Part shown: in pieces, positions 1 to 64,000 of the stretch
Layout: every line of letters starts with the position of its first letter
Position numbering within the stretch: the stretch's first letter is position 1
Made by a program: the position numbers and the translations under genes
Assembly (NCBI GenBank): GCA_029959195.1
Contig: CP114124.1
Span: 372,001-436,000 of the forward strand
DNA length: 64,000 nucleotides
Direction of reading: 5' to 3'
DNA from: Dictyophora rubrovolvata
Lineage: Eukaryota > Basidiomycota > Agaricomycetes > Phallales > Phallaceae
The notes under the pieces: model-generated
What the model was told of the DNA's origin: nothing
Seen by the model: the letters and a program-made list of their open reading frames with translations, nothing else
Database searches by the model: none

Positions 1-3000
1 AACCGACACCGTTTCAAATTCGGCAGAGAATGATATAATTTCCAACAGTCCTTTTAGTTTCGTAGTCTTCTTTAATGACGTCGTATAGATATCGACAGTG
101 ACATCTGTGTTACGTTAGCAAATTCGGACTACGTAGCTTTTAAGATCATTTTTTCAAACGCACATGAAATATTGTAATAAGCAGCAATCATTCCTATGTT
201 TGATGGTGAAACATCCATCTCGTCTTCTATTAAATTTTTCAGCCAGAACTTTTCCGGGTATAGTGGTCATTAAAAAAGTACCAATTTCAATGCAGTTAGC
301 AGCGACGAGATCAGATAGAGTAGTCTCAACCAATTCAGACAAGTGGTCTGAAAGATGCTGATGACTAACACTGCTCAGGTTGTAGTAGTTGGGGTTTTGT
401 GTCATACGACGGTAGAAGAATGTCCAGGTTAAGATGTCCTGTGAATTTCTTAGTAAATTGCCATAGCCTGGGAACTACACACTCACCATCGCATCCTGTT
501 TGTTTTCGATTGTCTTGACTGCAATTTCTGCCAGAAAGTAGTCGTGTAGCATATGGGTTGGTAGATGCGATTCAATAGGCAATCCTTCATTCAGGAATTT
601 TTTATAAAAATCCTTGCGAGTCTGTTGGCACATAATGACACATCGGCTCTTCTCATCAATCATAGGGCGACAGGCTCGCCCCATCATTTGCAGTACATCC
701 GTGATGGGATAGTCAATATAACGATGCTCTTTGCCTTCAAAAAACTGGACACCCATGATAATCACCATATAGGAAGATACTGGCAAGCTCCATGCCACAT
801 CCTGAAGATGTGTGAGAAGTGTTTAAGCATATAGTCGAATGGACTTACTCTCGATGCTATTAGAAGCTGAATTGCCCCTGATTCAAATAAACGTTCAACA
901 ATGCGTTTGTCTTGTTTGTTCATAGCCTCATGATAATAACCTATACCATGCCTCAATATCTCAATCAATCCCGTATCAGAAACATGCTCCAGATGGGGTT
1001 CCAGATCTTTCAAGTCAACATTTAAGAATCGGTCTTCATTTCCGTTCGCTAGACAATGCAATAAGATATCGTTGGCAGAGGATCGGCATTGGCGACGCGA
1101 AGGTACAAAGATGATGACTGGCTTGGTTGGTGAATACTCTGTTATGGCAAGAAAAGCGGGCTTTGACATTGCAATCATAAGGGAAGGAAAGTGAGGGATG
1201 GTGAAGCTTTGCAAATGAATATCCATGTCGAGGGGTCTGGCGCTGAAAGTAATAATCATGAATTAAGCGAATCAATATTTAACACAGTCCCGATTCTTAC
1301 CTGGGAGGAAAATTGAAAATGTCGTGAGTCCTGACACCCATCCATTCTCCGAGATCGCGAGCATTGGCAAGAGAAACACCGCAAGCCACAATACGTGTCT
1401 TCATTTCAGTCTGGGCGGATACGTATCGTGTCCTTGATATAATCACTTCGTATGTTGGGCCGCTTTCGCCACCAACCAATTGAACTTCATCAGCGATCAA
1501 TAACCCAATATTTTGCACATTTTTCAACTGCTTCCAGCGACGTGAGAGTAGATCCCACTAAAAACGAGTGAATAATTATTAATCATTTTATCTATCATCG
1601 GGGGGGATATACACTCACTTGCGTCGGAGTACAAACAATTATATCTCCCATCTCAAGTAGACGCAGGTCTGCACTGCGGTCTCCTGTCAAGCTGACGACT
1701 TCCTTACCGCCTTGAAGGGAGCCAAACTTCTTTCTCCATTCGTCTACGCGTTGCTCGACCATGTCTTGAAATGGTTCAATACAGACAGCTCGTGGTGGAT
1801 TCGGTTTACTCCATAACCTGAGAAGAGCAAACTCAGCACATATGGTCTTTCCACTGCCGGTTGGTGCCCCGAGGAAAACATTCTCGTCACTAGTATATAA
1901 TGCTTGGAAGACCTGAGTTTGAATTTTGTTGAAATTCTTGATAGTCGAGGAATAGATCTCCTCAAACTCTTTATTATGAAGCGCCGATAGTGGGAGAGGC
2001 TGTAGATCCAGGAGAGCAGCAGGAGGAGGGAACCTCTCTGGTAAAATTAGATGTTTAAACGAGATAGGAAGCCGGGTTTCTGAATGTAACCATCTATCGG
2101 ATATCACAGAAACGTAATAGTTTGGTGGGACAGGTTCAAACATTGGGACGGTCAAGGTTACGTTATGTTCATTATCTTTGCTTTCCGCGTAACGTTGTCG
2201 TAGAATGAACTGATCATGGTATAAAATGATCTCGCCATCTACGTCTTCAACGAGTACCCAGAAAAGCTCCGATGCACCATGAATTTTTTCGTCCCAACGA
2301 AAATCAGGGGTAATCGTGAGATCTATTCGAAGGAGTGAGCGGGTGATAGGTTGCACTTGGGCCTGAATGCTAAAAGGTGTCAAATTGTAAAATGTGCTTT
2401 AAGGTTAATGTGACGTACTCTAATCTGGGAAAATTATGCACTAATCGATGAATCTGCTTTCCGGCAGTTTGGATACCAATTAATTCTCCTAACTCAGGTG
2501 GTGTCTAGAAATATTGTTATGGAGAGAAGCGAACCATATGGTCGTGAACTTACAAGATCGAAGTAACGGTACCAGGGCTAAAGTACACCGTTAGGTTCAG
2601 CATTTTCAGCAACAAAAAAACACTTACAAATTGTTTCGCTTCAGCCTTTCTGATTATCTCTGCAGATACACGAGGAAATTGCCGAAGCGGAGTGTTCGAC
2701 GCCCAGCTACGGGTTGTCTGATAGGCAGGTTTCAGAATGAGAAGAATAAAATACCTACATTCTTTTATTCGCCATTTTGCATAAATCAAGAGCAGCTCTT
2801 GCTGGAACAGACCAGCCCCGTTTCAAACAAATCTCGAATAGTGCACGTATAATTCTACTGGGAATTACTATGCATTCGTAAGTCAGAGGCACACAACGTA
2901 CCGTCCCGCAGATTGTTGAACAAATACCATGTCAGCGACAAGTGCGAACCCTGCTCAATAGAATGAGCGTCCAAGTAACTTAGAGAATAGTGTCAAGAAG

Positions 3001-6000
3001 ACGAACCATCGAGTTTCAATTGTGATATATAGGCTTGGAGAAGAACATTGATTTTGGCGGCAGGTTCTTCAACTGATTCCTTGACTGGTATCGGGACTTT
3101 TTCCAAGAGTTTTCCTAGTTCGACCTTCTCCTAAAGCAAGGGTAAGAAATAAGTTCTTGTATGAACAAAACAGACGAACGTCTTGTCGAACGGGTATAAG
3201 CTTGAACTCGTTTGACAAAGCGAAAACCCGAAACAACTCCAGCGTGGACATAGTTGGACGCAGGTGTTGATTATATGTTGCCATTGAATTATACGTAACA
3301 TAATAGTGAGACGCAATTCGACCCAATTCCGTTGATTGAAACTTTCCCGAGTGCCGTTCGTATTTGACCAAATTGCACTTTTCCAATAAGACAGCGGCAG
3401 AATGTATTATATCGGCCCTTTTCTGCACGAAAAGTTGGTCGTCTTCTTGATAATCGACGGTGACACCATATAAAACAGGATCACGTAACATTCGGATGTA
3501 TCTGAAAATAGTTAATACGAACCCAAATATTAACTTGATTCGAACATACAAGTAAGTATAGCCAAGCCACTGCACCGCTTCATCCCGATTCCTGATAGTG
3601 CCCAGGACAATCTCAGCATTCAGATTATCAGCTAATTTTGAAACGAGCTGTGATTCGATCGGAAGTTGTTGATTCAGAAGACTGAGATAATATTGCAATT
3701 CGGCGTGATTGGTGATGATAATGCCTTCACCGAACGTGTCGAATTGGGGACGACCAGCTCGTCCAAGCATCTGTAAGACATCTTGGGGAGATAATTCCAC
3801 CCAGCGGCCCTTTTCAGGATTATATATTTGAGTTCCCTTGATAATAACGGTATGTGCTGGTAAATTAACTCCCCAGGCAAGCGTGGCGGTACACACAAGC
3901 ACTTGAATGTCGCCAGCCATGAATAAATCTTCAACTAAAGTACGGTCTTCACGAGTCATCCCTGCATGGTGAATCGCAAATCCAAAGGGGAGAAGATCGC
4001 GAAGGTGAGAATCGCGGACGTTTTCAGCCTCAGACGTAAGAATCTCTCGCGTGGCAGATTCAGGTCGGACAAATTCCGTAATTGTGCCTTTATCTACAGC
4101 AGTATCACGTAGAAATCGGGCAGTTTTTGCGGTTTCTTTGCGGGAATGTACGAATACAAGAACTTGATTGCGACCGGCATTATCCAAAACCTTTTCGTAA
4201 CAGACTTCGTTCATAACTTGATAGCGTTTGATAGCTTTCTTTTCGGTTATACCGATGAATTGTTGTTGCAAGCCGCAAGGACGGTAAGTAGCGTCGAAGT
4301 AAAATAAGCCTTTAGACTTGTCGACACGAAGGAATTCGGCCACATCTTGATAATTCGGCAATGTAGCTGATAGACCAACTAGACGGACGTAATCGTGCGT
4401 CTGCTCCATACGACGTACAGTTCGAGCCACTAAACTTTCCAACACCGGCCCACGTTCATCGTGAAGGAGATGTATCTCATCGATGATGATAAGTCGAACC
4501 AGATTTGTGTAACTGGTGTCGGTGCTTTTTCGAGTGATAACATCCCATTTTTCCGGCGTTGTAACAATAATCTGTGTTTCGGCAATTTGTTGTTTGGTGA
4601 GTTGACTATCCCCCGTTAATTCACCAACTTGAACACTATATGGGGCAAGTCTCTTGGAAAAATTATTGACCATCTCTTGGACCAACGCCTTCATAGGAGC
4701 AACATAGACGATCTTCAGGGAATCTAAATCGAATCGACCAGTAACTTCGTCTCGAATTTTACCAAGTTCATTGAGTATGGTTAACATAGCAACATTGGTC
4801 TGAAATAGGTGTTACAATGGAGCAGGAGGGGATAAGAAAGAATATACCTTGCCAGCACCTGTAGGGGCACACAGAAGGATAGGCTCATCGGTTCCAAACG
4901 CGATGGGAAAAAGTTTGCTTTGCACGCGGTTGAGAGAAGGAGTGTTTGGGAAAGCCTCTCTGGCCCAAGGTGGGAGTAAATCGGTAGAAACGAGCTCGTC
5001 AGGTGCAGTAGGTCGACTTTTAGGAGCCGGGACGTGAATTTCTTCATAGCCTTTTTTGGAACGTTTGAATGATCCTTCGGGAAGTTTGCATTTTTTATTG
5101 GACATCAGATGGCCCCCTTGAGTGAACGCCATTCCCTCCAAATCCAAAATCTTTCGAGGTGCAGGGGTGGTACCGGGGGCGAGTGTGCCTCGAATTGGGA
5201 CGCTTTCCAAATTCTTGATATCAGCATCCACATCCATGGCCTCGGCTTCATCTTTGACTCCTTTTGCTTTGCGATCGCCAGCCAACTCTCGCAAAATCCA
5301 TCCCAAATTGCGCTCCCGCATTGCGACTTCGACATTAACTCGCTCGTTTTCATCCGAACGAGAAAGTTTGGTACACCAAACAATTACGTCCCTGTTGTGC
5401 ACTAATTTGCTAACAATTTCGTGATTATAATCCAATATCTCAGTAAGGGTGTTTTCGCAGTCCCGAAGGTCTGAACCAGAACCCAAGACCGTAAGGGCGT
5501 CAGTTGTTTTCTCGGTCGCTGTAACTGGATCCGGGTAAACTTCAGCAATTTGTCGTTGCAACCAGAAACCGTCAATCTCATGAGGTGATACGCGGTCCGA
5601 GTCAGCTTTAGAACGTTTCGCTTTTCTGGTAGATGAATCAATTCCAAGCACGATTTCTGCGTCGTCATCTACTTCCGACTTTTCTTTAGCCTCCTCTTCC
5701 TCTTCGCGACCTTCTTCGTCTTCTGATTCATCTCGGATCTCATAACCACCGTCTTCGTCTTCTTCTTCCTCCTCTTCGTCTTCAAAAACAACAGCAACCC
5801 CAACTTCATCGTCAATCTCTGCATCTTTTTTCTCAATATCTGGATCTACGGCGACTTGGTCTTCAGCGCCATAATCCGTAATTTTCTTGGACAAGCTAAT
5901 AAGCTGAGAGAATAACTCATTAGAAATGCCACCAAGAATTCCCTCGACTTCCTTTTTCTTGTCAAAGTCTTTTAAATCTTCATTTTTTAATGACTCGAGA

Positions 6001-6431
6001 GCAACATCTGCCGCACTGCGAACGACATCATGAGCTTGATCTCCGAGACACTGATGAACGATGGATAAAATGAGTTGGTAGACTTCTCGGGTTTCCGCCG
6101 TTCGAGGTCTGTATATGACACCTTCCACGAATTCGGTCGCTGAAATGATATCCGAATATCCAAAGCCACTAGGCTCAGAGGTTTTGCCTTTTGGTCGATT
6201 CCCGGCCGCATCTAGTCTTTCCTGCTTTTTCTTCTTCTTCTCGACATCTTTTGGAACCTGTCGTTGCGCACGAGAACCCATTTCCTTAGGGTCAATGCGG
6301 CCCACCAAGGACTCCGGAGCACCATCGGGTTCTTTATCACGTCGAGGTAATAGAGACCTATCAGCAGTTAATACCAATGAGGATATGGCTCCATAATTGT
6401 AGCCAGACAGGTCGGGTTTGCGACTAGACAT
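1..6431 (-). CDS. brr2: Brr2-type U5 snRNP RNA helicase (3' end beyond window)
   Basis: Brr2 is the ATP-dependent helicase of the U5 snRNP that unwinds U4/U6 during spliceosome activation in the nucleus. The start is the ATG at 6431, which opens [14 protein letters not shown]; upstream codons in the same frame lack the family's N-terminus. Visible in order: an N-terminal region with a long acidic stretch, helicase cassette 1 with Walker A GAGK split by an intron (4799-4847), [18 protein letters not shown] and [10 protein letters not shown], then a Sec63 region around 3100-2500. Cassette 2 follows with [13 protein letters not shown] and QMMGRACRP, and then the start of a second Sec63 region that leaves the window at base 1. 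Introns include 3502-3549 and several short ones between 3180 and 400. All splice junctions I checked keep frame, so the gene looks functional. It is divergent from the fucose synthase pseudogene, with about 130 bp between starts. Confidence 0.95.
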
Positions 6432-6561
6432 GGTTGCAACAAAGCTGTCGCCACAGATGCACACTGTTTGACTGAGTTCGAAAATGACGGTCACGCAATC
6501 ACCAGCTGGGGACATCGAGCCTGGGCTAATTTCGAACACTACCAATCTATCTCTTTCTACC

Positions 6562-7832
<1,271 letters not shown>

Positions 7833-8571
7833 AGAAATCGGAGCAGACGTGATGATATCCACGGCGCGCACACCGAATGGGGCAACAGTGGTATCGGGGA
7901 AGGATAATTGAAGCTCAAAATAGAACAAATGGAATATTGAGGAAAGATAGATACGAGAGATGGACACTTGTAGTGGGATGGTCACGGTCTCTCTAATAAG
8001 CCCTAGGACCAGTCTGGTCCGGAATGGTCGGTGAGGCCTACAAGGGTCCACGTGACGAAGTAGGTCACGGCTACTCCTCTTCTACCAGCGGTAGTAAAGC
8101 TTGAGCAAGATATTACTAAGCCGCTTAGCATCGGCTGTAGTAGCCGATGTAGCCAATGTCAGATTGTAGCCGCTGGATTTGCCGCTGCGGCATTTGATTT
8201 TTTGTTAGCCGTAGCAGAGCTGCTAAGCTGGCTTGGTCAGCAGCGCCCACAGATACACAGGTGTGGCTAGATTTGCCACTGCGGCTGCTTTGGCCCCCGT
8301 CAACCAATGAGATGCATTTAGTGTATTTTTAGTTAGATCATTACCCTTTAATAAAGAAGTAAATTGACTGGATCATGTGGTCTTGTCAAGATCCAAAACC
8401 ATTCGAGATTGAGGGAAATGAGGAACCTGGCTTCAACTTGTGTGTTGCACCTGCTCCAAAGACTTGAATTGTTCCTTAATTTGAATTGTGATGAATGTAC
8501 ACTCACAAAGACAGAGTTCAAAGAGAAACAAGGCCTTTGATGACTCTGTCATCAAAGATGAGGAGAACATG
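7833..8571. other. Intergenic stretch, no gene recognised
   Basis: No supported gene. On the minus strand, about 7850-8000, a short stretch reads like coding sequence (FELQLSFPDTTVAPFGVRAVDIIT) but has no start, end or recognised family; it may be a gene remnant. At about 8110-8290 a low-complexity-looking segment repeats the words TGTAGCCG and GCCGCTG. A loosely similar TGTAGCC-rich segment lies at 40310-40560, so this could be a decayed short transposon. Confidence 0.4.
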
Positions 8572-8768
8572 TGTCACGGTATGCTAGCAACACTTAGCAG
8601 GATATCATTTTCTCTTTCCATTTTCCCATATTCATGTTCTTTTCATATTCATTCCATTTTGCTCATTTTCTCATTCTCTTCATTTCCATCTATTTCTTGT
8701 TTTCAACTTATTCTCTCATTTCCACTCATTATCACTGCAGATCCCATGGGGTCAATCAGTTTGTGAGG
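8572..8768 (+). repeat. LTR-A family, truncated copy
   Basis: Begins TGTCACGGTATGCTAG and continues with the T-rich tract typical of this family to the conserved GATCCCATGGGGTCAATC word, then stops matching. The terminal part with the hairpin and CCCTAACA end is missing. Other copies are at 9735, 10776, 32366 and 39268. Direction is set by the TGTCACGG end; direction of transcription is not known. Confidence 0.7.
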
Positions 8769-9734
8769 GCCATGGTATTCAAGTTGTTATGTCTGAGGAA
8801 TGCTTAGTGTCAATCTCTTTACATTTTTATCTCTATTAATAATGAGAAAATCTAGTAGTATAAAAGCTTCAGAATGTACTTACTATGAGATGGCTATCTC
8901 TTCTGTAGATAGTTGTTGTTGTTGTAATTGATAATAAAGCTGGCAAGTGAAATGACTGAAAGTCTCAAGGCACTACTACCAAGAGAATAAATGATGATCT
9001 ATAATCTAGAAAAAGGAGAGATTAAATATAAATGGCCTTGAGGACCAATAAATGAGCTAAGAACATAAAGAAAGAAAGATGGACACAAAGAAAATGAGGA
9101 TATAAAAGAGTGTCTGTAAGGACAAATGAATGACATGGACAAAGATACTAAAATATACTCTGATGGACACTAACACTCCATGTATAGGGAGCTATGCTCC
9201 CTTACATCTCCTCAGAACTTTGAATATTGACTGTCCTTGGTCAATCTAACAGACTAAATCAAGATGGGGGTGACTCGATGATAGTGTTTTATATGCTGGA
9301 ATATGTGTACAAAGTCTGGTGAGGTTAGTGTGAGAGATAAACGGTAGGCTTCAACTTGCTCTTGAGTTGCGCCCTCACTGTGCACATTCATTAACTTCAG
9401 GTTGCATGGTTGCAATGTCTGACACAGGGAGCATGTGGTTCAGACAATATGTTACAATGTCAGGAGACATCATTATGCAGGTGATAAGAGAACACATGTT
9501 AACATATGGTACAACAATGTTGTACGATGAGTGCCAGTGTTTTGACATTGTTGTGGATGTTGTCTCAAACATCAAGATAGGAATTTAAGATTTTGAGATG
9601 AAATGTCAGCAGCATCTCCAACACCACCTGTGATGAAGCGAGAGATTAAGAAGAAGAGAAGGTATTTCAAAAAAGCTTGGTGTAACAAGTAACAAGGCAA
9701 ACTTCTATTGATATCAGAACAGAAAAGTAGATAC
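8769..9734. other. AT-rich intergenic stretch, nothing recognised
   Basis: No coding region, tRNA or repeat I can name. Open frames here are short and on opposite strands over the same bases (about 9367-9588), as expected by chance. Confidence 0.5.
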
Positions 9735-10058
9735 TGTCATGGTACACTAGCAACACTTAGCAGTATATTGTTTACTCTTTCCATTTTCCTATATTTATGT
9801 TCTTGTTCATTCCACTCTTGCTCATTTTCTTGTTCTCTTTATTCCTGACTATTTCTTGTTCTCACTTGTTACTACTGCAGATCCTATGGGAATTAGCTGA
9901 GTGTCTGTATTGACATATATGTAGTTGTTTTCCCTAGAGGAGGATCCCTAAGCTTTTTCTCTTAGGTTTTCCCTCCTCTAGGTAAGTAGCTATTTGTTTC
10001 CTATGAATAGATCTTAGGTTTTCCCTCCTCTAGGTATGTACCCTGGGTTGCCCTAATA
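9735..10058 (+). repeat. LTR-A family, near full-length solo LTR
   Basis: Runs from TGTCATGGTACACTAG to about GGTTGCCCTAATA, where other copies end in CCCTAACA. Near its end it carries a left arm (CCCTAGAGGAGGATCC), a loop, and two successive copies of the complementary right arm (TTTTCCCTCCTCTAGGT). No internal retroelement sequence adjoins it, so it is read as a solo LTR or a short non-autonomous element. Confidence 0.75.
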
Positions 10059-10142
10059 GATACATTAAATCGATCCTTTTATAGAAATGAAACATTGTAA
10101 TGTTTTGTTACAGATACTGTAGCCCAGTTCTTACAAGTTCAC

Positions 10143-10549
10143 TGTCAGAGTACACTAGTGTCGTCCCCTTCTTCTCTTCTGTTTATTTTCAGTTCTTATC
10201 TATTTTATTCATTTCTATATTTCTCATATTTTATCCCATCTCTTGCTTTCCCCTTTCCTTCCATATTCCTATTCTTCCCTTCAATGGGCGCTGAGCACCC
10301 GTTCCCATCAGTGCCATGGTCTAGGCCCCGGCTAAAGGTCTGGGACCGACATATATCCATGCCCAGTCCATGAACCAAGGGTTGTGTATGACCTTCACCA
10401 TTTTTCATAGTATATAGTTAGTAGCCCTAAAAGAGGGATCTCTAAGTTTGTTCTCTTAGGATACCCTCCCTCTAGGTGAGTTAGTTAGTATTTATCCAAT
10501 ACAGTTACTTAGGATCCCCTCCCTCTAGTCTGAGTGAGTAGTCTTGACA
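10143..10549 (+). repeat. LTR-B family, full-length solo LTR
   Basis: Begins TGTCAGAGTACACTAG and ends AGTCTTGACA, giving TG...CA ends. The flanks TTCAC (10138-10142) and TTTAC (10550-10554) look like a 5-bp target duplication with one C-to-T change. It shares the terminal hairpin architecture of LTR-A but differs in its middle, which has the GGTCTGGGACCGAC and CAGTCCATGAACCAAGG words found in other LTR-B copies at 17935 and 31054. Confidence 0.75.
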
Positions 10550-10775
10550 TTTACAAGCTAACAGTAAAAAACTGTATATTCACAGATAAATGGTAAGAAA
10601 GACTGCCAGTGCCTTTACTGCCTTATGGTATTTACATAGTGTACAGTGCCTACATACTATTACATAATACTCTACGTAGCGCTAAGGAATGAGCAGGATT
10701 TCAGGAAGTTAAGCGAGGTTACATATGCACTAAGCAGGCATAACATAGTGATGGGAATGATTATTTGAGAGTATG

Positions 10776-11167
10776 TGTTAAGGTAACTCAGGGCACACAC
10801 CTAGAAGAGAGAAAACCTAAGATCTATTCATGAGAAACAACTAGCTACTCACCTAGAAGAGGGAAAACCTAAGAGAAAAAGCTTAGAGATCCTCCTCTAG
10901 GAAAAACAACTACATATATACGAGTATAGGTGCTCAGTTGATTCCCATGGGATCCACGGTGATAACAAATGAAAATGAGTGAGAATGAGAATTCAGTTGA
11001 AGACCAAATTTGAGAGAATGAGTCGAAAACAAGAAATAGTCAGAAATGAAGAGAATGAGAAAATGAGAAAATGAGAAAAAACAGAATAAATATAAAAAGA
11101 ATGTGAATACGGGAAAACAAAAAGAGTAAGTGAGATATTGCTAAGTGCCGCTAGCATACTGTGATAG
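10776..11167 (-). repeat. LTR-A family, full-length copy, inverted
   Basis: Reverse orientation of the copy at 9735: starts TGTTAAGGTAACTCAGGGC and ends near CTAGCATACTGTGATA. Both right-arm copies of the hairpin are present (10795-10870). With the 9735 copy it forms an inverted pair around the LTR-B copy. Confidence 0.75.
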
Positions 11168-11190
11168 TATGGATGATATGGAATAATATA

Positions 11191-11336
11191 GAGATGGCTA
11201 TGAGTTTGACCTGCAGGTAATTTTATGACCTTTTAGTCAATCAGAATGTAGGATATTGCCCTTGACCCATGAATCCTACATTCTGATTGGCTAAAAAGTC
11301 GCAAAATTACCTGCAGGTCAAACCTGTGGCCATCCC
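11191..11336. mobile_element. TA-flanked hairpin MITE, 146 bp
   Basis: Almost the whole element is an inverted repeat. The left arm GAGATGGCTATGAGTTTGACC and onward mirrors the right arm ending GGTCAAACCTGTGGCCATCCC, and the arms meet at a short spacer near 11255. TA is duplicated at 11189-11190 and 11337-11338, as for Tc1/mariner-type insertion. No coding capacity. Confidence 0.8.
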
Positions 11337-12023
11337 TACCCTCAATACTTGATAGACTCTGTATAACTCTAATTTTGCTTGCAAGTACTATGCTTCACAT
11401 TCATTCCAGGTGATTGAACTATAACAGGAGGGTTTTCTTTGTCCCTGTACATCATCCTGAAATAAAATCCAACTGACAGTGATATTCAAGGAGTCTACTG
11501 TAATTGTGACAAGACAGTTGGAGGAATAGTCTAAGAGAATGAGAACTGGGGTAGTGATGATCTTCTGCTTCATAATATCCATAGCAAGCTGATGTTCTTC
11601 TTCCCAGACAAATGGAATGTCTTTACAAGTGAGGTTAACTAATGGTCAGGTGATTTCTGCAAATTGAGGTATGAAAATTCAAACTACATCACATATACCC
11701 AGAAATCCTCTAACTTCTGACATGTTTTGATAGGGCAGCCAGGTGATGATTTTCAAGATTTTAGCTTCATTAGGGATTCATCCTTCATAGATACAGACAT
11801 ATCCAAGTACTTTTAGCTGTGATATATCAATATATAGTTTTTATCCTGAAAATGTTACACCAGTATACTTGATTTGATATAAAATTCAATTAATGTCTTC
11901 AAAATGCTCCCAAACAAATTGGGATATGTCTGGGTTTTAAGAGATTACTTCAAATGTACCATCTGTTGATTTATCATGGGACTTGGAGCCAAGGATGGGA
12001 ATATCGTCAATGAACAGAGTTAA

Positions 12024-12958
12024 GGCCGTTCATGGGTATGGCTATACCTGGGTACTTGTGACAGGTACCCATTACAAAACCTGTGGGTTCAGGTACCCAA
12101 GCCTATGGGTTTAATTTTGCTTAAAACCTGTGGGTGCAGGTCTGGGTTTTGTACAAAACCTGCAGGTGTGAACTTCAGTTCCCGAGGTTACCGAAGATAC
12201 CGGACTTCGGTTAGCTCAGGCAGACTCACGGGACTGATGTCACAGATAATCGGTATACTGAGCAGGCTTTAACTTATGTGTTGTGCCACTCACTTGTACT
12301 TGCTCAGCAATTTGCTTTACAACACTCTGTAGATAGCAGATATATTGGTCAGAGGTTCGGGATAGAGTTCAGAGTGAGTCTGGATTTAGCTGTCAGATTT
12401 TAGAGACAAAAGAATCAAACAAGAATAGCTACAAGTCAGATGACTAGTTTAATTTCAGAACTGAGGAACTAGATACATGATTCGGGGTTATTTATACTAT
12501 GGAAATATACTAGTTTGTCAGCACTGATAAAAGCAGTTTATAATAACACATATTTGGAATACAATGAAATAATAAAGACAAATACAGAAAGAGCAGATTT
12601 GGAATACAATCAGTTATTGTATTCTAATTCGGGTAATTTAGGTTTAACAGATTATTTCGGAGCAAATATAAACATAACAGATGTAACATAAGTTTCATAA
12701 TCTTCAGAGTCATAATTTGGAGTAATATCAGATCAGCAAGTTTATCAGCAGATCTGGATCTTGATAAGTTTTTGGTCAATTTTTATAGAGAAACATGCAG
12801 GTACCCACAAAAACCTGTATTTTTTGTGGGTGCAGGTATGACTTTTAAACCATGGGTATCCATGGGAGAAACCTGCAAGGGTGTGGGTCTGGGTGTGTGT
12901 AACCACAGGTATCTGAAAATAGGTATCCAAACCTGCAGGTTCGCACCCGTGAACAGTC
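12024..12958. mobile_element. TTAA-flanked non-autonomous DNA element
   Basis: Inserted in the Gypsy fossil, whose sequence resumes on the other side. TTAA flanks both ends (12020-12023 and 12959-12962). The imperfect terminal inverted repeats are GGCCGTTCATGGGTA on the left and, read inwards, GACTGTTCACGGGTG on the right. Both subterminal regions are filled with variants of CAGGTACCC and ACCTGYGGGT. No transposase is present. A TTAA target would fit piggyBac-like insertion, but the family was not identified. It contains the dispersed repeat at 12236-12540. Confidence 0.65.
12236..12540 (-). repeat. Dispersed repeat R1 (copy 1)
   Basis: Matches 31847-32360 in reverse orientation with many transitions, interrupted there by a 203-bp insertion. 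Shared words include TGATTCGGGGTTATTTATAC, TCAGATGACTAGTTTAATTT and ACTTGTACTTGCTCAG. Family unknown; it could be an old LTR or the body of the surrounding TTAA element. Confidence 0.65.
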
Positions 12959-13430
12959 TTAAACAGGGTAGCCGTTTCTGCTTTGTCTTACAGTATAAAC
13001 TGTATATGACCATAAAAGATTCCGACCACATTTATCCAGCCTATGGGAATACAGCAAAGTCAATAAATGCCAATAGGTGTTTGAAAGGTCATAAAGTCCC
13101 TTGACTGTTCTGTGATCAGTACATGGTCATAGCCTACATAAAGGTCACCTAGAGAATAAAGGACTCGTGCTGTACAATTTTCAACATATAGCTCTATATT
13201 TGGGGGAACTGTAGAATTTTTAATAATTACTGTATTAAGTGGTTGTAAGTCATGGATTATATGCAAGTTCTTATCTGCTTTTGGGATGACAAACTACTTA
13301 GATTGATACAAAGAGCTTGAAGGTTCGTAAACACCATTCGCAATCTTCTTTTGGATAGTCTTGATGACTTGCTATTGCAATCCTGGTAGAATGGGATAAT
13401 TCCTCTCTACCCATGGGGTGTGCTGGATTG

Positions 13431-14159
13431 TTAGAATTCACTGGAAACATTGTAGGGTTTAGCTGTAAAGAAAATCATTAGATAATATTATAGTTCAAGG
13501 CATTGACTTTCTACAATTTATGATATTGCAAAATCATATAATGACTAATACTCAGATCAAGGGATTCTAATTTCCTAAATTGTCAATATGCTACTCTTAT
13601 TATCTTAATCAAATTATCTGATGAGTTTTACTTATGTAAGCCTGTGAATAATTTTATCTATTCAGTAAAAATGTGTACAGAGTTAAACATATATTAGTAT
13701 CAATGATATTTAGAAATTATACAGAAACATTTACTTGACCATTTGTAAAAATAGTATTTTATTATAATTTAGATGCTATGGTAAACATTAAAGTTTTTTC
13801 CTGGGAAAACACTAATAATATAGTGATTTTAGGAAAATGTTAAGAAAACTCTAATATCACAAACTGTGACCTCAAGTTTTAATTATATATGAACTCAATA
13901 TTTTCCATGTCATCAAAATCATGATAGAATACTATATTCACAAGGAATTGAATAAACTTTTTTATATAATTTTCAAATGTGATCAATATTAATATAAGTT
14001 TTACTTTATATGCTGTTTAACTGAATAGAAAAAATTATGTATAGGCTTATATAACTAGAAATTATTATATAATTGAATCAAGATAATTATAGCAGTGTGC
14101 TGATAATTTTCTAACTCAGAATCCCCTAGTCTGAGTATTACTCATGAGGTGATTTTGCA
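13431..14159. other. Very AT-rich spacer, no gene recognised
   Basis: Strongly AT-rich, with no open frame of note, no terminal repeats I can define and no CpG-rich stretch. Probably decayed repeat sequence between two Gypsy fossils. Confidence 0.5.
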
Positions 14160-16290
14160 ATTTTGTAAATTGTTAATAGCCTATGCCTCCACCCATGATT
14201 TCATCAAGCTTTTCTTTTTGACTAAACCTTACAATGTCTCCAGTGATACACAGTAGAGGATGCAAGATGTATACTGAGAAGATGTGAAAGTTCCTTAGTA
14301 AAACAAGATACGAATCGTGACCCTCAATCTGAAATGATTTTCTTGGGTAGACAGACTGTGAAGCTTCCAAACATGCTGGAGATAGAGTGAGGCCAGACCT
14401 ATAGTGTCTATGGTAGTAAAGGTGGGAACAAAATGAACATGTTTGGTGAGGGAGTCTATAATAGATAAAGTTGTGTTGTATCTGTTTAATTCTGGGAGTT
14501 CCATAATAAAATTAACTGAAATAAATTCTCAAGGTCTAAAAGGAGTCTCAGTAGGGTGTAACTCGCCAAAAGGAGCATGTCGAGTGGGTTTAGTATGCAG
14601 GCACAGGTCACAAGCTTCCACGTACCACTGAATGTACCTCAAGATCCCTGGCCACCAAAATATCTGTGAAACTAACTCTAAGGTCTTGAAACAACTGGGA
14701 TGACCACTGATTTTCATATTATGGTGATGTTGAGTGATTTTACATTGTAAATCCTCAATGTTCGGGACATAGACCTTACTCTGATAGTAGATAATGTCCT
14801 GATCTTCTGCTCACTTGCTCATATGCACTGAGTTACCACCTAAAGCTCTGAGGGACTTGATGGCCTTAGAAACACTGTCCTTGTATTTACCTTCTCGATT
14901 CGTACCACAAATTTGGCATAGGAACTTGTCCTCCTCCCTTTTAAGGTAGAATGTTTACAACACATTGATGGCAAACATTTTAGGGTGAATTAGTATAATA
15001 CCCTGATTATCATCTTTGCTGGTGCCATGATTAGCACATTGTAAAAGGCCATTAGGTTTACCCATCGATTTACCAGATATATATTGTAAAGTGAAATTGA
15101 AATATGCAAGATAAACTGACCAATAAGCCTGATAACAATTTAAGGTCCAAGCTGTCATAAAGTATTCCAGATTCTTGTGATCTGTCTGAATATTGATAGG
15201 GTGACTTGTACCTTCCAAAAAATAATGTCATTCTTTCAAAGCGCAGATTATCACTAACATCTCCTTATCATGGATTTCATAATTATGTTCCACAGGACTT
15301 AACGATTTCTAGAAAAATGCGACCAGATGCCACTTATTATCCTCTGGTAGCGACTGTGACATTACTATACCTAATATGAAGTCAGAGCTATCCACTTCAA
15401 CACGATAAGGTTTTGAGGGATCGGAAATCAAGAGAACGGGAGCTAAAGTCATTGCATACTTGAGAGAATCCAAAGCCTGTTGACAAACATCATTCCAAAC
15501 AAACAAAACATCCTTCTTCGTCAAATTGAACATAGAATGAGTGATGTGGGAAAAATCCTTGATAAAATGATGGTAAAAGTTTGCGAACCCTGAAAATGAC
15601 TGTACCTCTGATGTTCTTTGGTACTGGCCAATCCCTAATCCTAGAGACCTTTGCAGGGTCCATCTCAATAGTGTTCTCAGAGATGCAGAGATGACAAGGC
15701 CAAGATACTCAATTTTAGTATGACAGAATTCATATTTCTCCACTTTGAGATACAGCTTATGTTCACGAAGTCTTTCCAAAATGTGACATGTGATACAGTC
15801 ATGTTCCTCCTGCGTTCTCGTGTAGATGAGGATATTGTTGATGTAGACTGTGACAACACCTTCCGTGATCATATCCTTGAAGATCTCATTTATCATTGTC
15901 TGAAAGGTTGCCAGGCTATTATTAGTGATACCAAAAAACATAACAAGGGGTTCAAATAATCTGCAATTTATATGAAATGTGGCCTTCCACTCATCGCCTT
16001 CCTTAATATGCACATTGTTGTACCCCTACCGGACATCTAGCTTAGTGGAATATTTAGCTTCTTGTAACTTGTTGATGAGTTCGGAAATTAGAGGCAGTGG
16101 ATACTAGTTTTTGATTGTCATCATGTTAAGAGCACAGTAATCTTGAATAAGATGGAGTAAGCCATCTTTCTTCTTAATAAAGAATACTGGGGATGCCATG
16201 GGAGATTTGAGGGGCAAATACGACCAGATTGGAGATTCTCTTCTAAAAAGATATCCAACTCTTTCTGCTCATTTAGTGAGAGGGGGTTAT
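14160..16290 (-). mobile_element. Gypsy (Ty3, chromovirus-like) LTR retrotransposon fossil, truncated
   Basis: Minus-strand internal region closely related to the element at 32.8-39.3 kb: the same RT, RNase H, integrase zinc-binding and integrase-core segments are recognisable in the same order. Gag, protease and the chromodomain end were not found, and no LTRs flank it. It is broken in at least a dozen places and clearly older than the 32.8-39.3 kb relative, with most CpG positions of that copy appearing here as TpG or CpA. Confidence 0.85.
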
Positions 16291-16544
16291 TGTTAAGTAC
16301 TGATACTCAGGTATCAATGACGCTTGTATAGATATTAATAATCATATCTAAGAACAATACAAATATCACCAGGGCATCGAGTATGACCTCAACCTAAGTG
16401 GGTTACTAATTGAGCCCTATTTTTGAATCAACCATCTGGTCAGAAAAACCTGGTTTAGGGGGTGCTTGAGTGCAAACTCTACTGCAAACTGCTATAATAA
16501 AGACCTTCCTGTAGAATGGGAAAAAAACTGCTCCAGTAAACCAC

Positions 16545-16780
16545 CTCACTATGTCCTCCAACTTCAAAGAAAGGGGTAGTAAGATTCTAGACCTTGATGC
16601 CAGAAATGAAGCAATAGAAATAGTAAAAATTACAGCAATTACTGCTAAACCAAAACCACAGTGGGCTCACATTACACACTGCCTAATAAATGCTAGTGCC
16701 GCAAATAAAATTAGACACAATGACAATGGTGTTACTGAAAATTTCTTCCTGAAAACTTGGCATGCAAAGGATATACCCTG
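16545..16780 (+). mobile_element. LINE (Tad-like) ORF2 fragment
   Basis: A short open segment reads LDARNEAIEIVKITAITAKPKPQWAHI...ENFFLKTWH. This resembles the region between endonuclease and reverse transcriptase of basidiomycete LINEs (LDARNEA..., NPFIQTW). It has no start or end of its own and abuts the small-protein copy at 16781, so it is a fragment. The 255 bp before it (16291-16544) hold nothing I recognise. Confidence 0.55.
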
Positions 16781-17041
16781 TAGATAAGCCACAAGTTTGT
16801 ATGAATGTCCTTTTACTCTGATATAATATTGGTCATATAAATGGAGTATTGGCGGTAACCTTAAATTATCATAGTAGAGTGTATTCTGGATGTACCCGTC
16901 ATGAAAGGGTAGCAAGGTTTCTTCATCAACATCAATTAGTCCTTTTTGACAGAGGACATATTCTCGTATGACAGTTTTGAAGTTGCCATGTGGGCAATGG
17001 GATGATGACATGGAGTAGGAGGCTGTGAGGTTGATCATCAT
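16781..17041 (-). pseudogene. Small-protein family SPF, b-type copy (partial)
   Basis: The minus-strand frame reads REYVLCQKGLIDVDEETLLPF, then TLYYDNLRL, LHLYDQYYIRVKG and YKLVAYLQG. It aligns with the b-type copy at 20056-20634 (EIDVDPSTMLP, IPYDDLEI, LTLYERTNVNV, YEFVEFLST). The C-terminal third is lost where the LINE fragment begins, and no certain start exists (ATG at 17041 is possible). It lies downstream of the a-type copy at 17221-17817 on the same strand, mirroring the a-then-b order at 19318-20634. Function unknown. Confidence 0.6.
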
Positions 17042-17220
17042 AGTAACAAATGGATAGAGTAAGGCTGAAGAAACTTAGAACTCCAAAACAAGAAGAGACC
17101 AGATAATTAAAATAGAAGTATGTCAGTATTCGTTCTTTTTGTTCATTATTATGTTCCAAAACTGATCAGACTCGTTCTAGGAATCCAGAACAAACATGTC
17201 AAAGTGTGCATATTGTTTGT

Positions 17221-17817
17221 TGATATCAAGGAGGGTGTATTGTTAATTCGGAAGAAGTCGGGGATTGGGGAGGTGAATTGTTATTAGATGATGAGTTTGT
17301 TGGTTCTTTTAGAAGGGGATTGGCAGGTCGATAGAATCCTAAGACCAGTTGATGATTGCATGATGATAAAATCCATCAACTGGGAATGTCCAGGACCATT
17401 ATCATGTATTCTAACCCAACTTGTGTCATTAACTAGAAACAGTATGAATCTTGTAGAGCTGATTCTGGTGTAGAATAAACATGAGTAACTGTAAACCATC
17501 TTAATTCCTTCTCTATTGTAGACTTCTCTTCCAAATGCCAAGAAGGGGTGTATGATATCTGAACTTCAACATTTATAGATATTTCGGGGAACCTTATGTG
17601 AGTAGACTGGAAGTAGAGTCGCGGGGTCAATTTGGAGGATAGGTGTTGGTGAATAATAAGTGAATAAAGTAGTCTTGATATCCAGATCATGAGTATGAGG
17701 ACTATCATGAGTATAACGAAATAACAGAGGGATAACATCTTGGGGAGATTCTTGGGTGTCTGGGGAAGAAGTAGGGTGTTTGATTGTAAGCGTAGAGGAG
17801 AGATGAAGATTGAACAT
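17221..17817 (-). pseudogene. Small-protein family SPF, a-type copy, decayed
   Basis: Homologous to the open a-type gene at 19318-19950: HDLDIKTTLF, LQIDPATLLP, EKELRWFTVTHVYSTPESALQDSY, LMTQVGLEYMIMVLDIPS and FYRPANPLL match YDLDLHTTLY, LDIDEETYLP, EERLDWFTIINVYSTPESAVKDSY, LVTQEGFEFTFLVLDVPS and PYRPANLVP. The copy has a frame change in the middle and at least two in-frame stops, so it is not a working gene. It starts at the ATG at 17817 and the similarity ends near 17221. It is not recognised as any known family. Confidence 0.7.
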
Positions 17818-17934
17818 TTTATTGTTATCTGAATGAGGGAATTTGGGTAAGTTGGTAGTTGGTTTTCTTGAAAGGGAGGATTTGAATGTCTGCTTTGGAT
17901 AAGCAACCCAATCACCAAATGGGGAAGGTTTTGG

Positions 17935-18027
17935 TGTGTGACACCATTCCCATCAGAGCCATGGCCTAGGCCCCAGCTAAAGTCCGGGACCAGCCTGTAT
18001 CTGCACCCAGTCCATGAACCAAGGGTC
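17935..18027 (+). repeat. LTR-B family, internal fragment
   Basis: About 90 bp matching the middle of LTR-B (CCCATCAGAGCCATGGCC, GGGACCAGCC, CAGTCCATGAACCAAGGG). Neither LTR end is present. A nearby pair of short words (TGTGTGACACC at about 17936, TGTGACACCACTT at about 18083) may belong to a further decayed element. 18028-18289 holds nothing else I recognise. Confidence 0.55.
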
Positions 18028-18289
18028 ACACACTGTAATGGTTTGGATTATTAATAAGGCCCTAGGTTTGGTGCATGTCACAGTGTGACACCACTTGTAG
18101 AGTGGTGTGACTTTTTTGTTTTTTTTTTTAGTTGAGTTAATGGCTACAGACAAATAATTTACCTCTCCAGCTACAGCTTGTGTTTATGGAGTTAAAACCA
18201 TAATAAAGAAAAGAATATAAAAGTATTCATAAAGGCATATTATAATAGAGTGAGCCAACTGGAGAAAATGCTTTTATACATAGAATGTG

Positions 18290-19190
18290 GAGCTTGATAG
18301 GTTAATACCCATTAAAAACTCCCTAATCTCACTCTTTGCTGGGAAATGGGTCTGGGAGAGGTCAAGGATGGGTCTCCATGTATAGCAGACTTTGATGTAG
18401 TTTGTGTGTTTTTTGGGAAAGAGCAAGGAGTTAGATGCTATGAAGTTATAGTGTATTCTTCTACATATGGTGTCTCTCCATTTTATGATTTCTTTTCCAG
18501 CTGGTTTCTTTTCTGGCACTCAATGGTTTTTCCAGCTTAGATAAGCGCTCTCTGTCGAGATTATACACTTTATTCTTTCTTTTTGATCTGGATTTTGTCC
18601 ATCCTTCTCAAAGTGGGGTTAGAGGAGATGTTACTGCTGAGGATGGTATCTAGTGCATTCTCACATATGGTGGTATCTGCTTTTTGCAGGAGGTTTTCAG
18701 TGAGTTTCCATATTATATCTTGTTCATTTTCTGTGCACTGAGAGAGGCAGTGATCCATTGACATTGCAGACACATTGCTCTCTCTGCCATATTAGGAATT
18801 TGTAGCCAGTTTTTACTGATTCTATGGACACTGTGTATGGATTTCCATAGGAAGGAACTTCTTTGCTTAGGTCCTGGGACTTTATGCTTCTCCAGATGGT
18901 TTCATTTGTTGGGACTATTTTGTTGGTGTTGGATAAGACTTACTGTATTCTGTTTAGATTATCTGATGTAGTCTCTAATTGTTTTTTTCCTGCTTGCTAT
19001 GATGGTTTTGTATGCTCTTGATTGAGTGACTGATGCTAACATCATACCAGTTAGGGCTACACTCAGATCTATCTGTAGATTCACTTTGTCTACAATATCT
19101 CTCTGCACCAATAACAGCTAGAGTGTCAGCCCCTTTATTTCCTTGGACACCACTGTGTCCTTTCACTTTGGTGAAGATGGTTTTCACTGT
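18290..19190 (-). mobile_element. LINE (Tad-like) fragment: RNase H end and C-terminal zinc-binding region
   Basis: Minus-strand pieces: FTKVKGHSGVQGNKGADTLAVIGAERY, the end of a LINE RNase H domain, then SSFLWKSIHSVHRISKNW, NMAERAMC and MDHCLSQCTENEQDIIWKLTENLL, the zinc-binding region that follows RNase H in fungal LINEs. Several stops and frame changes separate the pieces. The 5' part with endonuclease and RT is absent, as in a typical 5'-truncated LINE insertion. No poly-A tract was identified. Confidence 0.7.
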
Positions 19191-19317
19191 GCGTTGTCGC
19201 GCACCAAAATCTTCCTAATAAGGAAATGTTCCGATTTTTGGTTCAAAGCGGAGTTTCAAACTACCAAAAACTTAACCGATACACCACAGCTTCTCGAAAT
19301 CAAAACCCTTATGAAAA

Positions 19318-19950
19318 ATGGCCGCATGTTCATTTCACTATACATCATCAATCTCTTTGCCCATTCCAGCATCTCCCACCGAGTCATTACCCCCCTCTGA
19401 CGATGAATCTATATCACCTTTTCGTTTTTCGCCTTCCAGTCCAAGGACATACGATTTGGATCTGCATACGACTCTTTATATCTATAGTTCCCAATATGCG
19501 AGTCTCGACATCGACGAAGAAACGTACCTCCCGAAGTTCCCTCCACCTCTTATTATTCGTCAATGCAGAAGTTCGGATTTGGTTCACCCCAGTCTCATGT
19601 TTGGAGAAAAGGTTTATATCGAGGAACGATTAGACTGGTTTACAATTATCAACGTTTATTCTACACCCGAATCAGCCGTTAAAGACTCATATCGGATTTG
19701 GTTAGTGACACAAGAAGGGTTCGAATTTACATTCCTGGTTCTAGATGTGCCAAGTTGTTGGGTTGTCATGAAAAACATAAAAACGCAAAAACATAGCCCA
19801 TATAGACCAGCCAATCTTGTTCCTGTAGATCCTCAAATGTCTCGTTTTTCACCCCATTCGCCAGAACCAATATCTCTCCCCTCTTCTCCATCCAAACGAT
19901 CCTTCCAAAAGATCCGACGTGTTTGCTCAAACCTTCTTGGACAAAATTAG
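19318..19950 (+). CDS. Small-protein family SPF, a-type, intact single-exon gene
   Basis: Encodes 210 aa with no family I recognise. A Ser/Pro/Thr-rich N-terminus (about residues 10-50) is followed by a conserved core: YDLDLHTTLYIY, LDIDEETYLPKF, EKVYIEERLDWFTIINVYSTPES, SYRIWLVTQEGFEFTFLVLDVPS (about residues 45-155). A basic Ser/Pro-rich tail ends RSFQKIRRVCSNLL. There is no signal peptide or membrane helix. The start is the ATG at 19318; an overlapping ATG at 19311 opens a different, short frame. Related copies lie at 17221, 16781, 20056, 22245 and 31461, so this is a locally multiplied family. It is AT-balanced and retains CpG, unlike neighbouring fossils. It could be a host orphan gene or cargo of a mobile element. 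Confidence 0.65.
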   Translation: MAACSFHYTSSISLPIPASPTESLPPSDDESISPFRFSPSSPRTYDLDLHTTLYIYSSQYASLDIDEETYLPKFPPPLIIRQCRSSDLVHPSLMFGEKVYIEERLDWFTIINVYSTPESAVKDSYRIWLVTQEGFEFTFLVLDVPSCWVVMKNIKTQKHSPYRPANLVPVDPQMSRFSPHSPEPISLPSSPSKRSFQKIRRVCSNLLGQN

Positions 19951-20055
19951 GACAAAAGGCTTGATTAGGATAAGCGATTAGATTTGTATTTCATCTCCTT
20001 CTTTCTTTTTGGACATTTCATTAGCACTTAAAAATTTTGGTTAACTCATATCATC

Positions 20056-20634
20056 ATGTAGGACAATAACGATACTCCTACTTCCCCTATTCCCCTTTTT
20101 CAACTCCCTTTCTTCCCTTTTGAATATCGTTCTTCTCTCAGATTCGGACCCAACCCTAATTTCCTCTCACAACTTCGCGTTTACAATACTCTTGTTTCTG
20201 AAATTGATGTCGACCCCTCCACAATGCTTCCGATTACTCCACAGCCACTAATGGAGATTACTATTCCTTATGACGATCTGGAGATAGGATATCCACGAGC
20301 TTTAACCCTGTACGAACGAACCAACGTCAATGTCATGGACGAATCGTATGAGTTTGTTGAGTTCCTTTCAACAAATCGTCAAGAAGAATCAATCTGGAGA
20401 CTGGTCTTTCATCATCAATTTCGAAGTTATACTCAATTCTTATTCATAGACACACCCCTATCTGCCATCCCATCCCCTCCCGACTACTCTGTTGGAAATC
20501 AAACCCTCCCTTCCTATTCCGATCTCCAATCCAATCTCGTTCAAGATCTGGTATTGTTAAGCGTTGCCATAGCCATTATTATTGCGCCACAGCCACGAAG
20601 AAGAAGATCTCGTCAACAAGAACCAGATCAGTAA
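20056..20634 (+). CDS. Small-protein family SPF, b-type (start uncertain)
   Basis: The frame is open from 20062 to the stop at 20632-20634. Core blocks LRVYNTLVSEIDVDPSTMLP, IPYDDLEIGYP, LTLYERTNVNVMDESYEFVEFLST and SIWRLVFHHQFRSYTQFLFIDTP match the a-type core. A hydrophobic stretch LVLLSVAIAIIIAP followed by RRRR near the C-terminus could anchor the protein in a membrane. The natural ATG at 20056 is followed directly by TAG. So either an intron ends at that TAG with an upstream first exon I could not find, or translation starts at the ATG at 20224 (136 aa), or the gene has lost its start. Lies about 100 bp after the a-type gene. Function unknown. Confidence 0.5.
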
Positions 20635-20896
20635 GAAGTTTGGGATGGTAAGATTATAGTTTTGGGTAAGAGGTAGCGCGAGAAGTGCCAGATGGTGATT
20701 TTGGTAAAGCTATGCTGGGAATCCGGTTTCATCGTCTTCTTTTGATCTCTTTTTGTTTCTCTTTTGTTTCTCTTTTTGTTTCAACATATTTCTCCTATTC
20801 CCCCTAACCACATATGTGATTCCCCTTTTTTTTAATTGTATCCTCCATTGTTTTCTCCTTTTTCTTTTGTTTCTTTGTTCTCTTTTTGTTTCCTTT

Positions 20897-21459
20897 TGTT
20901 ATCATGATGAATGACGAGTGATCATTCCGCTTTCCTTTATGTTTCCAAACGGTATAAATACTGCATGTAAATACATGTAACAGCAGCAATCTACCGGAAC
21001 GGTTGTCTCAAGTTTAGTTCAGTTTAAGTCAAGCTCAAGTCAAGTTTCGTCTCTAGTCTATTTCTATGCTCACGTCTATTTCTTTGGATTACTCTGAGTG
21101 AGGCCTCGGAGTATAAACTCAACGATTTGTATTGTCGTTGAAGCCTTACTAACTTTAAAACAGATTATCATCGCTGTATTATCGACGGCGTATTGACTCA
21201 CCATTTTTATCGCAACTCACATTTATCGTCCCCCTCACACACACACGATCTTAGGATCATCATTTTTTTGTTGTTATTGGTTTTATATCAATGCACACAC
21301 ACTCACTAAATATCATATTATTCCCCCACCCTCCTCCTTACAAAATCAGCACCAGGACCCGCTCCACGGAGACTAGACAGCCTCAAACAAAATATCTTCG
21401 TAGTTTTTCCGATTGTATATATAGCTACAACATTTAGCTATTATCTTCGGATCGTTACA
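20897..21459 (+). repeat. LTR-like repeat C, copy 1
   Basis: 563 bp from TGTTATCATG to TCGGATCGTTACA, so TG...CA ended, with a TATA box (GGTATAAATA, about 20951) in the middle as in a retroelement LTR. It is repeated at 22703-23285 in the same orientation. No target duplication is visible (flanks CCTTT and GCGTA). It lies about 260 bp after the b-type gene in both copies, so the block gene-plus-repeat was probably duplicated together. Confidence 0.55.
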
Positions 21460-22244
21460 GCGTATTCTTAGGTTGGCTGTTAATGGGATGAGTAGGTTTG
21501 TATTTTAGATTGTTGGTCTATCACATATATTGGGAATCTATCAGGATGGTCAATGGGGGTGTTTTGAACAAAGTATAGTATTGCTTATATGCCACTTATC
21601 TGATATTTTTATTTCTTTCATTGTTTTTGCCATATCCCAGCACCAACTTTGATGTTTAGGTGGCCATTTGGCAGGAGCCATCTGTATAAGCTTATACTAG
21701 GATGACAGGTCTGATTTGTGGGTGAGTCACAGTGGTATGTTTGGGTGGAAGGTTGTTTGCTTGTAAAAATTCAGTATGTTTACTCAATTCCTGTGGTTTT
21801 GTTTATAGGGTTGAATTGATGAGATTTTTGATTACTCTCTAGGTTTACTGTAGTGGAGTTTGATAGGGCCCAGGTATGAAGTAAGAGGTTGGGTGTTACA
21901 GATTCCATTTAGGGGGAATTTTGGCTAATAGATTTTGTGCTGCTCTAGACTATGTGGAGTTTTACAACTGGTTTGTTTAAGGTCTCTCTACATGTTGGGC
22001 ATCTGTACTTGTTTGTATGTTTGTGCGAGCACACAAAGACTTTTGTAATAGGTTGCCTGTCAATGACACTCTGTGGGTGTTTCTTAAGCAGGTGAATTCT
22101 TTCCTATTCCAGGCTATTTTTTGATTCATTAGGCCTATGGTGGTACGAGACTGGCATATCCTTGCATGTCTCTACACTTATATTAAGGCCATCGACTAAA
22201 GTTATATTTTTTGGCTACTTTAAGCATTTAATGGATGGTGGGAT
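21460..22244. other. Spacer between two C repeats, unrecognised
   Basis: No gene supported. The minus strand near 21950-22080 reads HTNKYRCPTCRETLNKPVVKLH, which resembles a zinc-finger fragment (C-x2-C...H), but the frame is broken on both sides and I cannot assign it to a family. Confidence 0.35.
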
Positions 22245-22451
22245 GAGATGCATCAGGATGGACAGCTATCATGGCAACTCATCTTCCAACAATCTGTGCT
22301 TTTAGCCAGACAAGTTCTTTTCCTTGATGCCTCTTTAGATGTATTTCCATACCCTCCCAGTTTCTATTCCAATCCTCCCAATCCCCTAATACCATCCCCT
22401 CTCTACAAAGCAACAAATTCAGTAACATTTTACTTGCTGACAAGTAGATGA
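22245..22451 (+). pseudogene. Small-protein family SPF, b-type C-terminal fragment
   Basis: The frame reads LSWQLIFQQSVLLARQVLFLDASLDVFPYPPSFYS and ends in YLLTSR and a stop. It matches SIWRLVFHHQFRSYTQFLFIDTPLSAIPSPPDYS of the copy at 20056-20634. The first two thirds of the gene are missing. It is followed at about 250 bp by the second C repeat, as the full copy is followed by the first. Confidence 0.6.
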
Positions 22452-22702
22452 CCTCGACCAATGGAAGAAGAGGATGTACGACTCATAAAGAGGAGAAGAG
22501 TAAGAGATTAGGAAAATAGAGGAATCATCGCTGTGGCAGTATAGTGTGAAAATGGTAGAAAGGAGAGTATTGCTTTTCTTCCAAATTGGGACTGTTTGTG
22601 TTTGTTGTACTTCTATTTCCTCCTTAACATTCCTCATCACTTATTGTTCTTCTCTCCAATTGTAACCCTCCCTCCCTTTTTCTTCCTTTCCTTCCCTCTT
22701 AT

Positions 22703-23285
22703 TGTTTCATGAAAAAGGTTTACAATTCTTTATTGTTAAAACTCCTAAAATTTCCAAAAATATTTCTTTTGTTCAGAACGGTATAAATAAATACATGTAA
22801 CAGCAGCAATCTACCAGAATGGTTGTCTCACAGTTTAGTCTAAGTTCAAGTCAAGTTTCATCTCTAGTCTTTTTCTACACTCATATCTTTGTCTTTGGAT
22901 TACTCTGAGTGAGGTCTCGGAGTATAAACTCAATGATTCGTATTATTGTTGAAGCCTTATTAACTTTTAAACAGATTTCTATCACTGTTTTATCGACAGC
23001 AACACATTTATTGTCACTTCATTGTTTCACATATATCATCCCCCTCGCATACGCACACCCAGTCTTAGTATCATTGTTGTTGTTGTGTTTGTTGTTGTAG
23101 TTGAATCAACATTGACACATACACTCCCTCACCACTATATCCTATTTTATTCCCCCACCCTCCTCTTATGAAATCAGCACCAGGACCCACTCCACAGAGA
23201 CTAGATGACCTCAATCAAATATCTTTGTAGTTTTCCAATCATATATTTAGCTACGACATTTAGCTATTATCTTCGGATCGTTACA
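22703..23285 (+). repeat. LTR-like repeat C, copy 2
   Basis: 583 bp matching 20897-21459 in the same direction: TGTTTCATGA start, GGTATAAATA, CAGCAGCAATCTACC, GGATTACTCTGAGTGAGG, CAGCACCAGGACCC, and the end TCGGATCGTTACA. Divergence is mostly C/T and G/A changes. The flanks do not form a target duplication with each other or with copy 1. Confidence 0.6.
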
Positions 23286-23288
23286 ACA

Positions 23289-23444
23289 GGCACTCAGCAC
23301 CGCTCAAGAGAGAAAATGGAAAACGAAGATAATGGGGAAAATGAGGAATGGGATATAATATGAGAAATGTGAGGATACATAAAATAAGCAAGGACCAATG
23401 ATAAACATAGAGAAATGAGGAGACAGCACTAGCATACCCTGACA
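23289..23444 (-). repeat. LTR-B family, truncated copy
   Basis: Reverse orientation, ending CTAGCATACCCTGACA at 23444 (the TGTCAGGG end) and running back to GGCACTCAGCACC at 23289, where it abuts the C repeat. The hairpin half of the LTR is missing. Confidence 0.65.
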
Positions 23445-26316
23445 GGCAGGCTCTGAGGGATTTGACACTCTCCTACAGATTCTGACACTCTCCAGATTCC
23501 TGTTTTTACTGAGCCAGCTGGTGATGCACAAGGGCAGGAGCTAAGCAGAGAGCTTCAGGGAATCAGTGAATGTGTATCTCACTCAAAAACAAAGGGGGAG
23601 CCAAAAGCTAATCTTATTCTAGTATAAAGAGAATTTTATATACATAAGTCTCTAATGCAAATTCGGAGTTTTAGTATTTGAAAGATGGGAAGGATTTGTG
23701 GGGTCATGGGAAAGCTGTGTCAGCACTTGGGAATGGGGACAGAGATGTGTGGAAAATAAAGAGTTTCTGAATTATAATAAAAATGAACTCATTGAAAGAT
23801 TCTCCTTGTAAGCTGTCATAATCCTCAACACCGGTGATTGAGTTGACTTTACCTGGGCAAAGGTGAATTCACTTCTTCAGGGCACCATTTGATGACATGC
23901 ACCCACTTCCAGGCCATGTAACAGAGATCAGTTCAATGGGCTTGGTGACAGGAATCTTAGGCAATTGGCTTGTGATGTGTATTGTTTCAGTGGCAGAATT
24001 TACATCCATTAGAAATTCTGCCAGTCTAAGGTTTGGTGATATTGGGTAGGAAAGGTATGTGGGAATCTGAGATGTCTCCTCAAATGATTCTCCAGATATC
24101 TGCATTGGAGTGAGGGGATGTCTGAATGCAATGAAGTTTTGCCACCCTATTTAGGTGGCATTCTGGTGAACTCTTCATCTTTGCTGTGACATATATATCC
24201 TATGACTCATGCCATCCTTTTGATTTTGATTGTCTATCTCACATTGGTAAGTCTTACATGAACATAAAATAGAGACTCTTACCACTATATTGAAATAATT
24301 TGATTTAGCCAGAGTACTTGTAATGTTTCCATTAAACAAATGGGCCACCAGCCTCAAGTATAACTAGTTACATCGGTACTTGTCTGACATATAATAAAAG
24401 TAAATATTTTTTAAAATTTGAGAGTGACAGCACTGGTCAAGGTAGAATCTGAATTCATAACATTACTAGCAATAAAGATTTGCAAGCACTATCTATCCTT
24501 TATCCTATTGTATTTTATCATTAATGCAATGTTGTCTTATCAACATTGTATCACAGATGTCTCACCAGGCTTCAATGCCATTTCATGAAGATGGACACTG
24601 GCCTGACATGGCATCTGTAATAAGCATGTCTGCAATCAGAAAGTCAGGTATCATGTGTCCAATACCATCTATGATCAATGACAGGTAGTTTGACTGGTAA
24701 TCCCATAAGGTTTGAGGTCTGTATCCTGAACTCTTCTAATCTGAGCAGATAGAGATCTTCAATTGATGACATGGGAGCCTTGATAAATTCACAAAAACTA
24801 TGTGAAGAAAGAAGGTTTGGGTGAAGATGCCAGTGATATTAGATGTGAATGAACCTTCCTTTCTTGGAATTAGAGAGTGGGATAATTGTGGTTGTTGAAC
24901 ATACTTTAGGTCTCTCTGGGCAATTTCCAGCTGTCACAGTACACTAAGCAGCACTCAGTGGTGTTTTAGTTTGATCCACATTTTCCTCAATCTCTCTGAG
25001 TTCTTTGAACTTGTCATTGTAGGATACTGGATGATAAGTCCCTTTGAACAGGATAATATAAGCCGTTAAGTGTTGTTATCGTGTCAACGCTTATTGGCAA
25101 GATACTCTAGGATCTTCTAGTATCCTTAGGTAAGCACATCCATCAGCAACCCTGTCCGATTGAATCATTCAACAATTTTCACTCATTAAACTCAGTCAGC
25201 ATTGGCGGATAGCATGCTGAACATAATGGTAAGAAGATTTATTGAATATTTGTTAAGATTTTTATCCAAAAATTCACCTGCAATTCCTTAGTCCTAGTGC
25301 CGCTACTAACAAGCTACCACTACCCTTGCTCAATAGCTGTGTTTGACATTCAATGACTTTAACAGTCTTTCCTTGAGGCATTCACATTCACATTCAATCG
25401 CAATCTAGCTATTGTAAACAACGTTTCAATTGTGTGACAGTAGCAATGAATTGTAATCTGGTGTGTTTTTCATCTGTTGATTGGCTTGTTCAGTTTTTAT
25501 TTATTGAAGATTTCAGTAGTTTTACTTTATTTGTTAGATTGATTATTGCATTTTGAAAAGCAATATTATATATATATATTTCAATCAGAATGATACTTTC
25601 ATTCCCAAGCGCATTGGACGTTAAGCTTACCGTCAGCTGAGAGTTGACCTTGTGCAAGCTTATTTTCTTATTTCTGGCAGTCTTATCATCTTGTGCTATT
25701 TCTTCTTATTTCTCTTAAATCATAAGTTTACTATTATCTTAATCCACTTATTAAACTGCGAGCACTGATGTTTTTCCCATTCTACGCTAAGAAATTATAC
25801 CATCGCTGGGTAGCTGGATGACCGACACATGTATTTCTGGGTTGGCAACCATACTGAATGTGAGTCTTGTGTTTTAATTATATTTTTTCCCTGAGATCTT
25901 AAACTGTCCTTCCCTCATATAGTGTCACTCATGTCCGTCTAGTCAAGATGCTCCTTTCACTCTGCATCTACAACCTGGTATGTAGTGTTTATTCTGTCTC
26001 TCATATCCAACATTCTAAGTTTCTTTTCAGATGTTTTTTTCAGAAGGAAATTTTCTCTTTTTACTTGGGGCTAGCTAGGTATGTTTCATCTTTCATCATA
26101 AATCGCTGTGACTAATGTTGTTGAAGCATAGAAATTTTTTTAACCAGTCGGCAGTACAGCCTGTGTAATTACAGTTTTTTTTTTACAATACAAGATCCAA
26201 AATTCCAGACGGAGGACACAAATTTTTAGGGCCTGAGGCATCATCAACACATCATGCTGCCAACAGGTGCAATTTTCAATCGGCGAGCAGAAATTTTTTC
26301 CCATTGTCTCAGTTTC
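23445..26316. other. Long AT-rich stretch, no gene recognised
   Basis: Several short frames are open, the best on the minus strand at 23869-24105 (SQIPTYLSYPISPNLRLAEFLMD), but none has a recognisable family or splice-consistent extension. At about 24936 the sequence TGTCACAGTACACTAAGCAG resembles the start of LTR-A but does not continue. 25560-25590 is a short TA run. The part from about 25100 to 26316 may belong to the element carrying the tyrosine recombinase, but I cannot define its edge. Confidence 0.4.
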
Positions 26317-28514
26317 ATGCCCCCTGCTCCCAGAAAAAAAAAGACACCCAAAGCATCATTAACAGGTTCCTTGACTGTTGGTGAGCTTGAGTATGTGAAG
26401 CAGGTGTCGAAGAAAAAACATGGCACTGCAACCAAAACTGCTGCCAGCTATAATAGATACATTCAGCGTGGGAAGCAGTGGCTGGCTGATCTCATTGCTG
26501 GTATCAGAAATGGCAACACCTTCGAATGTCCACGTGGTAGTCTCGAAAGCAGTCTGCAGACTTCATGGAAGTGGACTTCTACTGATTTAGCTCATGCATT
26601 CAATGAGACACCTACACGAGCCTCACCTTGGGCACTTGCAAGCTTTATTACCTTCAAGTGTTTTAAAGAAAACCTTGGAGCTTCTACTGCTGATGGCATA
26701 CAGGCTGCTTTCAAAAAATATTGGGATAATGTGTATGTCTTTATTAAATTCTAATATTTCACTCTATTCCAATATTTTTCTCAGAGATACAGAAGGCATC
26801 TACAGAGGAGAATGGAAGTGGGATGAAGAAAGGGGAAGAAGTTTTGGCAATCCGGCATGCTCTGTTGATGTAATGGACACTGTACATGCTGTCAAGAAGA
26901 AGCATGGTGCGGAAAATCAGCGGTCTCACTCAACGGCAATGTCTTTTAACATGCTTCAACACATTTACAACTGGTCTCTTTTATTTATTCCCTCAAAACT
27001 AATTTTACCCGACATACTCTCTTTGACAAGTGAAGACCGGCTGCTGCTTCATAAGCAGCTTGGATGGCGTGCATTCTCTTCGTTCAGCTGGACTTTATGG
27101 ATGAGGTGAGTTATATTATTATTTCACTTTTCTTAATTTTTTCTCATTGATTTCAGAAATTTTGAAACTTTGAAAATGCAGTGTCAGCACCTTGTTTTCA
27201 GCTGTGTCACAAATGACAAGTTCAAGCTTTCTCACTGGAAAGTCTCACTTGAGCAACGCAAAAATTGGCAGAATAAATTGGGTAAGGAGCAAGAGCTCCA
27301 TGGACATTTGTATGAAATCTATCCCCGATCAGAACTTCCTGCTGCTGATTTGGATTTTCACATGTGCAATTGGATCTCTTACCTGGAACATGTATATGGA
27401 AGGGCACTGGTACCGACTGACTGGATATTCCCATCTATTGGCAGCAATGGGATCATTCAGCAACACATCCCAATGTCACATGATACCATTCAGAGGTGGA
27501 TCGATGAATTCGCCAAAGGTGCGGGTATTGATTCTTCAGAAGTCCGGTTGACAACACACTGCTTCCGGCACGGGGGGGCTCAATACCAGTTCATGTACGC
27601 ACCTGTTGGCAAGCAATGGACATTGGCAACCATTCGCTGGTGGGGAGGCTGGGCAGAAGGGGAGCATGTGAGTGAATTTATTTTTCATTTCTCATGCAAC
27701 GAAAAAATTAATTTAAAATACATAGCGCGACACACTCATCCGGTATCTACTAGATGAGCTTCACTACTATGAAGAAGGTCATGGCAATGCATTGAGGCCT
27801 ATTCCAACGGAAGCTCATTTATCCTTTATGGGTGAACATCGTGAAATTCAGCCAGTTACATTAGTGGATATGAAATCTATATTTACATCAATCGAGGAAG
27901 TTATCACCACCAGGGTTACTGCAGCCATCTCAAATATTCTACATGATGACAGCTGCTTTTCAGACATCCTTAATATTTTACAGGCACAGCTGGTTACCAA
28001 CGGTACTGGAAACCTCAAATCCATCATCTGGCAAGGTGAGCACAGGGCCATGCGTATAGCACCTCTTGAGCCTGTGGCTGCTTCTCCATTACCTGCTGGA
28101 CAGAACACTGGCTTACCTCCGGGTCTCTATGTATCCAACATCTCACATTCTATCCCTCCTGCAGAGTGGTGGAAAGCTTATGTTGAACAGTGGGACTCAG
28201 GCAATGGCTGTTGTATTGCACTGAAAAATTGGGAGCCTAGTTGGATGAAACACCCAGCCTTTGCTAACAAGTATTATCAGCGGAAACTTGTTGCACTGGA
28301 ATTTGAACAGTGAGTCCCTTTTTATTTTTATTTGTCTATCCATTAGACTTCTTCTGTCAGTCATGGGCGAGACGAACGACTCTTCCTCCAATGCTACCCA
28401 GAAGCCGCAAATGGGACCACACCTCTCTTGCAAAAGATTCGCAACGCCCAATTTGCTCGAGGTGAATCTAAGCCGCGCCAAAGGAAAAACTCAATAAATT
28501 CACACATAGTTTGA
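26317..28514 (+). CDS. Tyrosine recombinase (Crypton-like DNA transposon enzyme), five exons
   Basis: Tyrosine recombinases cut and rejoin DNA through a covalent 3'-phosphotyrosine. Exons 26317-26732, 26785-27105, 27157-27667, 27726-28309 and 28361-28514 join in frame (all GT-AG) to about 661 codons without a stop. Box I Arg is in WTLWMRNFETLKM, formed across the second intron. Box II is TTHCFRHGGAQ (H-x-x-R). The third-box region is IRWWGGWAEGE, and the nucleophile candidate is Tyr in DTLIRYLLDE just after the third intron. A basic N-terminus (PPAPRKKKTPK) may be a nuclear signal. The C-terminus reads LFLQCYPEAANGTTPLLQKI, a block I associate with multicopy basidiomycete recombinase-like proteins. 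The ATG at 26317 was preferred to 26254 because the basic N-terminus starts there. No terminal repeats were found, as expected for Cryptons. It is intact, in contrast to surrounding elements. Confidence 0.7.
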
Positions 28515-30074
28515 TAGAAAACAAAATCATATAATCATATATATCAACTTTACCCAACGGTTACAGATTTTCTACAAATTAAAGAGCATTCTGGTAGTGG
28601 CGGCAATGGTGGTATGGGCAGTGAGAGACCTGGCTGTGATCAAACTGATGAAAAAAATAGAACATCTGAAAGATATAAAGTGAAAACATATGCACAAAAG
28701 AAAATGGAATGAAAAGGACGCACAATTCAAGTCCAACTCAAGCAACAGGAGCATTTGCTACATGAGTTCAATCATCTTTGGTGAAACTAGTGGACGGTAG
28801 ATTTTTGACATGGGCACAACAGAGTTTTGACGGGTAACTAGATGGTGAGGCGAAAATGGTGGTGAGGGTGCTTGGGTGAGGATGTATATGGGATGGCGCG
28901 GGTGGACGACTTCAGTGGTGTACTGGAACAAGCCAGTCCTGTTACTTGTGCAAACCACGGATCGGATTTCTTTCACTCACCTGTACCATATTAACCCAAT
29001 CACAACAAAAGGGTGTAGGAACTGTCAAATCAATCCTCCTAACAAGCAAGAAAAGGTGGGAGGGTCCTGTTTGCCTGAGAAACAACGTTGAATACCACAG
29101 GCTAGTAAGGAAGCAAAAAAATCACACATGAAAACGGCGCTGGAGCGAGCCTTTGAATCTTCCTAGCAAATGGGGCGGGGGTGACTGGTGCTGCTGATGA
29201 TGGGATGGATAGTGCTGGTCCTCCTGATTTCCCGGTTCCAGGGTCAGACAGGAAATGGAAATGATGATAAAGGGAAAAATAATAATAATTTTTATCTTAC
29301 TTACCTGCTTGGATTGATTCAAAAGACAGAAACCTAAACGATGACGACAAGGATAGATAGATATTGGGAGAGGGAAAGATGTGCACGCATGCGATTATGC
29401 AAGCAGACGCCTGTTCGAGCACCGTGTGCGGGAGAGTTTGAGGGAATCGACCAATGGGAACATGGGAATGAGCTTAGGTCAGCTGTATCTGGCACTATCC
29501 GGGACCAATCTCTTATATTTGGCGACATAAGTGATGGTAACAGCATGGTCCAGCAATACAAGAGAAAATAAAGAAGGGGATGAGGGCGATCTTCTCCAGC
29601 AGAGTGGGTCCTTGGTGTTGCTAAAAGTAAAAGAGAATCCAAAATATGTCAGTAGAATGATGATAAAAATAGTTGGATAAGAGGGGATAAAACAAAAGTC
29701 AGTAAGTGAGAGGTTAAACTTGTAGTTTATACTCCAATGTGGTCAGAGTGAAAGTGGTGAGAATTTTAGGGAGAAAATAGAAGTACCAAATAAACACAAA
29801 CAGTCCAAAAATGGAAAGGAAAAGGTAGTACTCTTACCATTTGGCACTGCACTGCCACAGCAATGATTCCTCTACTCTTCTCCTCTTAGTCCTTTTCTTC
29901 TGTTTGGTGATCAAGGTTGTCTACTTGTTGGCAAATAAAATGTTAGTGAATTGGTTGCTTCATAGACCATGATGATTGATCTTGCTGCATTTAACCTTCC
30001 ATAACAGGTACATCCAAAACACACTCTACTATGATGATCTAAGGTTACCGGTCTCTGCATGAACTGTCAGAAAT
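28515..30074. other. Spacer, no gene recognised
   Basis: Open frames overlap on both strands and none resembles a known family. It includes moderately GC-rich patches near 28860-29220 and 29390-29530 that might be remnants of a gene, without a readable product. Confidence 0.4.
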
Positions 30075-30620
30075 TGCCTCAAAGAAAACAACTTCAAGGC
30101 AGTTGTCAAGGTCAAAAAACCTCTGCTAAAGCAAGCTCATTGAAAGTGTCAAATGGCATTTGCTCTGTTATCAGAACTAGGCTGTGAGGACTAAAATCAA
30201 TAGAATTGAGTCAGATGGACATCAAATCTGTCTGGAAAAAAGTTGAAGAGTCTCATTCTGACTGGACTACATCTACAACAGTCAGGTTTGGTGGTGGAAA
30301 TCTTATGATATGGGGATGTTTTGGGTGGAAGGTATAGGGCATATTCAGGATATTGAAGGGAGGATGAATAGTGAACAGTACAAGAATATTCTGGACCAGC
30401 ATCTGCTCTCCAGTGTTGAAGAACTGGAAGTTCCCATGGATGAAGTTATCTTCCAACAAGACAATGATCCTAAACATACCTCAAAATTACTTCAAAAATG
30501 ATTTGAAGATCAATGGAATGGCCTGCACAATCTCTAGACTTAAATCCAAAAATTTTGAAAGGAAATGACATGTTGAAACACTGGAGCATAGTGTTGTTGG
30601 CTCCATGCTAATTGAAGTAG
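30075..30620 (+). mobile_element. Tc1/mariner transposase remnant
   Basis: Pieces of a Tc1-type DDE transposase: VWKKVEESHSDWTTSTTVRFGGGNLMIWGCFG, then IGHIQDIEGRMNSEQYKNILDQHLL, then DEVIFQQDNDPKHTSK, which contains the second catalytic Asp (DNDPKHT). The frame changes between the WGCFG and IGHIQDIEG blocks and after DPKHTSK, and stops occur before and after. No DNA-binding N-terminus or terminal inverted repeats could be identified. Decayed and inactive. Confidence 0.8.
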
Positions 30621-31053
30621 CATACCTATACCATGTTTTGTTTGTTTTTAAATCCTGTTAAATGATTCTTCCAATTGACAAGATAATTAATGTCTCAGTG
30701 TTTTGAATTTTAGAAATAGTTTCAATGGCATATATCGCATTGCTTCACCAAGCCACTATTGGTAGGAGTGTTTGTTGGAATATTATATTGCAGCATCAAA
30801 ATTACCTGTAATTGTAATTATGACTTAGGCCATTGGTGAATCTGAGGAAGGGTATGGCTTGTTTATGTTGTGGAACATCACTAAGCATGGGTATCTTCTC
30901 TTTGTTCTTTAACATTGTCAAGGTGCTTACCTCACATGAAAGCAGCTATTACCATAAATTTATATTCATATTATGTACTTTACTAAATCATTGTAAATAT
31001 GGAAAGAAAGTCAAGTGTGGGTGGGTAACTCTGTGTCTTTACAGTGTGATGTC
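30621..31053. other. Spacer, nothing recognised
   Basis: AT-rich, only short overlapping frames. Probably tail of the Tc1 element and older repeats. Confidence 0.4.
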
Positions 31054-31460
31054 TGTCAGGGTATGCTAGTGTCATCCCTTTCGTTTCTTCTGTTTATCTT
31101 CGATTTCTATCTATTTTATTTATTTCCACATTTCTTGTATTTTATCCTACTCCTTGTCTTCCCCTTTCCTTCTGCATTCCCATTTTTCCCTTCGACAGGC
31201 ACTGAGCACCTGTTCCCATCAGCACCATAGCCTAGGCCCCAGCTAAAAGTCTGGGACCAGTGCATATCCGCACCCAGTCCATGAACCAAGGACCGTGTAC
31301 AACCTTCGCCATTTTTCATAGTATATAGTTAGTAGCCCTAGAGGAGGGAACCCTAAGTTTGTTCTCTTAGGATCCCCTCCCTCTAGGTGAGTTAGTATTT
31401 TTCCCAAAATATAATTCTCTTAGGATCTCCTCCCTCTAGTCTGAGTGAGTAGCCCTGACA
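31054..31460 (+). repeat. LTR-B family, full-length copy
   Basis: Begins TGTCAGGGTATGCTAG and ends AGTAGCCCTGACA, 407 bp, the same length as the copy at 10143. It carries the left hairpin arm (CCCTAGAGGAGGGAACCC) and two right arms (about 31374 and 31425). The flanks ATGTC and AAATC do not match, so its target duplication is lost or the ends were rearranged. It cuts off the small-protein copy at 31461. Confidence 0.75.
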
Positions 31461-31670
31461 AAATCATCATACAACAATTTGATTTCTAATGAGGGCACAA
31501 GCGTAAAGGGTAACATGGTTTCAAAGTTGATGGCAATTTCATTACTAAGGATGTTGTAGGTCTGAACATGAATGGTGAAATTTTCATTGGGTCGAGATTG
31601 AGGAACAGGAGAAAAGGAAAATGGAAAGAAAGGGAAATGAAGAAGTGGGAGGAGCCTGAGAGACATTACT
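31461..31670 (-). pseudogene. Small-protein family SPF, b-type N-terminal fragment
   Basis: The minus-strand frame reads LLPLLHFPFFPFSFS, NENFTIHVQTYNILSNEIAINFETMLPF and SLEIKLLYDDFV, matching IPLFQLPFFPFEYR, NPNFLSQLRVYNTLVSEIDVDPSTMLPI and LMEITIPYDDLE of the copy at 20056-20634. It begins near an ATG at 31666 that follows GATTAG, similar to the ATCATGTAG before the 20056 copy. It stops where LTR-B begins. Confidence 0.65.
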
Positions 31671-31846
31671 AATCATGATTACTAAGCATTAATGCCCAAT
31701 AATTACCTGTGTTAAACACAAGTCTTTTTAAACTGATCAAACTGGTTTCAAACTGAACTGGGATCAAACCAAACTCAAACTGCAATGGGTTGCTAAATAT
31801 GAACTGGTTTCAGACCGAACTGAACTGAACTGAACTGGATCCATCA

Positions 31847-32360
31847 CTAAACTGCTTTTATCAGTGCTGACAAACTAGTACATTCTCATAGTATAAATAA
31901 CCCTGAATCATATATCTAGTTCCTCAGTTCTGAAATTAAACTAGTGTTGAGTTACAGTCACAGTGTATATAGTTACATACGTGCACCGCGCCTATTTCCT
32001 CACTCGTGTTGAGTACACGTAGTGAGGTACGTTCCTTTTATAGTTTAGCTTTTCTTTCTATTATTAATTACTGTACCTAGCAATATTCTTTAGGTACGCT
32101 AATATTCTATCACTCGTGTTGAGTACACGTAGTGAGTAATATTCTTTAACTAGTCATCTGACTTGTGGCTATTCTTGTTTGATTCTTCCATCTCTAAAGT
32201 CTGACTGCTAAATCTGGACTCTCTCCAAACTCTATCCAAACTTCTGACCAAGATATCCACTATCTGCAGAGTGTTACAAGGCAAATTACTGAGCAAGTAC
32301 AAGTGAGTAGTGTAACACATAAGTTGAAGCTGGCTCAGTATACTAATTGTCTGTGACATT
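31847..32360 (+). repeat. Dispersed repeat R1 (copy 2), interrupted
   Basis: Reverse-oriented match to 12236-12540, with the 203-bp insertion at 31946-32148 removed from the comparison. Just before it (31735-31845) lies a segment with repeated AACTGG and TGAAC words. Family unknown. Confidence 0.65.
31946..32148. mobile_element. 203-bp insertion with ACTAGT duplication and twin palindromes
   Basis: Absent from the other R1 copy. ACTAGT is present on both sides (31940-31945 and 32149-32154) but once in the uninterrupted copy, as for a target-site duplication of 6-7 bp. Inside, the 26-bp near-palindrome CACTCGTGTTGAGTACACG...AGTGAG occurs twice (32001-32026 and 32111-32136). No terminal inverted repeats and no coding capacity. 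Element type unknown. Confidence 0.6.
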
Positions 32361-32365
32361 GGTTC

Positions 32366-32674
32366 TGTTAGGGCAACTCAGGGCACACACCTAGAGGAGG
32401 GAAAACCTAAGAGGAAAAGCTTAGGGATCCTCTTCTAGGGAAAATGACTATATATCTATGAGCACAGGTGCTCGGTTGATCCCCATGGGATCTGCGGTGA
32501 TAACGAACGAAAATGAGAATTCGGCCGAAGACTGAATTCGAGAGAACGAGTTAAAAACGAGAAATAGTCAGGAATATGAGGAAGTGAGAAAAGGCAGAAT
32601 AAACACAGAAAGAGCATGAATATGGGAGAATGGGAAAACAGGAAGACAGAAAGTGTCGCTAGCATACCGTGACA
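32366..32674 (-). repeat. LTR-A family copy with a single right hairpin arm
   Basis: TGTTAGGGCAACTCAGGGC at 32366 to CTAGCATACCGTGACA at 32674. Unlike the copies at 9735, 10776 and 39268 it has only one right-arm unit, so the arm number varies within the family. No target duplication visible. Confidence 0.75.
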
Positions 32675-32785
32675 CCTGTCATGTAACTGGTTGCTTTCAT
32701 CATCCCTTCTACTCAAAAACATCATAAAACCCCAAAAATCACTTAGTTTCCTATTCTTTTCCAATCTCCTCCTTTCCCTGTCACA

Positions 32786-33933
32786 TGTTGTGACATTCTA
32801 ATCATTTCTCCTTGATTTCTCCTTGGTTTCTCCTTTTTCTTCCCATTGCCCACGACTCAGCGAGAACAGTGAGTCATTTCTGAGACATTACTGACTCATT
32901 CATATTTCCTTTTATTGTTAAGCTGTTCATGCCCAAAAGTCTATATAAGAAGGGCACTTTTCCCCTCTGGACATCATCTCATCTTACTATTATCCATATC
33001 ATTCAACTGTCTATAACTACTCTGGTACCTGTTGGTCCATTATAAACTTGTGTTCAACCACTATCCTAGTCTCTAAGACTTCACTTCACTTATCTAAACT
33101 CTCCTCTTATCTACATCTACTTCAATAACATCTTATCAACATCACTACACACAACGTCAACGCTCATCACCATTAACTAACTTCAACCTCTTACTCTTTC
33201 TTCGCCATCAACATTGGACTACCCTTGACCATTGTCGGAACTATTAAATACATCGCCAAACACCGTCATAATTGCTGAACACCGTCGTAATTGTTAAAAC
33301 ATTGTCATAATCATTGAATGTTGTCGTAATTGTCAATAACGTTATCATAACTGTTATCAACAATACTATTCTCTCTAGTCTAAAGGGACCCCCAAGGACT
33401 TTCAACCTTCACCAGCAAGACCTACTCTCTCTCGAGTCTATACTCACTCAAGTAATCATTCGTAGCCACGTATACTTCCACACACACACTTGCAACCATA
33501 AACTTGCATTACAGCGCTTTTTGAAAGCTAAGGTGGGTGACTGTTTTTGAAATATTGGATTTTTTAAGACACTCAACACAATTAACTCCCAAAAAATATG
33601 GGCAAGTGCTAGATAAAAGTTATACAATTCCATTGCAATAAAAAGTAGGCAATTATCTTACATAGTGCTTGAGAAATCCTCGTTCTCAGGTGGGAAATTT
33701 CTTAGCTGACCCGCCTTAGCTTTTGAAAAGCGCTGTAACCAAAGACACTTAAACAAAGTTTGACTTCAAGGTTCAAGCTGATAGGAGATTGTCATTGATA
33801 TTCTTCTTGAAGTACTCTTGATTAATCTACAGTATTTAAATTACTGGACCTTACTTACGCAAGTGTCGGATGTTGACATAAGTACCGTTATGCAAGTCAC
33901 TGATGCGTAAGTTGCGGTGGATACATCACAACA
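32786..33933 (-). repeat. 3' LTR of the Gypsy chromovirus
   Basis: Ends are TGTTGTGATG (at 33933, reading the minus strand) and TGTCACAACA (at 32786), giving a short inverted repeat TGTTGTGA/TCACAACA. It sits directly beyond the G-rich polypurine tract (about 33934-33945). Total 1148 bp, of which about 226 bp is the MITE and its TA duplication at 33512-33735, so the LTR proper is about 920 bp. It contains ACCGTCGTAATTG-type near-tandem units around 33230-33340. Confidence 0.85.
33512..33735. mobile_element. TA-flanked MITE inside the Gypsy LTR, 224 bp
   Basis: Terminal inverted repeats of about 28 bp: CAGCGCTTTTTGAAAGCTAA on the left and, read inwards from the right, CAGCGCTTTTCAAAAGCTAA. 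TA is duplicated at 33510-33511 and 33736-33737. No coding capacity. The TA target suggests a Tc1/mariner source, but the termini of the Tc1 remnant at 30075 were not found, so a link cannot be tested here. Confidence 0.85.
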
Positions 33934-36900
33934 CCACCCCCCCCTTAAATGAGGTGTCGACCCAACACCTGTGCAATCCTTCCCAAGGTTAAGTTGGACG
34001 GCATTGGAAAAGGAGACCGTTGATAATACAAGGTGCATCAGGATGATCTTGATAGAAATCGCACAATAAATCAGGAGCTGCAAGGTCTTTCTTGGGAATC
34101 CACTGATTGTGCTCAGGACTATAACCCTCCCAACATACTTTGAACTCCAGCCAACATCTAACCACACGACTGTCCAGTACCTGTTCTACCATGTAGTGCT
34201 TGCCATCGTCTCAGATTTCGGGAGGCAGAGGCAGCAGAGAATGACGCCCAGGAATCAAGTTGTGAATGGCAGGATGTAATTTGACAACATGGAAAACCAG
34301 GTGGAGTCTCAACATTGACTTTGGTAGAATGAGACAGTACAAGTGAGAACTGACTTTGGTGGCAATTGGGAATGGTCCTAGAAAACGATGTGACAGCTTT
34401 GACGAAGGCCTCGTCATTTTGATATTGCTGGCATTGAGGTAAACCTTCTCTCCGGGCTTGTACTCTGGTGCAGGTACTTGTTTCTGATTATAGTACTTAG
34501 TCATGTCATCTTTCACTTTGATAATAGCAGAACGAGCTTCTTCGAGAGATGAGGACATCTGTTCTTTGAACTCGTTGACAGATTCAATCTTAGACTCTGC
34601 TAGACGAGGTTCGAAACCCATTTGCGGTTGGCAACCTGTATCGAGTTCAAAAGGCGTGGCTTGGGTTGCAGAATGCGTATGATTGTTGTACGCAAATTCG
34701 GCCATAGGGAGAAGGCAATCCCAGTCATCTTGGTGTTCTGAAGTGAAAACACGGAGGTATTGCTTGACTTCTGTGTTAGCTCATTCTGTCTGACCATTGG
34801 TCTGAGGATGGTATGCAGTGGAGGATGCAAGACATATACTGAGAAGACACAAGAGTTCCTTGGTGAAACGAGATACAAATTGCCGCCCTCAATCTGAGAT
34901 GATCTTCTCTGGTAGACCGTGAAGCTTCCAAACATGCTGGAGATAGAGCGAGGCTAGACCTGTAGCATCTACAGTGGTAAAAGTGGGAACGAAATGAACA
35001 CGTTTGGTGAGGGAGTCTATGACAGACAAAATCGCATTGTATCCGTTCGATTCTGGAAGTTCCACGATAAAATCGACTGAAATGAATTCCCAGAGTCTAA
35101 AAGGAGTCTCGGTGGGGTGTAACTCGCCGAAAGGAGCACATTGAGCGGGTTTAGTGCGCAAGCACGGGTCACAAGCTTCCATGTACCGCTGAATATACCT
35201 TGAGATCCCTGGCCACCAAAATGTCTGTGAAACCAACTCTAAGGTCTTGAAACGACCCAGATGACCACCAATTTTCATGTCATGATGACATTGAGTGATT
35301 TTGCATCGCAAATCGTCAACATTCGGGACATAGACCTTACCCCGATAGTAGATAATGTCTTGATCCTCTGCCCATTCGCCCGTGTGGACCAAGTTGCCAC
35401 CCAAGGCTCTGGGGGATTTGATGGCCTTAGAAATGCTATCCTCATGTTTACCTTCTCAATTCACGGAGCAAATTTGGCATAGGAACTCGTCCTCCTCTCT
35501 TAAGGCAGAATGTTCGTAATGCATTGATGGCGAACATTTTGGGGCGAATTAGCGTAATACCCTGATTATCATCTTTATTGGTGCCATGGTCTGCATGTCA
35601 CGAAAGGCCATTGGGTTTGCCCATTGATCTACCAGGTATATGCCATAAAGTGAAATTGAAGCGTGCGAGGTAAACTGACCAGCGAGCTTGACAACGATTT
35701 AAGGTACAAGCTGTCATAAAATATTCCAGATTCTTGTGATCCGTTCGAATATCAATAGGGTAACTTGCACCTTCCAAGAAATGATGCCATTCTTCTAATG
35801 CACAGATTATTGCCAGCATCTCCTTATCATGGATTTCGTAATTACATTCCACGGGACTTAACAATTTCGAAAAAAACGCGACTGGATGCCACTTATTATC
35901 CTCAGGTAGCAGTTGTGACAATACTGCACCTGATGCGAAGTCAGAGCTATCCACCTCAACACAATAAGGTTTCGAGGGATTGGGAATCAAGAAAACGGGA
36001 GCCGAAGTCATCGCATACTTGAGAGAATTGAAGGCTTGTTGACAAACGTCATTCCAAACGAATGGAGCATCCTTCTTCATCAAACTGAACATAGGATGAG
36101 CGATACAGGAGAAATCCTTGATAAAACGACAGTAAAAGTTTGCAAACCCTAAGAATGATTGTACTTCAATGACGTTCTTCGGTACTGGCCAATCCCTAAC
36201 CCCAGAGACCTTCGCAGGGTCCATCTCGACAGTGTTCTCAGAGATGATGAGACTGAGATACTCAATTTTAGTATGACAGAATTCACATTTCTCCACCTTG
36301 AGATAAAGCTTATGTTTACAAAGTCTCTCCAAAACACGATGCGTGATGCGGTCATGTTCCTCTCGTGTTCTTGTGTAGATGAGGATATCGTCAATGTATA
36401 CTGCAACAACACCTTCAGTGATCATGTCCTTGAAGATCTTGTTCATCATTGTCTGAAAGGTTGCTGGGCTATTAGTGAGACTGAAAAACATAACAAGGGG
36501 TTCGAATAACCCATGATTCGTATGAAATGCGGCCTTCCACTCATCACCTCCCTTAATACGTACATTGTTGTACCCCCATTGGACATCCAGTTTAGTGAAA
36601 TATTTCGCTCCCTATAATTTGTTGATGAGTTCGGGAATTAGAGGCAGTGGATACCAGTTTTTAATTGTCATTGTGTTGAGAGCATGGTAATCTTGAATAA
36701 GACGGAGCGAGCCATCTTTCTTCTTGATAAAGAACACTGGGGATGCCATGGGAGACTTCGAGGGGCAAATACGGCCAGAACAGAGATTCTCTTCTAAAAA
36801 GATATCCAGCTCTTTCTGCTCATTCGGTGAGAGAGGGTAGATTTTGCAGAACTTAGGGTCTGAATCTGGCAGCAGCTCTATTGGATGGTCCCACTTCTTA

Positions 36901-39267
36901 GGAGCGGGAAGCAAGTCGAAAGCCTCCTTAGTGAAAACGTCCTCGAAATCGTAGAACTGTTCAGGAATGATATCGCAAAAGCCCTTTTTGGTGGGAGTTC
37001 CGGCATTGTTGGTATAAGCCTGGGTGCGTCTTTGAGAAATGGTTTCAGCAGCCCCGATACGGTGGCCAGAAGAGCCTTCCGGGTTTAACAAGACTGCAAA
37101 AAGGCAGTCACCCTGTTCTCTGGATTGAACTCATCCTCAAGGTCAATCAGATCAGCCATATCTGGATCATCCGATTCAGTCTCATCGAGCTGTACCAAAT
37201 GCGACCTATGAATGGTATGCATAAAACGACGAGATCCCTTCCCAGGTAGTGGTGGTGGGACATAGGATCTACGCTCTGGATTGCAGTGCGTGAGTTCAAC
37301 CTCTCCTGTGGTGTAGTCAATGACAGGATTATGGGCCCTGAACCACAGTAGACCAAGGAGAATGAGATACTTCCCAGGTGTGGTGATGGCAAATAGAACA
37401 CGTTCCGAATGGGTTTGGTATCGCATAACAAGCTTCACGACATGGGTAATGCTCTCTGCTATGTTGGGAGTGCCATCAACATTGAAAACAGGGATTGGTT
37501 TTGGAAGTTGAATCATGGGGAGTTGATATCTCTCTACAAAGTCTCGGTCCAGGAACATACCACTTGCATCCGTATCAAGCATTGCTTTTGTGGAGAGGAC
37601 ATCACCTGTGTCGACACTTTGCAGTTCCACAGCAATCTTGAGCTGTTGTGTGCCAGCAGTGGCCACGAGTCAATATTCGTGAGGAAGCTTACTGTGTTTA
37701 CCAAGTGACAAACGTGAAGGCAGGGAGAACGAAGTTTTTGGTGGAGTTGGAGGAGGTGTTTCGGGGGATGCATCAGAAGTAATAGATTCAGAACCAGATG
37801 TCTCATTGCACTCATTGTCTATGTACAATATATCAAATCTATTATGCATCGGCAATGAGGGAGCATCCCTTACTTGTTGCCATTCTGAAAATCCTCCACG
37901 TTAGGGATCACAGTAGCCTCGTTTTCCACCTCGACATTTTCCATGTGAGTTTAAATCTCGAGGGTGTCTTGTTGGGCAAAACATTGCTCAAGGATCTCAT
38001 CAATTTTGTCAGTTTGCATGTAACAAACATCGAAGGCACAAGGACATTCACAAGCCATGTGCCCAATTTGTCCACAACAAAAACAACAAGATGTCTCATT
38101 CTGAACTCGGCGACGAGTTGCATCAACATCTATCACGTCATTTTGAGGTTGAACAACGGGAGCTGCAGGAGTCAAAAATGAGGGTCTTGCGGGGGCAGGT
38201 TGGTTCACAGAAACGGGGGATCAAGGTGGCGGAAAAGGAGGTGGTGCATACATAGGGGTTGTTACTGTTCATTGAAGAGGCGGGAAAATGTTAGGCCTAA
38301 TTCATGTCATAGGTACTGACATTAATGGAGTGGTTGAGGGTCGCGCAGAACATTTCGCAGCATTGAACGTGTTATGTGTGCAATGAGCTTGGTCGAAGAG
38401 GTGTGAGGCTTTGATCCAGCCCTCAGCATCGGCATAGTCAGGTCTGTTTATCATGGTCCCCACTTGCACGTGGATGTCGTGGTTGAGACCCGATCGATAA
38501 TACGTTGTAATGGTGAGACCATCCTTAGCTGTGAAACCGGCTCATTCTATGATAATACGAAACGTGTCAGTGTAATCGTCCACAGTGCGACCTCCTTGAG
38601 CATAACGACCTGATTGGAGGAGATTCAGGGTGTCTTCCGCCTCGGTGATGGGGAAGAACTCAGATTGAAAACAAAGTTGAAATTTGTCCCAGGTTTTGAA
38701 AGGGCAAACTCCTTTGCTGTACTGGGCATGAAGGTTTTCCGCGAACACACCAGCACAACCTATATTCATGTATGACAACACCCATAGGATCTTGGTATCA
38801 AGATTGGCAAAGTCTCCACCACAAACACTCATATAGGGAGTGACCGAGTTTCAGAAAGAACAACCGCTTTTGTGATCTCCATCAAAGGCTACAGGAACAG
38901 AGGGATGAGTGTTGCAAGAGGATTTCATATTGCTCATTGGGTTTGAGGCTGGGGCCTCGGGAATAGAAGGAGACGGATTAGGAGGAGCAGCAGCAGAAGC
39001 CTGAGTTTCAAGAAGATGAGAGAAGTGAGCAATGAACTGATTAAGAGTTGCACTCTGTGTTGCAAGACCTTCTTCAATCGCAGTCAGTCGCTGTCCCTGT
39101 TCTTGAACAGCTTGATCTAGATCCATGATTAGAGAAAACATAACGTGAAAGACAGAGGAGTCATTTTATAGACGAAGATGTCGGGAAAAGGCGATGCAAT
39201 GTCGAAGGCAAGTTTCTGAGAAAGACGTCGATAGAACAACCAGTCCGAGGTAGGAAGCTTTTTCTAC

Positions 39268-39628
39268 TGTTAGGGCAACTCAGGGCACACACCTAGAGGA
39301 GGGAAAACCTAAGATCTATTCATGGAAAGCAACTAGCTACTCACCTAGAGGAGGGAAAACCTAAGAGAAAAAGCTTAGGGATCCTCCTCTAGGGAAAATG
39401 ACTATATATCTATGAGTACAGGTGCTTGGTTGATCCCCATGGGATCCACAGTGATAACAAATGAAAACAAGAATTCGGCCGAAGACCAAATTCGAGAGAA
39501 TGAGTTAAAAACGAGAAATAGTCAGGAATATGAGAAAGTGAGAAAAGATGGAATAAACACAGAAAGAGCATGAATATGGGAGAACAGGAAAACGGGAAAA
39601 TGGAAAGTATCACTAGCATACCGTGACA
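39268..39628 (-). repeat. LTR-A family, full-length copy
   Basis: TGTTAGGGCAACTCAGGGC at 39268 to CTAGCATACCGTGACA at 39628, with both right hairpin arms (about 39290-39365). It has the same orientation as the copy at 32366, on the other side of the Gypsy element. The flanks TCTAC/GTAGC give no target duplication. Confidence 0.75.
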
Positions 39629-39756
39629 GTAGCCCTAGAGGAGGGATCCCTAAGTTTGTTCTCTTAGGATCCCCTCCCTCTAGGTGAGTTAGTATTTCTA
39701 CAAAATATATTTTACTTAGGATCCCCTCCCTCTAGTCTGAGTGAGTAGCCCTGACA
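39629..39756 (+). repeat. LTR-B family, terminal fragment
   Basis: Directly after LTR-A: GTAGCCCTAGAGGAGGGATCC, then the two right-arm units and the end AGTAGCCCTGACA. Only the last 128 bp of the LTR-B family are present, so LTR-A joined or replaced its beginning. Confidence 0.7.
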
Positions 39757-39789
39757 GGTTCCCTATATAAACTCAGGACTTAGCTATGT

Positions 39790-39983
39790 TGTCAGAGTAT
39801 GCTAGTTCATCTGTTCCATTTTTGATCACTTCCTTGAACTTTGAAGTCTTGAAGTTCAAATCATTTCATCATTCCAAACCATCTCTCTTATTTCCATTCA
39901 CTCTTTATTTCCTTTGTTTGATCTTCAATCGAACTCTCAAATCACTTCCTTCCTCTAGGTGTGTGCCCTGAGTCACCCTAACA
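39790..39983 (+). mobile_element. Short LTR-type insertion, 194 bp, with exact target duplication
   Basis: TGTCAGAGTATGCTAG at the start resembles LTR-B, and CTCTAGGTGTGTGCCCTGAG...CCCTAACA at the end resembles LTR-A. The 5-bp sequence TATGT is repeated exactly on both sides (39785-39789 and 39984-39988), which proves a clean insertion with TG...CA ends. It is a solo LTR of a third, shorter subfamily. Confidence 0.8.
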
Positions 39984-40018
39984 TATGTTTTGTCGGCTGT
40001 ATCACCCCTACTTAGTAG

Positions 40019-40135
40019 TGATAGTAGTAGTAGTAATAGTAGTAATAGTAATAGTAATAATAGTAGTAATAGTAATAGTAATGAATGTTAGTAGTAGTAA
40101 CCATTAGTAGTCTTGTAGTATAATCAGTAGTACTT
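40019..40135. repeat. AGT/AAT-type microsatellite
   Basis: A run of AGTAGTAAT, TAGTAGTAG and AATAGTAAT units with few interruptions. No spacer structure. Confidence 0.9.
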
Positions 40136-41270
40136 CATTCCTGTATACTATATACATTCAATATACTATTTTGAAGACTACTCTCTAACTTGTGATCTTA
40201 ATGACGAAAAAGTCCCCCCCCCAAAAAAAAAGAACAGGCATTTAATTTTTATAGATTTTGAATAAAAAACTCCTGACTCAATTAATAAACACGGCTGCAG
40301 GTTTGTCGTAGCCTTGAATTCATTATAATGCATTATAGACTGCCTCGGCATCTGACAGCCTTATTAGGTTTATAATCCTAAATAAACTAATTTCGATTTT
40401 TGCGACACTACACGGCTACAAGCGCTATGTAGCCTATGTAGCCCGACGTAGAACGAGCTTTTTTCTGATGGCCTTACTGGCAGCAGCGCTGCTTCTGAGT
40501 GCCATATACGGTAAGAGCTATTATATCCCCGTATGATTATATCCCCGTATGAACGCCATGCCATACCACTACCAGTAACAATCGTGAGGGCTACATTTAA
40601 TTGGCACCATCCGCCGGGTTGAGATCAGCACTTGAGTCTGGGCCGCTTCAGCAGTTGGCAGACGATTCTGCAATTACCACGGCTAAATGAGATTGCTCGC
40701 TTTGAGCCGAATTCGCATTTCATTGGTACTCCACGGAGACGCAAAGTCGTCACCGATCGCCACCGACAGCGCTGGAAACTTCTTCTGGCCATGACAAACG
40801 TGCTACTCCGGGGGGTTATGATCTTTAATCGCGTCAAGTATCTGGCCAAGTTCCATACTCACGCTGCAGATGTAATTCTCAAGTTCACGAGATACAATTC
40901 CGAGCTCGGTTATATATATATATATATGAAGATTCGTTGAAATGACTGCAGAGATCATCTATTTTTAGGCAATTAGCGGACTCTGAAAATTATCACTGAG
41001 TCGCCTCCCCGTCGTTTCAGACATCGTCCTTGTCCCTTTTTCTCCTTCTTCAATAGCTGTCTTTTCCTTTTCCTCCCCAACCGACTTCCCGCATCTCCTT
41101 TCTTCCGACCCTCCTTACTTTCCATCCTCCGCTCAATTTTTTCAGGCTCAATAAATTAGTCCCAGCCTCTTTGTTTACATTATTCTCTTCCTCACGGCGT
41201 AGGGCTATTCCTCTTCTTTGTTTTATTCTGGCGTAAATATACCATCTCGCTTTCTCATTCGATTCCAAAA
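40136..41270. other. Intergenic region and 5' region of the first kinase gene
   Basis: No gene supported. 40310-40560 has repeated TATGTAGCC words similar in style to 8110-8290 and may be a decayed short transposon. 40600-40900 has higher GC and an open frame on each strand but no family. 40908-40926 is a TA run. From about 40990 to 41270 pyrimidine-rich tracts (CCTTTTTCTCCTTCTTC) precede the kinase ATG, typical of a fungal promoter/5' UTR. Confidence 0.45.
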
Positions 41271-43050
<1,780 letters not shown>

Positions 43051-43503
43051 CGGAGGTCTCTTCTAGTCTCGTACCGGTTCTCACTGGTATCTCAGCGTCA
43101 CGCAACCTTTTCGTCCTCCTTTTTTCCCATTCTTGTAAAACGGAAACCGTTTTTTGTCGTGGTGTACGGCATACTCTCTTACTCTCGTTCATTACATGGC
43201 ATGTTATGACTTTTTTTTCTTTCTCCTTGATACCTCCTGTCATGCATATATCTCCGACACTTTATACTAGTCAATCTGTGGTCTGCTCATAATAGCATTA
43301 ATTCATTTCCCTCCCACATTCATTTCTTTTCTGTCGTATCCATACTAAGCTGCAACTCCTTTTTCATCGTTCGCTATGATGTTTTTTTTTTCTTTCTTTG
43401 TTTTGTTTGTGTTGCACTTGTGGTTATTGTTGTCTATAGCCCTCTTTTTCTTTTTTTCTTGTGATCTTCGTCGGGAATAAATAAAAACGGCTTGCACGAA
43501 ATC
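43051..43503. other. Convergent 3' region between kinase and methyltransferase genes
   Basis: T-rich 3' UTR-like sequence with no gene; TTTTTTTTT runs at about 43380 and AATAAATAAAAAC at about 43478 could serve as polyadenylation signals for the kinase transcript. Confidence 0.5.
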
Positions 43504-44394
43504 TCATGCTACATATGCAGGATCCCATTTGATGACCATCCATACGACCCATTGCCTGCGGTCGGCTTCACTTTCGCCGATGCGTTGGGCAGCCCAGCTC
43601 CTGTCATTGAACATGGAGTTTGACGATAGGGACATTCCTTCGTCTGGCTGGTTGAAAGAACTCATGCCTGTGAAGCGTTCCGTGATAGATTCAAGATGAA
43701 ATGCAAATCGAGTGAGTTTGTGGATAAAGCTTTCAATAGTCCAACGGCCTGTATGCAGTCCAGCAGCTATATACACACGAGCATCTGGCGACTTCTTTAG
43801 TGTCATTTGGAGGGTCTGGCAGAATGGTATGTGGGATTCTGAATTCCAAATTGTATCTGCGGCAATGATAGTGTCGAATGAATTAAACCCGAGGCCAGCG
43901 ATGGTGTTATTATCACCCCAGACGTGGCCGACAACTCTGATACATGTAGGGGGGATATTATTTCGCGCGATATTTTGGTGAAGACAGGCTATGATCGACG
44001 GATCGGGATAATCGCTCAATGTCACCCTCCGAGCAATATCATCACTGAAATGGCTGCAGAGCCTTTTGGCGAGAACGATGCCAGGCATGCCAGATCCCGC
44101 GCCCAGTTCCAATGTCTCCTCTGTTCCTGTCTCCCTCCTCGGGCTCGTCGCTGCCATAGTGTGTGCCCTGTGGATGACTTCGTCAATGTGGTCTGCAAGG
44201 AACAGAGAGGCGATCCATATCGATGCTGCATGCAGTGCCCAGTTTGCGGATTCCGGCTCCGGCGACTCGAAGGTGCATCCTGATCGCTTGTGGACGAAAA
44301 CATTTCCCCAGAAAGTTACAGGCATATATGCATATAGAGATTGGAGAGAACTACCCAAGATGTCTTCCGCTTCCACGTCTGTTGCCATCACCAT
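43504..44394 (-). CDS. Family-16 (Nnt1/Efm7-like) SAM-dependent methyltransferase
   Basis: Single-exon gene of 296 aa (ATG at 44394; an in-frame ATG two codons later is equally possible). An N-terminal tryptophan-bearing stretch (MPVTFWGNVFVHKR, ANWALHAASIWIASLFLADHID) is followed by SAM-binding motif I LELGAGSGMPGIVLA at about residues 96-110. Then come VTLSDYPDPSIIACL (acidic motif II), GHVWGD, and FDTIIAADTIWNSESH (post-motif). This order and the DTIWN block match the Methyltransf_16 family of protein lysine and N-terminal methyltransferases, whose fungal members methylate translation factors; the substrate here is not shown by sequence. It lies between the two YANK kinases on the opposite strand. 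Confidence 0.8.
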   Translation of the reverse strand: MVMATDVEAEDILGSSLQSLYAYMPVTFWGNVFVHKRSGCTFESPEPESANWALHAASIWIASLFLADHIDEVIHRAHTMAATSPRRETGTEETLELGAGSGMPGIVLAKRLCSHFSDDIARRVTLSDYPDPSIIACLHQNIARNNIPPTCIRVVGHVWGDNNTIAGLGFNSFDTIIAADTIWNSESHIPFCQTLQMTLKKSPDARVYIAAGLHTGRWTIESFIHKLTRFAFHLESITERFTGMSSFNQPDEGMSLSSNSMFNDRSWAAQRIGESEADRRQWVVWMVIKWDPAYVA

Positions 44395-44805
44395 CCAAGT
44401 TTGCGCGGGCGGAATCTAGGATATTATATACTCAGTGTTCAGTTACTAGTTACTAGTCGTTTGTATGAATAGACGCACGCGAAAAATCAATTTTATTATA
44501 TTTTGGCGGTTCCTTGGATCATTCACCATCATCCGCATCATCATTCACCGGCTAGTACTTATTAGGGACTTTTTATTATATATTTAAAGAACTCTGGTCC
44601 CTCCTTGCCTTGGGAAGTTCCCAGCAAAGTTCTCAGTACTAGTTTTTGGCTCGTCTCACTTCACTTCTCCTCATGTCGCCGTCTGTTCCGTCCATCATCT
44701 AGTAAATGTCCCCCGTCTCTCTGATCCAAAACAGTCCCTTTCTCAGCTGTTTTGAATAGATCTTTATAATTTATTTTATCCATAGCACAATTGTTTTTTT
44801 TCTCC
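44395..44805. promoter_or_regulatory. Divergent intergenic region, methyltransferase and second kinase
   Basis: 411 bp between the two start codons, with direct TACTAGT words near 44450 and a TATATTTAAA stretch near 44578. Probably holds both promoters; no specific site could be assigned. Confidence 0.5.
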
Positions 44806-46677
44806 ATGGGAGCTTTCCTGTGCCGGGCCGAAGTAGGTTCGTTCATTTTGGTGCACCATGCCCCTGTGAACAACTCGTTTTTTCTTCTTCCAAGCCAGTT
44901 AATTTCGATAGTGAGGTCGATCTGTTCCACTTTGTTCTCCTTCGCGTAGTGGGAAAGGGTGCTTTTGGTAGGGTGAGTTGTTCTCTCTTCCCCGCCCCGC
45001 TCCAGGCGACCGGTAATTACCCCCTCATGCTTACATATAATCTCGTCGATCATTTCCTCAAGGTCCGAATCGTACAACACAAGCAAACTAAAGAGCTTTA
45101 CGCTCTCAAGTATATTGACAAGTCCCGCTGCTCCAAGATGAAGGCAGTGTCCAATATCATTCAAGAACGTCGTCTGCTGGAAGATGTTCGTGAATCGTCC
45201 CGTTGCCACAGCATACGCGTATTGTGTTGTTCAATGCTCACTTTTAATTTCGAAACAGGTAGACCATCCTTTCGTTGTTAACATGCGCTACGCCTTCCAA
45301 GACGACGAAAACTGTTTCTTCGTTCTCGACCTCATGCTCGGTGGTGATTTGCGGTGTACGTGTGACTTGTGTCTAATCACTTACTTTTGGAGCTACCATA
45401 GAATCTAAATTGATTTCCTTCTTTCATTCAGTCCACCTGGACCGATTGAAGGTCCTTCCTGAAGAGACCATTCAGTTATATGTTGCCGAGATTGCCAGTG
45501 GCCTGTCCTATCTCCACCACAAGAAAATTGTCCATCGTGACATCAAGCCCGATAATATTCTCCTAGACGCGAAAGGTCACGCCCACATAACCGACTTCAA
45601 CGTTGCCGTTTATCACCCCGCAGACAGATTGTTATCAAATGTTGCAGGAAGCAAAGCATACATGGGTATTATTATTTTTTTGTTAAGTATATGTGCAAGC
45701 AGGGTTCAATTTTGATCATTCAGCACCTGAGATCTTACTGCGAAAGGGATATACATATGGCGTTGATTGGTGGTCTCTAGGTGTTATGGTGTTCGAGTTA
45801 GCATTCGGTCGTCGACCCTTCCATGGCAGGAAAAGTGGCGACCTCACGCATTCCATCTGCCATGGTACACTCAAGTTTCCACATGACGCTGAGAACAAGT
45901 TCTCCGTTGACGGTTTAGTAGCACTCAGGGAGGTTAGTTGTTTTTCTTTTCTTCGCCTATTTTCAATTCAAGCTTCTTTCTGTTGTTTGCGAATTCTTAG
46001 TTCTTGGAGCGTGATCCAAAACATCGTGTTGGCTGTCGTGTCGATAGATCTCGTGAGCTCGACGAGATCAAGAAATTAGCATGGCTGAAATCCATAGATT
46101 GGGAAAAACTTGAGACGAAAGAGATAGTACCGTCATTGGTTCCAGACGTAGGCTTCCCTCGCCCGCTGTCAGCTGTGATGATGGTCTTGATGGAATGTCA
46201 TTATATAGGCAAATCGACCCAATTACGATCTGTCTCATGAGTTAGAAGAATTGCTACTGGAAGATCACCCCTTGAAAAAGAAAAAGCGAAAGGCTAATCG
46301 TGATTTCAGCCGTCTGCGTCCAGAATATCGGATCCTAGAAGAACAGTACGTTTTTCATTCAAAAAGCTAGTAGTTCTAAGGAGCAGTCTCATCTTGCTTC
46401 AACAAGATTCGCTAATTATAATTTCCAACATTCTAAACGAAGAACCTATTACCCGGTTAATGAACAGCTCGTGTCTCGTGTTACATCTGCTTCGTCTGAT
46501 GATGTTGAAGATTCACGACCACCTACCCCCGGACCCTATCTCGATGGGGACAGATACATGTCTGGTAATAGATTGCCCGTTTCTGGCGAACCGAGTAGTA
46601 GCATCCCATTACATGACGAATCGAAAGTACCACTTCCAAATTTTATCCATGTCGCGAAGTCAGCGAACCTGGTATGA
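44806..46677 (+). CDS. STK32/YANK-type AGC serine/threonine kinase, copy 2
   Basis: Paralogue of the kinase at 41271 with the same exon layout. MGAFLCRAE (Gly-2 and Cys for lipidation) joins by splicing to PVNFDSEVDLFHFVLLRVVGKGAFGR. Motifs: [43 protein letters not shown] (DFN), GSKAYM/APEIL, WWSLGVMVFEL, RVGCRV. After the domain the conserved ELEELLLEDHPLKKKKRK and RLRPEYRILEEQ follow, then a divergent Ser/Pro-rich tail ending at 46675-46677. The start was chosen by analogy with copy 1; a larger frame beginning at 44820 reads through the first intron and is not the gene. Identity over the kinase core is high, so this is a duplication that predates tail divergence. Confidence 0.9.
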
Positions 46678-46998
46678 CTTTTTGGTTGCCACTCTCCTTG
46701 GTTTCTTTCTCTTGCTCCTTTACTATTACATGCTGTACGCTATGAAAGCTCTTTTCCAGCGGAAAATTCATTTCAAGAAGTTATTTTTTGCTAGATTCGC
46801 ATTTTTCGTCTTCTATATATTATTGATATGTACATGATTGAGATAAATCCACACTGGTCTGGTTGGTCTGGTAATAAAAGAGGGACAATGTTACAATGCA
46901 CAACAGGAACTGGATTGGACATAATAAATCTCGAGTCATCACGACCATGGCTACCATTCAAATTCTCTGGAAAATCGCGTGTTTGAGTAGAAGACACA

Positions 46999-48204
46999 TT
47001 AAGTAGAAGATTTATTTCCGTACCCTGTACACTTTGCAAACAAGTAGTCTTTCCCGTTGATATGAACCATCCCATCTTTTAGAACGCATTTCCACTTGTT
47101 TTTTACCCTTGCAACCTAAACAAGTAAAATGAGAAACTACTTCTTTGTTGGGGGAGCTGAGGAAAACTCGGACCTTATCATATGTACAAAACACAATATC
47201 TTGATCAGGTCCACCAGTTTCTGTTTCTTCGGCACCCTCACCTTCTGATTCCGAGTCGTCCAAATCCGAATTAATTTCTTCCGAGGCACCTGTGGCTCTC
47301 GGCTGGGATGACCCCGGCATTCCCGCGCCTGGAGGAGGGGTATTGGAAGAATTTGAAGATGTTGATGCTGCACCATCAAATTGGGGGATCCTGGACATGT
47401 CGCCTCGATGAGAAGGTTCTAGTGAGCGGCTCCATGGAGGTGCGCCACCCGAACGTCGAGGGACTGGCTGAGATTGCTGAGTTGCTGCTGTGGGCTGCGA
47501 TGGGAGGGCTTGAGGCTGAGGGGAATAATGAGGAGCGGGAGGCGGGGGAGGTCTCTGCGGCTGGAATTGAAGGACAGATTCACTTCCAGAAGGTTGACCA
47601 GGGTGTGTCGGTGGATGTGGGTGGAGAGGGTGGGGAAGAACATATGTCGTTTGAAGATGCATGGCTTGACCTGGTTGGGGAGGCACGTACCGGGGTGGCT
47701 CCCCGGATTCTGTTTTGACGGAAATTGGAGGAAGTGGACCATTGTTCTGATATTGATTGTGTGCCGATGGGGGCGGAAAATGAGATGGGTGAGGATAGTG
47801 GGAAGGATGCGGTGGCGGTGGCGGTGGTGGAAAAGAGGCTGGCAATGATGGAATCGAAGGCTGCGATGTGGAGGCAAGGTCGTTTGCGTTGGAATTCTGC
47901 CTTGGATCAGTCTCGAATTCAGCCACTTTAGAAGAAATTATTTTCGATTCCCAACGCTAATAGAACCACAAATTAAATACGAATTGGAGGAAATGGTAAA
48001 TTGGCTCACAGTCTGAAGATCCGCAAGAACGTCTTCCGAAACGCCGTATTCATCAAATTCAGACCTGATGTTGTTGATCACGTCGTCAATGACTGATCGA
48101 TACGTCGAGGGCTAGTGTAAAGGAACATTTTTTTTTGTAAATAAGACGAACAAATTCGTTACTTGGGCGGTTTACGGGGTGCTCACCACAATTTTGTTCG
48201 ACAT
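46999..48204 (-). CDS. toa1: TFIIA large subunit (alpha/beta, Toa1)
   Basis: General transcription factor IIA large subunit, which binds TBP at promoters together with Toa2. Exon 1 is tiny (MSNKIV, ATG at 48204). Exon 2 reads STYRSVIDDVINNIRSEFDEYGVSEDVLADLQ, the N-terminal four-helix-bundle segment, and exon 3 begins RWESKIISSKVAEF. A long Pro/Gln/Ser-rich linker follows, then an acidic block (INSDLDDSESEGEGAEETE), then DIVFCTYDK spliced to VARVKNKWKCVLKDGMVHINGKDYLFAKCTG, the C-terminal beta-barrel that contacts TBP and DNA. Stop at 46999-47001. Four exons, all junctions consistent. Head-to-head with the Swa2-like gene, 226 bp apart. Confidence 0.93.
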
Positions 48205-48430
48205 TTTATGTTGTTTAACTTTCGCTTTCCTCTGTTTTCCTGTTCGTTTTTTTCACTTCTATCGTTACGTCCGAATACTACCAAAATGACCTTTAACCCA
48301 GACGCCAAGTGGTGAGCTTGACCTGGAACTTGAGTTTGGGCTTGCGTGCTCGTCGCGGACAAATTCTGAGTCTGCTCTTTCGAACTCCGATACGTTCCTT
48401 CTTATTACTCAACCAAGTAATGTTAAAAAT
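48205..48430. promoter_or_regulatory. Shared promoter region, TFIIA and Swa2-like genes
   Basis: 226 bp between divergent start codons. It contains a pyrimidine-rich tract (CTTTCGCTTTCCTCTG) and, for the plus strand, a short upstream reading frame starting at about 48285 (MTFNPDAKW) that ends before the main ATG. Confidence 0.5.
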
Positions 48431-50840
48431 ATGGCCGATCCTTTCAGCTTCATAGCATCTTCCGTCTCTTCTCGTCCTGTGCATATTTCTGCAACTGCAA
48501 CTTCGAAATCTCAATCAAAACAATCAAGAAACAACAATTCATTTGATGCATTCCAAGACTTGGTGTCCTTTGATGTTAACGCAACTACCAACAAGCAGAC
48601 GAGCAACCTCACCTTGGCCGAGCGCGCTGCGAAGGCTGAACAAGATCGCAAGGCCCGTTTGAATAACGATACCCATGTTTTTCAAGACTCTTTTTGGGAT
48701 AAGTTTGATAACTCTTCGACGTCTATTCCACCGAAGGAGGCAAGGCTAACTAGCAACGTCTTGACTTCTTCTGCAGCTGATCGCGGGCCACGAATTGCGA
48801 CACCTGCTGAAGACTCATGGGACATCGACTTTATATCGTTGGAATCCTCTAAGATACCTCCAACTTTGCCATCCACCTCCTCTTCGAGTAACATCAATAC
48901 CAACTTACTGGACTCTGACGATACTTCTCCTCTCGTTGACCTCAAGGGTTCATCCCATCCGCCGACTCTCGCTCGTTCCGATACCCCGGGCAGCTTCGAT
49001 TTTGCGGATAGCGATGAGCGCTATGAAAATGATGAAGATGACATTCTGGGAGATCTCGGGAAACCGATCGCGTTAGTGAAGAGTGCAGTATCTGAAGTAA
49101 TTTTTTTTCATAGTTCTATCTTCTCACTTTTTATAATATATCTATTTAGGAAAGTTTATCTCTTGCTGCTTCTCAGCAGCCTATTCGCTCACTCCCTTCA
49201 TCTTCATCGTCACCCCCGCCACATGTATTGGGCAAATTGGTTGAAATGGGATTCTCCGTTCCACAAGCCAAAAAAGCACTCGTAGAAACATCCATGGATG
49301 TAGATGCAGCAGTGGAAATGTTGTTACGAGATACCGTCGATATGCCTCTTGAGATCCCGGAAAACGTCTCCTTTCCACCTAGAAAGGACCGTAGGCGACC
49401 CGCGGTTCCATCTCCTCGTCCGCCTCCTCTAAGCTCCCAAGACTCGGTCCAAGCTCTCCAAGAACAAGCTGATAGACTAATTTCACAAGCATCTTCAATT
49501 GGATTCAATGTGTTCAACAAGGCAAATGCATTATGGAAAGAAGGTCGTGAAAGGGTGATCAAAGTTTACGAGGAGCAGCGACTGGGAGTACCAGAAGACA
49601 AGGCGCAAACTAGAACACGACCAAGATGGATGGAAGATCAAGCACCGCCTGACAACCATGCTCGTCTCCAAACGGATTCCGCTGGACCATCACTTACACC
49701 GTATAAATCTCCTGCGCGCCATCGCGCCCCACACTCGTCAGATCTGATTCCCTCCATTTCTGATCCCATTCCTTCCCTTGCTCAAATATCCCCCAAACCG
49801 ATATCATCAGTTTCTCCCCCTTCGCTTTCACCCACGCCGATTATAAGACCTAATATTAAAGTCTCGACATTTGATTTAGCTGTGAGCAATGCAGCAAAGA
49901 TGAAAGGAACGGAATATTTTAAACTAGGAAGATTTGCCGAGGCCGAGGCCTCTTATTCCCGTGCAATAGCAGCCCTTCCTGAATTGCACTTACTTCGCGT
50001 CCCACTGCATAATAATCGAGCCTTGACGCGATTAAAAACTGGGGAATATAAGTTAAGCATAGAGGATGCCGCCATGGTCATATGCATCGTGATCGGGGAC
50101 TTGGGAAGCTCCTGGCATCCTAGCAGAGAAACTCAAGACAATACTACCTTGGCCCAAGCTGTCTCAAAAGCTTATCGTAGAAGGGCAGAGGCCTATGAGG
50201 GTTTGGAAAGGTGGAAAGACGCCAAAGCAGACTGGGAAACCTTAAACTCTTCATCATGGGCAGAATACTCGGCCAAGAAGGACGCTGTGAATGGTATAAC
50301 ACGATGTAGACGTATGTTATCCGGCGATGTATCAGATTCCTTCCATAAACCGAGTACAACACGGTCCTCCACCGTGACCAAGCCTGTTAAATCCGGGCTT
50401 CCCCCATCTTTCCCCCCAAGTGTGGAAGGCCCTGCCCTACTACGCGTCCGTGCGGCAAATTTAACTCAGGAAAAGGAAGACCAGGAGCGACATGAGCTAA
50501 AGGATGTAGTCGATGGCCGCCTTGAAGCTTGGAGATCAGGGAAGGAGAAGAATATACGAGCCTTAATCGCTAGCCTAGAGACGATTTTGCCCCCCAAATT
50601 CAACTGGCAGAGTGTTGGAATGTCAGAACTCGTGACTAATAATCAAGTCAAAATACGATATATGAAAGCAATCGCGCGATTGCATCCAGACAAGGTGCGG
50701 GTATTTCTTGGGCACAGTTTTCCTTTCTAACTTGCCTACTTCCATCTCAGCTGTCTAGTACTGATACTTCAGTCGAGGAGCGTATGATAGCCAATGGCGT
50801 ATTTGGTACATTAAATGAAGCATGGAACTCTTTCAGGTAG
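48431..50840 (+). CDS. swa2: Swa2/auxilin-like UBA-TPR-J protein
   Basis: Auxilin-like cochaperone that recruits Hsp70 to uncoat clathrin vesicles. Exons 48431-49096, 49150-50694 and 50751-50840 give about 766 aa. The N-terminal 220 residues are disordered and acidic/Ser-rich, with DPFSF, FDAFQDLVSF and WDIDFISL motifs of the kind used to bind clathrin. A UBA domain is at about residues 246-283 (VLGKLVEMGFSVPQAKKALVETSMDVDAAVEMLL). TPR repeats lie at about 463-590 (KMKGTEYFKLGRFAEAEASYSRAI, LHNNRALTRLKTGEY). A C-terminal J domain at about 706-766 carries the HPDK motif (MKAIARLHPDK) and ends in the family's NEAWNSFR. The domain order matches yeast Swa2. Confidence 0.92.
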
Positions 50841-51473
50841 AACATTAATTATTACAGGTAGATTATACCCTGCCGCATACGTTTGTAATTATAGACGAAT
50901 CATGGAACTGTCACTCACTTGGTTGCGAATTCTCATACCCTTAGACGTAGAAAGTAACTCTAGAGCTGCAGTGGTCTCTCTTCAAGCGACCGTTAATTCC
51001 GTCAATTATGTGTACTGCGATGGGAGTCCATCTTTACCGATACGATCATACAAAGCTAAACCGTTGAAGGTCGTTTGCTATGCGGGTACACGTTTGAGCA
51101 AAAGTTCTCGACTTATCTCAGGGTCTCCTCGAATCTCAATCTATGGCCAATGTGACTAAGAACTAGGAGATTAGAGTTTGTTCTACGCATGAAAAGACGT
51201 ATGTATGAGATTGAAGTATATATTATATTTCTGTGTTGCACATGAGAAGAACAAGGAAAGAATGTACATTTCAATCATAGTGCCTGTCCGTGGTCACCGG
51301 TCACCAATTTATTGTGATGTCATCGTCCAAACTCCTCACCCAGTCTCACCCAGCACATCCATGGACGACACCGAACATTGTTATTACACCCCGTCCAGGC
51401 AGTGGTGAATGGTGGTTTTAAAACCCGGATGACTAAGCCTATATAAAGGCGCTTGCCTGACACGAAACTGACC
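50841..51473. other. Spacer between Swa2-like and Fcp1 genes
   Basis: No gene supported. An open frame at 50815-51159 overlaps the Swa2 3' end and has no family resemblance. 51250-51470 probably contains the Fcp1 promoter, including a TATATAAAGG box at about 51440. Confidence 0.5.
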
Positions 51474-54080
51474 ATGGAGGGGACTGAATTATGTTTGCCT
51501 CCAGATTTACCATATCCTGTAACAATCTCCTCTCTTGCTCTGCAACCGTCATCTCAAGTTACTCGTGGAATACGTCTACTCACGTATTCATACGCCTTCA
51601 AGTCGGCGGCCACCGGGAACTGCGAAACACGTTTTGGTACATGGGAGTCAACGACAGACGGCACATTGCATTCGTGGAAGGTCAATCGAGGAGATATCAT
51701 CTCTCAGCCGAAAGCGGTAGTCGTAATCAACGAACCATGTAAACACCCGGTGCAGATTGGTGGTTTATGTGCGGTTTGTGGGAAGGACATAACAGAGTAT
51801 GTAGCCCTTTACAAGTTTTTCATCAATATTTCGTCTCTATATGCGGTGACTATATCTTCAAAAGATCAGACTATATGGGCTCTTCTTATGCCTCTAGAGC
51901 CACCATCCAAATGACCCATTCAGGAAAAGGACCCACCGTTTCTTTCGAGGAAGCGCAAAAGCTGGAGATGGAAACAGCCACGTACCTGTTGCAACAGCGA
52001 AAGCTTTCTTTAATAGTCGATCTTGACCAAACTATTGTACACGCTACCGTCGACCCCACTGTTGGAGAATGGATTGTGGAAGGTGAAGCATGGGAAGCTA
52101 GACACCGCGCAGAGGCGGAGGCTCCTGTTGCAGACGAAGACGATCCTGTCAATCCAAACTGGGAGGCTCTCAAGGATGTGGCGAAATTCGTACTCGGCCC
52201 CGAAGCAATAGGCCAGTCTCCTCGCAATAATACTACCCCCAAGTTCAATATACCTGGGTGTATGTATTACATCAAACCAAGGCAAGCTCTGGTTGGTAGC
52301 CAATTTCAAGTTTCTAACGGTTAGGTTCTTCTAGACCTGGCCTACAAAATTTTCTCAGAAAAATCAATGAAAAATACGAAATGCATGTTTATACGATGGG
52401 CACTCGAGCATATGCCGCAGCCGTATGTGCCGCTTTGGACCCTGATGGCACTTTCTTTCGTGATCGTGTTTTAAGCAGGGATGAGAGTGGAAGTGCGTGT
52501 ATTTTTGGCTATTGTGATGCTTTTCTAAAAACTGAAATTCTATATATATTTTCAGGTTTTACTCAGAAAAGCCTGCAACGTTTATTTCCCTGCGATCAGT
52601 CTATGGTTGTTATTATTGACGACCGTGCCGATGTCTGGGAATGGAGTCCAAACTTGCTCAAGGTCAGACCGTGTACGTATTACAATAATACTTGATAGCA
52701 TCGCCTCTCGTGTGCTAATGAACGAATTAATATTTGCAGATGACTTCTTCGTAGGGATCGGCGATATTAACTCGACAACTGTGCCAAAAGCACCGTCAAC
52801 CGTAGCCAGTGCCGTACTTGCCGCACAAAACAAAATTACGAGTGAACGAATTGCGGCTCAGGTTGAAGATCGTCCACTAGCGAAGAAACAGGAGCTCTTA
52901 GAGGAAGAGGAAGAGAAAGAGGAAGAGATTAAGACAATTATTAATGGGGCAAAACAAAAAAGTAGCAATGAGACGCATGAGAAACACAATCTTCATCACC
53001 GGAAGGCCCTGTTGAAGAACGATGATGTTGAATTGACTCGAGTCGCCAGCGTAAGAGTTTAATGCAGGCGGTGAACTATACATTGCTTACAATTTACTTC
53101 AGTTGTTGGAGGAGATTCATAAACGATTTTATGATGCATATGATGCCCGGCTACCTGGGCCAGAACACCCATTTCACGATCGACCATCTCATGAAGTTGC
53201 ATATGACGTGAGGGTAATGTCTATCGTTTACTTCCTTCACGTGGTGATCTCCGCTGACTCTAATTTGCTGTTATGCTAGACTATTATTCCTCGAATACGA
53301 ACGGAAACATCACATGATCCCGCGGCACTTCGAAAGCATCAAGATGGACCTTCGTATATTGTCCCATCGGAAAACGTGGCTCAACCATCTTCTGCGTCGA
53401 TATCGCCCCAGATACACATAACGCCCCCGGAAGAAGAAGAGGAAGACTTTGTAGAAGGCCCTGGCATTGAAGTAGACCTTGATGCCGATGACTGGGCGGA
53501 TGCTAATGCTGAAGTGGACGAGGTCCTAGGAGAAGAAACGGAGGATGATGAATTAGGATCGAACTTTCCCGCAGATGAATCAGCAGTAGATGATAGTGGA
53601 TGGCGTTCGGATGCCAGGTATGTCAAAACATCTATGCCTTGTATACTATGTTACGTCGGCTACACCTGTCTGAATAGCAACGCAAGCTCATTTTCGGTAA
53701 AACGGGGTAAAAAACGGTCAAGAAGCTCAAGCGTGTCAGTTTCGAACAACGAAACCAAAGCGTTTCCACAAACCAAACGGACTAAGCTACTAACATCACG
53801 CCGAAGCGTTGGTGGTATTTCGTCACGTCTAAAGTTCAGCCATTCCGAGCACGTTAGCGGTAGCGAGGCAGTTAGTCGCGAAGGGTCGCTGAAGGATGAA
53901 GAAGACGAAACAACAGCCGCTATTGCCGATGTCGATGAATCGGAAAACCGGAGCCGCGATAATGAAAGTACGACGTCCACAGATGGAGATAATGCCGTTG
54001 ACGAATTCGACGACGACGACGATTTCTTAGCGAGAGAGCTTGGACTAGAAGAAGAACAAGAACAAGAAGCCGGCGGTTAG
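51474..54080 (+). CDS. fcp1: Fcp1 RNA polymerase II CTD phosphatase, BRCT domain apparently missing
   Basis: Fcp1 removes phosphate from the polymerase II CTD in the nucleus. The start is the ATG at 51474 (MEGTELCLPPDLPYPV); the in-frame ATG at 51453 gives a less typical N-terminus. Domains: a lipoyl-like N-terminal fold with PCKHPVQIGGLCAVCGKD, the FCPH catalytic domain with SLIVDLDQTIVHATVD (DxDxT nucleophile), YYIKPRPGLQNFL, HVYTMGTRAYA and VVIIDDRADVW. Then LLEEIHKRFYDAYDARLPGPEHPF and TIIPRIRTET. In the family a BRCT domain follows this point; here the sequence goes straight to SHDPAALRKHQDG and an acidic tail that ends DDDDDFLARELGLEEEQ. One intron (52282-52334) uses a GC donor (AG|GCAAGC). 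Others are GT-AG. Stop at 54078-54080. Confidence 0.88.
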
Positions 54081-54252
54081 AATTTTCCTTCGTCCACTGC
54101 TAATTTTTTCTTTATTCCTTCGGTGTTTTTTTTTTGTATTGTAAAAGATGTATTATGTATACTTCGAACAGGCGACTACTAGGGAATGAATAATTTTGAA
54201 ATAAATATTGCATGGTAAATACGCGTGTGGTAATGAGACAGTTAATTTTAAA

Positions 54253-56949
54253 CTATTGATAAGGCTCAACATAATTGGCTATACATAGTGAGCACTGTAT
54301 CACATTATGAACAGTAGAGAACTCTTACCCGGAAACAGCCCAACAGATCCGTCGGGTGCAGTGCCTTGCCACCAATCTTCAGATACTGCTTCGATGTGAG
54401 TGATTTGATCACCCTCCTTGAAAGAAATCTCATTGTCTTCCCCGGCGTCATAACTGAAACGTGTAAGAAATATTACTGGCAAAATCGGAATCCATGAACG
54501 CACTCGTAGAGGGCAATAGCAGTCGCTGCTTGGTCTGCAACAGACTCAGACGCTGGTTCAGGTTCTGGGGTAGGTGATCGAGGCGGGGCAGCAGGCTTAA
54601 CAACGGATATATAATTTTAGTTATAAGAAGTAACGAGATAATCGAACTCACAGGCGGTGGCGGTGGCGGTGGTGGTGGTGGTGGCGGCGGTTCTGCTTCG
54701 TTCTCGGGCTCATCAGGCGTTGCGATCAATTCGACATAATTAGCTAAATTCCGGGTTATTGGGTTATCGAGATGCGCTGTTATAACAAAAAGGGTATTCA
54801 CCAGGGAATAAGCCTGATTTTGACCCGCCATCGCCTACTCCTTGCCACCAGCCTAAATGCAAACTGAGTTCCAGACTAGACAAGAATTTTCATAAACATT
54901 TCACCTTCGTCTAGTTGTTCAATTTGTTCAATGACCTCCCCTTCTACAAGGCTCATTTCATTATCTTCAGTGGCATCATATGAGTATTGGACAACGGCGC
55001 ATTGACCATTCCCAGGCTGCTTTCAACGGCATGAGCAAACAACAATATGAATAAAACATTTCACTTGCTTGACGGAGATCATGTTCTTCAACGGGTGGCT
55101 CATGGTCTGGTTCTAACTGTTGTTCGGGCTCAGGGACTGTGGCAAAACTCTTAAAAATAGTTAGTGACGGTAGAAGCCCGTGTATTAATAATATACGACC
55201 CTTACCATTACGGGTGGGGGTGGAGGTGGAGGTGGAGGCGGCGGTGGCGGCGGTGGGGATGGGGGTGGGACATCTAGCTCAGGTTCTGGAGCAGGCGCTG
55301 GTGGCGGTGGCGGTGGCGGAGGTGGCGGCGGCGGAGGTGGTGGTGAATAAACGTCTTCTTCAGGTTCGGAGGCCGCCGGAGGGACAAATAGTGGCTCCTT
55401 TTCCTCCGGGGGTAAGTTCATCCTAGAAACCGCAGAAACGATGGGAGCGGGCTCTTCAGTTTTCTTGATCGGAGCATATCTAGATATGGTAGCAACTGGT
55501 GCCGCCGCCTGAATGGCAGCTTTAGAGCGAGCTTCGTCTTCCTCTTGTTTCTTCGCAAGGGCTTGACGTTCTGACCAAGTAAGCTTCTTAGGCCCGCTGC
55601 TTGACGCGACACGTGAAACAGGAGGTGTGGATGCTTCCGCCAACTGCTGGCGAGATGCAAACGGATTCACCAGCTTTTTTGGAGGTGGAAGGCTAACAGG
55701 TGTATAAGCAGTCCCCTGGAATGTTTATTATACACAGGTATACGGTTGTGTGAATGGTATCCAAGAGAAGACTTACGACAGGGCCGATCTTATCTTCCTC
55801 CGTTGAACTCGACACGGTTGGTGTCACCTTTGGAGGCGACGGGGTCGAAACATTAGTCTTATGACAGAATCAGGCCAAGGCTTTAACAAGGACACTAGGA
55901 TATAACATACGGGACGGGACAAAGCTGGGGGAGGTGGGGGAGAAGAGGCTGCGGCTGGCGTTTCGTCCTCCCAAGAAGGAGTAATCGACTTGACATGGGA
56001 GACGAACTTGGCAGGTAGCGTTGTTGAAGCCAGATAGGATGGTGTCTATATAAGGACCCTTGTATTAACACGGCAACAGATAGAACGCTTGGAGGGAGAA
56101 ATGATACCCTTGCAGTAGTGGTACCCGTTGGCGCTTTGGGGGGAGCTGCTGCTCTTAAACTCGCCATATCTACTTTTCCAACAGGGGTATAGTTTGTTCC
56201 AACAGGGGCAATAGGTTCCGGACGTTTTGAAGGTTCATTGTGGACAGAGTATTTAGATCCAGACGCTTCTCGTACACGCTTCATAATAAGTGACGGCACG
56301 ACATCACCCTGCAAAAATCAAACAAAATTCGTACGAAAGAGAAAAAATTACATGGCAACATACTTCATTACGAGCACTTATGACAACATGAGCATTTTTA
56401 AGGAACCGAGAGACGGCGGCAGAATGGGAGTCTAAACCAAATCAGAATCAGGTATCGGTTCGTTCAGTGGCCAACGAGAGAACGGACGAAACAAGCCCTT
56501 CTTCGTCTCTGGTACACCATCTCCACACCAATTAACTTGAACATACTTGGGCAGTTGTGTCTAGAACGCACGTGATTAGATGCTGTTCAGCAGGCCTAAA
56601 TCATCATAAGATCGTACATTTGGATCTTTGACTTTGGCGAAAGCGTATTGAACCCTGGAGGAGCAGCAGTCGGAAAAACGATACAGCAGGGTCAATGGGA
56701 TGGAATGTACAAACCTGCCATCCGAAAATTCTTCCTCTAATTCTTCCAAACCTCCTGATCCTTGGGCTTGAACCTGTGATTTGGCATTGATCAGCCGAAA
56801 GCAAGATAATAAACTAGTACAAGACACACTTTCAGGTCATTCGAGCCCTTCTCATATGTTAGTACCATCCAGTCTCCATCTGATCCATCGAGAATGGATT
56901 TATGTGCTGCGGCAATCTCTTTTGCAGATAAATTGACTTGTAACGACAT
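54253..56949 (-). CDS. abp1: Abp1/drebrin-like actin-binding protein with two SH3 domains
   Basis: Abp1 binds F-actin and activates Arp2/3 at endocytic patches. The start is the ATG at 56949: MSLQVNLSAKEIAAAHKSILDGSDGDWMVLTYEKGSNDLKV, the ADF-H domain, continuing GGLEELEEEFSDG and RVQYAFAKVKDPN across short introns. The middle is disordered, with KR/Ala/Pro-rich segments and an EERQALAKKQEEDEAR-type helix. Two pure proline runs of about 15 residues each separate APAPEPELDV. A first SH3 domain follows (VVQYSYDATEDNEMSLVEGE...GWWQGVGDG...GLFPANYVELI), then a third proline run of about 13, then a C-terminal SH3 (FSYDAGEDNEISFKEGDQITHIEAVSEDWWQG...GLFPANYVEPYQ). The stop is at 54253-54255. Around ten introns. 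Divergent from the PDI-like gene. Confidence 0.88.
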
Positions 56950-57119
56950 GGAAATGTTGGTGAGAGCGTGAGGACGTAACGCGTAACAGTTCCCACGAAT
57001 GTCACACGGGTGTGGCGACACGTTGACCAATCATCGATCGCCCATTAAGGTATGACATTAGGACTATTAAAAGAGGTGACCACGTCGTCTTCAGTCTTTA
57101 CCTGGCTTCACACTTTGAT
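56950..57119. promoter_or_regulatory. Shared promoter region, Abp1 and PDI-like genes
   Basis: 170 bp between divergent starts. It includes CCAATCA at about 57028 and GTGACCACGTCGTC at about 57076, possible CCAAT-box and bZIP-type sites, the latter of interest for an ER chaperone gene. Not tested. Confidence 0.4.
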
Positions 57120-58587
57120 ATGCTCCTTGAACGTTCGAGTGTCTTGCTTGTGCTAGCATCGCTGCTAGTTTCGCCTCTTGAAGCGGCTCTTTTTCCCAAA
57201 AAGTCCATCGTCAAACACATCGGTAACAAAGAGTTTCAAGCTGCCCTCAAAGAAGAAGTGAGTACGCGCTCGGCTTGTTTTCCTTTGTCCCCCAAAGCTT
57301 ATTTGGCTCTCGAAAAGCGGACATTTGTAACCGCGTTCGTAGCACCATGGTGTGGCGTAAGTACTTGTCGGTCTTTTCGAGACGGAGCTGGAAGTTCACT
57401 GAGATCAGCATTGTCAAAGAGCGGTTCCCGAACTAACACGAGCAGCCACGGGTCTCCATCCTCTGGTACCAGTTTATGCCATCGACTGCGACGATGACAA
57501 GAACAAGCCTTTATGTGCTGAAGAAGTAAGCCGTCCAATACGTCTATGTCTATAACACATGAATTTTATTGTCTTACATTCTTAAAAAGGGAGTCAAAGG
57601 CTTCCCGACGATCAAGGTATGTACTTTCTACTCATTCATCCATTCGGGCTCCTAGAACACAGAATAAACACCATTCCAGATTTATCCTGAAGGAAGAAAA
57701 ATGACACCGTTAGTATTCGATGGAGCACGAACAGCCAGCAGCTTCTTCTACTGGGCTTCGCGAGCTGTCCCGGCTAACAAGATCTTCCGTGGTCAAAACG
57801 CTCAAGATATTAACAAAGTCGTTCGCAAGGTTGAGATATTGTGCCTTAGTTTATTGACTGAATTTCTTACACTTCTGAACCCCATTTTAGAATTCTGATA
57901 AGATAAAAATTGTTCTGTTGAACAAGACAAGCAAAACCCCGCTTCTTTGGCGTTCTTTGGCACAAAAGTACGGAGATCAAATCATGTTTGGCAATTGCAG
58001 AGATCGCCAAGGCAGGGTATCGGTAGATATGGGGTTTGAAGTGACTGACAAGAAATATAAAATCATTATATATCCTCCCACAGCGACGGAGCCATTCCTT
58101 TACGATAGTGATTATCAGTTTTTTACTCCTACTTCGTTCGACAACAGACTACTGACATATTACATAAGGCATCATGAAATTTGACGTTCTTTCACACTTT
58201 TTCGAAGGCATTATCGACGGAACGGTTGATATAGAACGGGTTCGAGAAGAGACTCTAGCAAAACAACAAGCTGAAAAGTCGGCTGCGGCTCAAGCTACGA
58301 CCGAAGAGAAGATTAAAGAGACGTCTTCTTTCGGGAATTTGGAAGATGAAACGTTAATTGACGAGAGTGGATACGGAGGTTTTGACCCTCATGGAGGAGT
58401 CGACATTGAATACTTGATGAAGCTTACTGGGGGGGTCAATCCGCATGCGGCAGCGGCAGGTCACCCGGGTAGTGGAGCTAAAGCTGATTCGAAGAGAGAA
58501 GACCATCAACCTGAGCCTGTGTTGTCAGGTGATGGTGGTTCTGAAGAGAAGGCAGAGACCATAGCTCAGGTAAAAGATGAGCTGTGA
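57120..58587 (+). CDS. ER protein disulfide isomerase-like protein (PDIA6/Mpd1 type)
   Basis: The start at 57120 gives a signal peptide MLLERSSVLLVLASLLVSPLEA. The first thioredoxin domain reads TFVTAFVAPWCG spliced to HCQRAVPELTRAATGLHPLVPVYAIDCDDDKNKPLCAEE, so the redox site is CGHC, split by an intron between Gly and His. The cis-Pro loop is GVKGFPTIK, followed by IYPEGRK. A second, non-catalytic region (KIKIVLLNKTSKTPLLWRSLAQKYGDQIMFG...IIIYP) resembles a b-type domain. An acidic tail ends in KDEL just before the TGA at 58585-58587, an ER retrieval signal. About six short introns, all in phase. Only one active site is present, so it is shorter than classical PDI. Confidence 0.88.
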
Positions 58588-58967
58588 TGCATGTGGTGTT
58601 TTATATGTATGTATATTGGTTTCCGTGTATTTATTGTCGAGGTGGTTTTAGAGCGTTGAATGTCAGAATGAGCAGTATTAATCTTTTTATTTGGACGGCC
58701 ATTATGGAAGATATAAACTAAGTACTAAGTATTAGGAGGTGGGAATTACATATAATTATAGATGAAAGTTCGACATTCTCCATCGGCATACGGCTTGGTG
58801 GCCAATTCCATTCTCGCGTGAAAACAAGTCGAACTCGGTTTACTCCTCATTGATATCGGCGGCGTTGGCGCAAATTTTAGGAGATTCTGCCGTATCAGCC
58901 TGAGCGTATTGTAAGCATATTGTGATATAATACATAGAAGCTCTACATCTGTAATCTACCCACCATA
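58588..58967. other. Intergenic, 3' UTR and promoter sequence
   Basis: No gene. It contains the PDI-like 3' end and probably the dienelactone hydrolase promoter (TATTGTGATATAATACATAG near 58918). Confidence 0.5.
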
Positions 58968-60089
58968 ATGTCAGCTGTTGAACCCGCTGTCCTCGCCTCT
59001 GCTCCCAAATTGCACTGTTGTGCTTCTGGGTGCCTGCATGAAGGTACTCCATCCGGAGAAACGATAGAACTTGCTGGCCTCAAGACATACATCTCTCGAC
59101 CCAAACAATCTTCAAACAAAATCGTCCTGTTTTTCCCTGATGTATTCGGGCCATTTTACATCAACAATTCATTATTGATCGACTGGTTTGCCTTGCAAGG
59201 TTCGAATCATATATTCATTGACAATCGTCTCATACTATATTCTCTGTCGATTAAATCCACCGAGTTGATCCGCAGGTTATTTGGTCGTCGCTGTCGATTA
59301 TTTTGAAGGGGATCCAATCCACAAAGCCCGAGAGCGCGAGGGGTTTGTAATGAGTGAATGGATAAATGCCAAGCTTCCCCGTGCAAAGTCAACAACACCA
59401 GCTTGGATCGATTCTGTCATGGCTACATTTGGTCAGTAAAACACCTGCCATCCGCCTATTCCGGGTATTTCTTGATCTTTCTGATAGGAAATAACGAGAC
59501 ACAATATGTCACCGTTGGTGAATACCAAGAGTTACATATAACTTGTGTTTGACATGTGCACGCTGAGTCTCTGATTGTTTAGGCTATTGTTTTGGTGCAC
59601 CTTTCGTCATGGATATATGCGCAACCGACAGAGTCAAGGCTGGTGCCTTTGCTCATCCTGCATTTCTTAATGAGGATGATTTTCGCAGCCTCAAGCGTGA
59701 GCACCAGCCGTTTTGTTTCTTATTTCCTTGAAATACCGTCGCTTTTTAGAGCCCTTGTTACTTTCATGCGCTGGTAAGTAATAATCCAGCTGGTGTTTTT
59801 AGACAGCACACTACAGAGGTTCCTAAGAAACGGATCACACTTTTTCGTCCGAATCACGGCACAGATCTGAAGTTATCCTGGCCGAAATCAAAGCTAAATA
59901 CTACTACCAAATTTTTTCTGGCGTCGAACACGGCTTTGCACTTCGAGGGAATATGGAGATCGAAAATGAACGTACGTACTCGTAGTGTGGCACCTTCTCT
60001 AAAATCTAAAATTTCGAAAACATAAAGGCTGGACAAAAGAAGAGAGTGCGAGAGGCATTGTGGGATGGTGGAATCGTTTTACCAAATAG
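58968..60089 (+). CDS. Dienelactone hydrolase-family protein
   Basis: Alpha/beta hydrolase of the DLH family, which opens lactone rings such as dienelactone; the substrate in fungi is usually unknown. The start ATG at 58968 reads MSAVEPAVLASAPKLHCCASGCLHEGTPSGETIELAGLKTYI. Then come IVLFFPDVFGPFYINNSLLIDWFALQG, YLVVAVDYFEGDPI, the nucleophile motif GYCFGAPFV (Cys), PLLLSCAETDHTF (Asp) and YYYQIFSGVEHGFALRG (His), giving the Cys-Asp-His triad, and a C-terminal WTKEESARGIVGWWNRF before TAG (60087-60089). Introns at about 59200-59275, 59432-59580, 59699-59750, 59774-59827 and 59970-60028 keep frame when the acceptor TCCTAAG at 59827 is used. It ends a run of genes on the plus strand. Confidence 0.85.
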
Positions 60090-60734
60090 CCAAATTTGGC
60101 CATAAAGGGCGACGGTTGCAGTGGCCGTGCAACCGCGGGTTACATGAATGACCGTAACTGTACCGAATCAAATCAGAATTATCAAACCCGAATAAATACA
60201 TTGACTGAACTGACGCAAGTTCTTCTGTTTCATCTCCTAATCTCGGGAAAAAGCTTCTTTTTGATAATCTTGTCATTTCAGATTATCTTATTTGTCTGCT
60301 TTATAAGCACCGAAGTACTAGCCCCTTCTTTCTTGCCGACCGTTAGAGCTTGACTTCATATATGTATGCCAATGACTCGTTTTCTAAAAGCTGACATTCA
60401 TGTGTGCATCACTTCCATGGGCCAACCGAGCGAAATTCGGTTAACGTGAAGAATAGAAGTCGCTTTCACCGTGGCGCTACAGAACATAGTAATGGACCGT
60501 GACTCGGACGGTATCAAACGTCGGTGACCGGAACTTTTTAATCTTCAAAGCATCTCGGACTCGATCAATAATCGTAGCAATGTGCATGTGGCAGTCTCGA
60601 ATGTTCCAGGTTAAATTTAAATCGTAGCCGTCCGATACTCGACCTTTTTATCCTCTCCGGAGCCACCATCACCGTGTTTTTCAACCTTATGCCATTGCTG
60701 TAAAGCGTATAAATTTACAACTCAGTGAGCCAGA
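60090..60734. other. Intergenic region before the mitochondrial carrier
   Basis: No gene supported. Several GGTTAACGTGAAG and GACCGTGACTCGGAC-like words near 60440-60510 and TTTTTATCC near 60645 may be promoter elements. A short open frame at 60096-60353 has no family resemblance. Confidence 0.45.
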
Positions 60735-62028
60735 ATGGAGTCGCCGACTAGTATTCATGAAAATGTGTCTCGAGGATTTGCTTTCATCTCAGAGTCACAT
60801 CTACAAGGTACGTACCTTTCAGTTCACCACTGTGAAAAGATCAAATTTATCCAGTCCTCTAGATATTCCATTAAAGCCCTCAACAGATTTCATAGCTGGT
60901 ACAATATCCGGTAGGGTCATTTTCCCCGTTAGATATGGCGGTCAAACATATGACTATTTTACATGGTGACAGGAATAGTAGGTCTTACGGTCGGCTTTCC
61001 TTTTGACACGGTCAAAGTCCGACTACAAGACCCAACTATATCAGAGGAATACAGTCATGCCAGTACCTTTAATTCTCTTGCCAAAATTATCAGAGAAGAG
61101 CGAGTCCAAGGGCTTTATAAAGGCATCGCATCTCCATTAGTATTTGATTACTCAGTCCATTGCCTTTCTTCCACTGATTGAATTGACAGGCAAGTTGTGC
61201 TCTTCTCAATGGCCTAATCTTTTCAGTCTATGGCCTTCTCCTCCGTTTTCAAACGAAACCCGAAAGAGAGCCGTCTTTAATTGGCGTCACTTTAGCGGGC
61301 GCTGGGTGCGGTGTTGCAGCTGCGTGAGACATCCTTTCGATCACTCTGGAAAAAAAAACATGCGTGCGATAACTTATTGATAGTTTTGTTACATGTCCCA
61401 CCGAGCTCGTCAAAATCAGACAACAGGCATTGGTAGAATCAAGGCCATCAGCCCGACAAATAACACTGGATATTGTTCGGGCAAACGGCATTCTCGGTTT
61501 ATATCGCGGAATGGTAATCACAATTCTGCGTGATCTAGGTTATGGCGCATATTTCCTGGCAGTGAGTTGACTCAGCTCGATACAATATATGTATGCAGCT
61601 GCATGACAAATTTCTTAACAGTATGAAGGCACATGTAGGATTCTGCGACCATCTGACAACGCTCTGTTCCCTAAGAAACAGACTATTCCAGAGGCGTCGT
61701 GGGTTTCAATGCTAATTGCAGGCGGTGTCGCAGGCGTCGTAGGATGGCTAGCCACCTTTGGATTTGATGTCGTAAAAACAAGGATCCAATCCACCAACCG
61801 AACTCCTGATAATCCTTATAATACAATTCGGTCAACTATACTCCATTCATACCGAACTGAGGGCTTCAAGGCCTTTTTTTCGGGCTTGACGCCTACCCTG
61901 ATCAGGTTGGTCCGCGAGCTCTTTTTGAACCATGCATGAGCAATGGAGACTAAATAAATTCAAGAGCAGTACCAGTGAATATGGCGACTTTTGCTGCTTA
62001 CGAATTCGTCAAAAGCTTCGGTTCATAA
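60735..62028 (+). CDS. Mitochondrial carrier (SLC25 family, basic amino-acid/carnitine carrier type)
   Basis: Six-helix inner-membrane transporter of the SLC25 family. The start ATG at 60735 reads MESPTSIHENVSRGFAFISE. Three repeats each carry the signature: FIAGTISGIVGLTVGFPFDTVKVRLQ, GVTLAGAGCGVAAAFVTCPTELVKIRQQA and LIAGGVAGVVGWLATFGFDVVKTRIQS. Each is followed by its second helix (GLYKGIASPL, GLYRGM, FKAFFSGLTPTLIRAVPVNMATFAAYEFV). Seven exons; a 50-bp intron at 61140-61189 must be removed to keep repeat 1 in frame, and the first donor is the second of two overlapping GTAC words at about 60808. Repeat 3 has FGFDVVK rather than PxD, as in some ornithine and carnitine carriers. The substrate cannot be fixed from sequence. 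Confidence 0.87.
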
Positions 62029-62217
62029 ATTTGTACTGTACAGTGGGTAGGTGTCAGCGATATAAATATATTTCGTTTCGTATTTAATAAGACGACTGTT
62101 GATAATGGAGGATGACCTCCGGAGTAAAACGATCGTGATGCCATCACTATTACAACAACAATTGATTGATTGATTAAGAAGCAACCATGCATAAGCAAGT
62201 AGAGAACAAATTTCTCG

Positions 62218-63045
62218 TTACATTTCTATATTCACTAGTTCGTTCAAAGCTCTTATTACAGCATCGATACCGTGCAATACGCGAGCTCGGTCCGAATCAG
62301 TTATCCTATGCAAAAACCGCTGAAATTTATCAGGATGGTAATGCAAAATGGCCTCTCGAAGCTTCTCTTTCCGAGACTTGCTTGGGTCTCGAAGGGGGTG
62401 AAGAAGGAATTGTGTGATAGCATTTGCAGTGAGATCGTTCACCGAAATTCGGCTCTCATTAGAGCCTGAAGGAGAAATATATTCGTATTGTTTAAGAATA
62501 GGCCAGGGTATGTCGTCAAAGGTGAAATGTATCTTCCTAAACATGAATTTCTTCATAGGTTTGACCGAGAGAAATAACCTATCCCAGGCTTTGTCATATT
62601 CCTTCCAGGCCTCTGATAGTATCCACACTTCGTTCGTGCGCCTCGACTTTGAGTTTGTATAGGTCAAATCGGGTTTTGCGACTAAACGTCCCCCCAAACG
62701 GACATACTCTAGCTCAGCTTTGAGCTCTTCGTCTTGGATCTTCCTCTGATGCTCGCGGTGAAGTCCTTCTAGATCTTGCCATTTTCTATTACGTTCTTCT
62801 TCTATTGTAGACACTGACTCTGGGGTGCTGATGAGAGCGTTTGTGCTTGTGCCAGCTTCGTCCGGAGTTGAAGATCTGAAGACTTCGTCGCTGAATCCAT
62901 AAGAAAAGGCTATAAACCCGGGTCGATATTCGGCAGCTTTTCCATTGTACATCGATTTTATAAAAGCACTCCTACTTGGTGGGGAATTGGAAAGAGTACT
63001 TAAGAGAAACAATATACCACTATTATCTGAACTTTTGCTAAACAT
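62218..63045 (-). CDS. NFKBIL1-like protein with J-domain-like HPDKF end
   Basis: The open frame extends further upstream, but the start is taken as the ATG at 63045 (MFSKSSDNSGILF) because the upstream part is antisense to the divergent gene. This gives about 275 aa. A Ser/Thr-rich N-terminus is followed by a charged helix (EEERNRKWQDLEGLHREHQRKIQDEELKAEL). Then come WKEYDKAWDRLF, IHFTFDDIPWPI, and the C-terminal block EKLREAILHYHPDKFQRFLHRI...GIDAVIRALNEL. The last block resembles the HPD-containing C-terminus of NFKBIL1 homologues common in mushrooms; the function of that domain in fungi is not established. No introns were needed. It overlaps nothing on the plus strand and is about 100 bp from the divergent gene at 63149. 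Confidence 0.7.
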   Translation of the reverse strand: MFSKSSDNSGILFLLSTLSNSPPSRSAFIKSMYNGKAAEYRPGFIAFSYGFSDEVFRSSTPDEAGTSTNALISTPESVSTIEEERNRKWQDLEGLHREHQRKIQDEELKAELEYVRLGGRLVAKPDLTYTNSKSRRTNEVWILSEAWKEYDKAWDRLFLSVKPMKKFMFRKIHFTFDDIPWPILKQYEYISPSGSNESRISVNDLTANAITQFLLHPLRDPSKSRKEKLREAILHYHPDKFQRFLHRITDSDRARVLHGIDAVIRALNELVNIEM

Positions 63046-63148
63046 TCCGCTGATTTCCGAGAGAATTTCCCTGGGGATGAATCGGGTGATTACGTAAAGC
63101 GTGTTTCCTTTGCCGAACCAAGTATCTCTTCTCGAACTGCACTTGCGC

Positions 63149-64000
63149 ATGGCGCAGGCATTGTTTGCTGACCATCCTATTGAAGAGTATCTCAGAGGTG
63201 AAATTCTTACTTGGTATTGACATTTCTCATATACTAACAAATAGATAGAATCGGGTGAACTTCCTGAATTGCTTCTGCCCGGAGGAATATATGACTTCGT
63301 AAAAGAGCTAGACGTAGAAGAATACGGAAAACCGATCGAGAATGTTCTCTTACGCTCCTTCATAAATTATCTTTTAAAGGTAACCAATACAAATATGTTT
63401 GATTACGTTGCTCAACCAAGCCCCTTTAGACTTCGGATACATTCTGTCATTATGTCTCTCTGGACAGGCCTTCGCAAAGTCAACAATTCGCAGAACGTTT
63501 TAAATACCTTATTATTTCTTCGTCTCTATTGTCAACTTCTCTTCCTTCAGCACACAGCGCATACCTCACAGAAACCACCCCTGGTCACTATCCACCCGTT
63601 TCACCATCACCATCGTCCCTTTCCTTGACATCAACGATCAATATTTTTATTCCCATTCCAACTCAGACGTTTACGTTCGTTATCTTATGTTCAATTCCTA
63701 TCTTTCTTGCTCTGGGCTACTACGCCGTCACTCTATTTGCCCTTCTTGTAGCTCGATTTTTGGCTGCAGAACAGGCTCCAAGAGAAGAATCATGGTCTTC
63801 AGTAAGTGTGTTTCATTCATGAAATGCTAGCTTTCTGATTACATTTTTAATAGACTTTGGAAACCCTGGAAGCTCTGGTTCAATCAAATAGCAATTGGGA
63901 AACTACAATTATTGAATCATTAAAGCTCCTGGAAAACGAAGAGTAAGGTCTATACATCATATCTAGTCTTAATGTCACTCATTTTTTCAGGCCCTCTACT
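63149..64000 (+). CDS. Unrecognised membrane-anchored protein (5' part, cut by window end)
   Basis: Exon reading MAQALFADHPIEEYLR is joined across a short intron (acceptor AAATAGATAG near 63249) to ESGELPELLLPGGIYDFVKELDVEEYGKPIENVLLRSFINYLLK, a hydrophilic N-terminal domain I do not recognise. After a further intron the frame (about 63540-63800) is Ser/Thr/Pro-rich, then gives a hydrophobic stretch FTFVILCSIPIFLALGYYAV (part of a longer segment), so a membrane helix. Then comes REESWSS, spliced to TLETLEALVQSNSNWETTIIESLKLLENEE. The ATG at 63149 is the most likely start but is not certain. The gene continues past base 64000. Confidence 0.5.

Follow-up and report, generated by a model that had tools for sequence, protein, structure and literature searches.

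The U3 region of the MMTV LTR encodes Sag/Naf (PMC9412291), and bdelloid LTR retrotransposons carry an ORF3 besides gag and pol (PMC5408684). The crapaud LTRs of Podospora form subfamilies that vary in U3 while R and U5 are conserved, a pattern for which template switching has been proposed (PMC10787394), and a breakpoint at the U3-R junction of fission yeast LTRs has been ascribed to minus-strand transfer (PMC10085805). Ginger1 DNA transposons combine TGTNR ends and CG-centred 4-bp target duplications of the CCGG/CCGT type with an integrase-like transposase (PMC2836005). Protein genes within the U3 of fungal or other LTR retrotransposons are a different matter, for which we met no case in the open-access literature searched.

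The 64,000-nucleotide stretch of Dictyophora rubrovolvata DNA analysed here (the window; contig CP114124.1, positions 372,001 to 436,000) contains a two-protein module, real, selected, and apparently undescribed, that LTR-like elements house in their U3-like part. The likeness to MMTV would lie in a protein gene within the U3 of a long LTR (PMC9412291); unlike the virus as portrayed in the available part of that source, the present system has two or three paralogous genes whose products, a and b, are without significant known match, was found in single LTR-like units only, and involves no animal retrovirus. With crapaud it would have in common a U3 that differs between subfamilies or families next to a conserved R-U5, whereas crapaud has full copies and the accessible portion of its description does not mention U3 protein genes (PMC10787394). 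Fission yeast LTRs are similar in their recombination near the U3-R junction and in one species without a full-length retrotransposon, yet they make 5-bp duplications, and U3 genes go unmentioned in the sections of the report at hand (PMC10085805). Bdelloid elements likewise carry extra, exchangeable genes, although a location of ORF3 in the LTR is not mentioned in the excerpted account (PMC5408684).

The window holds one complete member of the element, assigned to family X, with the following parts:

19191..19194, no strand: target duplication GCGT, 4 bases, left copy
19195..21459, plus strand: complete LTR-like element of family X (2,265 bp), TGTCGCGCACC...GATCGTTACA, with boundaries common to retrieved genomic copies
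19318..19950, plus strand: ORF a, 210 codons, open
20056..20634, plus strand: ORF b, 192 codons, with TAG as codon 2 in the window copy
20953..20960, plus strand: outward TATA box (TATAAATA)
20976..21459, plus strand: R-U5-like segment without long ORFs, from the comparison of X L012 with Z L038 (97-98% identical in 60-bp windows)
21460..21463, no strand: target duplication GCGT, 4 bases, right copy

The termini of the element are TGT...ACA and thus include the TG...CA expected of an LTR. An earlier sequence-only reading of the window had described ORFs a and b at 19318-19950 and 20056-20634, and both are as described; the ORFs are real, and the two lie inside one complete element.

That reading had also proposed that the products belong to an unrecognised family and come in two related types, a proposal that stands. 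A profile alignment of a against b gives an E value of 2.1e-4 (probability 46%). Neither protein has a significant match in Pfam, among PDB sequences (best E 0.95), or in Foldseek comparison with the PDB (best E 0.065 and 0.079), and none was obtained for a in PHROGs or for b among viral structures (best E 0.012); a significant match to a known transposon protein, which the reading had named as evidence against its own case, was thus not obtained in these collections. Weak fold matches, Tsi3 and EagT6 among them, were rejected (E no better than 0.065, TM-score about 0.2 relative to the query), as were putative relatives of a in viral contigs, where 44 matches to the a pattern left 0 confirmed. 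The AlphaFold2 models of a and b have mean pLDDT values of 61 (10 sequences) and 64 (7 sequences), with better predicted cores at about residues 45-152 of a and 29-144 of b (mostly pLDDT 70-92 in blocks of ten). Both cores are predicted to run strand, strand, short helix, and four strands, so that a and b would have one six-strand core in common.

Beyond the window, the a/b-bearing element is scattered genome-wide and occurs in several families. The best 40 of 87 candidates for ORF a DNA are 97-98% identical to it, the window copy itself aside, and the 15 regions retrieved around such matches have one unit in common with the window. Copies are 96-98% alike; the start and end signatures of X match the genome 77 and 105 times, respectively (at most 3 mismatches), and their reversed patterns, used as controls, 0 times. 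A divergent a-type query yields at least 151 matches (150 of 176 candidates scored) and a b query at least 150 (150 of 184 candidates scored), counts that differ from copy numbers since some genes contribute several rows.

The copies read fall into family X, families Y1 and Y2 (L028-L033), family Z (most of L034-L046), and family W (L041). They have a common anatomy, namely ORF a, ORF b (the a-then-b order that the sequence-only reading had recognised), an outward TATA box, and then 0.4-0.5 kb of gene-free sequence, all flanked by NCGN duplications. Family W, with a 5' end that was not delimited, carries three ORFs, namely a, an additional b-type gene, and a b resembling that of X. Between X, Y, and Z, identity is 29-47% for the a proteins and 28-36% for the b proteins.

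For 22 copies, both ends were found by pattern in the retrieved loci. They measure 2,184-2,420 bp, and all 22 are single units. Their 4-base flanks are identical in 16 and compatible in 19 cases, the latter when C to T or G to A is allowed at the central CG; shuffled pairing of flanks gives means of 1.7 identical and 2.9 compatible, with maxima of 8 and 11 in 20,000 shuffles. Flank positions 2-3 at 60 further 3' ends read CG in 33, TG in 13, CA in 11, and otherwise in 3. The target site is NCGN. Missing from the 22 are four of the 17 X copies: the locus of L005 ends too early, the 3' ends of L010 and L022 are altered, and L020 has a start variant that the pattern missed, its flanks being TCGG/TCGG by eye.

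A TATA element occupies an equivalent place in all eight aligned representatives (TATAAATA in six, TATATATA in one, and TATAAGTA in one), the motif TGTAA(C/T)AGCAGCA is found in the same eight, and the region of the two lies 406-510 bp from the 3' end in the seven representatives measured. When identity is followed in 60-bp windows anchored at this motif, it changes abruptly between families. Between X L012 and Z L038, identity is 97-98% across eight downstream windows and 27-65% upstream; X L012 and Z L035 are 88-97% identical downstream and 27-65% upstream; and Y1 L029 and W are 83-95% identical downstream and 33-53% upstream. The step is reversed between Y1 and Y2, with 63-87% upstream in seven of eight windows and 0-75% downstream, to which indels contribute. 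It is less clean for X/W and X/Y1, where one downstream window is at 0.48 and X/W upstream is mostly at 0.63-0.83. A further combination, known by its coordinates only, is the copy at C1:875543, which has an X start and an apparent Y2-type end at 877719, called from a pattern search with 43 matches against 9 in its control. A step in identity at U3|R would be the expected trace of minus-strand transfer between RNAs packaged together, and with the boundary at that point ORFs a and b would lie in U3, like MMTV sag. As for the outer ends, the last 14 bases of X agree with one resident Gypsy LTR end at 12 of 14 places; that Gypsy resembles X in its termini only, and a matching duplication at its own flanks was not found by eye.

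By codon comparison, the two ORFs are under purifying selection between families. Differences at codon positions 1/2/3 number 26/18/67 in the Z/W a pair (Ka/Ks 0.13) and 45/26/83 in the X/W b pair (Ka/Ks 0.16), and Ka/Ks between families spans 0.13-0.44, as computed within the 16 of 19 pairs with a finite ratio, the other three being saturated. Wrong-frame ratios are 0.49-1.48 (seven pairs), and random redistribution of the changes reaches the observed ratio in 0 of 500 simulations for seven of eight pairs and in 2 of 500 for Y1/Y2 a. The pairs were picked from open copies, which biases stop counts and, to a lesser degree, codon positions. Inside Z or X the ratio is 0.28-0.50, where 0.50 belongs to the Z b pair L040/L039, L039 entering unrelated sequence past about codon 120. 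Among the variable sites of the 17 family X copies no third-position excess was found (informative sites by codon position, a 11/9/12 and b 10/7/11; singletons, a 11/8/11 and b 18/8/6), and codon periodicity inside family X was accordingly rejected as proof of selection. The dN/dS comparison that the sequence-only reading had named thus gives purifying values between families, although inside X a third-position excess is lacking. Both proteins therefore mattered during the spread of the element, and inserted copies decay.

An LTR-gag-pol-LTR parent with primer site and polypurine tract was not found in a sampled search of the assembly. At 85 3' ends inspected there is no common internal region, and no common TGG primer site occurs within 8 bases past the 3' end; the 14 TGG matches, at 12 places, are read as target duplications or chance. 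Some of 81 3' flanks (60 new and 21 earlier) do have sequence in common, often in differing registers and orientations, which is read as other repeats that the elements entered. Five pairs agree in exact register (L066/L089, L065/L067, L068/L078, L017/L062, and L028/L075) and are read as one target site used repeatedly, and four further Y2 ends have NCGN-like flanks followed by unshared sequence. Around 70 Gypsy RNase H matches (within 12 kb), a-type genes display no association by strand or side, with 18 downstream and 15 upstream on the same strand and 18 downstream and 23 upstream on the opposite one; rows that were split or weak were omitted from this count, which covers 149 of 151 a-type matches listed and 70 of 81 for RNase H. 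At C8:734844, one of these 70 matches, a genes lie to either side on the same strand but belong to different families, and by eye none of 24 Copia matches is flanked on both sides by same-family a genes among the a-type matches listed. LTR pairs at suitable spacing were chosen by eye and two retrieved. L024 and L025 were rejected as full-length elements because no gag-pol in their own register lies between the LTRs, only other repeats and gene-like sequence. A Gypsy in L010 was rejected as parent: it possesses its own LTRs of about 600 bp, its gag contains an X copy, and a Y copy lies next to it. L030, which resembled an LTR followed by gag, was set aside as well: the LTR is located within the first part of a gag gene, and this gene runs on uninterrupted upstream in L008, L011, L014, L021, and L110.

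Taken as a whole, the units likely belong to LTR retrotransposons, and the window copy is probably a solo LTR of such a lineage, with a long U3 that carries paralogous accessory genes, two as a rule and three in one family; termini and the 4-bp duplication suggest that the lineage is most likely Ty3/Gypsy-like. The genomic RNA of the parent would have its start within the R of the 5' LTR, pass through gag-pol, and reach into the 3' LTR; this would place a and b near the 3' end of the RNA, in the position of MMTV sag. Their products may serve as accessory factors of the element, for which a nuclear role is a guess from the basic tails and the Ser/Pro-rich N-terminal arm of a, both read from alignments. 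At the first strand transfer, U3 gene cassettes would be swapped between co-packaged RNAs, and recombination between two long LTRs would remove the internal part and leave single copies to neutral decay. It is appreciably less probable that the 2.2-2.9 kb unit is itself mobile, a stand-alone, non-autonomous element with its own two or three genes that uses the integrase of a resident Gypsy in trans. The absence of a parent past the 85 inspected 3' ends, the 96-98% likeness of copies, the single state of all 22 delimited ones, and the selection on the ORFs between families all agree with such a unit, but taken alone it leaves unexplained why an outward promoter is conserved between families and why exchange occurs at TATA/R; moreover, fungal lineages without full-length copies exist, S. 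octosporus being the case described in the accessible part of PMC10085805. We hold an allied formulation to be similarly unlikely, namely an element class made of a single LTR-like unit, with R-U5-like end, outward promoter, and two or three genes in its U3-like part, that propagates singly via resident Gypsy integrase or reverse transcriptase and swaps its cassette at U3|R.

A non-autonomous DNA transposon mobilised by a Ginger-like, integrase-derived transposase seems very improbable. The TGTNR-type ends and CG-centred 4-bp duplications do recall Ginger1, with NCGN here wider than the sites given in the available text (PMC2836005), but neither the long terminal inverted repeats nor the integrase-like transposase of Ginger1 is seen in the a/b units. 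Where Ginger1 repeats are about 40-270 bp according to the same partial source, 7 of 11 terminal bases agree here by eye, and identity with Ginger1 fails on this point (PMC2836005); nearly all 61 integrase H2C2 matches, again by eye, are near Gypsy RNase H matches. The sequence-only reading had left a choice between mobile-element cargo and a lineage-specific host gene, and it is the former that is borne out. That a and b are lineage-specific genes of the host, taken up or multiplied by repeats, is scarcely credible: purifying selection between families would suit them, against which stand at least 150 matches for each gene, the 22 delimited copies as bounded elements with target duplications (16 identical, 19 compatible), and the missing third-position excess in family X. 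In several families the U3-like part holds a module of two or three paralogous genes under purifying selection, and the families are joined to common R-U5-like ends in different combinations. If the preferred reading is right, LTR debris can act as a vehicle that spreads protein genes under selection, in about 100 or more copies that would go unseen under repeat masking, and the coding sequence lets U3 exchange at strand transfer be studied.

The remaining a- and b-like stretches of the window trace largely to family Z:

16778..17943, minus strand: family Z 5' half (element positions 1-1166, running from 17943 to 16778), by alignment with a Z representative
17221-17817, minus strand: decayed a of the Z 5' half
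16778-17038, minus strand: first half of the Z b
16778..22245, no strand: presumed inverted segment, splitting the Z element
22246..23285, plus strand: family Z 3' half (element positions 1165-2204), comprising the rest of b, up to 22508, and an R-U5-like segment
29761..30050: a pair of small fragments of family Z, 29965-29761 on the minus and 29991-30050 on the plus strand
31463..31651, minus strand: b-like fragment, 43% over 63 codons

The sequence-only reading had explained the opposite strands by inverted duplication of a two-gene cassette, an explanation that gives way to a simpler one. The halves are contiguous in element positions (1-1166 and 1165-2204), and once their outer flanks, ATGG and ACAG, are joined, 31 rows from the retrieved loci align through the junction; the 'inverted copies' are thus a single Z element that a 5.5-kb inversion of 16778-22245 divided into two halves. 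The X element, which this segment encloses, is embedded in a LINE-like remnant, whose minus-strand translations read YTDGSC and TKVKGHSGVQGNKGADTLA on either side, which we take to be RNase H motifs. Elsewhere in the assembly, the integrase H2C2 matches C8:775861 and C11:821552 lie away from Gypsy RNase H matches.

The segment at 16778-22245 of the window appears to be an inversion of approximately 5.47 kb, which splits a single family Z element, one of several families of LTR-like elements. Carried within this segment is a family X element, whose insertion site is a LINE-like RNase H remnant.

On contig C1 (G000), signatures marking the starts or ends of these elements are arranged as a mirror image over 875543-900261, in four pairs:

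875543 (+) and 900235 (-), pair 1
877701 (+) and 898085 (-), pair 2
883307 (+) and 892471 (-), pair 3
886056 (+) and 889722 (-), pair 4

Such symmetry may reflect a palindrome of large size, or it may be an artefact of the assembly.

LTR-like elements are inserted within gag or pol of unrelated Gypsy elements at loci L010, L011, L014, L029, and L030, as a result of what may be either targeting or CpG availability. They are also often found inserted into a repeat of ~410 bp, which recurs across many fetched loci and has two copies in the window:

10143-10549, repeat copy
31054-31460, repeat copy

Sequences resembling a recombinase or an integrase lie at two places:

Window 26254-27757, ORFs that may encode a tyrosine recombinase, with a Pfam match at 27170-27757
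C8:775861-776019 (G000), integrase H2C2 match

The former match, to Phage_integrase (E 0.0013), falls short of the family cut-off. The latter lies inside an open frame of 456 codons, with no Gypsy RNase H neighbour among the matches listed.

At L041 (C1:2143500-2146700), one element family combines three ORFs, namely, the small-protein type a, a second gene of the related b type, and an X-like b.
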